From contig NZ_CACYJE010000003.1 of NCBI RefSeq assembly GCF_902774605.1, positions 62,001 through 126,000 on the forward strand: 64,000 bases of DNA, given 5' to 3'. The position numbers and the translations under genes are program-made. The notes under the pieces are model-generated. The model saw only the letters and a program-made list of their open reading frames with translations. It had not been told where the DNA came from and did not search any database. This document shows, one piece after another, positions 1 to 64,000 of the stretch (positions are counted from its first letter, which is position 1; the number at the start of each line of letters is the position of its first letter). Origin of the DNA: an uncultured Methanobrevibacter sp. (lineage in GTDB: Archaea; Methanobacteriota; Methanobacteria; Methanobacteriales; Methanobacteriaceae).

Positions 1-1
1 A

Positions 2-376
2 ATCTTCAGCACCTATTCTTATGTTCAAAAGAAGCTCTTCGGCAGGTATGAGATTGAGACAATTCCTGGAATCACATCATTCACCGCATGTGCGGCTGCA
101 AGGAACAAGGCTCTTGTTGAGCAGAATGACATCCTCACCATCGTTCCTAAGATTGATGACAGGCTGGAGAATGTTCTTGAGTATAGTGATTCTGTAGTTC
201 TCATGAAGGCTTCAAGAAACACCAGCGATTTGGAAGCGACTATTGAAGCTAAAAACAGGCCTAAGGAAATCTATTCAGTGCAGAATTGCACTCGTGAAAA
301 TGAAAAAATAATTGAAGGCTTTTCCAATGAAAAACCTTACCTGACAACCACCATCATTAAGTTCGATGATGACTAG
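2..376 (+). CDS. cbiL: Precorrin-2 C20-methyltransferase, C-terminal part
   Basis: This open frame enters from the left edge and ends at TAG 374-376, giving the last 124 residues. CbiL adds the C-20 methyl group to (cobalt-)precorrin-2 from S-adenosylmethionine in corrinoid synthesis, which methanogens need for Mtr and other corrinoid methyltransferases. The visible part starts IFSTYSYVQKKL, carries the PGITSF motif typical of the tetrapyrrole methylase fold and ends in an acidic tail (KFDDD). The start lies outside the window. Its stop overlaps the stop of the convergent msvR-like gene by two bases. The family is clear; the precise substrate is inferred. Confidence 0.85.
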   Translation: MFSTYSYVQKKLFGRYEIETIPGITSFTACAAARNKALVEQNDILTIVPKIDDRLENVLEYSDSVVLMKASRNTSDLEATIEAKNRPKEIYSVQNCTRENEKIIEGFSNEKPYLTTTIIKFDDD

Positions 377-1143
377 TAGTTCTTGATGTGTTGAGGTTCT
401 ATCTCAAACACACACTTCTCATCACCCATTGTGTAGCATTGGGTTTCTATGACGCTTACCGGCAGGTTGAAGAATTCTGTGAATAACCCTTCGAATATTC
501 CTGTGTCCAGAAAGCAGGCAGGCTTTCCTGTTCTTGGCAGGAGCTGGCATTCGAAGCAGTCGTAAGTGGTGATTTTTATGATTTGACCGATTTTATAGGT
601 CATTCTTCCCAGCCCTTTTGTCTGCCAGAATTCTGCTATGTTTTCCATGAACACGTCAAGGTCCTCATCGTACATCTTGTCGAAGATTGACCTTCCGATG
701 CTGTTTCCTGTGGATTGCAGGATCGGGTCGATGTTTACTCCTTCCTGTATGAGCATTGCCTTCAGGGTGTGGAATAGCAGTGTTGAGAATTCGGCGTCCT
801 CATCTACTATGTTTTCTATGAGGTAGTTGGATTGGGTCTGCTCTATTTCCTTAGGTTCGGATATGTTTACTGAGCCGATGTATTTTGAGTTGAGGTAGAA
901 TATTTTTTTACGGTTGTCGACGGGATGGACTCGATAGGAGATTATTCCGTTTTCCCGCAGGCTTTTCAAATGAACTGAAACTGTGGATTTTGATTTTCCG
1001 GTGTTGTTGACGATTTCATCAAATTCCATGTCTCGATCTCTAAGCATTTCTAGTATTGTCAGTTTTACTGGACTTTTTACAACGTTGACCCCAATGTTCT
1101 CGTTGAGGTTGGAAAAAATCTGTATCGGTTTTTTTTCGCTCAT
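373..1143 (-). CDS. msvR: MsvR-like redox regulator (HTH + V4R domain)
   Basis: 256 aa. Residues about 20-90 form an ArsR/MarR-like winged helix (KSKSTVSVHLKSLRENGII as recognition region). Residues about 115-250 are a V4R domain. The V4R half has five cysteines (196, 199 in a CFEC pair, 210, 236, 244), fitting thiol-based redox sensing. This domain order is that of MsvR, the methanogen-specific V4R regulator. In Methanothermobacter it represses its own gene and a neighbouring F420H2 oxidase operon (family knowledge). Here the F420H2 oxidase lies about 10 kb away, but both upstream regions carry an ACGAA-n-TTCGT palindrome. The start ATG follows GGGGGA. Another V4R-type regulator is possible. 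Confidence 0.75.
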   Translation of the reverse strand: MSEKKPIQIFSNLNENIGVNVVKSPVKLTILEMLRDRDMEFDEIVNNTGKSKSTVSVHLKSLRENGIISYRVHPVDNRKKIFYLNSKYIGSVNISEPKEIEQTQSNYLIENIVDEDAEFSTLLFHTLKAMLIQEGVNIDPILQSTGNSIGRSIFDKMYDEDLDVFMENIAEFWQTKGLGRMTYKIGQIIKITTYDCFECQLLPRTGKPACFLDTGIFEGLFTEFFNLPVSVIETQCYTMGDEKCVFEIEPQHIKNY

Positions 1144-1280
1144 TACTAATATCCCCCAATATATATAGTTTAATTTATATTTTATTGATTAATAAAGTTA
1201 TCTGAAAATTAAAAATTAATCAAAAATATAATAAAAATGATAATTATTGAACAATTATAAAAATTAAATAAACAAAAAAT

Positions 1281-1316
1281 ACGAACTGTTCGTTTAAATA
1301 CATATAAAATAGTTCG
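1281..1316. promoter_or_regulatory. ACGAAC/GTTCGT palindrome upstream of msvR
   Basis: ACGAAC and GTTCGT arms at 1281-1293 are separated by one base; a further GTTCGT lies at 1312-1317, 19-20 bases beyond the first TTCG. The same pair of TTCG half-sites with nearly the same spacing occurs at 9518-9544, and a related palindrome lies in the fpaA promoter (10986-11000). It sits about 140 bp upstream of the msvR start and points away from it, so a role in autoregulation is inference. A TATA-like AAAATATAAATT (minus strand, about 1175-1186) is the likelier core promoter. Confidence 0.45.
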
Positions 1317-1346
1317 TGCAATTAAAACATTCCACCATGGCGAACA

Positions 1347-2105
1347 TCAAAAAACCTCAAACCCAAACAATTCCCCGGCATTCTTCGAGGTCATCTCAAT
1401 GACACCCTCCTCGGCAATGCCCAGCTCATCGGCGATTTTTGCAGTAATGTGTTTCAGGTTCAGCGGCGTGTTGCGCTCACCACGCACTTCCCCTGGAGCA
1501 AGATAGGGCGAATCGGTTTCCAAAAGCAATCGGTCAAGGCCGACTTCACTTACGGTTCTGCGCACCTTCCTGTTGTTTTGATGAGTGACCGGCCCTCCGA
1601 CGCCAATATAGAAGCCCATCTTGATGAATTCCCTAGCCATCTCAACGGAACCCTGATAGCAATGAAGGGACCCTACAACGTCATGGCTCTTCAACATGTC
1701 ATAAGTGTCCTGGATCGATTTTCTTGAATGCACAATGACCGGCAAATCATGTTTCTCGGCCAATTCAAGCATCCGATTGAAGAGATGAATCTGGGCATCC
1801 CTATTTTCCTTGCCGTGATAATAGTCAAGGCCGATCTCGCCAACTGCAATTACATTTTCATCCTCAAGTTGCAAGTCCAAAAGGTCAATATCCCCCTCAT
1901 CCACATCATCGGCGAAAGTGTAGAGGAACCCCAGTGCGGCATGGACATTGTCATACTCACCGGCCAGCTCCAGCACTTCCCTGTTGCTTGATGGGTCGGT
2001 GCCGTTCAGTATCATGTGAATATTGCTTCGCAAAGCCTCCTCGATTATTTCCCGGGCGTCCTTCATTTCACTATCATAAACATGGCAATGCGTATCGACC
2101 ATCAT
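1347..2105 (-). CDS. tatD: TatD-family metal-dependent hydrolase / DNase
   Basis: 252 aa, the usual TatD length. The metal-binding residues of the TIM-barrel amidohydrolase fold are all visible: HCH near the N-terminus, E in GEIGLDYYH, H in IVHSRK, H in LHCYQG and D in LETDSPYLAP. TatD proteins are 3'-5' DNA exonucleases or hydrolases acting on nucleic-acid ends; the in vivo role here is unknown. Two adjacent ATG codons (2105 and 2102) follow a GAGGAT site, so the start is uncertain by one codon. It is divergent from the TcdA-like gene across 88 bp that must hold both promoters. Confidence 0.88.
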   Translation of the reverse strand: MMVDTHCHVYDSEMKDAREIIEEALRSNIHMILNGTDPSSNREVLELAGEYDNVHAALGFLYTFADDVDEGDIDLLDLQLEDENVIAVGEIGLDYYHGKENRDAQIHLFNRMLELAEKHDLPVIVHSRKSIQDTYDMLKSHDVVGSLHCYQGSVEMAREFIKMGFYIGVGGPVTHQNNRKVRRTVSEVGLDRLLLETDSPYLAPGEVRGERNTPLNLKHITAKIADELGIAEEGVIEMTSKNAGELFGFEVF

Positions 2106-2193
2106 GAAAAATCCTCATTCAAAAATATATAAGTTTCAACAAACTATAATTATATAACAAGTTGAATTAAATTAAATTTTTTGGTGAAATGAT

Positions 2194-2904
2194 ATGGAGG
2201 ATAAGTTTTCAAGGACAGAAATGTTGATTGGAAATGAAGGAATGGAAAAACTGGCCGATGCCAAGGTGGCTGTATTCGGCCTCGGCGGCGTGGGCTCCTA
2301 TGTCTGCGAGGGGCTTGCCCGAAGCGGAGTGGGGAATTTCATCCTGGTGGACTTTGACAAGATTGATGAAAGCAACATCAACAGGCAGCTGATTGCAACA
2401 GAAAAAACCATAGGCATGTACAAGGTCGATTTGATGAAGGAAAGGATTCTTGACATCAATCCGGAAGCGAATGTCGAAACCTATAGGGAATTCTACATGG
2501 ACGATTGTGAAATAGACATCATTACAGAGGACCTATCATATGCAGTCGACTGCGTGGACACAATACTTGCCAAGATTGCAATCATATGCAAGTGCGACGC
2601 CCTAAACGTGCCGGTAATCTCCTCAATGGGCACCGGGAACAAATTGGATCCTACAATGTTTGAAGTTGCAGACATTTATGAAACCTCGGTATGCCCGCTT
2701 GCCAAGATAATGAAGAAGGACCTTAGAAAAAGAAATATTGAAAAATTGAAGGTAGTGTATTCCCAAGAGCATGCAATAAACACCAATGACCATCCGATAA
2801 ATCAGGGCCTGAAATACAAGGTCAAGGGAAGCGTCTCTTTTGTGCCTTCCGTTGCGGGACTGATTATTGCAGGCGAAGTGATAAAGGACATTGCTGCAGA
2901 ATGA
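2194..2904 (+). CDS. tcdA: TcdA-like E1 enzyme (tRNA t6A dehydratase family)
   Basis: 236 aa of the ThiF/MoeB/HesA superfamily. The adenylate-binding loop GLGGVGSY (about residues 29-36), the DFDKIDESNINRQ strand and the TCV/DCVDT region are present. The CxxC zinc pairs of ThiF/MoeB are absent. This layout matches TcdA/YgdL, which converts t6A37 in tRNA to its cyclic form with ATP. GGTGA lies just ahead of the ATG. The function as tRNA dehydratase is family inference; an orphan sulfur-carrier activating enzyme is the alternative. Confidence 0.75.
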   Translation: MEDKFSRTEMLIGNEGMEKLADAKVAVFGLGGVGSYVCEGLARSGVGNFILVDFDKIDESNINRQLIATEKTIGMYKVDLMKERILDINPEANVETYREFYMDDCEIDIITEDLSYAVDCVDTILAKIAIICKCDALNVPVISSMGTGNKLDPTMFEVADIYETSVCPLAKIMKKDLRKRNIEKLKVVYSQEHAINTNDHPINQGLKYKVKGSVSFVPSVAGLIIAGEVIKDIAAE

Positions 2905-3192
2905 TTTTAGAAACAATACTATTAACAAGCGCGTACCCGCTATATCAACAATTTGAAATTCAACTAAGATGAAAACATCCAACAGTTAACGTCAATTCAC
3001 ATTCATCAAATAACATCTTACAAGGAAACTATTGATTTTAATTAATGGAAAAATCAATTATATGGACTTAATAAACATGAATAATTTTGGTTATTCTTAT
3101 AGTTTACAGTTAAAAAAATACTGTTTAACGAACAAAACATCAATGTAAAGCTTCAAAACCGATGAAAAAATAATTAAAAAAATAAATAACAC

Positions 3193-3231
3193 ATAGCTAT
3201 TAAAGTATGAGGAGATAACTTCAATAGCTAT
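3193..3231. repeat. 14-bp inverted repeat with 11-base loop
   Basis: ATAGCTATTAAAGT (3193-3206) and ACTTCAATAGCTAT (3218-3231) pair with one mismatch. The location, in the middle of a convergent gap with no adjacent poly-T, does not fit a simple terminator. No function assigned. Confidence 0.5.
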
Positions 3232-3475
3232 TGTAGACAGTGAAAGAAACCTATATATTTAAGTTTTATATAAATTTCGTTTTTTGTTAATTAATTCCAT
3301 ATTGATAGAGAAAATTGATAACTAAAAACCGTATGCTGTCAATTAATAGTTATCGGCTAATGATGATTTAATCAACATAGAAATAATTACTTCGAAAAAT
3401 AATCAAATAGTATCTATCCAACTATCTTTCTAACATCAGTAACGTATTACAAATCTTAGAAAGACAATTAGGAGA

Positions 3476-3502
3476 GAATAGTTATTTGAAAAACAACTAT
3501 TC
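3476..3502 (-). terminator. Possible terminator hairpin after flp operon
   Basis: GAATAGTT at 3476-3483 and AACTATTC at 3495-3502 form an 8-bp perfect stem about 35 bp beyond the stop of the last flp gene. No clear T-run follows on the minus strand, so the assignment is weak. Confidence 0.3.
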
Positions 3503-3534
3503 CCCTATGGCCAGCTATAAGTTAAAATCTATGA

Positions 3535-3936
3535 TTATAATTCCAATGGCCCGAGTTTAGTTAATGTTTTATGAAACTCCTCCATAGTTCTTTGGAATTT
3601 TTCACCTTCTGATGCTGAAATCCATTCATGACGGAATCTTTCTTTTTCAATTCCGAATTCCTCTAGAATGTCTTCAACAATTTTGGATCTTCTAGACCAT
3701 TTGTAGTTACCAGCATCATAATGGCAATCTCCAATATGGCAACCTCCTACAAATACTCCGTCGGCACCTTCCTGAAATGCCTTAAAAATCATTGAAGGAT
3801 TAATTCTTCCAGAACACATTACACGAATGATTCTGATGTTTGGTGAGTATTGCATACGTGCAGTTCCTGCTGTATCAGCACCACCATAACAACACCAGTT
3901 ACACAATAATCCGACTATTTTTAAATCATCTGTCAT
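3535..3936 (-). CDS. flpD: MvhD-like electron-transfer subunit (FlpD)
   Basis: 133 aa, similar in length and sequence to MvhD, the [2Fe-2S] subunit that passes electrons from hydrogenase or formate dehydrogenase to heterodisulfide reductase. Cysteines fall in the family positions: [20 protein letters not shown] and [18 protein letters not shown] is 5 bases before the ATG. It is the last gene of a four-gene run in the order of the Methanothermobacter flpECBDA operon (from memory of that operon). No Mvh hydrogenase genes are nearby, so pairing with FdhA/B-like partners is likelier. Confidence 0.8.
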
Positions 3937-3946
3937 CTAACCACCT

Positions 3947-5086
3947 CTATAATTCTGTTTTTTCCGGACTGTATAATGGAGGCTTGATGTCATCTGATAC
4001 TCCTGCTATATAACCAGTCCTATCATAGTATTTTTTCTGCAATTTGTCAAAAATCAATGAAACAGGAATGTCCATAGGACATACATCATCACATTGTCCA
4101 CAGTCCACACAGCTGAAACTCATGTGTGATAATCTCACGCCTTGAAACGCTATTGGAGTTGGTGGAACAGTAGCTTCATCTTTGAAGTATGATTTGTTTA
4201 ATTCACAGTTTTCAAAACACCAACATATTGGGCAAACATCACGACATGCATAACAGTTAATGCAACGATTCCATTCATCCATTTCACTAACTGTAGGATA
4301 CATTGCATTCTGAACCTTCTTAGCCATATTAATCATGATGCCTTCGACTTTTTCCCTTCCGTCAATAGCTCCCTGGGAAGGATTTTTTGTTTCAAGAATC
4401 CCTGCTTTTTTAGCGCCGTCCATTATTTCTTGACCTTTTTCATCATTGATTTCAATGAATGTCCAACCATCTTCAGCTCCCCAGTTTCCACATGCGATAT
4501 TGGCTTTTCTTGGAATTTTAACATCACATCTTTGACAGTTGCTTCGACGACCATATCCCTCTTCCTCAAGGTCATGGATTTTTACTGCTTCTTCGGAACC
4601 GTCTGCAAGTTCAATTATGAATTTGCCTTTGTCAATTTCTTCACTTACAACATCATCAGGATTAGCTTCGTAGAACAAGTCAATCATTTTTCTGCCGCTT
4701 ATCGGAGACACTGTTCCTCCGCAATTTAAACCAATCATGTAAATATTGTCTTTATTGATTTTATGTCTTGTTATAAGTTCTTCTACAGCCCTCATATCAC
4801 ATGGTTTGACTGTGATTGCTATTTTCTTATCAAATAAGTATTTTTGAACAATATCGCCAACCATTGTAGGAGCACAATGATATGATCCTGCAGTTTTTAA
4901 TAAATCATCAGAATTTGTAATGAATGTTGGGGTTGCATCGTATACGTCATTTTGAGGACTTAATGCTAAAACTCCCTCGACTATTCCCTCATCCAGCAAA
5001 TATTTTAGAATGCTTGTTACAGCACCGCCACATTCACCGGCACTGTGAATTTCATCATTTTGGGATTTTGCTAAAACATAACTCAT
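3947..5086 (-). CDS. flpB: FdhB-like F420-/Fe-S subunit (FlpB)
   Basis: About 379 aa. The FrhB/FdhB N- and C-terminal domains occupy about residues 1-250. Two ferredoxin-type clusters follow (CINCYACRDVCPICWC and CVDCGQCDDVCPMDIP). In true formate dehydrogenase FdhB holds FAD and reduces coenzyme F420. The start at ATG 5086 (MSYVLAKS) is preferred over the in-frame GTG at 5095 because AGAGGATAGTGAT provides the SD. It begins right after the FlpC stop and lies 10 bp before flpD, so the set is one transcript. Substrate unknown; it may be a true but divergent FdhB. Confidence 0.8.
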   Translation of the reverse strand: MSYVLAKSQNDEIHSAGECGGAVTSILKYLLDEGIVEGVLALSPQNDVYDATPTFITNSDDLLKTAGSYHCAPTMVGDIVQKYLFDKKIAITVKPCDMRAVEELITRHKINKDNIYMIGLNCGGTVSPISGRKMIDLFYEANPDDVVSEEIDKGKFIIELADGSEEAVKIHDLEEEGYGRRSNCQRCDVKIPRKANIACGNWGAEDGWTFIEINDEKGQEIMDGAKKAGILETKNPSQGAIDGREKVEGIMINMAKKVQNAMYPTVSEMDEWNRCINCYACRDVCPICWCFENCELNKSYFKDEATVPPTPIAFQGVRLSHMSFSCVDCGQCDDVCPMDIPVSLIFDKLQKKYYDRTGYIAGVSDDIKPPLYSPEKTEL

Positions 5087-5094
5087 ATAAATCA

Positions 5095-6129
5095 CTATCC
5101 TCTTAACTTTTCAATTATTTCAATTTCACTTAAAGCATCTGATTCAACGGCAGCGGTAAACATTTGGGTTTCACCCATATCATTTACAAATGATCCATCT
5201 TTTTCAAGCCAGGTTTTAATCGGAACAACTATGTCTGAAATTTCAGTTGTTTTATTGGAACATGGTGCAAAACTGATAATTTTTGATATTTTTCCAAAAT
5301 CAAAGTCCAGTTCATCAACAATATCATCGTTGAATACAAGCAATACTTTAGTGTTGTCCAGCAATTCAAAAAGTTCATCTGAAGATTTGGATTTAACAAT
5401 AGCGAAAGCTCCCTTAGAATTTGATTTGCTGAATACGGGCAAACATTTGCAGTTTAATGTTTCAATTTTTTCCAAATCATCTTGTGAATCAACATAATTG
5501 AACACTATAACTGATTCTTCATCAATATTTCCGTGATTATTCTCTAAAAATTCCCCAACAGTTGAATTTGATGTTTCATCGGCAATGTTGAATGTGACTG
5601 ATTCTTCAGTTTTACCGCATGCATAAATTTTTGCCCCGTTTTGTTTTGCATGAACTATTCTTCTTCCTATTAGAGGATTTTCATACAATAAATTTCCAAT
5701 TACAAAAACTTTGCCTGCGCTTGCAACTTCATCATATGAAGCAACATCACTGAAATCTTTCAAATCATCTGCATAAAAAGCAATATTGTAATTTTTAGAT
5801 TTTCCGAATTCATTTATTGCTTCAATTTCTTCAAGGTCGTTATTTCCAGAACAGATTATTGATACTTCAGAATTATCAGCAGAGTTCAATACCATTGATA
5901 CTTCATCAATCGCTTTTTCAATATCTACTTCCGTTTTGGATACAATTGCTTTTTCAAATTTGTTTTGATAACATTCAATTGATTTTCTTCCATTTAAACA
6001 ATTTTTTCCGGCATTAACTGGATGTCTTTTATATGGAAAAGTTCCCACAATTTCTCCATCGTTTATAATAACATTAAGTCCGCATCCAACACTGCATAAT
6101 GGACATAATGTGTGTTTAATCTCCAACAT
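5095..6129 (-). CDS. flpC: Short FdhA-like molybdopterin-family protein (FlpC)
   Basis: About 344 aa, roughly half the length of catalytic FdhA. The N-terminal [4Fe-4S] motif CPLCSVGCGLN with a fourth Cys in GKNCLNGR is intact. A Rossmann-like middle (VFVIGNLLYENPLIGRR) and the molybdopterin-family C-terminal strand DIVVPIKTWLEKDGSF are recognisable. The segment that carries the active-site Cys/Sec and most pterin contacts in FdhA is missing. The start ATG 6129 follows GGTGA; GTG codons at 6141/6138 are alternatives. It matches FlpC of the flp operon. An electron relay or scaffold role is inference. Confidence 0.7.
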   Translation of the reverse strand: MLEIKHTLCPLCSVGCGLNVIINDGEIVGTFPYKRHPVNAGKNCLNGRKSIECYQNKFEKAIVSKTEVDIEKAIDEVSMVLNSADNSEVSIICSGNNDLEEIEAINEFGKSKNYNIAFYADDLKDFSDVASYDEVASAGKVFVIGNLLYENPLIGRRIVHAKQNGAKIYACGKTEESVTFNIADETSNSTVGEFLENNHGNIDEESVIVFNYVDSQDDLEKIETLNCKCLPVFSKSNSKGAFAIVKSKSSDELFELLDNTKVLLVFNDDIVDELDFDFGKISKIISFAPCSNKTTEISDIVVPIKTWLEKDGSFVNDMGETQMFTAAVESDALSEIEIIEKLRG

Positions 6130-6143
6130 ACACTTCACCACAA

Positions 6144-6509
6144 TTAGTTATAGGGAGTATTAGAAGTGGCATTTTCACTGTTTAAATTTGAATATTTTTT
6201 CTTTGATAAAACATGAATAGATTCACGTGTTACAGAAATCATATCCATTAGAACATTACATGCATGATAAAAGATTACCTGAGAACATTCATCCTGAATG
6301 AATTCCTCAAATAAATCTAATTTTATAACCCCTTCAACTTTAAAATTAAGATTAAAATTTCCACATGATTTTAGAACAATTGTGAAATTTATATTGTCTT
6401 GATCGGTATTTGTATATTCAACAAACCAATCAACATCTAAATTCAAGTTTGTATTTTTGGGATTTATGTCATCTCTAATCAATCCGATTTTCTGCATGTA
6501 AATTTTCAT
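6144..6509 (-). CDS. flpE: Small FlpE-like protein, possibly SecB-fold
   Basis: About 121 aa, first gene of the flp run, ending 14 bp before flpC. ATG 6509 (MKIYMQKIG) is chosen over 6521 because GGGGAG lies just ahead of it. The chain alternates beta-rich segments (VDWFVEYTN, FTIVLKSCGNF, FKVEGVIKLD) and ends with a helix after QVIFYHACNVLMDMIS. The pattern recalls SecB-like chaperones, whose last helix follows a proline-rich turn. That similarity is my reading, not a database hit. Position suggests a maturation or assembly factor for the FlpC/B/D complex. Confidence 0.6.
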   Translation of the reverse strand: MKIYMQKIGLIRDDINPKNTNLNLDVDWFVEYTNTDQDNINFTIVLKSCGNFNLNFKVEGVIKLDLFEEFIQDECSQVIFYHACNVLMDMISVTRESIHVLSKKKYSNLNSENATSNTPYN

Positions 6510-6901
6510 AATACTCCCCATTTAATTAATAACAATTATAAAATTAGGCATCTAATTATATAATCTACTCTTCCTTTGGAGTAATAACCATATAAATATT
6601 TTTAAAGTATTATCTTTAATGTTTGTAGTTTAATTTGAAAAATAAGCATTATAAACAGTTTAATTTTTTATAAAAAAAATCAGACTTGTGTAAATTTAAT
6701 TTACTAAATTAATTTTTAAGTTATTTAACTAATTATTACTATTTAAAAAATTATAAATTTTAATAATTAACGTTTAAATCCAAAATTAAGAAATTAAATC
6801 AAATTTTATTATAAAAATCAAATAGTGAAAAATTAGATTAGGAAAAAATATTCTGAAGAAAGAAATAATAATAAATGGAACTTAATAGATTAAAATATAT
6901 A

Positions 6902-6964
6902 AGTAATACTTTTTTTAAAATTATTACTATTTTAAAGCATATAAAAATATAAAAAAGTATTACT
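6902..6964. repeat. 14-bp perfect inverted repeat
   Basis: AGTAATACTTTTTT (6902-6915) and AAAAAAGTATTACT (6951-6964) are exact reverse complements around a 35-base loop. Could be a stem-loop or ends of a small palindromic element; no direct target duplication is evident. Confidence 0.5.
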
Positions 6965-7010
6965 AATTTAACAATTATCAGAATATATTAAAAACATTAT
7001 CCATCAAAAT

Positions 7011-7099
7011 TCATGAACAGAAACTTAAGTGACTGTGACATGATTTTTTTATTTTTTCATTTAATAAATTAAATCAATGCCTTAAGTTTCTGTGCATGA
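7011..7099. repeat. 19-bp inverted repeat pair
   Basis: TCATGAACAGAAACTTAAG (7011-7029) pairs with CTTAAGTTTCTGTGCATGA (7081-7099), with a single mismatch, around 51 AT-rich bases. Size and symmetry fit a miniature inverted-repeat element or a long hairpin; no gene lies inside. Confidence 0.55.
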
Positions 7100-7133
7100 T
7101 CAAAATTATTTGGTAAAACCCATGATTTGAACC

Positions 7134-7187
7134 TCTCCGGCTTGTAGAATCCGGAGAATTCTTGCACAATAATGTTAAAAGTTGTGC
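7134..7187 (+). ncRNA. Candidate structured RNA or decayed tnpB 3' end
   Basis: Two hairpins follow each other in an otherwise AT-rich stretch: TCTCCGG/CCGGAGA (7134-7140 with 7151-7157, 10-base loop) and GCACAA/TTGTGC (7164-7169 with 7182-7187, 12-base loop). One frame through it reads LRLVESGEFLHNN and stops soon after. I suspect the right end of a decayed IS605-type tnpB element, where the omega RNA normally lies, but no tnpB body remains. Transcription is not shown. Confidence 0.3.
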
Positions 7188-7303
7188 CCTTTGAGTGGTT
7201 GCAACTTATCGATAGATTTTTCAATAGCTAAACATCATGCTTTCAGCCATATATTTTAGATATTTAAAATCTTTAGAGAGAGCGCTTGATTAGTAATAAG
7301 TAT

Positions 7304-7380
7304 CTGAACTAATAAAACATATGATAAAGTTGTCATACTTATAGATTTCAAGCACTGAAAACTCTAATACAAGGTTTATT
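7304..7380 (+). repeat. Dispersed intergenic repeat, copy 1
   Basis: From TAATAAAACATA through GTTGTCATACTTAT to CACTGAAAACTC this stretch matches 8523-8579 with few differences over about 60 bp. Unlike the other copies it lacks the full ACGAA-n-TTCGT palindrome; only GAACTAAT remains. It lies about 275 bp upstream of the Bro-N gene. Confidence 0.55.
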
Positions 7381-7655
7381 TTTTAAGATTATAAAAATTT
7401 GCTGACAGATTAAAAACAATGATATGAAATGTTAAAATAGAATCTCCGACTAAAGTTAATATCAAAATCATTAATGTTATAGCCATGATCAAATTTTTTT
7501 GAAAGTATTGTCTGATATTGCAATATTGCTCCCACTTCTTAAAATTGTTTTAACTTAGCAAAATTGCTTTTATTTCAAACAAAAACTATATTTACTTACC
7601 AATTTAATATAATAATAAGTAATTTATCCTTAATTAATTGAAAGGAGGAGTAGTT

Positions 7656-8480
7656 ATGGATGAAAAATATGCTATCAAATTATTTGATGAATATAAAATC
7701 AGAACAAAATGGGATCCTGAAATCGAGGATTACTATTATTCAATAATAGACGTTATTGCAGTACTTACAGAAAGTAAAAACCCTAGTGCTTATTGGAGAA
7801 AATTAAAACAAAGATTATCTGAAGAATCTAATGAAAGTGTGACAAATTGTCACAGGTTGAAAATGCCTGCTAAAGATGGTAAAATGCGCGAAACTGATGT
7901 GGCAAATACCAAAGAATTATTACGCCTCATTCAGTCAGTCCCTTCACCAAAAGCAGAACCATTCAAACAATGGCTAGCCCAAATGGGTAAAGAAAGACTT
8001 GAAGAAATAGCAGACCCTGAAATTGCCATGCAAAGGGCAATCAATACCTATCGCGAAAAGGGCTACACCGAAGAATGGATAACCCAAAGAATGAGAAGTA
8101 TTGAAACCAGAAAGGAACTAACCGCCGAATGGAATAGGGTCGGAGTTAACGAAGGAATCGAATATGCAATATTAACAAATGATATCTCAAAAGCATGGTC
8201 TGGAATGTCAACAAAAGAATACAAACAATACAAAGGACTTAGAAAAGAGAGTTTAAGAGACAACATGACAAATCTTGAACTAATTTTTAACATGTTGGCA
8301 GAAGCATCAACAACCGAAATAAGCAAAGTTGAAAATCCCGATGGTTTTGAAGACAGCCGTGATGTTGCAAAACGTGGAGGAAACATTGCAGGAAATGCAA
8401 GGCAAGAACTTGAAGAAGTAACCGGCAAATCAGTCATCAGTAAAAAGAATTCTAAAAATCCTGAATTATTGGATGAATAA
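7656..8480 (+). CDS. Bro-N / DinD-like phage antirepressor-type protein
   Basis: 274 aa from ATG 7656, which follows GGAGGAG; the upstream in-frame TTG at 7638 overlaps that site and is rejected. The N-terminal 110 residues carry the Bro-N pattern: YYSIIDVIAVLTESKNPSAYW, then LKMPAKDGKMRETDVANT and LLRLIQSVPSPKAEPFKQW. The C-terminal part (GYTEEWITQRMRSIETRKEL, VEYAILTNDISKAWSGMS-like) resembles the DinD-type extension. Bro-N proteins bind DNA and are common in phages and mobile islands. The flanking repeats and toxin genes fit an accessory island. Target unknown. Confidence 0.75.
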   Translation: MDEKYAIKLFDEYKIRTKWDPEIEDYYYSIIDVIAVLTESKNPSAYWRKLKQRLSEESNESVTNCHRLKMPAKDGKMRETDVANTKELLRLIQSVPSPKAEPFKQWLAQMGKERLEEIADPEIAMQRAINTYREKGYTEEWITQRMRSIETRKELTAEWNRVGVNEGIEYAILTNDISKAWSGMSTKEYKQYKGLRKESLRDNMTNLELIFNMLAEASTTEISKVENPDGFEDSRDVAKRGGNIAGNARQELEEVTGKSVISKKNSKNPELLDE

Positions 8481-8513
8481 TTAATTCATCTACTTTTTTG
8501 TTTTTTAATAAAA

Positions 8514-8580
8514 TACGAATGTTCGTATAAAACATAGGATATTGTTGTCATACTTATCAAATTCAACCACTGAAAACTCA
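8514..8580 (+). repeat. Dispersed intergenic repeat, copy 2
   Basis: Begins with the perfect palindrome TACGAA-TG-TTCGTA (8514-8527), runs into TATAAAACATAGG, then GTTGTCATACTTAT and CCACTGAAAACTC. It lies between the convergent 3' ends of the Bro-N and zeta-like genes, so it is not an upstream operator of either neighbour. It matches copy 1 over about 60 bp and copy 3 more loosely. Confidence 0.6.
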
Positions 8581-8619
8581 AAAAAAAATTTATTTGTGAT
8601 AATTTAAATAATCCAAAAA

Positions 8620-9198
8620 TCAATTAACATATTCATTTATTCCTGTGAGCTTTTCAATATCAGAATAATCCCAATATTTGTTCTCCCAGTGATAGTACAC
8701 ATCTTTTCTTTTCTTGAAAATCCTGAATGGAACAGTAGTATTATCATAAATATGAACAATATCACAAATTTCAACCAATTCAGGAATTAATTTTAGTGCC
8801 TTATAATATCTTGATTTGATTTTATCTTCAGGAACAGGATGGCCGCCCATTGATTCCCTCATTCTCACTCTTGCCACATTAATTCTAAAATCAGAAGTTA
8901 AAACATAAATACATCTTATAAAAAATCCTTTTTCTTTAGCTTTTTTAAGCAAATTAATATTTCTATCAGTAGAAAGCACAGTTTCAAATGTAAAATCTTC
9001 AAAATTATCCAACATTGATTCTCTAAGTTCTTCAGCTTTAACTGCAGCTTCTAAATCACTGCACAAACTTGATTTTTTAATATCATCGGCATTAATGTAA
9101 ACACCAACAGTTCTGGCCATACGAGTTATTGTGGTCTTTCCACTACCGTTTGGACCTGCAAAAACAATGATTTCAGGAAGTCTTTCAGTCTTTGACAT
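8620..9198 (-). CDS. Zeta-toxin-like P-loop kinase
   Basis: 192 aa. The Walker A loop GPNGSGKTT (about residues 15-23), the NADDI substrate loop and the FETVLS motif are those of zeta toxins, which phosphorylate UDP-sugars or related nucleotides in toxin-antitoxin systems. RVRMRESMGGHPVPEDKI forms the lid-like region. ATG 9198 (MSKTERLP) follows GGAGAG; the ATG at 9213 is too close to that site. It overlaps the end of the 64-aa gene by 14 bp, so the two are coupled. A housekeeping small-molecule kinase is the alternative. Confidence 0.75.
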   Translation of the reverse strand: MSKTERLPEIIVFAGPNGSGKTTITRMARTVGVYINADDIKKSSLCSDLEAAVKAEELRESMLDNFEDFTFETVLSTDRNINLLKKAKEKGFFIRCIYVLTSDFRINVARVRMRESMGGHPVPEDKIKSRYYKALKLIPELVEICDIVHIYDNTTVPFRIFKKRKDVYYHWENKYWDYSDIEKLTGINEYVN

Positions 9199-9379
9199 AA
9201 ACTCTCCTTCCATCAGGATATTCTAAATAAGCGCATTTAGTTTCATCATCATAACCAGCAATAGGAAGTCCTTTAATTCTACATATTTCTTGATCAATTC
9301 TAATAGCTGCTTTAAATCTTTCAGTAAGCTCTTCATCAGAAATGCCACAAGTAGAATCCAATTCATTACCTTCAGTCAA
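9185..9379 (-). CDS. Small partner of the zeta-like kinase, probable antitoxin
   Basis: 64 aa, starting with TTG at 9379 seven bases after GGGAGG. It is acidic in its first half (TEGNELDSTCGISDEELTERF) and ends in a short beta-hairpin-like piece (AYLEYPDGRRVYVKD). No family is recognised with certainty. Placement directly ahead of, and overlapping, a zeta-like kinase is the standard antitoxin-first order. Antitoxin function is inferred from context alone. Confidence 0.6.
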   Translation of the reverse strand: MTEGNELDSTCGISDEELTERFKAAIRIDQEICRIKGLPIAGYDDETKCAYLEYPDGRRVYVKD

Positions 9380-9508
9380 AATAATTCCTCCCTATTTAAT
9401 TGTACTATAATCTATTAACTTCATTAATAATAAATATTTTTGAAGTGCGACTTTATGAAAAAACATCATATTTAAAATAATAGTTATTGATACAGCCAAC
9501 TGCTAAAC

Positions 9509-9580
9509 ACGAAACTGTTCGTACAAAACGTATGATATAGTTCGCAACCTTATCGATTTGAACTACTAAAACTCTGATGT
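9509..9580 (+). repeat. Dispersed intergenic repeat, copy 3
   Basis: ACGAA-ACTG-TTCGT (9509-9522), then ACAAAACGTATGATATAG, a second TTCG (9541-9544) and AACCTTATCGATTTGAAC ending near CTAAAACTC. The first 40 bases match the site upstream of msvR; the later half matches copies 1 and 2 loosely. It lies about 130 bp upstream of the antitoxin-like gene and just beyond the AAA ATPase stop. Confidence 0.5.
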
Positions 9581-9612
9581 AAAGATTAAATATAAATAGG
9601 AAAATTTACCAT

Positions 9613-10773
9613 CTAGTTAATTAAACCTGTTTCTTGATTAATCCTCAGATTTTGCAGATATAATTTGAAAAGATTGTTTTTTAATTTGTATTTGCCTCTT
9701 GATGGTTTGATTATCATGCTTTTGTTAACTAAATTTTTTAGCAATGCTGAAGGTTCTGAATTCAAGTTGGCGTTTTCCTTGATATAGGAATATGATAAAA
9801 TTGTTTCCTCACTTTCAGCCATTAAGCATAGTATTTTTCGCTCTTCTGTAGTGGATTTGCTGAATAATGATTTAAATTCACGTTGAGCCAAAATGTTTAA
9901 GGCATACTCGGATGCTTTTTCAAATTCGACCATTGTTACTTTATAATCATCATTATTTTCTTCAAAACAACTGTAAGCAAGGATTTGCATATAATATGGA
10001 ATTCCATTAGATAACTCATATATTTCCTTTAAGACATCCTCTTCAAAGAATACACTTTGTTCTTCAGCGGGAATGTTGATTGCATCACATACTTCACCAT
10101 AAGATAATGGTCCAATCAAATAAGGCTCGAAAATCCTTACTGCTGAGTCAAGTTTGTCCTGTATTTTATTGAAAATGTCTTCTGATCCTGTGGCTACGAA
10201 CATTATGTTTTTTCCTTTTAGATTTAATTCGACAAGTGCATTTTGCAATATGCTCAATATTTTCATTGTTTCATCATTGCTCATAATCCTTTGAAGATCA
10301 TCAAACAATAGAATTAATACAGGATTGTCAGCGCCCAACTCATCATATATCACGTTTAAAATTTTTTCAAAAGCCACAGCAGGACTGGTTTTAGGAATTT
10401 CGCGTGATACTGAAACTCCACCAATAAATGGTATATTAATACCTAATGAACTTATTTTCTCCCAAAAATGGCCAATATTAATATCTAATGTGTCAGAACA
10501 TTTTTCTATTATTAATGAATAAATATCTTCAAAATTTCCCTCTATTAATGGAATTCTAACTGAATATACATCATCAAGATTAGTTATTTTCTCTTGAAAT
10601 TTTAATAACAAAGATGTTTTTCCAATTCCTTTTGGCCCATATAATATTAAATGGCCCGGAACTCCCATTTTAGTTGAGTTATATATTTTTTCAAGTTCGT
10701 TTAATTCGTTTTCACGGCCGGTGAAATAGGATGGCAAGATTCCAGTTCGTTTTCTAAAAGGATTATTTTTCAT
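9613..10773 (-). CDS. Archaeal AAA ATPase with C-terminal winged helix
   Basis: 386 aa. ATG 10773 (MKNNPFRKR) follows GGAG; 10788 is an upstream alternative lacking an SD. FTGRENELNELEKIY is the usual entry motif of archaeal STAND-like ATPases. Walker A is YGPKGIGKTS (about residue 49) and Walker B LILLFDDLQ (about 165). A winged-helix-like end (ERKILCLMAESEETILSYSYIKENANL) follows. Members occur in mobile and defence islands of archaea, sometimes with nucleases; no nuclease domain is seen here. Two 58-bp repeats upstream suggest tight control. Confidence 0.8.
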   Translation of the reverse strand: MKNNPFRKRTGILPSYFTGRENELNELEKIYNSTKMGVPGHLILYGPKGIGKTSLLLKFQEKITNLDDVYSVRIPLIEGNFEDIYSLIIEKCSDTLDINIGHFWEKISSLGINIPFIGGVSVSREIPKTSPAVAFEKILNVIYDELGADNPVLILLFDDLQRIMSNDETMKILSILQNALVELNLKGKNIMFVATGSEDIFNKIQDKLDSAVRIFEPYLIGPLSYGEVCDAINIPAEEQSVFFEEDVLKEIYELSNGIPYYMQILAYSCFEENNDDYKVTMVEFEKASEYALNILAQREFKSLFSKSTTEERKILCLMAESEETILSYSYIKENANLNSEPSALLKNLVNKSMIIKPSRGKYKLKNNLFKLYLQNLRINQETGLIN

Positions 10774-10800
10774 GATTATAATCTCCAATAGTATAGTTCA

Positions 10801-10936
10801 TAAAAAACATAAAAAACATAAAAAAAATTTATGATTCTTATGTTTCTTATGTTTTTCAGAGTATTTAAAAATTCGCATTAAAAAACATAAAAAACATAAA
10901 AAAAATTTATGATTCTTATGTTTCTTATGTTTTTCA
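10801..10936. repeat. Two identical 58-bp palindromic direct repeats
   Basis: 10801-10858 and 10879-10936 are identical, with a 20-bp spacer (period 78). Each unit is itself an inverted repeat: AAAAACATAAAAAACATAA in the left arm and TTATGTTTCTTATGTTTTT in the right arm pair with one mismatch. They lie just upstream of the AAA ATPase start and between divergent genes, so operators for that ATPase or the F420H2 oxidase are likely. Only two units, so not a CRISPR array. Confidence 0.75.
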
Positions 10937-10985
10937 AAAATATGAAAATAATAATTATCTAGGAGAAATATTTTCAAAGAAAAAA

Positions 10986-11020
10986 TACGAACATTTCGTA
11001 TAAAACAAAACTATATATAA
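10986..11020 (+). promoter_or_regulatory. fpaA promoter with TACGAA/TTCGTA operator
   Basis: TACGAA-CAT-TTCGTA (10986-11000) is a perfect inverted repeat directly upstream of TATATATAA (11012-11020), the likely TATA box. A start of transcription about 25 bp further on would leave a leader of roughly 50 bases before the ATG at 11093. A protein on the palindrome would block TFB/TBP access, which is how MsvR is known to act in Methanothermobacter. Assignment to MsvR is inference. Confidence 0.55.
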
Positions 11021-11092
11021 TAATAAAAGCAAAGATAATATAAATTCATAGTTAACATTATGGATTAAAAAGATATAATGGAGATTTAAATA

Positions 11093-12319
11093 ATGAAAGC
11101 TAATGCACAAAAAATAGCTGATGGAGTATACTGGATCGGTGTGCTCGATTGGGACTTAAGAACCTACCACGGTTACACATTAGACGGAACCACCTACAAC
11201 GCTTACCTCGTTTTCGGTGAAGACAAAGTAGCATTAATCGACAATGCATACCCAGGCAAAACAAAAGAAATGATGGCACGTATCGACGATGCATTCGCAC
11301 AAGAAGGAAAAGAAGTCAAAGTTGACTACATCATCCAAAACCACGTTGAAAAAGACCACTCCGGTGTTTTAGTGGACTTACACAAAAGATTCCCAGAAGC
11401 ACCAATATACTGTACCGAAATTGCAGTTAAAGGATTGTTAAAACACTACCCATCATTAGAAGGCGCTGAATTCATCACTGTCGGAACCGGCGACAGCTTA
11501 GACGTTGGCGGAAGAACCTTAGCATTCCTCGATGCATTCCTCCTCCACTGGCCTGACAGCATGTTCACATTACTTGCCGATGAAACCGGAATCCTATTCC
11601 CTAACGATGCATTCGGTCAACACTTATGCTTCACACAAAGATTCTCAGATGAAATCCCAGAATACGTATTGATGGACGCTGCACAGAAATTCTACGCAAA
11701 CCTAATCACACCACTCTCAAAACTGGTTCTCAAAAAACTCAACGAAGTAGTTGAATTAGGTTTACTCGATCAGATCAAAATGATTGCACCATCCCACGGT
11801 CAAATCTGGACCGACCCAATGCAAATCATCGGAGCTTACCAAAACTGGGCAACAGGTGTATGTGAAGACAAAATCACAATCATTTACGACACCATGCACT
11901 ACTCAACCCAACAGATGGCTCACGAAATCGCTGAAGGTGCAATGAGCGAAGGATACGATGTTGAAATCTTCTTCCTCCATGAGGATGAAAGATCAGAAAT
12001 CGTTAAAAGCATCCTTACCAGTAAAGGTGTAGCTATCGGTGATCCTACAATCAACGATGTGCCATACCCAAGTATCGGGGACATCATGTACTACTTGAAA
12101 GGATTACTGTTCAACAGAACCGGTATCGAAAGAAAAGCAGTCACATTCGGTTCAATGGGTGGAAGAGGAGGAGCTCCTGCTAAACTCGCTGAAGAATTAG
12201 GAAACTGTGGATTCGATATTGTAGACACTCAGGAAATCTACTTTGTACCAACCGCTGATGAAGATGAAGCAAGCTACGAATTAGGTAAAAAATTAGCACA
12301 AGCATGTAAAGAATTATAA
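11093..12319 (+). CDS. fpaA: F420H2 oxidase (A-type flavodiiron protein)
   Basis: 408 aa, full length for the family. The metallo-beta-lactamase-like half (1-250) has the diiron ligands in NHVEKDHSG. The flavodoxin-like half (about 255-400) begins [20 protein letters not shown] and includes [10 protein letters not shown] for FMN. It reduces O2 to water using F420H2, protecting methanogens from oxygen. GGAG precedes the ATG. The rubrerythrin gene follows after 11 bp, an oxygen-defence operon like fpaA-rlp-rub of Methanothermobacter. Also named fprA. Confidence 0.92.
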
Positions 12320-12330
12320 ATGGTGATAAT

Positions 12331-12744
12331 ATGGTTAAATACGAACATGAAATTGGAATTACAAAAGACACCCCTGTGGAAAACTATGTTGCAGGAAACT
12401 TCGAAGGAGAAACCAATGAAGTAGGAATCTACCTTGCAATGTCCAGACAAGCATCCCGTGAAGGCTATGGAGAATTAGCTGAAGTTTTCAAAAGATTAGC
12501 ATGGGAAGAAGCTGAACACGCAGCAAGATTCTGTGAAATGAACGGAATCATCAAGGACGACCTCAAAGCAAACATCGAATGGATGATGGGCGGAGAAAAA
12601 ATGGCTAACGCTGAGAAAAGAGAAGCAGCTGACAAGGCTGAAGAAGCCGGCATTGAAACCGCTGCTGATTTCTTCCGTGAAAGCTCAAAAGACGAAGGTC
12701 GCCACTACAAAATTTTGGAAGGAATCCTGGAAAGGTACTTCTAA
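12331..12744 (+). CDS. rbr: Rubrerythrin-type diiron protein without rubredoxin domain
   Basis: 137 aa, a four-helix ferritin-like domain. Diiron ligands are seen in [18 protein letters not shown] and SSKDEGRHY. The C-terminal rubredoxin domain of classic rubrerythrin is absent. Such short forms reduce peroxide with electrons from separate rubredoxins. GGTGAT lies 3 bases before the ATG, right after the fpaA stop, so the two are cotranscribed. A strong terminator follows. Confidence 0.88.
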
Positions 12745-12747
12745 ACC

Positions 12748-12785
12748 GAAAGAATTTAATTATTCTTTCATCTTTTTCTTTTTTT
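12748..12785 (+). terminator. Terminator of the fpaA-rubrerythrin operon
   Basis: GAAAGAAT (12748-12755) and ATTCTTTC (12762-12769) form an 8-bp perfect stem with a 6-base loop. TCTTTTTCTTTTTTT follows directly, a good intrinsic terminator or U-tract stop. Confidence 0.75.
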
Positions 12786-12949
12786 AATAACATTTAATCG
12801 CTGATTTTTAAAAATATCATCTGGTAAATCCCCACAACCCACAATGGAAAAATTAATCACTCAGCATACGTCACATGAAAATATTTTGAAAAAAAGTATT
12901 AAAAAATAAATGTTAAAAATTAAATATATTTTTAGTGAAAAAATTATCA

Positions 12950-14080
12950 CTATAAAAAGCCAGCCACCAAGCTGAACACTATTATCATTGCCATTACCGC
13001 TGATATTGCATTCACAATCGGCTTATACTGATTTTCGGACAGTTTGTAGCTTAAGAGTATTTCAAGCATGTATCCTCCATCCAACGGTTTGAGTGGAAGC
13101 AGGTTGAACAGCCCTATTCCCAGGTTGAGCATTGCCACCCATTGGAAGAGCTCAAGAAGCTCGAATAAAACCCATGGCAGTGAGCCTAAGCTATCGTTTA
13201 CCAGCTCGAAATGCTTGTTTGCCTGTATTCCGAAAAATCCCTTGGATTCGTTTGACGGGTTCTTGTCCAACACTATCGAATATGTTCCCTGATCCGTCTG
13301 GACGCTGACATTGTCCCCCGGCTTGAATGAACCTATGATGTTTACATATGATTCTGAATCGTTGACCTTCTGATTGTCGATTGCCTCTATAACCATTCCT
13401 TCCTTTAGGATTCCGTTTGACGGTGACTCCTCAACCACGCGGTCGATGGCAATTCCATCCTCTGCAAAGTAATGGGGAATTCCCATTGAAACCAATGATA
13501 CAAGCAACAGTGCTATTACCGCCAATGTGATGTTTGCAACGGATCCTGCAGCATACACCCTTAATCGTGATGTTCTTTTGGCGCTTTTAAGCTCCTCCTC
13601 ATCGGGCTCGACGAATGCCCCGGGGATGATTGCGAACAATAGCAATCCGATTGACTTGATTGAAATCTTTTCGCCAACGGACTGCACACCGTGTGAGAAT
13701 TCATGAACCACGAGCACGGTTGCAAGGGCTATCAATCCGTATATGAACGGTATGTAGATTGATGAGCCGGGCATTTCAACCCCCGGTATGACGATTGAAA
13801 CTGCTGGCGTGTCGAAGACTGTCGGCAGCGTTGACACTAGCGTGTAGGTTATGAATATCATGGCGCCGAAGGCTACAATCACTCCAATGTTCATGTACCA
13901 GCGCCAGAATCTTGGTGATAGGTTGTTTATTCTGGATATGAGTCCCCTTAGGCGTTGTGTCTTCCACATTATCACTGGGAAGTTCAAATCCACCCCATGT
14001 GTGGAGAGTTTTTCATGGAACACACCGACCAATATCCAGATGACAGCAAAAGCTATCAAATAATAGTAAATCCCATTCAT
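12950..14080 (-). CDS. Site-2 protease-like M50 membrane metalloprotease with PDZ
   Basis: About 376 aa. ATG 14080 (MNGIYYYL) follows GAGGT; the upstream ATG at 14116 lies inside moeA. Several membrane helices are visible. The zinc motif HEFSHG (VVHEFSHGVQS) and the second metal-ligand motif NLLPLKPLDGG are intact. A PDZ domain lies between (VVEESPSNGILKEGMVIEAI). M50 enzymes cut transmembrane substrates, often in regulated proteolysis of signalling proteins. Substrate unknown. It follows moeA closely and may be cotranscribed. Confidence 0.85.
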   Translation of the reverse strand: MNGIYYYLIAFAVIWILVGVFHEKLSTHGVDLNFPVIMWKTQRLRGLISRINNLSPRFWRWYMNIGVIVAFGAMIFITYTLVSTLPTVFDTPAVSIVIPGVEMPGSSIYIPFIYGLIALATVLVVHEFSHGVQSVGEKISIKSIGLLLFAIIPGAFVEPDEEELKSAKRTSRLRVYAAGSVANITLAVIALLLVSLVSMGIPHYFAEDGIAIDRVVEESPSNGILKEGMVIEAIDNQKVNDSESYVNIIGSFKPGDNVSVQTDQGTYSIVLDKNPSNESKGFFGIQANKHFELVNDSLGSLPWVLFELLELFQWVAMLNLGIGLFNLLPLKPLDGGYMLEILLSYKLSENQYKPIVNAISAVMAMIIVFSLVAGFL

Positions 14081-14096
14081 TAAAATACCTCTTTGC

Positions 14097-15314
14097 CTAC
14101 CAAAGTAGTGAATCAAAGAAGACTACGTCAACTATATCATCCTTCTGGTATCCTTCATCATTCTCGTCGATGATGATATAGCTGTTCGCCTCAACCATTG
14201 AGCGAATGATACCGGAACCCCTGTTGAGCACATGCTTTGCATGAGTCTCGTCACTTACCGCACGGATGAAATCTGTACGTCCCAACTGTGAAGGAATCTT
14301 CAGCTGAGAGGTTCTCTTGACAATATTGAAATCAAATGACCTTCCCTGCATCTCAAACAGGTACTTTCTAGCAAGAACATCGAACTGAGACATTGCAGCT
14401 ACAGGCTGACCGGATAAAGTGAAAATAACTTTTCCATTAATAACACCTGCACCGGCAGGCTTGCCAGGTCTCATCGCTATGCCATGGAATAGTATTTCAC
14501 CAAGGTCATCCACAACATCCAAAACGACATCCCCCTTACTGATGGCGGTGCCTCCAGTGGTCATTATGACATCATACTCCTCGCTGGCTTTCAATACGGC
14601 TTCCTTAACCTCTTCAAAGGTGTCGCCTGCATGTCCGATTTCGCAGATTGCACCGGAATCCTCAATCATCGCCTTGATTGTGAATTGATTGGAATTGATG
14701 ATTTTAGCCTTGTCTATTTCCTCCTTGGTAGGCTCGACAAGCTCGTTTCCAGTAATGATGAGCTTAACGGTAGGTTTCTTGAATACCTTGACTGTATCAT
14801 AGCCTGCTGATGCTATCAGACCCAATTCCTGATAGCGGATGAAAGTGTTCTTGGATAGGATCTTTTCCCCTTTCTTGATGTCCTCTGATTTGGGGGAAAC
14901 GTTCTCTCCAGGAGTGACCTGTGAATAGATGGTCAGGTCATCGCCGTCAGTGGTGGTGTACTCCTTCATCAAAACCGCATTTGCTCCGTCAGGTATAGGT
15001 GCCCCTGTGGCTATGACTATTGCCTCGTTTTCACCGACTGTCTTTGCTGAAAAGTCCCCTGCCCCAATGGCATCTACAATCTTGAATTCCTTCGGATTGG
15101 ATTGGGATGCTCCAAAGGTATCTTCAGCAATCAGTGCAAAACCATCCATAGCAGATTTGTCAAATGGAGGGGAATCGTGAAATGCCATAATGTCCTCGGC
15201 AAGAACCCTCTTGTGGGCTTCAGCGATTGGAATTTCCTCTATGTCTGTGACTTTCTGATTGTCCTGCAATAGTTTTACAGCATTTTTTAATGAATCCAGC
15301 TTAGATAAAAACAT
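14097..15314 (-). CDS. moeA: Molybdopterin molybdenumtransferase
   Basis: 405 aa, full-length MoeA. Landmarks are SPPFDKSAMDGFA, the ATGAPIPDGAN loop, the MoCF domain TTGGTAISKGD and ALSGQPVA-like TLSGQPVAAMSQFD. It inserts molybdate (or tungstate) into adenylated molybdopterin, needed by formylmethanofuran dehydrogenase and formate dehydrogenase. GGGGGAG precedes the ATG. It lies 20 bp after purL on the same strand. Confidence 0.93.
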   Translation of the reverse strand: MFLSKLDSLKNAVKLLQDNQKVTDIEEIPIAEAHKRVLAEDIMAFHDSPPFDKSAMDGFALIAEDTFGASQSNPKEFKIVDAIGAGDFSAKTVGENEAIVIATGAPIPDGANAVLMKEYTTTDGDDLTIYSQVTPGENVSPKSEDIKKGEKILSKNTFIRYQELGLIASAGYDTVKVFKKPTVKLIITGNELVEPTKEEIDKAKIINSNQFTIKAMIEDSGAICEIGHAGDTFEEVKEAVLKASEEYDVIMTTGGTAISKGDVVLDVVDDLGEILFHGIAMRPGKPAGAGVINGKVIFTLSGQPVAAMSQFDVLARKYLFEMQGRSFDFNIVKRTSQLKIPSQLGRTDFIRAVSDETHAKHVLNRGSGIIRSMVEANSYIIIDENDEGYQKDDIVDVVFFDSLLW

Positions 15315-15334
15315 TCAACTCCCCCAGTAAATAT

Positions 15335-17476
15335 TTAAGCCATATATTGTTCAATGACGCCATGGTATGCATCGTTTAAATCCTCATATGAGAATTCATG
15401 GTCATTCACGTTCAATGCTGTTCCCTTAACTTCACCGATGACCTGAACAGGAACATCTATTTTGACCAGGACGTCGTCAAGTGCATCCGCCTTGACTGTC
15501 AGCAGGTATCTTGCATGGCTTTCAGAGTACAGCAATTGGATTTTATCTAGTTCGTCATCTGTTAATTCAACTTCACATCCGAGGCCTGATTTTATGACCA
15601 TTTCGGACAATGCCACCGCAATGCCTCCTGCTGATACGTCGTGGACTGCAGTGATGTTTTTGTCCTTATCGTTTGAAATTAAATCCAATACTGTTTGACC
15701 GTTTGCAACTTCCTCTTCAATCCTGATTCTTGGAGCGGTACCCTTTTCAATGCCGTGGATGGTCCTGTGATACTCTGAACCGGTGAGCTCATCGTAGGTC
15801 TTACCGATTAGAAGAATCTTGTCACCTTCGTTTTTGAAGTCCATTGTCCTTATGTTTTCAATGTCCTCCACACCGATGACGCCCACTGCAGGTGTTGGGT
15901 TGATTTTGATTCCTTCAGTCTCATTGTAGAAACTTACGTTACCGCTGATTACAGGTGCGTTGAAGTTTTCAGCCACAAGACTCATTCCCTCGATGGCTGT
16001 CTTGAATTGCCATAATATTTCCGGTGTTTCAGGGTTTCCGAAGTTGAGGCAGTCAACCACTGCATATGGTGTTGCTCCCATTGAGATTACGTTACGTATA
16101 GCTTCTGCAACGCAACCGGCTGCACCGTCGAATGGGGATAATTTAGTGTGTATGGTGTTTGAATCGGTTGTTAGCGCAACGGCAGTGTTCTCGTCTATCC
16201 TTAAAACGGCTGCGTCGTCACCAGGTTTCACGACTGTTCTCACTTGAACCTCATGGTCGTATTGCTTGTATACCCATTCCTTGGAAGCGATGTTTGGACT
16301 GGACAATAGTTTTGGCAGGGATTCGTGAAGACCAGGGTCTTTTAATTCTATTTTTTCTGTGTCTTCAGGGATTTCCTTGATTGGCCTTTCGATTGAAGGT
16401 GGGTCTGCCAATAAGATTGTTGGAAGGTTTGCGATTTCATCCCCTTCATCGGATATTATCATATTGTTTCCTTCGCGAACTTCACCGATTACCGCTGAGA
16501 CTATCTCATGCTTGTCGCAGATTTCCTGTGCAAGTTCAACATCATCAGGGTTTAGGACGAACACCATTCTTTCCTGGGATTCTGAAAGCATGATTTCATA
16601 TGGAGTCATTCCGGTTTCCCTTAACGGGATGGAGCGCAAGTCAACGAATGCCGCATTGTTTGACTCGTCAACCAGTTCGGATATGCAGCATGTGAGTCCT
16701 CCTCCACCAAGGTCCTTTACACCGCTAACATCGATTTTTTCCAAAATCTCTAAAGAAGCTTCAAGCACTCTTTTCTTGGTGAACGGGTCAGCCACCTGCA
16801 CTGCAGGCCTGTCTTCGGTTTCTGAATCGGAGGTCAATTCCTCTGAAGCGAAGGTTACGCCGTGGATTCCGTCACGGCCGGTTGTTCCTCCCATCAATAG
16901 GAACACGTCGCCGATGTTCGGTGCCTGTCCACGCACGATCTTGTCCTTTTCAACCAATCCAACGCACATTACGTTGACGAGAGGGTTGGTTCTGAATGAT
17001 TCGTCGAACTCGATTTCACCCGCAACGGTTGGCACACCTACACGGTTACCGTAATCGGAGATTCCTTTCACTACGTTTTCAAATAGGTATCTTGATTTCT
17101 GGTCGTTTTCCAACGGTCCGAAACGCAGGGAATCGAGGAGTGCTATTGGCATTGCACCCATTGAGATGATGTCCCTGAGTATTCCACCGATACCTGTTCC
17201 TGCTCCTCCGTATGGTTCGATTGCTGATGGGTGGTTGTGTGATTCCATACCCACTGCCAATGCGTATTTATCGGTTACGCTTACAAGTCCTGCATCGTCA
17301 CCCGGACCTAAGATAATGTTTTCTCCTTCGGTTGGGAACGCGCCTAGGAATCTTCTGCTGCTTTTATATGAGCAATGTTCTGAAAACATTACGTCAAGCA
17401 TTCCTTCCTCGAGCTCGTTCATTTTCCTGCCGAGGATTCCTTCAATATATTCCATTTCAGAATCTGTTAAAGTCAT
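15335..17476 (-). CDS. purL: Phosphoribosylformylglycinamidine synthase II
   Basis: 713 aa, the small-type PurL of archaea and Gram-positives. [42 protein letters not shown] and the second-half DVSAGG motif are present. It makes FGAM from FGAR with PurS and PurQ in purine synthesis. Those partners are not in the window. AAGGGTG precedes the ATG, 10 bp after the ileS stop. Confidence 0.95.
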
Positions 17477-17486
17477 TTTTACACCC

Positions 17487-20400
17487 TTAATTTTTAATTG
17501 AGATTATTACTTTTTCTCCTTCGATATCCCATTCCTTGGTATAATCCTTAGAGTCTTTGCTGCATTCTTCTGTGTCTGTTATGATTAGGCTGTTTGCCCT
17601 TACCTCATGTGAAATCATTTCGGATTGCGGTACAATCAGGTCCTTGAATTCAGCGGAGGTTTCAACATCGACGTTGATGTTTGCTTCCACATCAAGGTCC
17701 ATGTCCTTCCTCATATCCTGTATTCTTCTAATCAGTTCACGCGCCATCGCTTCCTGCCTGATTTCCAGGGTGACATTGGTGTTTACGAACACGTTTCCTC
17801 CCTCGAATTCAGATGATACGAAGTCATCCGGCAATTCTGAGTCGAACAGTACCTCTTCACTGTTGAGCTCGATTCCTTCGATTGTGACTGTGCCGTTCGC
17901 TTCAAGCTCTGCTTTTATCTGATTGCCGTCAGCGGTTTTCAATCCTTTAACGACCTTGCCCATGTCTCCCTTGAGTTTAGGACCGAGTATCTTGAGGTTA
18001 GGCTTTGCATTGTATGAGAGTTTCTCAAATTCACTGGCGCCCAATACTTCCTTGGTGTTGGATTGGTCCTTGATGATGTCTTTCAATTCTTCAATTGCAT
18101 TTAATACGTTTTCATCATCGGATACGACAGTGATGTCTGATACCGGCCATCTGAGTTTGTATTGTGCCATGTCACGTGCCCTTATGGATGCTTCTATTAC
18201 TTCACGTGCAACATCCATCTTGGCTTCGAGTTCCGCGTCAATAGCTTCGCCATCGTATCCCCAGTCAAGCATGTGTATGCTTTCCGGCGCGTCAGGGTTC
18301 ACTCCCTTGACGAGGTTCTCGTAGATTTCCTCTGAGACGTGAGGTGCGATTGGGCATAATACTGTGATCAGCTTGACGAGTGCTGTGTATAGGCTGTAGT
18401 ATGCTCCGAGCTTGTCCGGATCGTCGCTTTCAACCCATGTCCTTCCACGGATCAATCTCACATACCAGCGACTCAGGTCTTCCAGGATAAAGTTGTTTAT
18501 CTTACGGGTCGCCTTGTGGAAGAAGAGATTGTCCAGGTCTTCGGCAACATCTTTAATTAATGAATTTGCCTTTGAGATAATCCATCTGTCCTCTGAGCGC
18601 AGGATCATGTCATCTTCGGTTAATCCTATTGGGTTGAAGTCATCCAGTGACATGTAAGTGGTTGAGAATACGTAAACGTTCCATAGGATGTTGAACATCT
18701 TGTTGATGTTGAGGAGTTCTTCCCATACGAACTTGAGGTCGTCCCATGGTTTTGAAGCCCATAAGAGGTAGAACCTTAAGACGTCCGCTCCGTATTTTTC
18801 AATGACCTCTTCCGGTGCCACTACGTTTCCTAATGATTTTGACATCTTGTTTCCGTGCTCGTCCAGCACGAATCCGTGCATCAATACCTTTTTGTATGGG
18901 CTTTGGCCCATTGAAATTACTCCTGTACCTAATTGTGAGTAGAACCATCCTCTGGTCTGGTCGTGCCCTTCGGTGATGAAGTCATATGGGAACCAGTCTT
19001 CGAATTTCTCCTTTTCCTCAGGGTAGTAGAGTGATGCCCATCCGGCCACTCCGGAGTCAATCCATACGTCCAGCACGTCAGGGATTCTTTTGATTGATTT
19101 TCCGCACTTGTCACATTTGACCTCCACTTGGTCAACGTATGGTCTGTGGATGAGTTCTGAGTCTGTTACATTGATTTCATTTAAGGATTCTTCCTTGAGT
19201 TCACTTAGTGAACCTATTACCTTCAGCTCTCCACAGTCTGGACATTCCCATATTGGTATCGGTATTCCCCAGTATCTTTGACGGGATATTGTCCAGTCAC
19301 GTGCGTTGTCCACCCAGTCATGGAACCTTCCTTCACCTGCCCATTTAGGCACCCATTCGACCTTTTCGATTTCATCGAGCATTTTCTGTTTGATGTCGGT
19401 GACTTTTAAAAACCATTGTTTGGTTGCACGGTAGATGATTGGGGTTTTGCATCTCCAGCATACTCCGTACCTGTGCTCTATGGTTTCTGAACGGTACATC
19501 AGGTTTTTGGCTTCAAGGTCTTCGATGATTTGCTTGTTTTCCTCTTTGGTGAATTTTCCATCGTATTTTCCGGCGTCTTGTGTGAAGCATCCGTCTTCAC
19601 CCACCGGACAGAATATTGGAAGTCCGTTTGCCTTTCCAACTTCAAAGTCGTCCGGACCGTGTCCAGGTGCGGTGTGAACGAGTCCTGTACCTTCTCCGAG
19701 CTCTACATGGTCGCCCGGAAGTATTGTGTGGACCTTTTCGATCTCGGCGTCGAATTCCATTTGTTTTGGAATCTCATCTGCCAGAATATAATCGTAGCCC
19801 ATTCCAACTAAATCCTCGCCCTTGACGGTTTTGATGACTTCATACATCACTTCCTTTTCCTCAATGACCTGGTCTTCCTCATCTTCGTTTTCAGCAGGGA
19901 TTTTGGTTCTGTGAATCTTGATTTGCTTGCCCAGTACGTCTTCCATGAGGTTTTCTGCTATGATGTAGGTGACGCCATCCTTTGAAACGTAATTGTAGTC
20001 GAATTCAGGATTTACACAAATTGCAAGGTTTGCAGGCAGTGTCCATGGAGTGGTGGTCCAAACCAGGAAGTAAGTGTCCTTTTCTCCGGTTACGGGGAAT
20101 TTGATGTAGATGGATGGGTCTTCTTTTTCCTCATATTCGATTTCGGCCGCCGCCAGTGCGGTTCCGCAGTGAGGACACCAGCTGATTACCCTTTGATCGT
20201 TTAAAAGAAGGTCCTGTTCGTTTGCCCTTTTAAGCATCCACCAGGAGGATTCCATGTATTTTGGGTCAAGTGTCATGTATGGGTCGTCCCAGTCCATCCA
20301 GACTCCCAATTGGTCGAATTCATGTTCCATTGCGATCTTGTTTTCGATTGCGAATTCCTTACACTTGTCGACGAACTTGTCGATTCCAATGTCTTCCTCG

Positions 20401-20726
20401 ATTTCCTGTTTGGATTGGATTCCCATTATGTGCTCAACCTTGTTTTCGATTGGCAATCCGTGCATGTCCCAACCGGCCTGTCTTCTTAGGCTGAATCCGT
20501 TCATGGATTTGTATCTAAGGTATGAATCCTTGATGATCTTGTTCCAAGCGGTCCCCAAATGTATTTTTCCGCTGCAGTATGGTGGACCATCCAGGAATGA
20601 GTATCTTGGGCCTTTCTCTCTTAGTTCATTTACTTTTGCGAAAGTCTCTTCTTCTTTCCAGAATTTTTGGACTTTCTTTTCTATCTTATCGTGGTCGTAT
20701 GATTTGTCAGCCTCTTTTATTGGCAT
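17487..20726 (-). CDS. ileS: Isoleucyl-tRNA synthetase
   Basis: 1079 aa, the long archaeal/eukaryotic-like form. The HIGH motif is [10 protein letters not shown], the KMSKS motif NKMSKSLGN, and the editing domain has [15 protein letters not shown]. Two zinc-binding pairs are seen in CWRCKTP and CPDCGE/CDKCGK. It charges tRNA-Ile in the cytoplasm. GAGGAG precedes the ATG. First gene of an ileS-purL-moeA-protease run with gaps of 10 to 20 bp. Confidence 0.97.
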
Positions 20727-21066
20727 TTTAACTCCTCAAATATTATAATCAATGTAGTTAGTAATTTATAATATGTATCTTTTTGTTTTAGATAATAAAT
20801 AAAGGTTATTATGAAGGGCATAATTCCGCAAATGAAAGGTGATTTAAGTTTGATTTAAATGAATTTTCACTAATTTATTTTAACAGTTGCAAGCCAAAGT
20901 CACATTATTTTAATTGTAATTTGCATTAACAAGAGGGTTGGTTGATTTTGAATTTGAATGAAAAATGGGATATATATCAATTTGGAAATTAAGTTGGAAG
21001 TTGTGAAAACCTGACGATAAAGTAAAACCAAACATTACATATAAGACTAGCTTGAAATATTTAACC
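20727..21066. other. 340-bp divergent intergenic region
   Basis: AT-rich; carries the ileS leader and promoter on the minus strand and presumably the promoter for the DsbA-like gene on the plus strand. No repeat, hairpin or RNA gene seen. Confidence 0.5.
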
Positions 21067-21195
21067 ATGAGCTTCTACAGAAAATACAATTCACTTTTTA
21101 AACTGGTAGACAATCTAATGAAACTCTATAAAATCTACAAGAAGGATAAGAAATCCAAAAAAGAGAAAAAACATGAGAATAATGCACTGGAGTGA
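21067..21195 (+). CDS. Small basic protein overlapping the DsbA-like gene
   Basis: 42 aa: about 30 residues of amphipathic or aromatic character (MSFYRKYNSLFKLV) followed by a lysine cluster (KKDKKSKKEKKHE). It overlaps the start of the next gene by 23 bp in another frame. No clear SD is seen ahead of its ATG. It could be a real small protein or simply the leader of the downstream message. Confidence 0.3.
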   Translation: MSFYRKYNSLFKLVDNLMKLYKIYKKDKKSKKEKKHENNALE

Positions 21196-21838
21196 CTTCA
21201 ACTGTCCAAACTCCTACATAGGACTTCACCGCCTCAAAAAGGCGGCGGATGAATTGGATGTTGATGTCGAATGGGAAATGAAACCATTTGAACTATATCC
21301 GACACTATTCAACACTCCCACAGGTTCGATAATCACTCAAAACATCATAAAATACGGCCTTACACCAGAAATTGCCGAAGAGAAAATCAGTGAAACCGAA
21401 AAGATCGCCCATGAAGACGGGCTTGAAATGAACTACCACACCATTCAGATGACATCATCAAGAAAAGCCCACAGGCTAGTCAAATACATTCAAAACAAAC
21501 ACACTGAACTTGGAATTGAAGTCGTTCTAAAGATTTATGAAGCGAATTTTGTTGAAAACAAGGTCATAGCCGATACAGATGTGCTGGTTGGAATAACCAA
21601 TGAATTGGGATTGGATGAAAAGAAGATTAGGGATTTTCTTGAAGGAGACTCATACAGCTTCGAGGTTCAAATCGAGGAGGAGGACGCCATACACATGGGT
21701 GTCGAATCGATACCGCTCTATTTTTTAAACGTTTCCGAAGAGCAGCTGATCATCCCCGGGGCATTCGAAAAGGAAGACTTTAAAATTGCAATTGAAGACC
21801 TCATAAACGGTGAAATCCAATCAAAATCATACCTTTAG
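21173..21838 (+). CDS. DsbA/FrnE-like thioredoxin-fold protein with CPNS site
   Basis: 221 aa of the FrnE/DsbA family. The N-terminal strand RIMHWSDFNCPNSYIGLHRL places CPNS where FrnE proteins have CPWC, so the second catalytic cysteine is replaced by serine. The helical insertion and the cis-proline loop GVESIPLYFL are kept. Without the second Cys it cannot run a normal disulfide cycle; monothiol isomerase or glutathione-transferase-like chemistry is possible. No signal peptide, so cytoplasmic. Confidence 0.75.
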   Translation: MRIMHWSDFNCPNSYIGLHRLKKAADELDVDVEWEMKPFELYPTLFNTPTGSIITQNIIKYGLTPEIAEEKISETEKIAHEDGLEMNYHTIQMTSSRKAHRLVKYIQNKHTELGIEVVLKIYEANFVENKVIADTDVLVGITNELGLDEKKIRDFLEGDSYSFEVQIEEEDAIHMGVESIPLYFLNVSEEQLIIPGAFEKEDFKIAIEDLINGEIQSKSYL

Positions 21839-21896
21839 GTCAATATTGCATTGCGCTTGTTGAAAACTTAAATACCAATGAGCATAATTATAATGT

Positions 21897-22187
21897 ATGA
21901 AAATCATACTGGCAGACACTTTCTTTAAACGCCTTATAGGACTAATGGGAAAAGGAGACTTTGAGGATGGACTGCTTTTCACAAACCTTAAAGACTCGTC
22001 AATCCACACCATGTTCATGAGATTCACGATTGATGTGTATTTCATCGATAAAAACAAGATAATATATGATAAAACAACGTTAAAACCTTGGAGATTCTAT
22101 AATCCTGAAAAGCAAGCGGAATATATTCTGGAAACAAAAAAAGGATTGTTAAAATTAAAAATAGGAGATAGATTAGATTTTTTCTAA
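21897..22187 (+). CDS. DUF192 family protein
   Basis: 96 aa. Typical family pieces are ADTFFKRLIGLMGK, the IHTMFMRFTIDVYFID strand-turn and a C-terminal GLLKLKIGDRLDF. DUF192 proteins form small beta-barrels; their function is unknown. Most bacterial members have a signal peptide, but this archaeal one has none. Its 3' end overlaps the convergent flavoprotein gene by 15 bp. Confidence 0.8.
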   Translation: MKIILADTFFKRLIGLMGKGDFEDGLLFTNLKDSSIHTMFMRFTIDVYFIDKNKIIYDKTTLKPWRFYNPEKQAEYILETKKGLLKLKIGDRLDFF

Positions 22188-22865
22188 TATATCCTCAGGG
22201 TTCTCGAATATTTGAATGTCATCGATTTCGGCGAGCTTTCGAGTGTTTTCAATGTCGATGTCCCGCATATAGATTGTTATGATCTTGCCTTCTGATATCG
22301 CATCGTTTGGGCATGAGTTCCTGCACAATCCGCAACCTATACATTTTGTCAGGTCAATCTCGGAATGCGGGATGATGGCTCCCTGTTCACAGACTAGTGC
22401 CGCAACGCAATCGTCGCAGTTTTCACATTTTGACAGTTCCATTTTTGATGGAAGCACGGTGTCAATCGGTCCTGGATGAATATCTACAGGCACCATATAT
22501 GTCTTGACGGCACCCTTTCCAGCTTGAGCCACTGCATTAGTCACTAATGTGTCGGCTATTCCATAAACTATTTTTGAAACCGTATTTGCTGTAGCCGGTG
22601 AGACGATTAAAAGGTCGTATTTGCCCAGGGATAAACGACCAGTTATTGGATATGAGAATTTTTGGTTTGAATCAGTTGCAAGCTCACGGTACTTTCCACC
22701 AGTGATTTCAACAACGCTTTCATAAAGTCCATACATCTTAAGGACTTCTTCAGCCGCTCCTGATAGAAATACTGTTACCTCATGGTCTTTTGACAATTCA
22801 CGGGCAACATTAACTGATTCACGAAGTAAATGACCAGCTCCAGTAAATGCAAAGGCAATTCTCAT
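22173..22865 (-). CDS. Dihydromethanopterin reductase-like flavoprotein with Fe-S clusters
   Basis: 230 aa. Residues 1-135 form a flavodoxin-like flavoprotein domain (FAFTGAGHLLRES, IVSPATANTVSKI). Residues 145-200 form a ferredoxin module with CENCDDCVAALVC and CIGCGLCRNSC. This layout matches the archaeal flavoproteins and DmrX-type dihydromethanopterin reductases that make tetrahydromethanopterin. It follows glyA by 6 bp. SHMT in methanogens uses tetrahydromethanopterin, so the pairing makes sense. Enzyme assignment is probable, not certain. Confidence 0.7.
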   Translation of the reverse strand: MRIAFAFTGAGHLLRESVNVARELSKDHEVTVFLSGAAEEVLKMYGLYESVVEITGGKYRELATDSNQKFSYPITGRLSLGKYDLLIVSPATANTVSKIVYGIADTLVTNAVAQAGKGAVKTYMVPVDIHPGPIDTVLPSKMELSKCENCDDCVAALVCEQGAIIPHSEIDLTKCIGCGLCRNSCPNDAISEGKIITIYMRDIDIENTRKLAEIDDIQIFENPEDILEKI

Positions 22866-22871
22866 TTTAAT

Positions 22872-24140
22872 CTATAATCTGTGATATTCGTATGCATCCC
22901 TGTCTGAGAATGCGTAATCGAGTGTTGTGTACTGGTTCATGAACTCAGCAACTTCATCAGCGATGTCTTCCTTGTCAACTGCTACGCGCTTGATGAACTG
23001 TGCGACTTCTTCCATTTCTTTTTCTTTCAATCCTCTTCTGGTAATTTCCTGAGTACCGATACGGATACCTGATGGGTCATCGGAGTTGTCACGATTGTCT
23101 CCAGGCAAGAGGTTTTTGTTTAGGATAACATTGTTGTCGGCCAATTCCTTAGCGATGTCGGATGCTGATCTGATTGAGCTTAAGTCAACTGCAATTTGGT
23201 GGGATTGTGTGAATCCTAAATCTTCACATAAAACGTCAAAGCCTAACTCATACATTGCCTGACCTAATGCTTGTGCGTTTTTAATGGTTTGTTTTGCGTA
23301 TGCTTCACCGAACTCCAGCATTTCAGCGGTTGCAATACCTAAACCTAAGAGGTGGTGCAAGTGGTGGTTACTGACAACACCTGGGAAAACCGCATTGTCT
23401 ATGATTTCCTCGTTTTCCTTGTGGGAGAGGATGATTCCTCCTTGTGGACCAGGGAATGTCTTGTGGGTACTTCCCATCATCAAGTCTGCACCTTCTTTTA
23501 AAGGTTGCTGGAATTGTCCACCTGCAATTAAACCTAGAACGTGTGCACCATCATACATTATGGTTGCTCCGACTTCATCGGCCGCTTCACGAGCCTCCTT
23601 GATTGGGTGTGGGAATAGGAATAGGCTTCCTCCGAATAAAACTATTTTTGGTTTTTCCTCGAGGATTTTCTTGTTCATTGCATCGATGTCAATGTTCATC
23701 ACATTCTTATCTAACGGATGGAATACTGTTTTTAGTCCACGGATTCCTGCCGCACTTACGTCTGCGTGGGAAATGTGTCCTCCGGATGGTACTTCAAGTG
23801 CCATTACCTTTTCACCAGGTTTTGCAAATCCGAAAAATGCCGCAAGGTTGGCGGTTACGCCTGATACAGGTTGAACGTTGGCATAGTCACAGTCATATAC
23901 TTTACATGAAAGTTTTTTTGTTTTGTCTTCTACTAAATCCACGTATTGGCATCCTTCGTAGAATCTTTCAAATGCTTGTCCTTCTGCGTATCTGTGTGCA
24001 AAATCAGTTGCAAGAGCTTCTGTAACTTCTACGCTTGTAACGTTTTCAGAAGCAATCAGATTGATACTGTTTCTCATGTACTGAGTATGTTCTTGTGCTA
24101 TTTTTTCAAAGTTTAAAATTTCATCATGATAATTAGTCAT
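22872..24140 (-). CDS. glyA: Serine hydroxymethyltransferase
   Basis: 422 aa, PLP enzyme. LIASENVTS, the HADVSAAGI-like region and the PLP lysine motif [15 protein letters not shown] are clear. It converts serine to glycine with tetrahydromethanopterin as C1 acceptor in methanogens. The archaeal form has variant C-terminal sequence compared with bacterial GlyA. Transcribed with the flavoprotein gene just downstream. Confidence 0.95.
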
Positions 24141-24204
24141 TTACTACACCTAATATCCAATTATAAATTTATGATTTAATTTTTGTTTATCATTTAATAT
24201 AAAT

Positions 24205-25377
24205 TTAATATTTCAGTGGAACTTTTAAAATTAAAATGACATAACACAGTAAAATAAAGGCTAAAAGTAAAAAGAGAATTCCACTGGTGAATATTGACAT
24301 TACTCCAAATCCATCAACCAAAAATCCTCCAATTGCAATACCAATTGCTATTCCACCATTTAAAACGCTTAAAAATATTCCGTTTGCAAGTTCGGGGCTG
24401 TCAGGCAGGACAGATGTTTCTATGTATTGGATAAGGTTATAGCCCATCCCATCCAAGATTCCAAAGATTAAAATCAAAACCAAAACAGGGATTAAAAATT
24501 CATTAAATAAGAAAATGCCTAAAAACACTGCTGCACATACAAGCTGAAAAATTATTAATGTTGTCTTGTCCTTTTTTGCAATTAACTTTCCACCAAGCCA
24601 TGTTCCAAAAATGGATATGATGCCGTAAGCAAAAAGGAATATGCTTAACTTATAAGTGTAAACATGACTAACAGTCTGTAAAAAGTATGGCAGGTAATTA
24701 TAGACAATGCTTGCACCAATCGGCATCATGATGATTCCAACAGTTGCCAATATGAATTCCTTTGATTTCAAACTAGACAATGGCATCTCATAGCTTTTAG
24801 ATTTTCCAGGTATTTCCGGGAAAAAGATTATTATTAAAATCAATGTTATTAAGTTAAATAAAAATATCCAACTCATGGCAACCTGATAACCGAAGATTGT
24901 TCCGAGTCCTGTTGTGATAGGCAGTCCTACAATGCTTCCGATTGAAATTCCAAGCAGTATCTTTGTGATGTAGTCCTGCTTTTGATCAGGTGGTGCAATC
25001 TTTTCACAGAATGTCAATGCAATTGAGATGAATGCAGGGTAGAATACTGCTGAAAAGATTCTAAAAAAACTTGCAATGCATATGTTATGTGTAAAAACAA
25101 TTATAATGTTTGATAGGGCAAAAATACTTAAAATTGTGATGAATGTCTTTTTAATCTCATATTTTGAAAATAGGATTGGTATAAACAATCCGGTTATGGC
25201 GATTGTGAATGTGAAAGAAGATACATATAATCCGGAAATTGCAATTGATATATTGAAATAATCTGATATTTGTGATATTATACCGATTATGCTTAATGGA
25301 GTGTTGATTGCCATTGTTGATAACATTAAAATGTACAGCAATACTTTTGGATTATATTTCATATTTTTCATTCCCAT
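24205..25377 (-). CDS. MFS-type transporter
   Basis: 390 aa with about 12 hydrophobic helices. N-terminal half carries ISGLYVSSFTFTIAITGLFIPIL; a charged loop (PGKSKSYEMPLSSLKSKE) joins the halves. It resembles arabinose-efflux (AraJ-like) MFS members. Substrate is not predictable. The start is uncertain: ATG codons at 25377, 25371 and 25362 are all possible. Single-gene unit. Confidence 0.8.
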   Translation of the reverse strand: MGMKNMKYNPKVLLYILMLSTMAINTPLSIIGIISQISDYFNISIAISGLYVSSFTFTIAITGLFIPILFSKYEIKKTFITILSIFALSNIIIVFTHNICIASFFRIFSAVFYPAFISIALTFCEKIAPPDQKQDYITKILLGISIGSIVGLPITTGLGTIFGYQVAMSWIFLFNLITLILIIIFFPEIPGKSKSYEMPLSSLKSKEFILATVGIIMMPIGASIVYNYLPYFLQTVSHVYTYKLSIFLFAYGIISIFGTWLGGKLIAKKDKTTLIIFQLVCAAVFLGIFLFNEFLIPVLVLILIFGILDGMGYNLIQYIETSVLPDSPELANGIFLSVLNGGIAIGIAIGGFLVDGFGVMSIFTSGILFLLLAFILLCYVILILKVPLKY

Positions 25378-25493
25378 TTAATAACAATAGTTATGTAAAA
25401 AATAGCATATATATTTTGAGAAATGAAAAGTCGATGAAAAAATAGCGTTAAAAAAAAAAGTAAAAAAAGAAATAGAGAAATTAATCTCTAAAT

Positions 25494-27485
25494 CTATTTA
25501 CCTATGTCTTCAAGAGCAGCACTGATTTGTGCCATAATTTGCTCGGTTTTGAAGTGTTGTTGGTTCATTGCACCGGATGGACAAGCACCTACACAGGTTC
25601 CGCATCCTTTACATAATGCAGTGTTAATTTGTGCAAATTCTTTTCCACCTACACCGGTTGCGATAGCGATAGCACCGTATGGGCATAATTCTACACATAC
25701 TTGGCATGCTCCACAAACGGTTTCGTCGTTGGATGCAATAATAGGTTCGATTTCCACTTGTCCTTTAGCCATTGGGATTGCTGCCCTGGATGCTGCAGCT
25801 GAACCTTGTGCTACGGAGTCAGGAATATCTTTAGGTCCTTGTGCTACACCAGCAATGTAAACACCGTCAGTTAAGGTGTCAACAGGTCTGAGTTTAGGGT
25901 GAGCTTCCATGTAGAATCCGTCTGCGGATCTGGAGAGACCTAAGGTTTGTCTGAGTTCGTCTGAACCAGCAGAGTGTTCGAGACCGACACTTAATACAAC
26001 GAGGTCGTAAGTGTATTCGGTTACTTTACCGAGTAAGGTGTCTTCTGCTCTGATAGTTAAGGTTAAGTCATCGTTTTCGAAGATTTGTGCAGGTTTACCT
26101 CTGATAAATTCGATACCGTATTTTTCTTGAGATGTTTTGTAGAACTCTTCGTATCCTTTACCGAATGAACGGATATCCATGTAGTAACAGGTTACTTCGG
26201 TATCAGGTTCGTGGTCAATACATAATTGAGCGTTTTTCATGGAGTACATACAACATACTCTGGAACAGTATGGTTTACCGATTTGTTCATCTCTGGAACC
26301 GACACAGTGGATGAATGCTACACGTTTAGGTTCGATACCGTCGGAAGGTTTTACAACGTGTCCACCGGTAGGACCTGATGCGTTGATCATCCTTTCAATT
26401 TCCATAGCAGTGATTACGTTTGAGAAACGGCCGTATCCGTATTGGTAGATTCCGGATGGGTCGAATGGGTCGTAACCGATTGCAGCAACAATAGTACCAA
26501 CTTCTAATTCGATTTCGGTAGGTTGTTGGTTGTGGTCGATTGCGTCTGGTCCACATGCTTGTACACATAAGTTACATTCGATACAGTAGTCTTTATCGAT
26601 GGTTGCGCATAATGGTACAGCTTGAGGGAATGGGATGTATGCTGCTTTTACCATACCGACACCTTCGTCGTAGTAGTTAGGTATTTCGATAGGACAAGCT
26701 TCTTGACATGCTCCACATCCAGTACATAAGTCTTCGTCAACGTATCTTGCTTTTTTCTCTACGGTTACTTTGAAGTTTCCGATGTATCCGTCTACTTCAG
26801 TAACTTCTGCGTAGGAGATTAATTCGATGTTTTCGTGTTTGGAACAGTCTACCATCTTAGGTGCTAAAATACACATTGAGCAGTCGAGAGTAGGGAATGT
26901 TTTATCTAATTGTCCCATACGTCCACCGATGGTTGGGTTTCTTTCTACCATGTAGGTTTTGAAGCCCATGTCACCTAAGTCTAAAGCGGTTTGGATACCA
27001 GCTACTCCACCACCGATAACTAATGCTTTGTTATCCACTGCTACTTTGGTAGCTTCTAATGGTTCGAGTAATCTTGCTTTAGCAACTGCCATACGGGTTA
27101 AGTCTTTTGCTTTAGCGGTAGCTGCTTCAGGTTCGTTCATGTGTACCCAGGAGTCTTGTTCTCTTAAGTTAGCAAATTCAAATAAGAATTTGTTTAATCC
27201 TGCTTCTTCTACACATCTACGGAAGGTAGGTTCGTGAAGACGAGGGGAACAAGCTGCTACAACAATTCTGTTTAAGTTTTTCTCTTTGATGTCTTCTTGG
27301 ATCATTGCTTGACCAGGGTCAGAACACATGTATTTGTAGTCTGTTGCGTGTACAACATTTGGTAAGGTCTTAGCATATTCTGCGACGTCAGGACAGTCTA
27401 CTACTCCACCAACGTTTACACCACAGTGACAGACGTAAACACCGATCCTTAATTCTTCGTTATTATCTATCTTTTCTTCTGCCAT
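25494..27485 (-). CDS. hdrA: Heterodisulfide reductase subunit A
   Basis: 663 aa. The N-terminus has [16 protein letters not shown]. The FAD-binding Rossmann motif is [18 protein letters not shown]. [4Fe-4S] motifs are [36 protein letters not shown] and [12 protein letters not shown]. HdrA is the flavin-bifurcating subunit of cytosolic HdrABC, which couples CoM-S-S-CoB reduction to ferredoxin reduction with hydrogenase or formate dehydrogenase. hdrB and hdrC are not nearby, as is usual in this order. The sequence is codon-biased like a highly expressed gene. Confidence 0.97.
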
Positions 27486-27600
27486 ATTAATTCACCTTGT
27501 ACAAGTCGTGAAAAATATCTAATATACATAAAAAATTGCAATTTTAAAACAAGTTAGTAAAATTTTACATAGTATTAGATATACATATGTAGTAAATACA

Positions 27601-27610
27601 CATATATAAA
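27601..27610 (-). promoter_or_regulatory. Probable hdrA TATA box
   Basis: TTTATATATG on the minus strand, about 115 bp upstream of the hdrA start within a 299-bp gap. A leader near 90 bases would result. A second weaker TTTATATATG lies in plus orientation at 27639-27648 and serves no gene. Nothing else is seen in the gap. Confidence 0.45.
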
Positions 27611-27784
27611 GCTATCCATAAAGAGCTTGGAGTAAACTTTATATATGATGAATGAAAATCTTTCTTAAATCAAGGTTAAATCAATAACAAAGATTAAACA
27701 ATCATTAACAATTAAAATAAAGAATACTGATTGGTTTTATAAAAAATAATAAATTTAGGTTAAATTAAAATATGCATTTTTCAC

Positions 27785-28690
27785 CTACAGCAACATGATG
27801 ATGACCGGAAGTGTAATCAAAGAGATTACAGTGTTGATGAGTATGCAGTCGGAGGTCAACTCATAGTCAAGTTTATATGTAATCGCAAGCAGCAATGACA
27901 TCATTCCCGAAGGCATGGCAGCCTCAACAATGCTGACGCTATGCTCAAGATTAACCAAACCCAACCAGGAGGCAATCAAAAAGGCAACAAAGGGGAACAG
28001 GGCCAATTTCATGATGGAAGTGAAAACAATCATGGACCTGCTTCTGGATAAAGCCTCGAAGTTAATGGACAAGCCCAAAGCAATCATGATCAAAGGAATG
28101 GCGCCCTGACCAAGATAGTTAACAGTATTGTCAACGACCGGACCTATAGGAATGCCTAAAATGTTAAAACCCAATCCTAAAACAACCGCCCACAGCGGCG
28201 GAAACAATGCAATCTTGCGAACAGCAGTCTTGACAGTACCCCCGAACCTTAAAATCAAAACAAATGACAAAAGCAGGAAAGTGCATAAGGTGGCCATGTC
28301 ACAGAAAATAGCCCTTAAAAAACCGGCATTACCATAAATGCCCAATGTAACCGGATAACCCATAAAAGCAGTGTTGGCAATCATCACAGTGACCAAAACA
28401 CTCCAGAGAGTAACATCATCAAACTTAAGCTGTTTCAAAATAAAATAAGAAACAATGCCTGTGACAAATGAAGATGCAAGAATGATGAACGGTAAAATGC
28501 TCAACTTTGGAATCTGAGATAGATCTGCAGCATAAATGGCATGAAAAATCATGCACGGCATTAAAATGTACATTACAATTTTATTAAAAGGGTCTATATC
28601 CTTTTCAGATAAAAAATCGATGCGCTTGAGAAAGTAACCCAAGCCGATCATGATAACGATTGATAAACTTGTAACGATAATAGCATCCAT
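27785..28690 (-). CDS. AEC-family transporter
   Basis: 301 aa with about 10 helices; MDAIIVTSLSIVIMIGLGYF start and VEAAMPSGMMSLLLA in the C-terminal repeat fit the auxin-efflux-carrier family. Members export organic acids or malate-like compounds. A TATA-like TTTATATATTA about 25 bp ahead of the ATG implies a leaderless or nearly leaderless message. Substrate unknown. Confidence 0.85.
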   Translation of the reverse strand: MDAIIVTSLSIVIMIGLGYFLKRIDFLSEKDIDPFNKIVMYILMPCMIFHAIYAADLSQIPKLSILPFIILASSFVTGIVSYFILKQLKFDDVTLWSVLVTVMIANTAFMGYPVTLGIYGNAGFLRAIFCDMATLCTFLLLSFVLILRFGGTVKTAVRKIALFPPLWAVVLGLGFNILGIPIGPVVDNTVNYLGQGAIPLIMIALGLSINFEALSRSRSMIVFTSIMKLALFPFVAFLIASWLGLVNLEHSVSIVEAAMPSGMMSLLLAITYKLDYELTSDCILINTVISLITLPVIIMLL

Positions 28691-28759
28691 ACAGTAATAT
28701 TAAATGAAATAATATATAAAATTTGTTATAAAAAAAAGAAAAAAGAGAAAAAATTAAAA

Positions 28760-29695
28760 TTAGCTAACGATACCTTCGCTAGTAATTTTAAATACACATT
28801 CGCCTTCAGGCAAGTGAGGACTGTCCACTAGACGAGCAATCCTTTTACCTGCAAGTCCTTTCTTAAGCCAAATCCTGTAAGTGGAAGCGTGTCCTAAAAC
28901 GTGACCACCAATAGCTTTGGTAGGGCTTCCGAAGAATGAATCAGGTTTAGCTTGAACCTGGTTGGTTAAGAATACTGCAACATTGTAAGTGTTAGCGATT
29001 TGTTGAAGGGAATGTAAATGCTGATTTAGTTTTTGCTGTCTGACAGCCAAGGATTCTCTTCCAACATACTCTGCCCTGAAGTGAGCCATCAGTGAATCGA
29101 CAATGACCAATTTAACATTGACTCCACTTTGAATGAGCTCGTTGATTTTATCTACCATCAAGATTTGGTGGGCGGAGTTGAATGCACGAGCCACGTGAAT
29201 TCTGCTTAGAACTTGTTCTGTATCCAATTCAAATCCTTCAGCAATTTGTCTTATTCTTTCTGGACGGAAGGTGTTTTCAGTATCTACAAATACACATTCA
29301 CCATCAAGCCCGCCGAGTTCTTCTGGCAATTGAACGGTAACAGCTAATTCATGGGAAATTTGACTTTTACCAGATCCGAATTCACCGAACACTTCAGTAA
29401 TGGATTGGGTTTCAATTCCACCACCGATTAAATCATTGAATTCTTGGCTTCCAACAGTGATGTGTCCTACATCTTTTCTTCTTTCATCCACTTCCAATGC
29501 GGTTTCAAAAGTGATGTTTTCAGCTCTACGTGCAGCTTCAATAACTTTTTCAGCAACACCTTCACCTATTTCTGCTTTAACTGATAATTCTTTTGGAGTA
29601 GCAGTTGCTAATCTCATCATATCAGCGAAACCTGCATCTTTTAATTTTTCTGCTGTTTTTTCACCAACACCTGGTAAATCACTTAATTCTACCAT
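28760..29695 (-). CDS. radA: DNA repair and recombination protein RadA
   Basis: About 311 aa. N-terminal helix-hairpin-helix ([16 protein letters not shown]), Walker [10 protein letters not shown], Walker [12 protein letters not shown] and L2 region [12 protein letters not shown]. It forms the archaeal Rad51-type filament for homologous recombination. ATG 29695 follows AAAGGA; the upstream codon at 29704 overlaps that site. It lies 23 bp after the RPA gene, a natural pairing. Confidence 0.95.
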
Positions 29696-29718
29696 AATAA
29701 TCATTCCTTTTAATTAAT

Positions 29719-32322
29719 TTACATGTATTTTTTTAAAATTTTCTTAGGATTTAACCTATTAGTTTCATTATATTCATCAAAGCTTACGTTAGCAATAATT
29801 TCGATTGTGTAACCGACCAAATCTTCAATTTTGTCTTCGATTCCATATCCATCATCAAGAAGGGCAATGACTTCTTCCTTATTCATGCCTATGAGTTCTT
29901 CTGCTAGATTATCGAAGAATGTAGCTTGGATTGCACCAGTATCATCTTCAATAGTGGTTGGAATCATGAGAGTGTATTTTGGCTCGTCGAATACATATCC
30001 GCAATTGTCACAAATGTACTCTTCAGTGCTTTCCTCAACACTTGCATTACAGTTTGGACATTTAACGAGTATTGTTCTTTCACTGCCTGCCTCTTTGATG
30101 GTTGCAGTGATGTGAACGTTAGTGTCATCCTCTAATAAGGATTCGATGGTTTTAGGTGCGAAAATTATTTCCATCAACTCATCGAATGTAGGCAATTTAT
30201 CCAATTCATTTTCACTAGGTTCTAAAAGTGTGGTTGAACCTGATATGTTGGCTTCCACACGATTTGTCCTGTCATTGTATCTGAAGCGAGGATTCTGTAT
30301 TTTAAGTGCTTGACCTAATTCAAATTCTTTTCTGGCATCGTCATTCCAAAGAACAACAACTACTGAACCGGTATCGTCAGCGATTTCAATGTTCCTTACA
30401 AGTCCTTCACCGTCATCCCTTTCGAATGTGCGTGGCTCGAACATTTCAATGACTCTTCCTATTATGATCTTATCTTCTTCGTCCTCTTCAACATCCTCTA
30501 TTGGGATATAATCATAAAGTGCTTTTTCCAATGTCTCTAATTGTGGAATGAACATTGCAGATGCTTCCTCTTCGGATAGTCTGATGATTCTTGATCCTCC
30601 GCCAATGTTTAAATCGACACTGTACATTCCTAGTCTGGTTCTTGCATTCTCTATCCTGTATGCTTCACCTACTTCATATGCGCCTTGTGCCTTTTCATTC
30701 CAGAAGGACAATCTCACCTTACCGGATTCATCAGCAAACATTGCGGAGCGTACATGACCAATTTCTCCTTCGTCCCTTTGGAATTCGCGAATGTCTTCCA
30801 ATGACAATATTCTTCCAGTGATATCAATTTCGATTCCATCCTCATCCATGAACTCGACTTCGCCGATTGGTGTTGGCTGGAGGTCTTCCCTTAATTTATC
30901 CAGTTCATCCATTTCCTCAAGGGACAGGTTTTGCGGGTTGATTGTGATTTGAGTGTTGAAATTGGTATTCATTGAGTATTGGCTTTGAGTGTACTCATCA
31001 TAGCGTACGTCTCCACCGATGACCTTAACGATGTCTCCCTTGTTTAAAGGCAGGGATGTGTCGTCACCCCATAATGTGACTCTTATTTCACCGGTGACAT
31101 CCCTTACGTCGAAGTTTCTTAATTTTCCTTCGGTGTTGTCGGTTTTTCTGGTGAATGTCTTAATGTCCTGGAGTCTTGAGACTATACCAATGATTGAAAC
31201 GTCTTTTTGTTCGCTCACGTCTCCTATAGGTGTGAATTTCTGAACTATTTCAGGAAGGTCGTAGTCCCCTTTTATTATTCTTCCATCCCAGTGAGTCAGT
31301 GAAATTTCGCTTTCGCCGTCCCTGTTCATTCTTTCACGTGCTTGGGCTTGGAGGATCTTGACTGTGTCGCCGTCTTCAAGTTCCAATTCACTGATCAATT
31401 CAACGTTTTTATTCCATAAAGTGTAAGAGATTTGTCCTGAACTGTCCTGTAGTTCAAGGGATGCAACTTTTCCTTCTTTTCCATTCTTTTCATAACTTCT
31501 TATGGTTGGAATCCTAACGATTCTTGCAATGATATTGACTTTGGTTTCAGGTTGAATGTCAGCGATGTTAGTGATTTCTTCCTCGTATGCCGGGAATTTA
31601 GAGGTGTCCTCCTCGAGGTGAATCAGTGTTGACCTTGGTCTTAAGTTAGCTTCCAGACCTGAGTATCCTTCCTTAATGTCCACTTCTTTGATTTGGATGA
31701 TGTCTCCTTCATTGACATTTTTCAGAAGCTTGATGTTTTGAGTCCAGAATACTGTCCTCATCTCACCGGTGTTGTCTTTCAGCTCGACATTACATACTTG
31801 CCCACTTTGACCTTTGCGTGTTTTGAATGATCTTGGGTTTGAGATTGATATTACCCTACCTGAGATTGTTACATCTCTGCTTCCTTTTTCAAGGTCGCAA
31901 ATTGGCTTGTAGTCACCGATTTCCTCAGTCATTGGTTTGACATCCACTGTGACCAGTTCTCCAACAACCATATCAGCGAAACTTACATCAGTCATGAATG
32001 GGTTTTCTGATTCATTTTTCTTGAATTGCTCCATTCTTTTGAAGAATTCCTCTTCTGAAATCTGATCCTTGACCTTGTCGTATCTTTCCTGCAGGTCCTC
32101 TGTCATGACGAATGATGATTCCTCATTTGATTCCTCGCTTTGGTCGAATATTGAGGTGTCAACTCCATTGTGATTTTGAACAACCATTTGTGCTGCTCCG
32201 AAATCGTCGATGAAACCTATTTCATCATTGTCCGCTTTCATTTTTTCAATTTCTTCTAAGAACTCTTCTTCAGAAAGTTTATCTTTGACTTTTTCGTATT
32301 CTTTTAAAATTTCTTCTTGCAT
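29719..32322 (-). CDS. rpa: Replication protein A, multi-OB-fold single-strand binding protein
   Basis: 867 aa. Two short helical repeats open the protein (YEKVKDKLSEEEFLEEIEKM and YDKVKDQISEEEFFKRMEQF). Five OB-folds follow, each with an EVRxxxW-like strand such as GEMRTVFWTQN, GEIRVTLWGDD and GSVVVVLWNDD. A C4 zinc finger (CPNCNA and CDNCGY) lies near residue 755. Single large RPA of the Methanobacteriales type, coating ssDNA for replication and repair. GAGGGG lies ahead of the ATG; the promoter TATA is TTTATATACAC near 32370. Confidence 0.92.
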   Translation of the reverse strand: MQEEILKEYEKVKDKLSEEEFLEEIEKMKADNDEIGFIDDFGAAQMVVQNHNGVDTSIFDQSEESNEESSFVMTEDLQERYDKVKDQISEEEFFKRMEQFKKNESENPFMTDVSFADMVVGELVTVDVKPMTEEIGDYKPICDLEKGSRDVTISGRVISISNPRSFKTRKGQSGQVCNVELKDNTGEMRTVFWTQNIKLLKNVNEGDIIQIKEVDIKEGYSGLEANLRPRSTLIHLEEDTSKFPAYEEEITNIADIQPETKVNIIARIVRIPTIRSYEKNGKEGKVASLELQDSSGQISYTLWNKNVELISELELEDGDTVKILQAQARERMNRDGESEISLTHWDGRIIKGDYDLPEIVQKFTPIGDVSEQKDVSIIGIVSRLQDIKTFTRKTDNTEGKLRNFDVRDVTGEIRVTLWGDDTSLPLNKGDIVKVIGGDVRYDEYTQSQYSMNTNFNTQITINPQNLSLEEMDELDKLREDLQPTPIGEVEFMDEDGIEIDITGRILSLEDIREFQRDEGEIGHVRSAMFADESGKVRLSFWNEKAQGAYEVGEAYRIENARTRLGMYSVDLNIGGGSRIIRLSEEEASAMFIPQLETLEKALYDYIPIEDVEEDEEDKIIIGRVIEMFEPRTFERDDGEGLVRNIEIADDTGSVVVVLWNDDARKEFELGQALKIQNPRFRYNDRTNRVEANISGSTTLLEPSENELDKLPTFDELMEIIFAPKTIESLLEDDTNVHITATIKEAGSERTILVKCPNCNASVEESTEEYICDNCGYVFDEPKYTLMIPTTIEDDTGAIQATFFDNLAEELIGMNKEEVIALLDDGYGIEDKIEDLVGYTIEIIANVSFDEYNETNRLNPKKILKKYM

Positions 32323-32476
32323 ACCAAACCCCTCATAGAAAAGTTAATTATTATTTTATAATCATAGTGTATATAAAGTATTAGAGAGAGCGTGTGAGTA
32401 GTATTCACAATCCATTATTTATAAAAAAATTTTAATAAATATTATCCAAGTGCACAAGTGTGCAAAAGCACAATCC

Positions 32477-33880
32477 TTAATATGCGTTAGGATTCTTCTT
32501 CAATGCGGTTTTTATCATTATTGCTAAGTCCAAACCCATGTGCCAGTTTTCTACGTACTCAATGTCATATTCTATACGTTTTTTGATTGAAGTGTCTCCA
32601 CGGCAGCCATGAACCTGCGCCCATCCGGTCAAGCCGGGCTTTACCTGGTGCTTGACCATGTATTTCGGAATGGTTTCCTTGAACTGGTCAACGAAATATG
32701 GTCTTTCAGGCCTTGGGCCAACTACGCTCATGTCGCCTTTCAAAACATTGAAGAATTGAGGCAGCTCATCTATACTAGTTTTTCTGATAATGTCGCCGAC
32801 CTTGGTCTTTCTTGGGTCATCACGGGTGGTCCATTCTGATTTCTCCTCGTTCGGGTCCTGCACTTTCATGCTTCTGAACTTGTACATCATGAATGTCTTA
32901 CCGTTGTAGCCCATCCTCTCCTGCTTAAAGATTATCGGACCTGGAGAGGTCAGCTTAATTGCAATGGCTGTAATGATCATTATAGGTGATGTGATAATTA
33001 TTGCAATGATAGATATTACGTAATCGGAGAGGTACTTCAGGAACTTGTTGAACTCGTCATCCAACGGGACATAGCGTATGTTGATGATTGGAATGTCCTC
33101 TATCATGTCCACTGACGGCTGTGCCGGGAAGTACTTGATGTAGTCCGGAATGATTTCCGCCTTGATACCGAATTTCTCGCAGCTTTCCACAAGCTCGTTG
33201 ATCCTGTAATAGTATTTCAATGGAATGGCCAGAACCACCCTGTCATACCTGTTCTTTTCAAGAACATTTTCCAAATCCTTGAATGCTCCAATCACTCGGC
33301 TTCCTTCCCTTTCCAATCCGACATGCTCTGACCTTCCCAGAAATCCGCTGACCGTGAATCCGAGGTATGGGTTTTCACGGATCTTGCGGGCGAAAGTGTA
33401 TGCCAAATCATTGTCCCCTACGATTAGGATATGCTTCAGGTTGCGGTTATTGACCCTTAACCTTTTCAATACGCTCCTGATGATGAACCTTTCGATGATT
33501 CCGAAGAATGTGGCTATTATCGCCAGGAGAAACAGCATTATCCTTGAGAAGTTAGGCTGGTTGATGATGAAAAGAATCGCAACCAGTGTGAAGAACGCCA
33601 GAATATTGACCTTTATGATTTGAGTGGCCTCGGAGAAAATGTTCTTGTAGGTTCTGCGCGGCTTGTACAAGCCAAAGGCGAAATATAATATAAGGTATAC
33701 CGGAATAACGGCGAATGTCAGGAATAGAAGATAACTTTGGAAACCTAAATGGCCCCCTAGTGGCCCGAACAGTGTGGTTTTGAACCTGAGCCATATGGAG
33801 CACAGCAGTGAGACGCTAATCATCAAAACGTCTATCAGCACCAAGATTATATTCAATATTCTCTGATTTTCCTTAATCAT
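32477..33880 (-). CDS. Polyprenyl-phosphate sugar-1-phosphate transferase
   Basis: 467 aa. Five N-terminal helices, a Rossmann-like CoA-binding-type domain (HILIVGDNDLAYTFARKI) and a C-terminal bacterial sugar transferase domain. The latter has SPGPIIFKQERMG, KFRSMK, SIDELPQFFNVLKGDMSVVGPRPER and KPGLTGWAQV. It primes surface polysaccharide synthesis by linking a sugar phosphate to undecaprenyl phosphate, which methanogens of this order also use for pseudomurein. It is the last gene of the glycan cluster and has its own likely promoter with a palindrome. Confidence 0.88.
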   Translation of the reverse strand: MIKENQRILNIILVLIDVLMISVSLLCSIWLRFKTTLFGPLGGHLGFQSYLLFLTFAVIPVYLILYFAFGLYKPRRTYKNIFSEATQIIKVNILAFFTLVAILFIINQPNFSRIMLFLLAIIATFFGIIERFIIRSVLKRLRVNNRNLKHILIVGDNDLAYTFARKIRENPYLGFTVSGFLGRSEHVGLEREGSRVIGAFKDLENVLEKNRYDRVVLAIPLKYYYRINELVESCEKFGIKAEIIPDYIKYFPAQPSVDMIEDIPIINIRYVPLDDEFNKFLKYLSDYVISIIAIIITSPIMIITAIAIKLTSPGPIIFKQERMGYNGKTFMMYKFRSMKVQDPNEEKSEWTTRDDPRKTKVGDIIRKTSIDELPQFFNVLKGDMSVVGPRPERPYFVDQFKETIPKYMVKHQVKPGLTGWAQVHGCRGDTSIKKRIEYDIEYVENWHMGLDLAIMIKTALKKNPNAY

Positions 33881-33891
33881 AATAACTACCA

Positions 33892-33905
33892 GAAACTAGT
33901 TTCTA
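33892..33905. promoter_or_regulatory. 14-bp perfect palindrome ahead of sugar transferase
   Basis: AGAAACTAGTTTCT lies in the 53-bp gap upstream of the sugar transferase gene, just downstream of TATA-like ATATATAATT (33911-33925, minus strand). It covers the expected transcription start, so an operator is plausible; a recombination or methylase site is the alternative. Confidence 0.4.
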
Positions 33906-33933
33906 ATAATTATATATTGTATATAACAGATAT

Positions 33934-34791
33934 TTAATGTTTCTTTTTAAACAAATTCAAAAACAGTTTCAGGATGCACAGGACCGCAATGCCAATGTAG
34001 ACTATAATGTTCACTATGAATGATGACTCGCCCGCATGATGCTTCCTATAGTAAATGTACATTGCACGGTAAAACTCATATATGAGCTTGTTCTTTTGCT
34101 TTTTGCTGCTTGCGCCCTTAAGGTGAGTTATCCTGGATTTCCCATAGTATATGATTTTCCATCCCGCCTTTTTGATGCGGTAGCACAGGTCAATGTCCTC
34201 CCCGTACATGAAGAATGTCTCATCCAGAAGCCCCGCCATGTCAAGGGCATCCTTTCTCATGAACATGAACGCACCGGTGAGGCAGTCAATCTCATATATC
34301 TCATCATCTGGAAGGCTTGTCAGGTTATAGTTGTCGTCCTCGCTTTTTGTCGGAATGTGGAAAAGCCTGAAAAATGAGTTCTTGACGTTTGGAAATGACC
34401 TCTTGCATGCCTTGTCAAGCTCCCCGTCCTCAAGAAGCACCCTGCATCCGCATGCTCCAACGTCATCATGCATTTCCATGTAATCGTAAATGTCCTGAAG
34501 AGTGTCCTGCCAGACTATGGTGTCTGAGTTGAGCAATAGCTGATACTTTCCTGTTGCCTGCCTCAATGCCTGGTTGTTGCCTGCTGCAAAACCGTTGTTC
34601 TCTCTTGATGCTATGAACCTTACCTTGTCCTTGAAGTAATCCTCTAATCTGGCCAGGCTGTCATCGCTGGATGCGTTGTCCACAACGAATATCTCATACT
34701 CGAATGAGTAATCGTATTTGAGAATGGAATCGATGGTGTTTTTGGTCAGCTCGAAGGTTTGGTAGTTTACAATAACAACAGATAAATCCAT
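33934..34791 (-). CDS. GT2 glycosyltransferase, WbbL-like
   Basis: 285 aa. GT-A fold with VVIVNYQTFELTKNTIDSIL, FVVDNASSDDS, the DxD-like NSDTIVW and the acceptor ED motif in MYGEDIDLCYR. A hydrophobic end anchors it to the membrane (VYIGIAVLCILKLFLNL). COG1216-type enzymes often move rhamnose, and an rfb pathway lies nearby, but donor specificity is inference. Start ATG at 34791 after TGATAATATGG. Confidence 0.85.
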   Translation of the reverse strand: MDLSVVIVNYQTFELTKNTIDSILKYDYSFEYEIFVVDNASSDDSLARLEDYFKDKVRFIASRENNGFAAGNNQALRQATGKYQLLLNSDTIVWQDTLQDIYDYMEMHDDVGACGCRVLLEDGELDKACKRSFPNVKNSFFRLFHIPTKSEDDNYNLTSLPDDEIYEIDCLTGAFMFMRKDALDMAGLLDETFFMYGEDIDLCYRIKKAGWKIIYYGKSRITHLKGASSKKQKNKLIYEFYRAMYIYYRKHHAGESSFIVNIIVYIGIAVLCILKLFLNLFKKKH

Positions 34792-34803
34792 ATTATCACT
34801 AAT

Positions 34804-35763
34804 CTATTTTTTCAGGAATTTCAAGGTATTAATAATTAATCTGTATTCGATTTTAAAATAGTTTTTCGTATTTTTGCCCTTGAACTTCACCTTGTCTATC
34901 TCTCCCCTGTTTGACAGTCCCTCGCGAATGCCTGCAAGGTATGTTTTTCCAAAGCCTTTTCTGGTGAAGAAAAGGTATTTGATCAGGAATCCGAAAAACA
35001 GGAAGATGAAGTTCACTATCTTCATCGGTATCGGCTGGTTCTTGTAGACTGTCCAGACATTGTTTCGTGCCGCCAGGCGGACCTTGAAGTCATTGTGCCT
35101 GCTTCCGCTTGTGGCGCTGCCTATATGGTATACTATAGCGTCCGGGCACAGGAGGTTGGTGTATCCGTTTATCCTTGAGCGTATCGCCAAATCAACATCC
35201 TCCATGTATGCGAAGTAGTTGTCGTCAAACATTCCAATCTCGGCCAGCAGAGATTTCCTGTACATTGCCGCTCCTGCGCATGCCGAGAATATTTCCTTAA
35301 CCTCGCAGTATTCATTGGAATCATGGTTTTCTCCAGTCTTTTTAGTCCAGGCAAGGAGGTTGTACTCATCCCCGACATCATCGATCAGTTCCTTATTGTC
35401 ATACTGGAGCATCTTGGCCTGAACGGAAAATATTTCGGGTCCTGATGATATTAAATCAAGCAATACCTTTATTGAACCTTTTTTGACTTGAGTGTCATTG
35501 TTGAGTGAGAAGATGTATTCGTATTTGGCTTTCCTGATTCCCTGATTCACTGCAGGGGAAAATCCGAGGTTTTCAGTGTTCTCTATCAGTGTGACCGGGA
35601 AGTTGAATTCGCTGCGCTTAATGTATTCCTTGCTCTTGTCGGTTGAGCCATTATCCACTATGATTACCTCACCGATATATTCCGGGTCACTGTTCAGTGA
35701 CTCGAAGAACGTTTCAAGGAATCTTTCCCCATTGTAGTTTGGTGTTACGATTGAAGCCTTCAT
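34804..35763 (-). CDS. GT2 glycosyltransferase
   Basis: 319 aa from ATG 35763, which lies 1 base after the stop of the previous gene (coupled). SIVTPNYNGERFLETFFES, IVDNGSTDKS, SLNNDTQV and MEDVDLAIRSR mark the GT-A fold and metal-binding DxD. A C-terminal hydrophobic stretch (FIFLFFGFLIKYLFF) suggests membrane association. Donor and acceptor unknown. Confidence 0.85.
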   Translation of the reverse strand: MKASIVTPNYNGERFLETFFESLNSDPEYIGEVIIVDNGSTDKSKEYIKRSEFNFPVTLIENTENLGFSPAVNQGIRKAKYEYIFSLNNDTQVKKGSIKVLLDLISSGPEIFSVQAKMLQYDNKELIDDVGDEYNLLAWTKKTGENHDSNEYCEVKEIFSACAGAAMYRKSLLAEIGMFDDNYFAYMEDVDLAIRSRINGYTNLLCPDAIVYHIGSATSGSRHNDFKVRLAARNNVWTVYKNQPIPMKIVNFIFLFFGFLIKYLFFTRKGFGKTYLAGIREGLSNRGEIDKVKFKGKNTKNYFKIEYRLIINTLKFLKK

Positions 35764-35764
35764 T

Positions 35765-36724
35765 TTAATCAATTGAGTTTTTAAGTTTTTTCCATGTCTT
35801 ATAGTATATCTTAGGGCTCAACAGGAATAGCCTTATCTTTGACTTGAACTTATTGTCCCCCTCGAATTTTGACAACTTGTCGAGCAGGTCCATTTCCTTC
35901 ATTTTTGACAGCACCTCATCAAAGTCGTAATCGTTGTAGAAGAAGTAGTTCATGTTTCCGAATATTGCCTTCGGGATTCTTGATGTCACTATTAGCCTGG
36001 CCAGGTCATCCCTTCCCTGGCTCCTGTAGAATTCGGCCAGGTTTTCGAATATTTCAATTACTTCAAAACGCCTGTATTCGGATGTTTTAATGGCGGATTG
36101 TGAGTGCTGGATATAATAGTAGGTTGCCTCGTTGCTGATGGCGACCTCATCACCGTAAAGCAATGCTCTGAGGGCGAAGTCAATGTCCTCACCGTAAATC
36201 AGGTTCGGGTTGAATCTTATGCTGTTCTCTTTTATTATGCTTGCCTTATACATCAGCTGCCAGAAGTTGAAGGGCATCTCCATCCTCAACTCCTTTTTTA
36301 TGAATTCGTCGCAGGTTATTGATTCTGTTGTGAAGCGGTGGGGTGTTGACAGTTTGTCGTTTTCCTTTTTTATGAACTGGACCATGCTGAAATCTGTTTG
36401 GCCATTGTATAATTCTGACAGGTGGTTTCCTGTAACGTAATCATCAGCGTCTATGAACACCAGATACTCTCCTGTTGCATCTTCCATTCCACGGTTTCTT
36501 GCACTGCTCACGCCGGCGTTGTCCTGGCGGATGATTCTGTAGTCTGCTGTGGATTTTGTTAGTTTCTCGCTGATGATTTCGGGACTTTGGTCGGTTGACC
36601 CGTCATCCACCACAATGATTTCATAGCTGTTGAAGTCCTGATTTATTATCGAATCCAATGTTGCACCTATATACTCTTCGGCATTGTAAACGGGAACTAT
36701 TACGCTAACCTTATAATTATCCAT
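35765..36724 (-). CDS. GT2 glycosyltransferase, WcaA-like
   Basis: 319 aa from ATG 36724 (MDNYKVSVIVPVYN) after GAGGGGT; the ATG-like codon at 36736 sits in the previous gene. VVDDGSTDQSPEI, IDADDYV and YGEDIDFALRA are visible. Part of a run of four overlapping or adjacent glycan genes. Confidence 0.87.
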   Translation of the reverse strand: MDNYKVSVIVPVYNAEEYIGATLDSIINQDFNSYEIIVVDDGSTDQSPEIISEKLTKSTADYRIIRQDNAGVSSARNRGMEDATGEYLVFIDADDYVTGNHLSELYNGQTDFSMVQFIKKENDKLSTPHRFTTESITCDEFIKKELRMEMPFNFWQLMYKASIIKENSIRFNPNLIYGEDIDFALRALLYGDEVAISNEATYYYIQHSQSAIKTSEYRRFEVIEIFENLAEFYRSQGRDDLARLIVTSRIPKAIFGNMNYFFYNDYDFDEVLSKMKEMDLLDKLSKFEGDNKFKSKIRLFLLSPKIYYKTWKKLKNSID

Positions 36725-36725
36725 T

Positions 36726-37814
36726 TTACCCCTCATTATTTAATAGGAAATCCACTATTCGCTTGGATGACTTGCCGTCTATCACATCTAATTGGGTCTT
36801 CACGAAATCTGATATCCTGCTCATGTCAAAGTCATCATCATGAATGATGCCGATCAGCTCATCCGAGGAATAAGCTATCGGTCCCGGCACGGTTGTTTTG
36901 AAATCATAGTAGAATCCGCGCTCGTTTGCCAGGTAATCATCCAAGTCATATGTGAAAAAGAGTATCGGCCTGTTTAGAATAGCATACTCTATCATTATTG
37001 ATGAGTAGTCGGTAATCATAATGTCACTTATAAGCATCAGCTCCTGCTCGCTTTCAAATCCGCTGACGTCAATGTATTTTCCCTGTGAGGAGATGTCATC
37101 CTTATGGAAGTTCCTGATTTTCGGATGCAGCCTCAATGCAAGAACATACTCATTGCCCAGTATCCGGTTGAACTCCTCCAGGTCAAGATAATCGAAAACG
37201 TTGTTGTACTTTTCCTCATCCCTGAAAGTCGGAGCATAAAGGATTATTTTCTTGTCGCTTGAAACACCGTATCGACTGCAGAAATCCTGCTTTAACCTGT
37301 CGAGGTCATGGTTTTCAAAGTAATAGTCCATGCGGGGAAGTCCCAGTGCCCTGATTTTTGACAGGGGCATTTGAAACGCCTCGCTGTAGTAATCCTTAAT
37401 CTTGTCAGAGGTCACTATCAGAAAATCGGTGTTTTCAGATATTTTAGCAAGTATTTCCCTGCTTTCGAAATCAACTGATCCTCCGAATTTCTTGGATGCA
37501 CCCGGCGCATGCCACAATTGAACCACCATTGTTTCAGGCTTGAAGCTCATGAAAGCCAATGGGAAAAAGTTATCGTTTAGGAAAACATACTTGGATGATG
37601 CGAGCTTCTTAAAGCTTGCGAAGGATAACTTGTCCTTGTAGAAAAAGTGGAATTCATAATCTCCCCTCTTCTCGAATTCCTTTTTAATGTAATCAAGATT
37701 CCCCTTGAATGATTCGCGTGAATCGATGATGAATGAAATTCTATTGCCGTTGACCTTGGCTTGTTTAAACAGTTTAAACAAGACTCCGTAAACCTTATGC
37801 TTTAGATATGACAT
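36726..37814 (-). CDS. CDP-glycerol glycerophosphotransferase-like protein
   Basis: 362 aa of the TagB/TagF type GT-B fold. VVQLWHAPGASKKFG, ILYAPTFRDEEKYN and ITDYSSIMIEYAILNRPILFFTYD are the family hallmarks, with catalytic His in WHAPG. Bacterial relatives add glycerol- or ribitol-phosphate to teichoic acid. In Methanobrevibacter similar genes may decorate wall polymers with phosphoalditols; that role is inference. It follows the membrane-protein pair by 6 bp. Confidence 0.85.
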   Translation of the reverse strand: MSYLKHKVYGVLFKLFKQAKVNGNRISFIIDSRESFKGNLDYIKKEFEKRGDYEFHFFYKDKLSFASFKKLASSKYVFLNDNFFPLAFMSFKPETMVVQLWHAPGASKKFGGSVDFESREILAKISENTDFLIVTSDKIKDYYSEAFQMPLSKIRALGLPRMDYYFENHDLDRLKQDFCSRYGVSSDKKIILYAPTFRDEEKYNNVFDYLDLEEFNRILGNEYVLALRLHPKIRNFHKDDISSQGKYIDVSGFESEQELMLISDIMITDYSSIMIEYAILNRPILFFTYDLDDYLANERGFYYDFKTTVPGPIAYSSDELIGIIHDDDFDMSRISDFVKTQLDVIDGKSSKRIVDFLLNNEG

Positions 37815-37820
37815 TTTAAT

Positions 37821-38102
37821 CTAATGGAAAAATGCTAATATTCCCGGCATTGCACCTAGCATTGACTGGAGACCTAGAATGAAGATTGCAAGACCTCCGA
37901 TGAAGTTAATGGCTCTTGCATATTTCATGGCAATTTTTGTACCGAAAGTTCCAAGTAAAAACCATATAATAACCGCAGTTAAACTCAATGCAGCCAATCC
38001 CACTGGGTTTACACCCAAAGAAACCCCTTGAGCGGCCAGGATAAGGTTTTCAATGTTACCAAATACTATTAATCCTAAAAACTGTCTTAATTCCCTATCC
38101 AT
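37821..38102 (-). CDS. Three-helix membrane protein, half-transporter B
   Basis: 93 aa with three hydrophobic helices. FGNIENLILAAQGVSLGVNP and FIGGLAIFILGLQSM match its neighbour closely. The acidic-Asn motif inside helix 1 and the glycine-rich helix 3 resemble one repeat of LysE/TerC/MntP-type six-helix transporters. It starts 1 base after the neighbour's stop with AGGGG as SD. A two-subunit carrier is inference. Confidence 0.65.
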   Translation of the reverse strand: MDRELRQFLGLIVFGNIENLILAAQGVSLGVNPVGLAALSLTAVIIWFLLGTFGTKIAMKYARAINFIGGLAIFILGLQSMLGAMPGILAFFH

Positions 38103-38103
38103 A

Positions 38104-38370
38104 TTATTCGCCCCTAATAGAAGTTATCATTGCTTGGGCACCTAAAATGAAAATAGCAAGCCCACCTATAAATTCAATGAAGCTAACGTATTGAATGAAA
38201 GTTTGAGTAGCAAAAGTTCCAATTATAAGCCATAAAGAAACGCAAATGATACTTGCAATAGCCAATTTGAGTGGATTTACTCCCGCTACAACACCCTGTG
38301 ATGATAAAACCAAGTTTTCAATATTCCCAAATATTATTAATCCCACTAAAGGTAAATATTGCTCCAACAT
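38104..38370 (-). CDS. Three-helix membrane protein, half-transporter A
   Basis: 88 aa from ATG 38370, which follows GGTGAT; ATG-like codon at 38382 rejected. IIFGNIENLVLSSQGVVAGVNP and FIGGLAIFILGAQAM are paralogous to the next gene. TTTATATATT on the minus strand near 38435 is the likely TATA box, so this is the first gene of the glycosyltransferase transcript. Confidence 0.65.
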   Translation of the reverse strand: MLEQYLPLVGLIIFGNIENLVLSSQGVVAGVNPLKLAIASIICVSLWLIIGTFATQTFIQYVSFIEFIGGLAIFILGAQAMITSIRGE

Positions 38371-38595
38371 CCAAATCACCATTTCCCCTAAAAAAAGTAA
38401 TGTGTTACTAAATAATATTAAAGGATTATAATATATAAACCTATCATTAACATGGCATATATTTTTGATTTTTGAATTGAAGAATATTTAATTCTTAAAT
38501 AGAAAAAACAATAAAATAATGAATAAAATTATAATAAATAATGAAAAAAATATATGAAAATTTAATCAGAGAGGTATATTTCAAGTGTAAACCAT

Positions 38596-39603
38596 TTACC
38601 TGTTGGAATACATTTTCTCATAGTACTCCTGATACTGGCCGCTCTTAACCTGTGCAGTCCAATCCTGATTGTCAAGATACCATTGGATGGTTTCCCTGAT
38701 TCCCACTTCAAAAGTGTATTCAGGAGACCAGCCAAGCTCATCCTGGATTTTGGTTGAGTCAATTGCATAGCGGCGGTCATGACCCAAACGGTCGGTTACA
38801 AACTCAATCAATGATTCGTCCTTGCCGAGCTCGGAAAGTATGAGCTTAACGATATAGATGTTCTCCTTCTCGTTGTTACCCCCGATGTTGTAGACTTCAC
38901 CAAGCCTTCCCTCATGCAACACCAAGTCTATGGCGTGGCAGTGGTCGTATACGTGAAGCCAGTCACGGATGTTCTTGCCGTCACCGTATACGGGCAATTT
39001 CTTATCCTCCAGGACATTTGAAATCATCAGTGGAATCAGCTTTTCCGGGAACTGGTAAGGTCCGTAATTATTTGAGCATCTAGTAATGTTTATTGGCAGG
39101 TCAAAGGTTTCACCATATGCTCTTGTAATCAAGTCTCCACCGGCCTTTGATGCTGAATATGGGCTGTTAGGCTGCAATGGAGTGGTTTCTGTGAAATATC
39201 CGGTTTTGCCTAGGGTGCCGTAAACCTCATCGGTTGAAATCTGAATGTACTTTTCGACTCCATGCTCCTTGGCGGCATTTAAAAGTACCTGAGTGCCCAG
39301 CACGTTTGATTTTATGAAGATTTCCGGATCGGTAATGCTTCTGTCAACATGGCTTTCTGCAGCGAAGTTGATCACATAGTCGCATTTCCTGACCAGTTCA
39401 TCCGCAATTTCCTTATCCCTTATGTCCCCCTTGACGAAGGAGTAGTTATCCCTATCCTCTATGTCCTTAAGGTTTTCAAGGTTTCCGCAGTAGGTCAATG
39501 CATCAAGGTTGATGGTATGGTAGTCTGAGTATTTCTCAACCATGTATCTTACGAAATTGCTTCCTATAAATCCTGCTCCACCGGTTACTAGAATATTAGT
39601 CAT
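38596..39603 (-). CDS. rfbB: dTDP-glucose 4,6-dehydratase
   Basis: 335 aa. VTGGAGFIGSNFVRYMVEK binds NAD+; the active site has STDEVYG and YSASKAGGD, with FAAESHVDRSI. Second step of dTDP-L-rhamnose synthesis. ATG 39603 (MTNILVTGG) follows GAGTGAT and is preferred over the in-frame TTG at 39615, which overlaps rfbC. Confidence 0.95.
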   Translation of the reverse strand: MTNILVTGGAGFIGSNFVRYMVEKYSDYHTINLDALTYCGNLENLKDIEDRDNYSFVKGDIRDKEIADELVRKCDYVINFAAESHVDRSITDPEIFIKSNVLGTQVLLNAAKEHGVEKYIQISTDEVYGTLGKTGYFTETTPLQPNSPYSASKAGGDLITRAYGETFDLPINITRCSNNYGPYQFPEKLIPLMISNVLEDKKLPVYGDGKNIRDWLHVYDHCHAIDLVLHEGRLGEVYNIGGNNEKENIYIVKLILSELGKDESLIEFVTDRLGHDRRYAIDSTKIQDELGWSPEYTFEVGIRETIQWYLDNQDWTAQVKSGQYQEYYEKMYSNR

Positions 39604-39611
39604 TTTATCAC

Positions 39612-40169
39612 TCAATATTTAATCTTAGACTCCTTGAGGGTCTTCCATTCCTTATCCTTGTCGGACAATATTATCTCATCAATATCATCCAATGGCCAAT
39701 CGATGCCTATTTCCTCATCGTTCCACATTATGCCGCTTTCATCATCCCCATGGTAGAATTCAGTGCATTTGTATTGGAATTCCGCTTCTTCTGACAATAC
39801 CAGAAAACCATGGGCGAATTTAGGTGGAATGTACAATTGCTTCTTGTTTTCCTCGGAAAGTATCTCCCCATACCATTTTCCGTAGGTGGGTGAGTCCCCT
39901 CTCAGGTCGACTCCAACGTCGAACACTTCACCCCTGATTACTCGCACGAGCTTTCCCTGAGGATGGTTGACCTGCAGGTGAAGGCCCCTGAGCACTCCTT
40001 TTGATGATTTTGACTGGTTGTCCTGAACGAACTTCAAGTCATGTCCAGCTTCCTTGAAATCATTTTCCTGGTAGGTTTCCATGAAGTATCCCCTGTTGTC
40101 CTCAAAAACAGTGGGTTCGACCACAAACATTCCCTCTATTCCGGTTTCAGTAAATTTAAATTTCCCCAT
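39612..40169 (-). CDS. rfbC: dTDP-4-dehydrorhamnose 3,5-epimerase
   Basis: 185 aa cupin. VFEDNRGYFMETYQ, GVLRGLHLQ (catalytic His), KLVRVIRGEVFDVGVDLR and PPKFAHGFLVLSE are diagnostic. Third step of dTDP-rhamnose synthesis. Lies 8 bp after rfbA. Confidence 0.95.
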   Translation of the reverse strand: MGKFKFTETGIEGMFVVEPTVFEDNRGYFMETYQENDFKEAGHDLKFVQDNQSKSSKGVLRGLHLQVNHPQGKLVRVIRGEVFDVGVDLRGDSPTYGKWYGEILSEENKKQLYIPPKFAHGFLVLSEEAEFQYKCTEFYHGDDESGIMWNDEEIGIDWPLDDIDEIILSDKDKEWKTLKESKIKY

Positions 40170-40176
40170 ATTATCA

Positions 40177-41043
40177 TCATCTTTTAACTAGGTTAAACAA
40201 GTATTCTCCATAATCGGTTTTCTTAAGCTCTTCAGCTGTCTCCAACAGTTGGTCGTCATCAATGTATCCTTTGCGATATGCTATCTCTTCCAGACATGCT
40301 ATGTAGAGGCCTTGCCTTTTCTGTATTGTCTCAATGAAGTTTGATGCCTCAAGCAGTCCGGCATGTGTTCCAGTATCAAGCCATGCCATACCACGACCGA
40401 GCAGCTCAACTTTAAGCTTTCCCCTTTTGAGGTATTCCTCGTTGACCGAGGTGATTTCAACTTCACCCCTGTCTGACGGCTTGACGTTCTTGGCTATCTC
40501 TATCACGTCATTGTCGTAGAAGTACAGTCCCGGCACGATGTAATTTGACTTTGGCTTTTCCGGCTTTTCCTCTATTGACAATACATTCCACTCGTCATCG
40601 AACTCGACCACACCGAAAGCTTCCGGGTTGTTGGTGTAGTATCCGAATATCACTGCACCCTCCTTCAAATCGGTTGCCCTTTCAAGTATCTCGGTGAACC
40701 TGTGGCCGTGAAAGATATTGTCTCCCAAAATGAGCGCAACGTTATCGTCGCCGATGAATTCCTCGCCGATTATGAATGCTTCGGCCAGTCCGTTAGGGTT
40801 TTCCTGAACGGCATATTCAAAAGTGATGCCGAGGCTTGACCCGTCTCCGAGCAAGTCCTGATACATTGGCAGGTCCCTTGGAGTTGATATGATCAGTATC
40901 TCCTTGATTCCTGCAAGCATCAATACTGATATCGGATAGTAAATCATTGGTTTATCGTAAAGTGGCAGTAATTGTTTTGAAACCGCCTTGGTAATAGGAT
41001 ATAGGCGAGTTCCAGAACCGCCTGCTAAAACAATTCCTTTCAT
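40177..41043 (-). CDS. rfbA: Glucose-1-phosphate thymidylyltransferase
   Basis: 288 aa. [31 protein letters not shown] is the nucleotidyltransferase signature region; LGDNIFHGH and [11 protein letters not shown] follow. It makes dTDP-glucose. ATG 41043 follows GTGAT; GTG at 41052 overlaps it. TATA-like CTATATAAAT (minus, about 41078-41087) gives rfbA-C-B their own promoter, separate from rfbD. Confidence 0.95.
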
Positions 41044-41255
41044 AATAATCACTTATAAAAATATCTATTTCAATTCATTTATATAGATTGGCAAGACCTG
41101 AAATATCCCATTACCCGCAAATTTCAAAATTGATTTCAACTCGTTAAATGCTAAACTAAAATCAATTAAATCATTATTAAACAATTTATGATGAAACTCA
41201 GGGCGTAAGGGAACTGCTAATTTGAATTTCAAAAAAAAATAATAATTTGAATTAA

Positions 41256-41480
41256 TTAATATATGAATGTTAAAAAATCATTCTCGGATGCGGCATCTAT
41301 AAAGGTGTCAAGAATATCCTTGTCAACCTCATCCGGATTAATCAATTCAATTTCACATTCCATTTCAGTCAGGCAATCATATAGAGCATCCAGATTCTTA
41401 CCGTAGTAATCGGGCAGGTTCAATGCCTCCATCAAATAGTCATGCCCGTCCCGTTTGATTAATTTGCCGTCCAATTGCAT
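41256..41480 (-). CDS. Barstar-like ribonuclease inhibitor
   Basis: 74 aa from ATG 41480, whose SD GAGGT lies in the last codons of the barnase gene. ALNLPDYYGKNLDALYDCLTEM aligns with the barnase-binding helix of barstar: Tyr29, Asp35 and Asp39 are conserved, Trp38 is Tyr and Glu76 is Asp. It should bind the RNase in the cytoplasm and protect the producer. Immediate downstream partner of the barnase gene on the same transcript. Confidence 0.88.
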   Translation of the reverse strand: MQLDGKLIKRDGHDYLMEALNLPDYYGKNLDALYDCLTEMECEIELINPDEVDKDILDTFIDAASENDFLTFIY

Positions 41481-41481
41481 T

Positions 41482-41931
41482 TTAAACCTCAGTGAATGTG
41501 TTGTAGTGATCGTCAGTGTAGTACACCTTATAATCACCGGTATTGTAAACTATCCTTTCGGCCCCACGACTGGTTCCGTTAGCGTTGATGTCGCATTCGA
41601 CGTATCTTGAATCGCTGTCGGGAAGTACATGTTGCCTGTTGGTGAATGTGTCTCCGCCTATGCTTTTTCCAGGAGCATATTTCTTAAGGGGTCCCCCATG
41701 CCAACCTAGGCTTTTGGCCTCTTTCTTGGTTATGTAATTGCTTGGAAGCTTATGATACTCCTTGATGTAAGCTGAAACCTCATTCACTGTGCAGTATTCT
41801 CCATCTTCCACTACATTAACATCACTATTGTCATGGCCGAAGTTTAAAAAGTCCAGAAAACCTGCACTTACGGCACCGATGCTGAATAGGGCGATGATTA
41901 ATGCAATGATTAAAACTAGTTTCTTGTTCAT
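41482..41931 (-). CDS. Secreted barnase-like ribonuclease
   Basis: 149 aa. A signal peptide (about residues 1-23, MNKKLVLIIALIIALFSIGA, cleaved near VSA/GF) leads to a barnase domain. The match to Bacillus barnase is close: EYHKLPSNYITKKEAKSLGW, APGKSIGGDTFTNRQ, DINANGTSRGAERIVY and DHYNTF. All catalytic residues have equivalents: Lys27 (HKLP), Glu73 (VECDIN), Arg83, Arg87 and His102. It should cut RNA outside the cell. Its ATG overlaps the rfbD stop (ATGA), so it is read on the rfbD transcript. Confidence 0.92.
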   Translation of the reverse strand: MNKKLVLIIALIIALFSIGAVSAGFLDFLNFGHDNSDVNVVEDGEYCTVNEVSAYIKEYHKLPSNYITKKEAKSLGWHGGPLKKYAPGKSIGGDTFTNRQHVLPDSDSRYVECDINANGTSRGAERIVYNTGDYKVYYTDDHYNTFTEV

Positions 41932-42767
41932 TTTATCAACTCAACATATTCTTTTATTGCTTCTTTATAATCTCTCAATGGTTCAAAACCGTTTTTTATC
42001 CAGTTCCTGTTTTCCAGGACGGAGTAGTGCGGTCTTGGTGCCGGCCTTGCAAACTCGGCTGCAGTCACGGGAATCACCTTAACGTCAACATCCGCTATTT
42101 CAAAAATGTATCTTGCAAACTCGCACCATGAGCAGCTTCCGGAATTTGTCAAATGGTATGTTCCATAGCAATCGGTTTCTATCAGCTCAGAGATTCCTTG
42201 AGCCAGATCAGGAGTGTAGGTTGGAGTTCCCACCTCATCATACACCACTGTTATTTCAGAGTGGTTCTTGGCCAGTTCAAGCATTGTCTTTGGGAAGTTG
42301 CCTCCGTTCAAGCCGTACAGCCATGCGGTACGGATTATGAAGTACTTGTCAAGTATTTCCAAAATGGCCTCCTCGCCCTGAAGCTTGCTTTTGCCGTAGA
42401 CGCTGATCGGACCTATCTCATCATCCTCAACCCATGGGCGAGTGTTCTCGCCGTTGAAAATGTAATCTGTGCTGATATGGACCAGTGGAGAGTCTATTTC
42501 CTTGCATGCAATGGCCAGGTTTCTAACCCCCTCGCCATTTACGGCATATGCCATGTCCTGATTTTCCTCACAACCGTCAACATTGGTGTATGCAGCTGAA
42601 TTGATGACCAGGTCTGGTTTGTTTTCAACTATAAACTCCAGCACATGTTCCCTGTCAGTGATATCCAATGTCTTGGAAGTGGTTAGGATCAAGTCATGCC
42701 TGTCCTCCAGGACTTTTGTCAAGTCGTGACCGAGCATTCCATTGGAACCTGTTATTAAAATCTTCAT
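41928..42767 (-). CDS. rfbD: dTDP-4-dehydrorhamnose reductase
   Basis: 279 aa. ILITGSNGMLGHDL binds NADPH; NSAAYTNVDGCEEN, STDYIFNG and YGKSKLQGE are family motifs. Last step of dTDP-L-rhamnose synthesis. ATG 42767 follows GTGAT; a GTG at 42776 is the alternative. First gene of a transcript that continues into barnase and barstar, split from rfbA-C-B by that pair and a 203-bp gap. Confidence 0.94.
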   Translation of the reverse strand: MKILITGSNGMLGHDLTKVLEDRHDLILTTSKTLDITDREHVLEFIVENKPDLVINSAAYTNVDGCEENQDMAYAVNGEGVRNLAIACKEIDSPLVHISTDYIFNGENTRPWVEDDEIGPISVYGKSKLQGEEAILEILDKYFIIRTAWLYGLNGGNFPKTMLELAKNHSEITVVYDEVGTPTYTPDLAQGISELIETDCYGTYHLTNSGSCSWCEFARYIFEIADVDVKVIPVTAAEFARPAPRPHYSVLENRNWIKNGFEPLRDYKEAIKEYVELIK

Positions 42768-42845
42768 GTTCATCACTTAAAAATTAATATATGTTAAAAT
42801 ATATATTATATTTAATATTTAAAAAGGAAGGGAGATGGAGTAATT

Positions 42846-44081
42846 ATGAAAATATGTATTATGGGTCAAGGCTATATCGGACTTCCAACAGCGGCACTGT
42901 TCACAAGAAACCATTGTGAAGTTGTTGGAGTTGACGTTAATGAAAAGATTGTTGACAACCTGAATAAGGGAATTATTCACATTGAGGAACCTGGAATCAG
43001 CGACATCATTCAAAATGCGGTCAAGCTTGGCGTATACACAGCTTCACTAACACCCCAAAAAGCGGATGCTTTTATAATTACAGTACCAACCCCTTACATT
43101 ATAGAAAACTACAGCTGTGACTTGAGCTATGTCGTAAGCGCATGCGAGTCAATAATACCATTTTTGGAGAAGGGAAACACTGTCATAATAGAGTCAACAA
43201 TCGCTCCAATGTCAACCGATGAAACCATTAAGCCGATTTTTGAAAATGCCGGATTTACAATTGGTGAGGACCTGTATCTTGCACATTGCCCTGAAAGGGT
43301 TTTGCCGGGCAAAATCATCGAGGAGCTGATTCACAACGACCGCATTATCGGCGGAGTTACAACTGAATGTGCCGTCAAGGCAAGTGAAGTCTATGGACAG
43401 TTTGTTGAAGGTGAATTGATGCTGACTGAAGCGAAAACCGCTGAGCTGTCCAAATGTATGGAGAACACTTTCAGGGACGTTAACATTGCACTTGCAAATG
43501 AGCTTGCCAAAATCTGCGCTGAGATTGGTGTTAACGCATTGGACGTCATTAAAATGGCAAACAAGCATCCGAGAGTAAACCTTCACTCACCGGGACCTGG
43601 CGTTGGCGGGCACTGCCTTGCAATTGACCCTTACTTCATCTATGCCAAGGCTCCCGAAACCGCCAAGATAATTAAGCTTGCTCGTGACACCAACAATTCA
43701 ATGCCTGGTTTCGTGTGCGAATACGTTGAGAAAATGATTCCTGAAGGCAAGATTGCACTTTTGGGAGTTTCATATAAGGGAAACACTGGCGATGATCGTG
43801 AAAGCCCTGCCTATGAGATAATATCCAGGCTAAGCGAAAATTATGAAATAGCAATCCATGACCCTCACATTGACAATCCGTCCTTTGTCGGTTTTGCCGA
43901 GGCCGTTGATGATGCCGATTTGATTTTGATTTTATGCGACCATGACGAGTTCAAGTACCTGGATTATGATTTGATACTTAAAAAGATGTCTGATCCGATA
44001 ATATTCGACACTAAAAATATAATAAGAGAAGTTCCAAGTGAAATTAAACTATTTAATTACGGGAACTTGTATGAATTATAA
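42846..44081 (+). CDS. wecC: UDP-N-acetyl-D-mannosamine dehydrogenase
   Basis: 411 aa of the UDP-glucose/GDP-mannose dehydrogenase family. IMGQGYIGLPTAALF binds NAD+; the catalytic region has GPGVGGHCLAIDPYF (active-site Cys) and LLGVSYKGNTGDDRESPA. It oxidises UDP-ManNAc to UDP-ManNAcA, a sugar acid used in surface glycans. GGAG is 5 bases before the ATG. It diverges from rfbD over 78 bp. Confidence 0.85.
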   Translation: MKICIMGQGYIGLPTAALFTRNHCEVVGVDVNEKIVDNLNKGIIHIEEPGISDIIQNAVKLGVYTASLTPQKADAFIITVPTPYIIENYSCDLSYVVSACESIIPFLEKGNTVIIESTIAPMSTDETIKPIFENAGFTIGEDLYLAHCPERVLPGKIIEELIHNDRIIGGVTTECAVKASEVYGQFVEGELMLTEAKTAELSKCMENTFRDVNIALANELAKICAEIGVNALDVIKMANKHPRVNLHSPGPGVGGHCLAIDPYFIYAKAPETAKIIKLARDTNNSMPGFVCEYVEKMIPEGKIALLGVSYKGNTGDDRESPAYEIISRLSENYEIAIHDPHIDNPSFVGFAEAVDDADLILILCDHDEFKYLDYDLILKKMSDPIIFDTKNIIREVPSEIKLFNYGNLYEL

Positions 44082-44082
44082 T

Positions 44083-45294
44083 CTAAAAATTAATTGACTG
44101 GTCAGGTTTTATTGAATTACCGTTCCAAGCCTTGAGACTGCTCCATTCCTCAGATGGTGATTTCCAAAACACATCATCTGGGCGTAAACCTAACGGCAGG
44201 AACACTGCACAACAAAGGTATAGGCTTCCGGTGCAAATGTTTTCCTCACAGATGTCTGCCTGTGAACCGTTCAATCCGCAGATCAACCATCCTTCACTGT
44301 TGAAGTTCTGATTGCCTGTGAATTGCCTTTGAATTACTTTTGTCAGTGCGCTTCTGACTTGGGCTGGATAAATGTTTCTTGGCAGTATTTTCAGCAATGC
44401 CGCCTGTGAAAGCAGGTGGAATACTCCACACCTGTATGACAAGGATTTTCCTAGAAGGGGATATGTTCCTTCAGGTGAAATCATTCTTTCAAGCTGTGAG
44501 GATAATCTGGATGATCTCATCAATTGAACATCCAAGAGTTCACCATCCCTCAATTCGTATTTTCTCATTACCGCTAAAATATCGTTTAGCATCGGATGAA
44601 TCACTAAACTGTTATAGTAGCTTGACTCAAAGTCTTCACCGTCTGAGTAAATCCCGTCTCCGACATACAGTTCATCGCGGAATTTGGAAATAGCATATGT
44701 TAACCTTTCCTTGTCGCATTCGCCTGTGAATTCCAATAAAGCCGCCTCTATCATTGATGTGAAAAGAAGCCAATGATTTTCATAAGGGGCTATTATCCTT
44801 GTATTTTTCAATTCGCGGATGATTCTTGCCTGAACATCCATTGGTAAATTAAGCCAAATCTGGTTTTTAGCCCTGAGCAATCCTTGTGCAAATAATGCAA
44901 CATCCACTAAAGATTGTTTTGGCTCTACTACAAAAATATAATCGTTGTTGTTTGGATTAACAGCGTTTGTAATTGATTTCAATGTCAATTTAATGTATTT
45001 ACCGCGCAGCTTACCTTCTTCGGAATTGTCCACACCCAATTCCAGCCATGGCGCAATTCCATTTAATACACGAGCAAATGCTTCTAGATATGTGAATTTT
45101 TGTCCTTCTGTACTGTTAGACTCATAAGGCATTGTTTTTCTTAATGTGCCTCTTGATAAGTTATTCAGAACCGGATATGCTATTTTTTGTAATGTTGAAA
45201 TCCAAAAAATCCTATCTTCCCAAACAGGAGGTTTCTCTTCCATTATTGGAGGTTCTTCTTCTTTTTTGAATCTGTTAAAAAATGAATTGCTCAT
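44083..45294 (-). CDS. DUF2264 family protein
   Basis: About 403 aa. An alpha/alpha-toroid-like helical protein: FTYLEAFARVLNGIAPWLE, IAPYENHWLLFTSMIEAALL and YGDGIYSDGEDFE-like YVGDGIYSDGEDFESSYYNS fit DUF2264, which resembles glycoside hydrolase or lyase toroids. TATATATAA lies about 25 bp ahead of ATG 45294 (MSNSFF), which argues for a leaderless start there rather than at 45315. A role in glycan breakdown is inference. Confidence 0.75.
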   Translation of the reverse strand: MSNSFFNRFKKEEEPPIMEEKPPVWEDRIFWISTLQKIAYPVLNNLSRGTLRKTMPYESNSTEGQKFTYLEAFARVLNGIAPWLELGVDNSEEGKLRGKYIKLTLKSITNAVNPNNNDYIFVVEPKQSLVDVALFAQGLLRAKNQIWLNLPMDVQARIIRELKNTRIIAPYENHWLLFTSMIEAALLEFTGECDKERLTYAISKFRDELYVGDGIYSDGEDFESSYYNSLVIHPMLNDILAVMRKYELRDGELLDVQLMRSSRLSSQLERMISPEGTYPLLGKSLSYRCGVFHLLSQAALLKILPRNIYPAQVRSALTKVIQRQFTGNQNFNSEGWLICGLNGSQADICEENICTGSLYLCCAVFLPLGLRPDDVFWKSPSEEWSSLKAWNGNSIKPDQSINF

Positions 45295-45351
45295 GAATAA
45301 TATTTTGTTAAACATTATATATAAACATTAAAAAATGCCCAATAATATGAG

Positions 45352-45380
45352 AGTATAAATAGTTATAAAACATATATAAT
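45352..45380 (+). promoter_or_regulatory. Promoter of the leuC operon
   Basis: TATAAATAG at about 45354 and TATATAAT at about 45373 are candidate TATA boxes; the first leaves a leader of about 25 bases with GAGGT as SD before ATG 45405. Confidence 0.4.
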
Positions 45381-45404
45381 TATCATTATTAAGAGGTTTA
45401 AAAT

Positions 45405-46649
45405 ATGCCAACAATGTCTGAAAAAATATTAGCTAAAGCTTCCGGAAAGGAAAAAGTCGAAGCTGGAGATATAATCATTGCAAATATTGATGTAGCAATG
45501 ACACACGATTTGACCGGACCTCTTTCAGTGGAATCCTTTGAAAAAATCGGAGCTGAGAAGGTTTGGGACCCATCAAAAATAGTCATACCTTTTGACCATC
45601 AGGTTCCCGCTGACTCAATCGATTCAGCCAACAATCATATCATAATGAGACAATTCGTCAAGAAACAAGGTATCGAGCATTTCTACGATGTCAACGCTGG
45701 AGTGTGCCATCAGATATTGCCTGAAAAGGGGCATGTTGTTCCCGGCGAGGTCATTGTGGGCGCCGATTCGCATACCTGCACCCATGGAGCATTGGGCGCT
45801 TTTGCAACAGGCATCGGTTCTACAGATATGGCGATGGTGTTTGCTGAAGGCAACTTATGGTTCAAGGTGCCTGAAACAAACAGGTTCAATGTTACAGGCC
45901 AGTTGAAGGACAATGTTTATGCAAAGGATGTCATACTACATATAATTGGCGAGATGGGTGCTGACGGCTCAACATACAAGGCATGTGAGTTTGCCGGCGA
46001 AACCATAAGTGACATGAGCGTTTCAGACCGCATGGTGTTATGCAATATGGCTATTGAAATGGGCGGAAAGACCGGTTTGGTGGAACCGGACAAGAAAACA
46101 ATCGATTATGTTGAAAAGCGTTCCAATAAACCGTATGAAATATTTAAAACTGATTTAGACTCAAATTCTCTTAATATAATTGATATTGATGTTAGTGACC
46201 TTGAGCCGCAGATAGCCTGTCCCCACAATGTGGACAACGTCAAGCCGATAAGCGAGGTTGACGTTGAGCTTGACCAGGTGTTCATAGGTTCATGCACTAA
46301 CGGAAGGCTCAGCGATTTGCGCGATGCTGCAAGAATATTGAAAGGAAACAGGATTGCTGAAGGCACCAGAATGCTGGTCATACCTGCATCCACCGAGATT
46401 TACTCAAAAGCCTTGGATGAGGGACTGATTAAGATATTCGTAGAAGCGGGAGCGTTGGTTTCCGCCCCATGCTGCGGCCCATGCCTTGGAGGGCATACCG
46501 GAATTATCGGCCCGGGCGAGGTTAGCCTTTCAACATCCAACAGGAACTTCAAGGGAAGGCAGGGCTCACCTGACGGTGAAGTTTACCTATCATCTGCAGC
46601 GGTTGCGGCAGCATCAGCCATTGAAGGAAGAATCGTGGCTCCGGAGTGA
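45405..46649 (+). CDS. leuC: 3-isopropylmalate (or homoaconitate) dehydratase large subunit
   Basis: 414 aa, the archaeal LeuC/HacA size. [4Fe-4S] cysteines lie in FIGSCTNGR and [26 protein letters not shown] is the substrate loop. It isomerises 2- to 3-isopropylmalate for leucine, or homocitrate for coenzyme B side-chain synthesis. The small-subunit loop (next gene) favours leucine synthesis. First gene of a leuC-leuD-leuB run. Confidence 0.85.
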
Positions 46650-46653
46650 TAAT

Positions 46654-47133
46654 GTGAAAGGAAAAGCATGGAAATTTGGAAACGATATTGACACTGACAT
46701 CATAATTCCTGGAAGATACTTAATCTACACTGATGAGGAAACATTATCCCAGCATTGCATGGAAGGATTGGATCCGGATTTTAGTGAAAAGTGCAGTGAG
46801 GGAGATTTCATTGTGGCCGGCACTAATTTCGGCTGCGGTTCATCCCGTGAACATGCTCCAATAGCCCTTAAGGGAGCTGGCGTTAAAGCGGTGATTGCAG
46901 AGTCTTTTGCAAGAATATTTTACAGGAACGCTACAAACGTGGGCGTTCCGCTTCTTGAAGCTCCAGGAATTAGTGAACTGATACAGGATGGAGAGGAAAT
47001 AACAGTGGATATGGAGAATGCTACAATAACATCAAGCAATGGCGATAGCATTGAATTTAAGAAACTTCCTCCATTCATGTTGGAAATATTAAAGCAAGGT
47101 GGTTTGATTGAGTACCTCAAGAACAAAAGATAG
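46654..47133 (+). CDS. leuD: 3-isopropylmalate dehydratase small subunit
   Basis: 159 aa, starting with GTG 46654 three bases after GGAGTGAT; the longer frame from 46486 lies inside leuC and is not real. [19 protein letters not shown] opens the swivel domain; [14 protein letters not shown] is conserved. Loop YLIY resembles YLVY of LeuD rather than YLRT of homoaconitase HacB (from memory of the Methanocaldococcus pair). Confidence 0.83.
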
Positions 47134-48124
47134 TTATCAGATTGCAGTCATTCCAGGTGATGGAATTGGCCGTGAGGTAATGCAGGCAACAATAGAAGTT
47201 TTAAACTCACTTGACATTGATTTCGAATACGTTTACGGCGATGCAGGGGATGAATGCCTTGAAAGGACAGGCACTGCCCTTCCAAGTGAAACCCTAGACA
47301 TCATTCGCGAATCAGACGCATGCCTATTCGGAGCAGCGGGCGAGACTGCGGCTGACGTTATCGTCAAGATCCGTCAGGAAATGAAAATGTTTGCCAATCT
47401 AAGGCCCGTTAAAGCTTATCCAAATACGAATTCATTGTCCGATGACATTGACTTCATGATTGTGCGTGAAAACACCGAGGGAATGTACATTGCAGACGAG
47501 GAATCATACACTGAGGAGGGTGCAGTGGCAAGGCGCATCATCACCCGTGAGGCTGAAAGGCGCATCATCGACTATGCCTTCAAGTATGCTGTGGAAAACA
47601 ATAAGGGTAAGGTCACAGGGGTTCATAAGGCCAATGTGTTGAAGAAAACCGATGGACTGTTCAGGGAAATTTTCTATGAAGTTGCAAGGGACTATCCAGA
47701 CATTGCAACCGAGGACTTTTATGTGGATGCAACAGCGATGTATCTAATCACTCAGCCTGAAAGCTTTGACGTTATCGTTACAACCAACCTTTTCGGGGAC
47801 ATACTCTCTGACGAGGGTGCGGGTCTTGTAGGCGGGCTTGGACTGATACCATCCGCAAACATTGGTTTGGATGCTGCATTGTTCGAGCCGGTGCACGGTT
47901 CAGCACCTGACATTGCAGGCCAGAACAAGGCAAATCCGATAGCCATGATGCTGTCAGCGATAATGATGCTTAGATACCTTGGCGAAAACGAGGCGGCTGA
48001 CAGGTTTGACGATGCAATATTGAAATTATTAAATGACGCTAACACTTTAACTGGTGACTTGGGCGGTAAAGCCACAACAATGGAAGTGGCCAGTGAAGTT
48101 ATAAACAATTTAAACGGAGAATAA
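47108..48124 (+). CDS. leuB: Isopropylmalate/homoisocitrate dehydrogenase
   Basis: 338 aa of the decarboxylating beta-hydroxyacid dehydrogenase family. IPGDGIGREV, FANLRPVKAYP, IVRENTEGMY and the NLFGDILSDEGAGLVGGLG / EPVHGSAPDIAG motifs are present. TTG start at 47108 after AAGGTGG inside leuD. Operon context suggests isopropylmalate dehydrogenase; homoisocitrate dehydrogenase (AksF) cannot be excluded. Confidence 0.82.
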   Translation: MSTSRTKDSYQIAVIPGDGIGREVMQATIEVLNSLDIDFEYVYGDAGDECLERTGTALPSETLDIIRESDACLFGAAGETAADVIVKIRQEMKMFANLRPVKAYPNTNSLSDDIDFMIVRENTEGMYIADEESYTEEGAVARRIITREAERRIIDYAFKYAVENNKGKVTGVHKANVLKKTDGLFREIFYEVARDYPDIATEDFYVDATAMYLITQPESFDVIVTTNLFGDILSDEGAGLVGGLGLIPSANIGLDAALFEPVHGSAPDIAGQNKANPIAMMLSAIMMLRYLGENEAADRFDDAILKLLNDANTLTGDLGGKATTMEVASEVINNLNGE

Positions 48125-48128
48125 GACT

Positions 48129-48242
48129 ATGAATTTTAAAAAATTAACTAGAATGCAAATGGCAGCACTTTTTATCATATTCATTATGGTAGTTAGTGGG
48201 GTAGCAGGATTTTTACTCATTATATTCAGCGGTAACGCATAA
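48129..48242 (+). CDS. 37-aa single-helix membrane protein
   Basis: Starts 5 bases after leuB stop and ends 35 bases before ribH. A short basic N-terminus (MNFKKLTRMQ) precedes one hydrophobic helix (about residues 12-34, MAALFIIFIMVVSGVAGF) and a SGNA end. No family known to me. Placement inside a tight operon supports a real small gene; SD is weak. Confidence 0.5.
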   Translation: MNFKKLTRMQMAALFIIFIMVVSGVAGFLLIIFSGNA

Positions 48243-48276
48243 ATAAAAAAAAAACAAATTTTGAGGATTGATAAAT

Positions 48277-48693
48277 ATGGCAAAATATGAAATAGCAGCA
48301 GTAGTTGCAGAATTTAATTATGATATTACACAAATGATGTTGGAACTTGCAAAGGCGGAAGCTAAAAACAGGGGATGCGAAATCACAAAAGTGGTTGCAG
48401 TACCAGGCGTCTTCGACATGCCTCTTGTAATCAAAAAGTTATTGCAGAAAGACGAGTACGATGCAATAATCACCCTCGGTGCGGTTATTGAAGGTGCAAC
48501 CGACCATGATCAAATCGTGGCACAGCACGCTTCCCGTAAAATAGCTGATTTGGCATTAGAATACGACACTCCAGTAGCTCTTGGAATCACAGGTCCTGGA
48601 ATGACCAGAATGGATGCTCACAGACGTGTCAAAAACGCAAAAAGCGCTGTTGAAGCAGCCATTAAAATGTGCGACAGATTAAAAGAAATTTAG
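48277..48693 (+). CDS. ribH: 6,7-dimethyl-8-ribityllumazine synthase
   Basis: 138 aa from ATG 48277 with GAGGATTGAT upstream. Archaeal short RibH: AAVVAEFNYDITQMM, VPGVFDMPLVIKKLL, TLGAVIEGATDHDQIV and LGITGPGMT. It makes the riboflavin precursor used for FAD and, in methanogens, for F420-type deazaflavin supply lines. Confidence 0.93.
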   Translation: MAKYEIAAVVAEFNYDITQMMLELAKAEAKNRGCEITKVVAVPGVFDMPLVIKKLLQKDEYDAIITLGAVIEGATDHDQIVAQHASRKIADLALEYDTPVALGITGPGMTRMDAHRRVKNAKSAVEAAIKMCDRLKEI

Positions 48694-48701
48694 ATGATTA
48701 C

Positions 48702-49640
48702 ATGGAAATTCTAAAACCAGATGAATTAAGAGAAAAATTCCAAGACCCTTGGATTGCGCCATACGAGAAAGTGTTGACCATGGTTGATGGCGATAAGGTT
48801 GAGCTTGTCGAGTACCATCCATGCATTTCAGGGTCTCATTGGTTATTGAACCAGTACAGGAACAATTCTGAACTCATTGATTCAGCCCATCGTGACGGTA
48901 ACAGGCATTTCTACAAGTGTCATGTTGGCCGTGCTCCAATCGATTTGAAAGCCAGTTTCAATGCTGCTGGAATCGATGAGATTGCTGTTGTCGGCGATGA
49001 GGTTAAGGTTACACATGCGGGCCTTGCAGGTGCCGGTGTTGGAGCTGGAATGTGCAGAGGCATGGGTGAAGGAGTTAAGTACATTGAGCTTATAGACGTT
49101 GGAGGAGGTTCCAAGGTCGGAAGGGCAACTGTTGTGACTCCTAAGCTTGAAAAAGTGGTTATCGGTGTTGATGACACTGACGTTAAGGATGCCGGTGCTA
49201 CATGGACAATGGCTCATAACCTTGGCGTGGAGCTTAGGGATGAAGGCTTTGAATACCTTGACCATATTATTGTCCAATTATATCCTCATAACCCTCACAA
49301 GACTCAGAATTGTGTTTCAATTGCTTTGACTTTCGCTGTTGAAAGCGAGAAGAAGCAAGAGCTGATTGATAGGGTTATTGAAATTCTTAAAAGAGACACA
49401 TTATCAGACAAGACTGCAATAGCCATTCTTGAAGGCTTGGATATTCCTCCTAAGTTAAGGGAGTATTCAATTGCAACCAAATCCGGAATGATGGATGTTG
49501 AAACTGCTGAAAAGGTGGCTGAAGAGTTGAACATTCCTTTGATTGCAGTTACCGGTGAGCAGGGTAAGGTCGGTGCTTTGGCTGCTCTTGGTCTTTATGA
49601 TGATGTTGAGGAAGCCGTTAAGGCTTATGACAACAAATAA
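48702..49640 (+). CDS. Probable methanogenesis marker protein 11
   Basis: 312 aa from ATG 48702 (MEILKPDELREKF), which follows the ribH stop by 8 bp. A glycine-rich segment (HAGLAGAGVGAGMCRGMGEG) sits mid-protein; then VVIGVDDTDVKDAGATWTMAHNLG resembles the DDTD motif of TiaS-type enzymes, with PHNPHKTQNC as partner loop. I recognise it as the methanogen-restricted marker 11 family; its function is unknown. Confidence 0.65.
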   Translation: MEILKPDELREKFQDPWIAPYEKVLTMVDGDKVELVEYHPCISGSHWLLNQYRNNSELIDSAHRDGNRHFYKCHVGRAPIDLKASFNAAGIDEIAVVGDEVKVTHAGLAGAGVGAGMCRGMGEGVKYIELIDVGGGSKVGRATVVTPKLEKVVIGVDDTDVKDAGATWTMAHNLGVELRDEGFEYLDHIIVQLYPHNPHKTQNCVSIALTFAVESEKKQELIDRVIEILKRDTLSDKTAIAILEGLDIPPKLREYSIATKSGMMDVETAEKVAEELNIPLIAVTGEQGKVGALAALGLYDDVEEAVKAYDNK

Positions 49641-49676
49641 CCTTAGTATTTAAGGTTATTGCTATTTTTATTTTTT

Positions 49677-51392
49677 TTAATCTTCTTTGAGATATTTTTT
49701 TAGATTGAAGTCCAGGAAGTTTCCATCGCTTTCGGCCACGTACTGTTTTATTGATGTTGAGTTAGTGTTAGTGAACACTATGTCAACGGTATTGTTGCCG
49801 TATTCGAATGATGTGTTTTCAAGGCTCTTGATTGATGTGACGTATTCGCCGTCAATCGCTATATTGTAAACCGATTTGGCCTTGAGTATTCCTGCTGAAC
49901 CAACTACTGATTCGTTGTTTATGAATATTTCAAAGCTTTTAGCGCCCTTGAACCTGTCTGAGACTATGTATTTTTCATTGACTGAAACGTTTCCGTTCTC
50001 ATAATTGTGGGTTATGAGTGATCCTGAGAATATTTCATTCAGGCGACTGTTCTGTATCACGTCTTCACTCTCGACTCCAAGGTCCTTTTTGGCATGAATC
50101 GGCAGTCTCAGTATGTCCGGCTCGCCAGGTCTTGTCTCATTTATCGTGTAGGTTTCACCATCTATCACAATCGTGTCATTTAATTTAATGCCCAGAGTCA
50201 TCATGGCATCTGATGGCATCCGTATGATATCTGATTCATTTTCGATTGCAGTGTCGATGGTGTATGGGCCTCTCACTGAAATAGTGTTGTCACGAGGTGA
50301 ATCATCGGCGTATATGATGAGATTCCTGGAGTTCGGTTCAATTGACAATACCCCATGCTCGAAATGGGCCGCCCCTATGAATGTGGAAATCATCAAGAGA
50401 AGAACAATGATTGATATGATCATCGGGAAATGAATCTTGATGAATGACCTGATTAAATTACCCCTTGGGGTTTTCCTGAACATGGTGAGTGACTTGACTA
50501 TTACCTTTACCATGTAGTAGATTGCAATGACGATTCCGACAACGGAAACTATGACTCCGACTGACAATGGCACGAACTTTACAAAGAATATTGTAAAAAG
50601 CCCCAAGGTAACCATAGACAATCCGACAATTGACATTCTGATGAAATAACCTATCTCGTCAATCATGACAACCCTGCCGTACTTGTTGGCACGGCCTATG
50701 ATGGTTCTTACGACCTCATTGGCCATTAGGTTTAAATCTGATAATGGAGACATGTCATGCTCGATTGCACCGATGTCCACTTCCATTATTGAAATTCCAA
50801 GTACATCAGCATCGATGACTATCCCTACATCGACACCGTAGTCCTTCTCAAAATCTATGCGCTTCAATACTTCCTTACGTGCTGCAAACTGACCGCTTAA
50901 AGGTTGTTCAAATGAAATTTCCGGGAAGAAAAAGTTCAAAAGCGGCTTTGCGGTCAATTCGGTTACGCGTCCGCTGGCACGTGAAAACTTGGTTTTTGTA
51001 ATGTCAGTTTTGCCTTCCAGTATAGGCCTGATTATTGATTCCACCTTGCGGGAAGTTAGATTGTAGATGTCCGCATCTATGAATGCTATAATGTCGCATT
51101 CAGATTCCCTGTAACCGGTGTTCAATGCTTCACCCTTACCCTTGTTGACTTCATGAGTTATCACTCTTGCTCCTGCTTTAAGGGCTTCCGATTCGGTATT
51201 GTCCGAGGATCCGTCGTTTACAACGATTATCTCATCGACAAACGTTACTTTCTTTACCACATCAATGACCTTGGCCACTGTCTCCTCTTCATTGTATGCG
51301 GGAATGATAACTGAAACCTTCTGGTATCTCCTCGGCTTTTCAGTTTTGATACCGGCTAATAAAAATGCAATAATTACAAAAAACCAATACAC
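49677..51392 (-). CDS. Membrane GT2 glycosyltransferase with large outer domain
   Basis: 571 aa. GTG start 51392 after GGTGA. One N-terminal helix, then a GT2 domain (VSVIIPAYNEEETVAKVIDV, FIDADIYNLTSR). A cluster of helices (about 245-350) is followed by a beta-rich, probably extracytoplasmic tail of about 210 residues, with KLNDTIVIDGETYTI-like strands. Resembles polyprenyl-phosphate mannosyl/glucosyl transferases with a fused surface domain. Next to the adhesin gene, so a role in its glycosylation is possible. Confidence 0.75.
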   Translation of the reverse strand: MYWFFVIIAFLLAGIKTEKPRRYQKVSVIIPAYNEEETVAKVIDVVKKVTFVDEIIVVNDGSSDNTESEALKAGARVITHEVNKGKGEALNTGYRESECDIIAFIDADIYNLTSRKVESIIRPILEGKTDITKTKFSRASGRVTELTAKPLLNFFFPEISFEQPLSGQFAARKEVLKRIDFEKDYGVDVGIVIDADVLGISIMEVDIGAIEHDMSPLSDLNLMANEVVRTIIGRANKYGRVVMIDEIGYFIRMSIVGLSMVTLGLFTIFFVKFVPLSVGVIVSVVGIVIAIYYMVKVIVKSLTMFRKTPRGNLIRSFIKIHFPMIISIIVLLLMISTFIGAAHFEHGVLSIEPNSRNLIIYADDSPRDNTISVRGPYTIDTAIENESDIIRMPSDAMMTLGIKLNDTIVIDGETYTINETRPGEPDILRLPIHAKKDLGVESEDVIQNSRLNEIFSGSLITHNYENGNVSVNEKYIVSDRFKGAKSFEIFINNESVVGSAGILKAKSVYNIAIDGEYVTSIKSLENTSFEYGNNTVDIVFTNTNSTSIKQYVAESDGNFLDFNLKKYLKED

Positions 51393-51519
51393 TTAAAATT
51401 CACCATTAAAAAGTTATTATTATATTACTTTTATTAATGGAATAGATATAAATGTTTTTGTAAAAAGAGTGTTTTTAAAGGATTTTTAGATTTAAAAAAA
51501 AAGAAATGAAGAAATAATA

Positions 51520-54500
51520 TTATTTTCTATTTCTTCTTGGAATTATTAAGGTTAAGATGACCAGGAACAATATCAATATAGGGTTTCCTGTCACGTTTTT
51601 ACCAGCGCACAAGGAAGCTTTTGAACCTTTATCAATGTTTCCAGTCTTTTCATCCTTTTCATAAGCGTATGAAGTGGCCTGTCCTTGTGACTCGTCACCG
51701 CCTGAAATTTTAATGTCAGGTGTTGAATCGTCGTCAGGCACTGAATCATCATCGCTCGGGGTTGTGTTTTCCGGTGCTGAATCGTCAGTCTTGTTTTTAA
51801 CTTCAACTGTTGCATTGGCGATTTTGTCCCCGCTTTCAACGGTGTTTGTCAAATTGCCGATATTTTCAGCAGTGAAGATTATGAACAGCGTTGTTGTTTC
51901 ATCAGGAGTTATATTGGTTTTGATGCTCCATGTTAGACCGGCGCCTGCACTCCAGAAGCCCTGCGGGTCGATGAATGAATCGTAGGTCAATCCATCATCA
52001 GGCCTTTCGATTATGGTTAAATCAGTTATGTTGACCTTTCCAGTGTTTTTAACTGTTATTTCAAAGTAAACCTTATCTCCAACAGTTACTGTCGCATTTA
52101 ATGCTATTTTTCCAATAATGTATTGTGGAACAACCACTTCAACCTCATCACTGGCTATTTTAGGTTTGGTCTTGTCTGAGCTTCCAATGATCGAATTGAC
52201 AAAGGTTCCCTGAGCGGTAGTGTTGAATACCATGAAGAATCCCAATGTCTCATTCACATATAACGGAGCGCTCATTTTCCATGACAATTCATCTTCTGAT
52301 GCGCCAAGCAAGTCTGAATGTGTTAATGATCCTGCCTGATACCATATGCCAGTGTGGTCTTCAATATGATCGAATACAAGTCCGTCGAATGAGTTTTCAG
52401 AAATGGTCACGTCATTCAATACGGCATCACCCCTGTTGATTACAATGACTTCAAATTTGATTTGACTGCCTGCAACAACCAGCGGGTGAATTGCAGTGAC
52501 TGTAACCTCCAAGTCCGGATTTTTCCCATTCTCTTCTGGAACTGTCTCATTGACCCACACGGTAGCATTGACTTTTTTGGAAACTGTCTCATCTGACCCC
52601 ACAATAGCAAAATTGGTGAAGTTTCCCACAATATGGGTGTTGAATGTCACCAGCAAGCCTATTTTTTCGCCAGGGGCAAATTCCTCAATAAAAGTCCATT
52701 TATTCTTACCGTCAACGACTTCATATCTCCACAGGTCATCATGCAGATAATCGCTATAGGTCAAGCCTTCGAATGAATCCTCTATAATGTATAGGTTATG
52801 GATATCGAATTCCCCATCATTATAAATCACTATTTCAAACATTGTTTGATCTCCAACCTTTGTTATAGGCATCAGTGAAACCTTTTTACTGTCCAAATGA
52901 GGATACAAGACTTTAACGCTTGCATTTGCAGTTTTATTCTCTAAATTAGTTCCATTGACAACAATTGTATTGTTGAATGTGCCCATTGAAGTTGTGTTGA
53001 AGTAGACGAATAATGATACTGTTTCCTTTGGAGCGAAATCATCAATCAAAGTCCATACGTTCTTTCCGTTGACTGTTGAATGCTTCCACAGCAATGACTC
53101 GCGATAGCTGTCAAATACCAGGCCTTCGAATGAGTCTTCAGTTACTGTTAAATTCTTAACGGCAACATTGTCGGTATTGTGGATAAGTATCTCGAACTCT
53201 GCCTTATCGCCTATGACAACAATCGGTTTCAATGTTATCTTCTCAATGGCTATTTTCGGCTGGTAAGGCCTGACGTTTATTGTCACTGATGAAGTGTTCT
53301 CGTCTGCATTATCACAGTTTACGACAGCCACATTGGTAATCATGCCCTCTGAAGAGATTGTGCAAACGTATGAGATGTTCACTATTTCACCAACTTCCAA
53401 TTGGTCTATTTTCCAGACATTTCCTGTGAAATTTCCCTTGTTGGATGTGGTGTTGACCAATATCAATCCGAGTGGAAGGTCATCCCTGATGACAACGTTT
53501 ATTGCCATGCCCTTGCCGGTATTGTTAACGATGACATTGTAGACTACAGTATCCCCGCCGTAATATATTTTATCATCAACTGTCTTGATGATGGATAATA
53601 CTGGAGGGTTGATTCTTATCAAACCTGTTTTGACAACTGTTTTTTCAAGTTTTGAACCGTCATAAGTACCATTAACGATTTTTTCACCGGTCATGAAATC
53701 AACAGTATAGTTGAATTTCACTGTTCCTTCAACGGCTTCAAGCGAATAGTCATTGCCATTTATTGAAGCACTGATGTTCTGTCCTGTTATTGTATTGCCC
53801 ATATCATCGGTCAGATTGGCGAATATCAGGATTACGTCACCATATTCAGCGGCAATACTCTTTGCATCGATGAATGTCAGATAGGATGTGCCTATGGAAC
53901 CGATATTGTAGATATCCCTTCCAAGTTCAGCCTTTGAATCGATTACAGTATTATTCTCAACTGTCAAATCCAAATCATTATACATTACTCCGCCGGTTAT
54001 GGCAGTCACATTGTTGAAAATGTTGTTTGAAAGGGTTGCGATACTGTGAGCGTATATTGCACCTCCAACATCCGCTGTTGTGTTGAATATCCTATTTGAA
54101 TCAAATACTGTATTGACGCCGTTTGCATTATTGTAGAAATACGCCGCACCACCTTTCAATGCTTTAGCATTGATGATTGTGTTGTTTCTGAAGGTGGATG
54201 TTGCATCAAAGTATTCTAAAGTTCCAATAGCTCCTCCAAGATTATCAGATGAAGAGTTGATGATGACATTTCCAGTGACAATGAGGTTGAATCCGTATAT
54301 TGCACCTCCAAGACTGGTGGCAGTGCTGTTAATGATTAGGTTATCATAAGCACGAGCGGATTCGCCGCCTATGGATCCGCCAGTTTTAGCGGAGTTGTTT
54401 ATGAATAGGCATTTGTTGGATATATGGTTCCATCCTCCAACGGCTCCTCCCACATCACCTGCACGGTTGTTTGTGAAGTTGGAATATACTATTCCTGATC

Positions 54501-56046
54501 CATAGTGAGCATAGACTGCTCCTCCTGTTCCGAGTGCAGTGTTGTTGTTGAATGTGGAATTCTCTATCTTCAACCGATTGTAGCTGTGGTGGTGCCATTG
54601 GTATATTGCACCGCCGGACCATGCGTAATTGTTTATGAACGTGCATGACCTGATCAAGTCCGCTTCAAATATTGCACCTCCATAATAATCTCCTCCACGA
54701 TTCTTCAATCCGTTTGCGTCAAAAACTGACCTGTAGAAGTTTGTCGCCTTGGCGGTTATTGCAGTGTAAACCGCTCCGCCCTGGTAGTCCGCTGTGTTTC
54801 TAACAAATGATGAATCATGAACATCAGCTCCGCCATCCACAAATATCGCTCCACCCCGTGAGTCTGCATTGTTTTTAGTGAAGTTTGTATTGTAAACATT
54901 TATGTCAAATGCACGTATCGCTCCACCAAACGTTGCCTGTGAATCTTCGAATGTGGAATTATATACATGGGTGGTTCCGGATGCAGTGTATAATGATCCT
55001 CCATATGATTGCGCGCGATTGTTTGAAAAAGTGGAATTGACAATAGCCAACTGTCCATTATTGATCAGCAAACCCTGATAATAACTGGAACCCGGCAGAT
55101 TGTTAATGTCCGCTCCTTCAACGTCAGGACGACTGGATGGAATAATAAAGTTAACTTGCCTTGAAGCGATTACAGTGGAACCATATGAGTTATTGACAAT
55201 AGAATTTGCCCCTACACATAATGTGAAATCTGAATAGGTTATAGTAATATTCGGTCCAATTCCAATACTGTAACTTGAAATAACATGAGTATTCTTTCCA
55301 ATAGCTATCGCATATTCTCCACCGGCATATGTGCTTGATCCACCGTCATCTGAATTTCCTTGAGATGTTGCATTAATAACTCTGGAGGTTTTCTTCCAGT
55401 AAACGGCTCCTCCTGTGTCACTGGCCCTATTGCTTGTGAAATTCGAGTTTGTAATGATTGTCGAATTTGCAATTATATACATTCCAGCACCATGATTTGC
55501 TGAATTGTCCCTGAATTGAGTGTTGTTGACAACCAGGCTCAATCCGTCATAGTAGACAGCTCCTCCGGAAGTTGCTGAACAGTTGGTGAATGTGCAGTCG
55601 TTTATAAAACCGCTTGTACCATTATAAAATATTGCAGCTCCGTTTCCATTGGTATGGGCATTTACGAAGTTTACTCCTGAAATATAAAATGTTCCGTTTT
55701 TTATCACGAACAGTCTTGCGACATTGCCTCCGTCGATTGTGCAATTGTTTCCCATGATTATCACTGACCTGCTTATCTCTATACCGTCTGTAGGGTCGCC
55801 TTCCTTATAGGAGTAATTCTTATTCAATAAGTATACTCCTCCTTTTAGAAGATTCTTCAAGTCTTTTAATGAGCCTGTATCGTTTGGTGCTGTTGGTTGG
55901 GTTACAGCTTCAAGCATCTCTTCACTTTCAACTTCCCCAACAGTATCCTCATCGATTTCGGTTTCAAGAATATCCTCTTTCAGATCGTTTTCGGAAGTTA
56001 TGATTGTTTCATTAATCCCCTCATCATTTGCACTTACCGAAGCCAT
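51520..56046 (-). CDS. Giant adhesin-like surface protein
   Basis: 1508 aa from the first ATG. Residues about 60-760 form a parallel beta-helix with at least 15 Pmp-like GGAI/GGAV motifs, each followed by aromatic or NNSTF-type repeats. An Ig-like piece follows (about 780-870), then five DUF11-like domains, including SIIKTVDDKIYYGGDTVVY and repeats with FEGLVF / TVGDKVYFEI. A Ser/Asp/Thr-rich linker and a C-terminal helix (ILILFLVILTLIIPRRNRK) anchor it to the membrane. Such proteins probably bind host or microbial surfaces. Signal-peptide codons lie upstream of this ATG (see next entry). Confidence 0.85.
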   Translation of the reverse strand: MASVSANDEGINETIITSENDLKEDILETEIDEDTVGEVESEEMLEAVTQPTAPNDTGSLKDLKNLLKGGVYLLNKNYSYKEGDPTDGIEISRSVIIMGNNCTIDGGNVARLFVIKNGTFYISGVNFVNAHTNGNGAAIFYNGTSGFINDCTFTNCSATSGGAVYYDGLSLVVNNTQFRDNSANHGAGMYIIANSTIITNSNFTSNRASDTGGAVYWKKTSRVINATSQGNSDDGGSSTYAGGEYAIAIGKNTHVISSYSIGIGPNITITYSDFTLCVGANSIVNNSYGSTVIASRQVNFIIPSSRPDVEGADINNLPGSSYYQGLLINNGQLAIVNSTFSNNRAQSYGGSLYTASGTTHVYNSTFEDSQATFGGAIRAFDINVYNTNFTKNNADSRGGAIFVDGGADVHDSSFVRNTADYQGGAVYTAITAKATNFYRSVFDANGLKNRGGDYYGGAIFEADLIRSCTFINNYAWSGGAIYQWHHHSYNRLKIENSTFNNNTALGTGGAVYAHYGSGIVYSNFTNNRAGDVGGAVGGWNHISNKCLFINNSAKTGGSIGGESARAYDNLIINSTATSLGGAIYGFNLIVTGNVIINSSSDNLGGAIGTLEYFDATSTFRNNTIINAKALKGGAAYFYNNANGVNTVFDSNRIFNTTADVGGAIYAHSIATLSNNIFNNVTAITGGVMYNDLDLTVENNTVIDSKAELGRDIYNIGSIGTSYLTFIDAKSIAAEYGDVILIFANLTDDMGNTITGQNISASINGNDYSLEAVEGTVKFNYTVDFMTGEKIVNGTYDGSKLEKTVVKTGLIRINPPVLSIIKTVDDKIYYGGDTVVYNVIVNNTGKGMAINVVIRDDLPLGLILVNTTSNKGNFTGNVWKIDQLEVGEIVNISYVCTISSEGMITNVAVVNCDNADENTSSVTINVRPYQPKIAIEKITLKPIVVIGDKAEFEILIHNTDNVAVKNLTVTEDSFEGLVFDSYRESLLWKHSTVNGKNVWTLIDDFAPKETVSLFVYFNTTSMGTFNNTIVVNGTNLENKTANASVKVLYPHLDSKKVSLMPITKVGDQTMFEIVIYNDGEFDIHNLYIIEDSFEGLTYSDYLHDDLWRYEVVDGKNKWTFIEEFAPGEKIGLLVTFNTHIVGNFTNFAIVGSDETVSKKVNATVWVNETVPEENGKNPDLEVTVTAIHPLVVAGSQIKFEVIVINRGDAVLNDVTISENSFDGLVFDHIEDHTGIWYQAGSLTHSDLLGASEDELSWKMSAPLYVNETLGFFMVFNTTAQGTFVNSIIGSSDKTKPKIASDEVEVVVPQYIIGKIALNATVTVGDKVYFEITVKNTGKVNITDLTIIERPDDGLTYDSFIDPQGFWSAGAGLTWSIKTNITPDETTTLFIIFTAENIGNLTNTVESGDKIANATVEVKNKTDDSAPENTTPSDDDSVPDDDSTPDIKISGGDESQGQATSYAYEKDEKTGNIDKGSKASLCAGKNVTGNPILILFLVILTLIIPRRNRK

Positions 56047-56100
56047 GCTTAAACATGAAATGAGAATTATGATTAGAATTAGTAGATGTTTGCTTTTGAT
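56047..56100 (-). other. Signal-peptide codons upstream of adhesin ATG, no ATG start
   Basis: The adhesin frame stays open upstream and reads KSKHLLILIIILISCLS before MASVSAND, a perfect signal peptide. GGGAGGTGA lies 4 bases before ATC at 56100-56098, where a start codon belongs. ATG, GTG and TTG are absent in frame there. Either ATC starts translation or the start codon has mutated. Confidence 0.6.
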
Positions 56101-56451
56101 ATTTTCACCTCCCTTTACAGTGAATTAATGGCAAAAAATATAACCATTGATATAATTATGCTAACATATAATATATAAAATTATTCAAAATGATAATAAA
56201 TAATTAAAAAAATATACAGGTGGAAAATTTTTAAAAATTATATTAATAAACTGGAAATCATTTTAAATATAAATGATAAAGCTGGACAATATCAAATATA
56301 AAGTTCTATAAAAAATTTGGATAACTTAACCGATTGGATTTCGAAAAAAACATTTATTAACAGTCTTTTAAATTAATTCGAAAAATTTAACATGAAGGTT
56401 ATTGAAAAAAATATTGAAATATCTTGAAAACATAAAACAGTATTGGGTAAA
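56101..56451. other. 351-bp AT-rich divergent region
   Basis: Between the adhesin and Tex genes. It holds the adhesin SD at 56107-56115 and a TATA-like ATTATATGTT on the minus strand near 56160-56170. No gene, repeat or RNA feature is seen. Confidence 0.5.
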
Positions 56452-58602
56452 ATGATGATAGAAAAAACACTTGAAAAGGAATTGGGCCTTGAAGGCTGGC
56501 AGGTTAAAAAGGTAATCAAACTGATCGACGACGGCAACACCATACCATTCATTGCAAGGTACAGAAAAGACGTCACCGGTTCACTCAATGATGAAACACT
56601 TCGTAAATTCGATGAGCGCCTTAAATACCTTAGAAACCTTCAAGACAAGAAGGATAAAATCATTAAAAGGATAGAGGAGCTTGGAAAGCTTGACGATGAA
56701 TTGCGAAATAACATTTCAAAGGCTGAAACACTGGTTGAGCTTGAGGACCTCTACCGTCCTTTCAAAAGCAAAAAGCAGACTCGTGCAACCAAGGCACGCG
56801 ACAAGGGGCTTGAGCCGTTGGCTGATATAATACTTGCCCAGGAGGTCAGAAAAAGCGTTAAAAAGATAGCTGAAGATTATTTGACCGATGAGGTTAAAAC
56901 CCCCGAGGAGGCGATTCAAGGGGCGCAGGACATAATCGCCGAAATAATCTCCGACAATTCAACCTTCAGGAAAAAGATAAGGAGAAACACTTTCTACACA
57001 GGCCAGGTTGAAACAAAGGCAAAGGACAAGGACACCTCAACAGAGTATGACCTATACTACAGCTACACTGAAAGCATCAGGAAAATACCTCCGCACAGGA
57101 TATTGGCCATAAACCGTGCCGAAAAGGAAGGGGTCATAAGAGTGAAGCTTGCATGCGATGCTGATGAGGTGTTGAAGTACCTGAATCGTCACATGCTTAA
57201 AAACATCTCCAGGATTCCTGAAAAAATCGAATACAACCGCTACACCACACCCATAATAAAGGAGGCCGTGAGCGATTCATATAAGAGATTGATTTCACCT
57301 GCAATAGAGCGTGAAATACGAAACTATTTAACCGAGAAGGCCGAGGAGAAATCCATTGAGGTGTTTGCCAAAAACCTGAATCAACTGCTGATGGAATCCC
57401 CACTAGTAGGAAAGACCATTCTCGGATGGGACCCTGCTTTCAAGACAGGCTGCAAGATTGCAATCATTGACGAGACAGGCAAGGTGCTTGACACTGCACT
57501 AATCTATCCGACCGCCCCTCAAAAAAAGATTGCCGAATCCATAAAAACGGTCCGGGATTTGATTGACAAGTACTGTATTGATGTCATTGCCATAGGAAAC
57601 GGGACCGCCTCAAGAGAGTCCGAGGAGATAGTGGCTCAAATCATAAGAAACACCAGTGTCGAATATATAATAGTCAATGAGGCTGGAGCGTCAGTTTACT
57701 CCGCTTCCAAGTTGGCCGATGAGGAGTTTCCGGATTATTCTGAAGGGGAGCGCAGTGCCGTTTCAATTGCAAGAAGATTGCAGGACCCATTGGCTGAACT
57801 GGTTAAAATAGACCCAAAGTCAATCGGTGTGGGGCAGTACCAGCATGACATGAACCAGAAGAAACTGAACGAGTCCCTCACAGGGGTTGTTGAAAAGGTG
57901 GTCAATGAGGTTGGAGTCGACCTCAACACCGCATCGGTGAGCCTTCTAAATTACGTTTCAGGCATCGGAAACACTACTGCGAAAAACATAATAAGCTACC
58001 GTGAGGAGAACGGCAGCTTCACTTCCCGTTCAGAATTGATGAATGTTAAAAAGCTGGGCAAAAAGACATTTGAGCAGTGCGCTGGTTTCATCAAGATCGA
58101 CAATCCCGAACATCCCCTTGACAACACCACCATCCACCCTGAGTCATATGATGCAACATTGAAACTATTGGAAAGGCTTAATTGCTCCGTCAATGACATT
58201 GGCAAACGCAGTCTTAAGCTGAACAACATTAACATAGAGGAAATCTCCGATGAGCTCGATATCGGCCGGGAAACCTTGAAGGACATTATCAGGGAGTTGA
58301 AAAAGCCTGGTCGTGACCCAAGGGAGGATATGCCAAAGCCTATTCTTAGGAAAAACGTTTTATCGATTGATGATTTGGAAATCGGCATGATAATGCAGGG
58401 GACAGTTAGGAACATTGTTGATTTCGGTGCATTTGTTGATATCGGCGTTCATCAGGATGGTCTCGTGCATATTTCCCAACTTGTGGAGGACAGATTTGTA
58501 AAGCACCCCCTTGACATTGTCAGCGTGGGCGACATTGTTGACGTTAAGGTCTTGGATGTCGACACCAGAAGAAACAGGATTAACCTTTCAATGATAGTTT
58601 AA
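56452..58602 (+). CDS. tex: Tex-like S1 RNA-binding protein
   Basis: About 716 aa, full-length Tex: N-terminal helical region (IPFIARYRKDVTGSLNDETLRKFDERL), RuvC/YqgF-like nuclease fold (ILGWDPAFKTGCKIAIID), double helix-hairpin-helix (LLNYVSGIGNTTAKNI) and C-terminal S1 domain (GMIMQGTVRNIVDFGAFVDIG). Tex binds nucleic acids and affects transcription in bacteria. It is mainly bacterial; presence here suggests old transfer into this lineage. Start ATG 56452 or 56455; no clear SD. Confidence 0.88.
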   Translation: MMIEKTLEKELGLEGWQVKKVIKLIDDGNTIPFIARYRKDVTGSLNDETLRKFDERLKYLRNLQDKKDKIIKRIEELGKLDDELRNNISKAETLVELEDLYRPFKSKKQTRATKARDKGLEPLADIILAQEVRKSVKKIAEDYLTDEVKTPEEAIQGAQDIIAEIISDNSTFRKKIRRNTFYTGQVETKAKDKDTSTEYDLYYSYTESIRKIPPHRILAINRAEKEGVIRVKLACDADEVLKYLNRHMLKNISRIPEKIEYNRYTTPIIKEAVSDSYKRLISPAIEREIRNYLTEKAEEKSIEVFAKNLNQLLMESPLVGKTILGWDPAFKTGCKIAIIDETGKVLDTALIYPTAPQKKIAESIKTVRDLIDKYCIDVIAIGNGTASRESEEIVAQIIRNTSVEYIIVNEAGASVYSASKLADEEFPDYSEGERSAVSIARRLQDPLAELVKIDPKSIGVGQYQHDMNQKKLNESLTGVVEKVVNEVGVDLNTASVSLLNYVSGIGNTTAKNIISYREENGSFTSRSELMNVKKLGKKTFEQCAGFIKIDNPEHPLDNTTIHPESYDATLKLLERLNCSVNDIGKRSLKLNNINIEEISDELDIGRETLKDIIRELKKPGRDPREDMPKPILRKNVLSIDDLEIGMIMQGTVRNIVDFGAFVDIGVHQDGLVHISQLVEDRFVKHPLDIVSVGDIVDVKVLDVDTRRNRINLSMIV

Positions 58603-58661
58603 TATATTTTAAAATCAATATTGTATAGTGAATAAAAATTTTATATAGAAGGGATTTTTAA

Positions 58662-59684
58662 ATGACACCAAAAATAATGATTATTCTTGGAAGTGGATCA
58701 GATATTGCTATTGCAGAAAAAGCTATGGACATACTCGATAAATTAGAAATACCATACAGTTTAAAAATCGCATCAGCACACAGGACTCCGAACTTAGTAC
58801 GTGAAATTGTACAGCAAGGCACTGATGCTGGAATTGAAGTGTTCATTGGAATTGCCGGACTTGCAGCTCACCTGCCGGGCACAATAGCCGCATATACGCC
58901 TAGACCAGTTATCGGCGTTCCGGTTGATGTGAAGACCGGCGGTATCGATGCATTGGAATCAATAGTCCAGATGCCGTACCCGTCCCCGATAGCCACAGTC
59001 GGCATCGACAGGGGAGACAATGCCGCAATACTTGCAGCCCAGTTCATCGGGTTGCATGATGCTGAAGTGCATGACAGGGTCGTTAAGTTGAGAAAGGAAT
59101 ACGCTCAAAAGGTAATAGCCAGCAATGAAAGCATTGTTCAGGCAATCGACAGACCATTCATCAATAATGATTTCTTAAGGATAAAGGACTTGGAAATCAA
59201 CAAGGCCGAATTTGATGAAAGCGAGGTCAACTGCAAGAACCCTGATGCGGAAGTTGTAATCATTGTCGGACGCCAAACCGATGTTGGGGTCGCTAAAAAA
59301 GTGACAACGATTCTTGACAGGCTCAAGATAACCCATGAACTCAAGGTCGTCTGTCCTATAAGGTCTCCCAGGAAATTCATTAATTACGTTAAATGCATGA
59401 AGAACGCTAAAATATTCGTTGGAGTCAGCTCAAACTCATCACAGGTTACCGGAGGCATAGTGGGCTTGACTGCAAGGCCGGTCATCGGTGTACCATGCAC
59501 CAATGAAAACGGTGATGACTACATGCTTACAACCGTCAGCATGCCGCCGGGAGTTCCTGTTGCAACAGTGGGAATCAACAACGGCAAGAACGCTGCAGTG
59601 CTGGCAGGTGAAATTCTTTCTATTGACAATCCAGAAATAGTGCAGCTTCTTGGAAAGCTTAAAGATAAAAAAATTACATTATAA
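58662..59684 (+). CDS. purE: Tandem-domain AIR carboxylase PurE
   Basis: 340 aa: two PurE domains. The first (1-165) has [25 protein letters not shown] (catalytic His) and [12 protein letters not shown]. The second (about 185-340) keeps the fold ([31 protein letters not shown]) but has CPIRSP in place of SAHRTP. The first domain should be the catalyst in purine synthesis (carboxylation of AIR or its N5 form). AAGGGAT precedes the ATG. Confidence 0.88.
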
Positions 59685-59694
59685 AGTGATTAAG

Positions 59695-60951
59695 ATGAAA
59701 CTTGATGATGAAAACATTATAGAAATCACTGATGAATTATCCAGTGAATATGAAATCTCAAAAGTCCTGAGGCAATACCCTAAGGACACTGTCATTGTTA
59801 AAAACGTTAAGGGATATGACATTCCAGTCATCACCGGTATCTGCAATACCCGTGACAAGATTGCAAAATCAATCAACTGTGAAGTCTCAGAGATTACCGA
59901 GAAAATCATTGATGCAATGGAAAACCCATTGGAAGTGACTAAATTCACTGACTTTTCAGAGTATGACACTTTAGACATTGATTTGGGCAAAATCCCTATA
60001 CTTACTCATTATAAGCGTGACGGCGGAGCATACATTACCGCTGGGGTCGTGTTTGCACGTGACCCTAAAACAGGTATCCAGAACGCTTCAATCCATCGTA
60101 TGATGGTTCTTGACGATAAAAGACTGGTCATCAGGATTGTTCCAAGAAACCTCTACACCTATTTCCAGAATGCACAGGAGGCTGGTGAGGACTTGGACAT
60201 TGCAATAGCAATCGGAATGGACCCGGCCATACTTCTTGCAAGCACCACCTCAATACCTATTGATTATAATGAGATGGAAGTTGCAAATGCATTCAAGAAC
60301 GGTGAGTTGGAATTAATCAAATGCGGAGAGCTGGAAGTTCCTCAAGCCGACATCATCCTTGAAGGAAAGATTTCAGTTACTGAAACCGTTGCCGAAGGGC
60401 CGTTCGTGGATCTGACCGACACTTACGACATCATACGTGACCAGCCAATCATTAACCTGGAAAAGATGCACATCAAGAAGGACAATCCATGCTACCATGC
60501 AATCGTACCTGCTGGATTTGAGCACAAGCTATTGCAGGGCCTTCCGCAGGAGCCTAGGATATTTAAGGCCGTCAAGAATGCGGTTCCTACAGTTGAAAAT
60601 GTTGTTTTAACTGAAGGAGGCTGCTGCTGGCTGCATGCAGTGGTGTCAATCAACAAGCAGACCGAAGGTGACGGCAAAAACGCAATTATGGCCGCATTGT
60701 CCGCACACCCTTCACTCAAGCACTGTGTTGCGGTGGACACTGACGTTGACATTTTCGATGCTGAGGACGTCGAGTATGCAATAGCCACCCGTGTGAAAGG
60801 CGACCGTGACATCATGATTGTTCCAAATGTGCGTGGATCATCACTTGACCCAGTGGCTGAAAGTGACGGCACAACCACAAAGATTGGTGTGGACGCCACC
60901 AAGTCACTTAAGACATTGGAAAAATTCGAAAGAGTTAGTTTTGGAGAATGA
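59695..60951 (+). CDS. UbiD-family decarboxylase
   Basis: 418 aa from ATG 59695 after GTGAT (the longer frame from 59650 is inside purE). [25 protein letters not shown] and [13 protein letters not shown] are prenylated-FMN enzyme signatures. In archaea lacking mevalonate diphosphate decarboxylase, a UbiD homologue decarboxylates anhydromevalonate phosphate in isoprenoid lipid synthesis; this is the most likely role. It needs a UbiX partner, not seen here. Confidence 0.82.
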
Positions 60952-61396
60952 AACTAACTTTTAAACTCTTTTTTTCAATAAAATTAAACTAAAAAACTAA
61001 TCACCATATTTAATAGTGAATCATTAAAAAAAAAAACAGATTTAATAAAAGATAGGGTTAAAAAGAACCCTAAACAATTATTAAAAATTGGAACTACAAA
61101 TGAATTCCAACAAACATCCAAAAAATTTTATCCTCCTAAGGAAGGTGATTGATGGTGGAAATGCTTGTTGACTGCATTATATTTTTAGCAGCAACATATA
61201 TTTCTAGCAGAATATAGTTAGAGATATTAAGCATCTGATTAAAAATTTGACATGAATCAAGAAGATTAGGTTAATAGTTTTCAAGTCGAGCCACTCGATG
61301 AAAAAGAAGCGATGAAGCGGAATTTTAATATGTGACATGCTCCTTTTGAAATTGACATGATAATCAAAGTGGATTCACCATCCACCACACCATCAC
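60952..61396. other. 445-bp intergenic region with hairpin and tiny ORF
   Basis: A TAGGGTT/AACCCTA hairpin (61053-61072) may end the UbiD message. A 21-codon ORF with a strong SD lies at 61152-61217. The right third (61270-61390) is less AT-rich but has no gene; C/D-box-like RTGATGA and CTGA pairs are not convincingly placed. Confidence 0.5.
61152..61217 (+). CDS. 21-aa hydrophobic micro-ORF
   Basis: ATG 61152 lies two bases after AAGGAAGGTGAT, one of the better SD sites in the window. It encodes one hydrophobic stretch (MVEMLVDCIIFLAATYISS) and stops at 61217. Length fits a single membrane-spanning peptide. No homologue known to me; the spacing from SD to ATG is short. Confidence 0.3.
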   Translation: MVEMLVDCIIFLAATYISSRI

Positions 61397-62269
61397 TTAA
61401 ATATTACCCAGATAAACGTTCTCAATACCCTTTTCAAGTGCAATCTCCCTTGCCTTGAACAGTATTTCTGCCCTTGTCGGCTCAATGTCATTCATCTTGT
61501 AATATGGAAATGCCCTTGAAAAATGTAGAGGCACTTCAGGACCCAACTCATCCACTACAAAATCACACAGGTCTGAAATCTGTGAGATGGAATCATTGTA
61601 ATCATTGATTATTAAATTTGTCACTTCCAAGTGTTTCCCTTCAAGGTATATTCTTCTTAAATTGTCCAGCACCACATCCAGGTCCGCTCGGCAGACCTTC
61701 TTGTAGAAATCCTCAGACATTGACTTCAAGTCCACGTTGAATGCGTCGACAAAACTTAAAACCTCATTGAGTGACTTGTCTGAAAAGTACCCGTTTGTTA
61801 CATATATCACCTTGAGGTTTTTCTGCCTTGCAAGTAGGGAAGTTTTCTTGTTGAATGGCAAGTGTATCGTAGGTTCATTATAGGTCCAAGCAATTGACTT
61901 GCAATTGTTGTTAAGTGCATTTTCCACAATCGCTTCTGGTGTTATCTTGATGCCTCTTGAATAGTTATAGTATTCCTGAGATATCATATAGTTCTGACAA
62001 TGCAAACATGCCATGTTGCACCCAAATCCGCCTATTGAGTATGTCAATGTCCCCGGCAGGAAATGGTTCAACGGCTTCTTTTCAACCGGATCCGGACTTA
62101 AGGATGAGACGATGCCATAAGACTCGTCATGCAGTTCCCCGTTGATGTTTTTATGCTGCGCACATATCCCGACATTGCCGTCGGCTATCTTGCAGTAGTT
62201 CGCACAAATCTCGCATCTGACCTTCTGGGTCTTGGAACTCTTCTTGTATAAATCGCTACTCACTAACAT
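61397..62269 (-). CDS. amrS: AmmeMemoRadiSam radical SAM enzyme
   Basis: About 290 aa. The SAM/Fe-S motif is CNMACLHCQNY, with TYSIGGFGCN before it and CEICANYCKIADGNVGIC at the N-terminus. IAWTYNEPTI and VTNGYFSDKSL match the PflA-like AmrS family, part of the widespread AMMECR1/Memo/radical-SAM set of unknown product. Partners are not in the window. ATG codons at 62287, 62278 and 62269 are possible; the gene overlaps the end of thiL. Confidence 0.85.
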   Translation of the reverse strand: MLVSSDLYKKSSKTQKVRCEICANYCKIADGNVGICAQHKNINGELHDESYGIVSSLSPDPVEKKPLNHFLPGTLTYSIGGFGCNMACLHCQNYMISQEYYNYSRGIKITPEAIVENALNNNCKSIAWTYNEPTIHLPFNKKTSLLARQKNLKVIYVTNGYFSDKSLNEVLSFVDAFNVDLKSMSEDFYKKVCRADLDVVLDNLRRIYLEGKHLEVTNLIINDYNDSISQISDLCDFVVDELGPEVPLHFSRAFPYYKMNDIEPTRAEILFKAREIALEKGIENVYLGNI

Positions 62270-63179
62270 AATGCTCATAACCTTCATTTCTTATTCTTTC
62301 GACAAAGCCGTTTTCAAGTGTAAGCTCAACAACATCGGAATCGGTGACCTCGCCTATGACCATGCAGTCGATTGGCAGTTTCTCAAGGTTTTCCCTTGAT
62401 ATGGTGAACAGCAGCTCAAAGTCCTCGCCGACGTGAAGCGCCAGGTCAAGGTAATCAAGGCCCCGCCCTTCAGATATTGACTTGTACTCATCCGTAATGC
62501 CAAGCATTTCCTCATGGATCATGAATCCGAAACCGTCCTTTTTGATAGTGTAGAGTTCGCTTGCAAGCCCGTCGGTAATGTCCGTGGCGGAAGTGGCATA
62601 ATCCCTTAGGATCAATCCTTCCCTGATTCTTGCTTCAGGCTTCAGTGCCTTTTTAACATAAACATTGTCCAAAACATCAAGCTCAAAGCCTAAAGCCGCA
62701 TGGCCAATCGGACCTGTAACAACTATCAAATCCCCCTTATTGTAGGTGTCCTTCATCAGTGGCCTGTCCGTGAGGCCCATGGCTGTTCCTGTGATTATGA
62801 TTTCCGATGCCTCATTGGTGTCGCCACCAATCAAGGGTATCCCGTAATAATTGCAGGCCTGGGTCACCCCATCGATTATCTGCTTAAAGTGACTGATTTT
62901 CAAATCCTTTGGAAGGGCAATTGCCAACAGAAATCCTAAGGGTTCGGCTCCCATCGCCGCAAGGTCGCTGACATTAACCGTGACTGCCTTGAAGCCCATG
63001 TCGAAGTAGGACATGTTGTCTGGAAAGTGCCTTGACTGGATCAGCATGTCGCATGTTGAAATCAGGTTGGTATTTTGAAATGATGTGATTGCAGTGTCAT
63101 CAGGCGTTATAGTGCTTGAATGGGAGATTATGTATTTTATTAATTCCTTTTCACCAATATCTGAGACTTTGAGAGTCAT
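62256..63179 (-). CDS. thiL: Thiamine-monophosphate kinase
   Basis: 307 aa. DDTAITSFQNTNLISTCDMLIQ, VSDLAAMGAEPLGFLL, GGDTNEAS and TDITDGLASEL are ThiL/PurM-fold motifs. It makes thiamine diphosphate. An AT-rich TATA-like sequence about 25 bp ahead of the ATG suggests a leaderless message. Confidence 0.92.
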   Translation of the reverse strand: MTLKVSDIGEKELIKYIISHSSTITPDDTAITSFQNTNLISTCDMLIQSRHFPDNMSYFDMGFKAVTVNVSDLAAMGAEPLGFLLAIALPKDLKISHFKQIIDGVTQACNYYGIPLIGGDTNEASEIIITGTAMGLTDRPLMKDTYNKGDLIVVTGPIGHAALGFELDVLDNVYVKKALKPEARIREGLILRDYATSATDITDGLASELYTIKKDGFGFMIHEEMLGITDEYKSISEGRGLDYLDLALHVGEDFELLFTISRENLEKLPIDCMVIGEVTDSDVVELTLENGFVERIRNEGYEHYVSE

Positions 63180-63227
63180 GAATATTAGTATAATTTTTAA
63201 ATTTAATAAGTTTTAAGAAAAAAAGAA

Positions 63228-63279
63228 AATGGGGAGTGTCCGATAATTATTTTAATTTTCAAATCTCCCATTTTTTATT
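63228..63279. terminator. Bidirectional hairpin between thiL and transposase remnant
   Basis: AATGGGGAG (63228-63236) pairs with CTCCCATT (63265-63272), one bulge, with T-runs on both strands. Also lies where the right end of the IS1182-like element would be (GGGAGTGTCCGATAA). Confidence 0.45.
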
Positions 63280-63604
63280 TTATTTTTATATCTATTAATA
63301 TTTCATCCTTAAATATGAATTCTTTAATTAATTCATCTATAATATTTATATCTACTTTTTTACGTTTTATTTTTTCTGTTTTAATTAGGTTTAAAATTGT
63401 TTTAAGTACATTAACGGTTGTATGTTTGTGTATTTTTTTAATGTTGTGTGTGATTGCACATTGGGTTAATTCATCGTTTACTCTTTTTGTTCCTCTATTT
63501 TTTATTCCTCTGAAGTTTCTAGCCTCTATTAAGGTTCCAAAGTTGCCTTCAGCATTTGAACCTCTTCCAGGATAAATTTTTTGGGGTAAACATTTCGTAA
63601 AATA
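63275..63604 (-). pseudogene. IS1182-like transposase, C-terminal remnant
   Basis: About 109 codons remain open before an in-frame TAG at 63605-63607. IYPGRGSNAEGNFGTLIEAR and FRGIKNRGTKRVNDELTQ are the conserved end of IS1182-type DDE transposases, with the catalytic Glu in AEGNFG. N-terminal catalytic residues are lost. The break coincides with the left side of the tnpB element, which probably inserted here. Confidence 0.75.
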
Positions 63605-64000
63605 CTATAATTTTGAAGTATTTTTTAATGTTGGAAAAAATACTAATCCGGTGCTCTCTGGTTTCTTTTATATATTAAGCATGTGCATATATCATTAATA
63701 TCTTGTGAGCGTATATTTTTTTAATGTATATTATAGGAAAAAATATGGTGTTTTTTTTATGAGTAGTGTTGTTAATAAAGGTTTAAAGGTACGTATTTTT
63801 CCAGATAAATCTATGGAACAGGTTTTAAATCAAAATATGGGAAATGCAAGGTTTATATGGAATAATATTTTAAATCAATACAATGAACTATACAGATTGT
63901 TCAAATCCCACGGTTATCATTTAAACCCCAATATACGTAACCTGAATGCTATTTTAAAGATGCTGAAACAGGAACATAGTTTTTTACGTGAAGGCGAATC
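63605..64000 (+). mobile_element. IS200/IS605-family element, left part
   Basis: Begins where the IS1182-like frame breaks off. A 9-bp perfect hairpin GTATTTTTT/AAAAAATAC (63618-63626 with 63635-63643) lies near the proposed left end, as expected for subterminal palindromes of this family. tnpB starts at 63759; the right end is outside the window. No tnpA is seen upstream, so it is a tnpB-only type or depends on a tnpA elsewhere. Confidence 0.55.
63759..64000 (+). CDS. tnpB: TnpB-like RNA-guided endonuclease, N-terminal part
   Basis: The first 80 codons up to the window edge. VNKGLKVRIFPDKSMEQVLNQN and GNARFIWNNILNQYNELY are the usual TnpB opening, as in IS605 OrfB proteins. TnpB cuts DNA guided by an omega RNA from the element's 3' end. 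ATG 63759 chosen because the upstream ATG at 63744 is out of frame and stops at once. The RuvC part is beyond the window. Confidence 0.85.
   Translation, partial: MSSVVNKGLKVRIFPDKSMEQVLNQNMGNARFIWNNILNQYNELYRLFKSHGYHLNPNIRNLNAILKMLKQEHSFLREGE

Follow-up and report, generated by a model that had tools for sequence, protein, structure and literature searches.

Based on sequence, structural-model and phylogenetic analyses, we propose that the uncultured Methanobrevibacter sp. studied here encodes an exported barnase and its inhibitor barstar, which may serve to break down RNA at the cell surface and probably descend from a single bacterial transfer. The pair lies in the window, that is, the whole 64,000-nucleotide stretch of DNA that was analysed (Table 1). 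The barnase would be made from the rfbD transcript and exported via Sec; after cleavage at AVSA|GF, it would either leave the cell or stay in the pseudomurein wall. Outside the membrane, it would cut RNA after guanosine, and barstar would bind unexported barnase and so protect the cytoplasm. In the RNA-rich gut, breakdown of extracellular RNA at the surface may supply phosphate or nucleotides or may clear RNA. A gut Clostridia-like bacterium would have donated the pair to the Methanobacteriaceae in a single transfer, with probable later movement between methanogen genera. The pair would have inserted once into the rfbD-rfbA junction, in an ancestor shared by most species of the window's genus, and then been retained vertically. 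We consider the identity of the pair and the export of barnase to be nearly certain, hold this evolutionary account with high confidence, and regard the explanation as a whole as likely.

Table 1. Coordinates of the genes and other features discussed in the text (window positions unless a locus is named)
Feature	Position	Strand	Remarks
Barnase precursor (guanyl-specific RNase, PF00545), 149 aa	41482-41931	-	Profile, PDB match and model
Barstar (PF01337), 74 aa, compact form	41256-41480	-	ATG at 41480, 1 nt after the barnase stop (TAA)
rfbD (dTDP-4-dehydrorhamnose reductase, TIGR01214)	41928-42776	-	TGA stop overlaps barnase ATG (ATGA)
Barstar-rfbA spacer	41053-41255	-	T9 tract about 20 nt after barstar stop
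rfbA (glucose-1-phosphate thymidylyltransferase, TIGR01207)	40177-41052	-	Next gene downstream of the pair
N-G-T glycosylation sequon	41572-41580	-	Just before barnase R83
Two tandem membrane proteins, about 92 aa each	37821-38382	-	Mutually similar; after the rfb genes
Zeta-toxin-like P-loop protein	8620-9379	-	PF06414, E=1.5e-7
BRO-N domain protein (PF02498)	7638-8480	+	Adjoins the zeta-toxin-like gene
Surface-type, adhesin-like protein, 1508 aa	51520-56046	-	DUF11 repeats and beta-helix region
Barnase without recognisable barstar (G007, g6)	L143:3088-3546		R59E
Barnase with internal loss (G072)	L149:7883-8439		Lost stretch includes E73 and R83; barstar intact
Barnase with C-terminus out of frame (G034)	L148:7226-7678		H102 lost; barstar intact
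Barnase without usual start codon at the expected place (G120)	L062:7423-7923		Frame open
Second barstar-like genes (g12)	L068:7075-7320, L092:8716-8958, L093:7144-7386, L095:7122-7364, L112:7332-7571, L125:2016-2258

The original prediction described a barnase with a signal peptide and five catalytic residues, directly coupled to a barstar carrying Tyr29, Asp35 and Asp39; both descriptions held, and the gene boundaries proved exact. Judged from its sequence, the window barnase is a member of the guanyl-specific N1/T1 RNase family (PF00545): it matched the profile over positions 4-97 of 98 (E=3.8e-18; 66.3 bits against a cut-off of 24) and barnase in the PDB with E=2e-26. The AlphaFold model had a pLDDT of 87.5 over the precursor and about 90-98 in the RNase domain (residues about 48-149), and its TM-score of 0.89-0.91 (by target length) against solved barnase places the protein in the barnase fold. 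Precursor residues K69, E112, R122, R126 and H142 correspond to barnase K27, E73, R83, R87 and H102, and R99 to R59, so that all six catalytic positions are present. The suggested alignment to the Bacillus proteins showed intact catalytic and interface residues. All 87 methanogen barnases compared keep K27, E73, R83 and R87; 86 have H102 and 85 have R59. A disulfide was considered and rejected: the cysteine after E73 is invariant and the second one is variable, so no disulfide pair is implied. The sequon before R83 is kept in the window's genus (g1) and in g12, not in g9.

Export is indicated by a putative signal peptide at about residues 1-23, in which a hydrophobic region precedes AVSA|GF, a signal-peptidase-I-like site assigned by eye. 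Classed from sequence by eye and with simple patterns, the leaders of related barnases are of the AXA type in the window's genus, carry a lipobox in g2 and in the majority of g9 members, and resemble an uncleaved anchor in g12. The nearest bacterial barnases have lipobox (tethered) leaders.

The barstar matched PF01337 with E=3.8e-12 (46.5 bits against a cut-off of 23.4), covering only positions 14-48 of the 96-position profile. A profile of its orthologues, however, aligned end to end with PDB barstar (E=5.5e-16), and the model (pLDDT 96; TM 0.77 to 1brs_D) has the barstar fold. The alignment explains its small size, since the region after the inhibitor helix has been trimmed; an alternative GTG start at 41537 would give a 93-aa open reading frame. 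Residues Y25, D31, D35, D62 and E66 correspond to barstar Y29, D35, D39, E76 and E80. All 84 methanogen barstars keep the inhibitor-helix residues Tyr29, Asp35 and Asp39, and 82 of them have Asp at the position of Glu76. Six Methanosphaera-like (g12) genomes additionally carry a tandem second barstar-like gene, where other residues stand in place of the inhibitor helix motif YYGxNLDALYDCL; the gene is conserved among the six and may have a new partner.

One alternative is that the pair works inside the producing cell as a toxin-antitoxin or abortive-infection system, with barnase acting once barstar is lost. The tight packing of the genes and the lethality of barnase without its inhibitor speak for this reading. 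However, the methanogen barnases carry N-terminal export or anchor segments, the toxin gene comes first, and the window barstar is a single domain with no second or DNA-binding domain. Moreover, searches of phage records and of viral contigs returned no match. We therefore consider this alternative very unlikely. Assignment as a type II toxin-antitoxin module was rejected because such modules need a cytoplasmic toxin and usually a DNA-binding antitoxin.

The original prediction rightly took Bacillus as the best-known source of barnase and barstar, but its implication that the pair is rare in methanogens was ruled out by whole-genome searches. PF00545 occurs, always in single copy, in 89 of 139 Methanobacteriaceae genomes, with carriers in 5 of 17 genera. 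In the window's genus, 56 of 67 genomes have it; beyond the family, the phylum genome set contained no additional carriers. Many of the surveyed genomes are metagenome-assembled genomes (MAGs), and an absent pair can therefore be absent sequence. Named relatives are Methanobrevibacter and Methanosphaera of goat, deer, buffalo and similar guts. Carriage on plasmids was rejected, as only four records of the plasmid collection matched, at least three of them chromosome-sized. Barstar adjoins barnase in 87 of the 89 genomes. In one of the two exceptions (G083), the contig end cuts the locus and the barstar start is visible. The barnase of G007, which has no recognisable barstar, has Glu in place of R59, a residue at the interface with both RNA and barstar. 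None of the 50 barnase-free family genomes contained barstar, so there are no orphan immunity genes among them. Three further barnase genes are irregular (Table 1); in G034, a partial MAG, this could stem from faulty assembly.

Searches of other genomes of the window's genus recovered a conserved pair with a nearly constant upstream flank, in agreement with the predicted placement behind rfbD. On the minus strand of the window, the order is rfbD, barnase, barstar, a spacer of about 200 nt, rfbA, rfbC and rfbB. Within the genus, the pair directly follows rfbD at 55 of 56 loci, and the ATGA overlap recurs at 42 of 53. What follows barstar differs between loci (rfbA, an ABC-2 transporter gene and others); where it is rfbA, this gene mostly starts within 9-80 nt, and the pair therefore mostly lies inside the operon. 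The window spacer is longer than that, and its T9 tract is possibly an archaeal terminator. A conserved terminator at this place was rejected because a T run of 6 or more follows barstar in only 19 of 53 relatives. Scans for bacterial-type promoters and terminators, models that suit archaea poorly, gave no more hits than chance.

This arrangement could mean that the pair is functionally coupled to rhamnose or surface-glycan synthesis, with rfbD translation setting the barnase level for a wall-related reason. The near-constant position after rfbD, the overlap and the frequent position inside the operon speak for such coupling. Yet the other two main genera keep the pair at unrelated places, beside the threonyl-tRNA synthetase gene in g9 and at yet other sites in g12. 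It follows that the rfb context characterises the window's genus, not the module, and that linkage to rhamnose genes is not essential. Moreover, a single insertion followed by inheritance explains the conservation after rfbD. The functional tie to surface glycans that had been put forward was thus not borne out, and we judge it improbable.

Elsewhere in the window, a 64-aa open reading frame that overlaps the zeta-toxin-like gene on its upstream side is a possible antitoxin. The BRO-N family, represented by the adjoining gene, is frequent in viruses and mobile elements. The tandem membrane proteins after the rfb genes gave nothing over the cut-off in Pfam or NCBIfam and occur in other genomes of the genus. 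The adhesin-like protein was the remaining side observation (Table 1).

The predicted transfer was upheld by a tree that included bacterial homologues. In a maximum-likelihood tree of 94 barnase domains, whose bacterial sample leans to close relatives and whose roughly 107 columns leave many inner forks unresolved, all methanogen barnases group in a single clade (100/95) that falls within Clostridia of gut and rumen, beside two rumen Lachnospiraceae. PF00545 occurs in 35 of 245 genomes when the class of Faecalicatena contorta is sampled evenly. The rfbD-type barnases of the window's genus branch inside the g12 grade; a clade uniting g1 and g9 was rejected (p-AU 0.012), and a single g12 clade was not recovered in the tree and not rejected (p-AU 0.11). 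These results make transfer between methanogen genera likely, though not proven. A midpoint-rooted rfbD+ugdM tree covered 64 genomes. Seven genomes without the pair diverge early in it and 55 of the 57 genomes of the derived group carry the pair, which amounts to 3 label changes; the pair-free G067 and G074 are nested among carriers. In addition, rfbD adjoins rfbA in 7 of 9 pair-free relatives examined. The simplest reading of these sequences would be one insertion into the rfbD/rfbA operon followed by about two losses.

Bacterial relatives are up to 60% identical, and bacterial contamination of the assembly, or else a decayed pseudogene, might be suspected. However, the pair and its rfbD flank recur in 55 genomes of the genus, single-contig ones included, the frames are open and under strong purifying selection, and the G+C content of both genes is similar to that of the window. 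The conserved flanks refute an artefact, for which we see practically no chance.

We next weighed what the exported RNase may do. The median omega (NG86) was lowest for the barnase domain (0.056), followed by rfbD (0.100) and barstar (0.169), each over 111 pairs; the leader region, over 98 pairs, had 0.214. Since dS was near saturation (medians 1.2-1.6), these values are rough and only their ranking should be trusted. They fit strong purifying selection on the barnase domain, with an apparent omega of about 0.06. Bacillus homologues are induced by phosphate starvation (PMC5021464). We favour a housekeeping RNase at the surface because of the purifying selection, the lack of orphan barstars and of phage or viral copies, and the tethered forms in relatives, and also because the system is uniform, single-copy and immobile and its Bacillus homologues respond to phosphate starvation. 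Against this, the pair is not known to be under Pho-type control and probably lies on a glycan-gene transcript. Our preference for a nutritional or surface role over a weapon is an evenly balanced judgement.

The competing explanation is a secreted antibacterial or anti-archaeal RNase that enters competitors and cuts their RNA, with barstar as the immunity protein. Export and the toxin-then-immunity gene order fit this idea, and the G072 locus, where barnase has an internal deletion and barstar is whole, would suit it as well. Simple barnase-barstar pairs are regarded as possible incipient polymorphic toxin systems (Zhang et al. 2012, PMC3482391), and archaea are described as able to kill bacteria by secreted enzymes (PMC12352652). 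Selection that keeps a weapon active could also yield a low omega. However, the barnase has no delivery or trafficking domain, and a single invariant version exists, with no swapped toxin tips and no variation in the active site or interface. Moreover, none of the 50 barnase-free genomes keeps an immunity gene, and the barnases of relatives that have a lipobox or an anchor would not diffuse. Although the immunity gene lies directly downstream of barnase, as in polymorphic toxin systems, we rejected that class because it needs a multidomain toxin with a trafficking domain and exchangeable tips, whereas the 149-aa barnase consists of a leader and an RNase domain only. An anti-competitor role is thus possible, but we do not favour it and consider a secreted weapon of this kind rather doubtful. 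Less likely still is a fixed RNase weapon of bacterial origin aimed at bacterial neighbours, common to most host-associated Methanobacteriaceae and, in one genus, expressed in step with a surface-sugar gene; if true, it would mean archaeal antibacterial RNase warfare in the rumen.

What seemed a curiosity becomes a general trait that can be tested in gut methanogens: an RNase of the exported type with its inhibitor, apparently gained once from gut Clostridia and kept by three genera under strong selection. Whether the system nourishes its owner or damages neighbouring cells matters for understanding the coexistence of methanogens with rumen bacteria, and the natural pair-free, barnase-broken and tethered versions offer ready comparisons.

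Our literature search found no report coupling Methanobrevibacter with this barstar. Two earlier papers, however, already note simple barnase-barstar systems in a few methanoarchaea (Zhang et al. 2012, PMC3482391) and a putative secreted RNase (barnase) in Methanosphaera stadtmanae (PMC3445992), a member of the same archaeal family; these systems are of the same kind as ours. What is added to them, as far as the consulted passages go, is the spread of the pair, its single clade, the fixed rfbD insertion, the losses and the change of anchoring. Among bacteria, the lineages nearest to the methanogen clade are in rumen Lachnospiraceae and further Clostridia (L198, L205, L200 and L204); their pairs likewise have an adjacent barstar, but their leaders, often with a lipobox, and linkers are longer. 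Balifase and its inhibitor YrdF from Bacillus licheniformis, an RNase and a barstar-type inhibitor in one operon as here, have their own phosphate-responsive promoter and no rfb context (PMC5021464). Barnase and barstar of Bacillus amyloliquefaciens share the fold, the active-site residues and the principle of export with a cytoplasmic inhibitor, and the RNase domains are about 50% identical. In contrast, the barstar of that species has about 90 aa compared with 74 aa here, its Trp38 is replaced by Tyr, the leader and the host differ, and the genes in the window are joined to an rfb operon by ATGA coupling.
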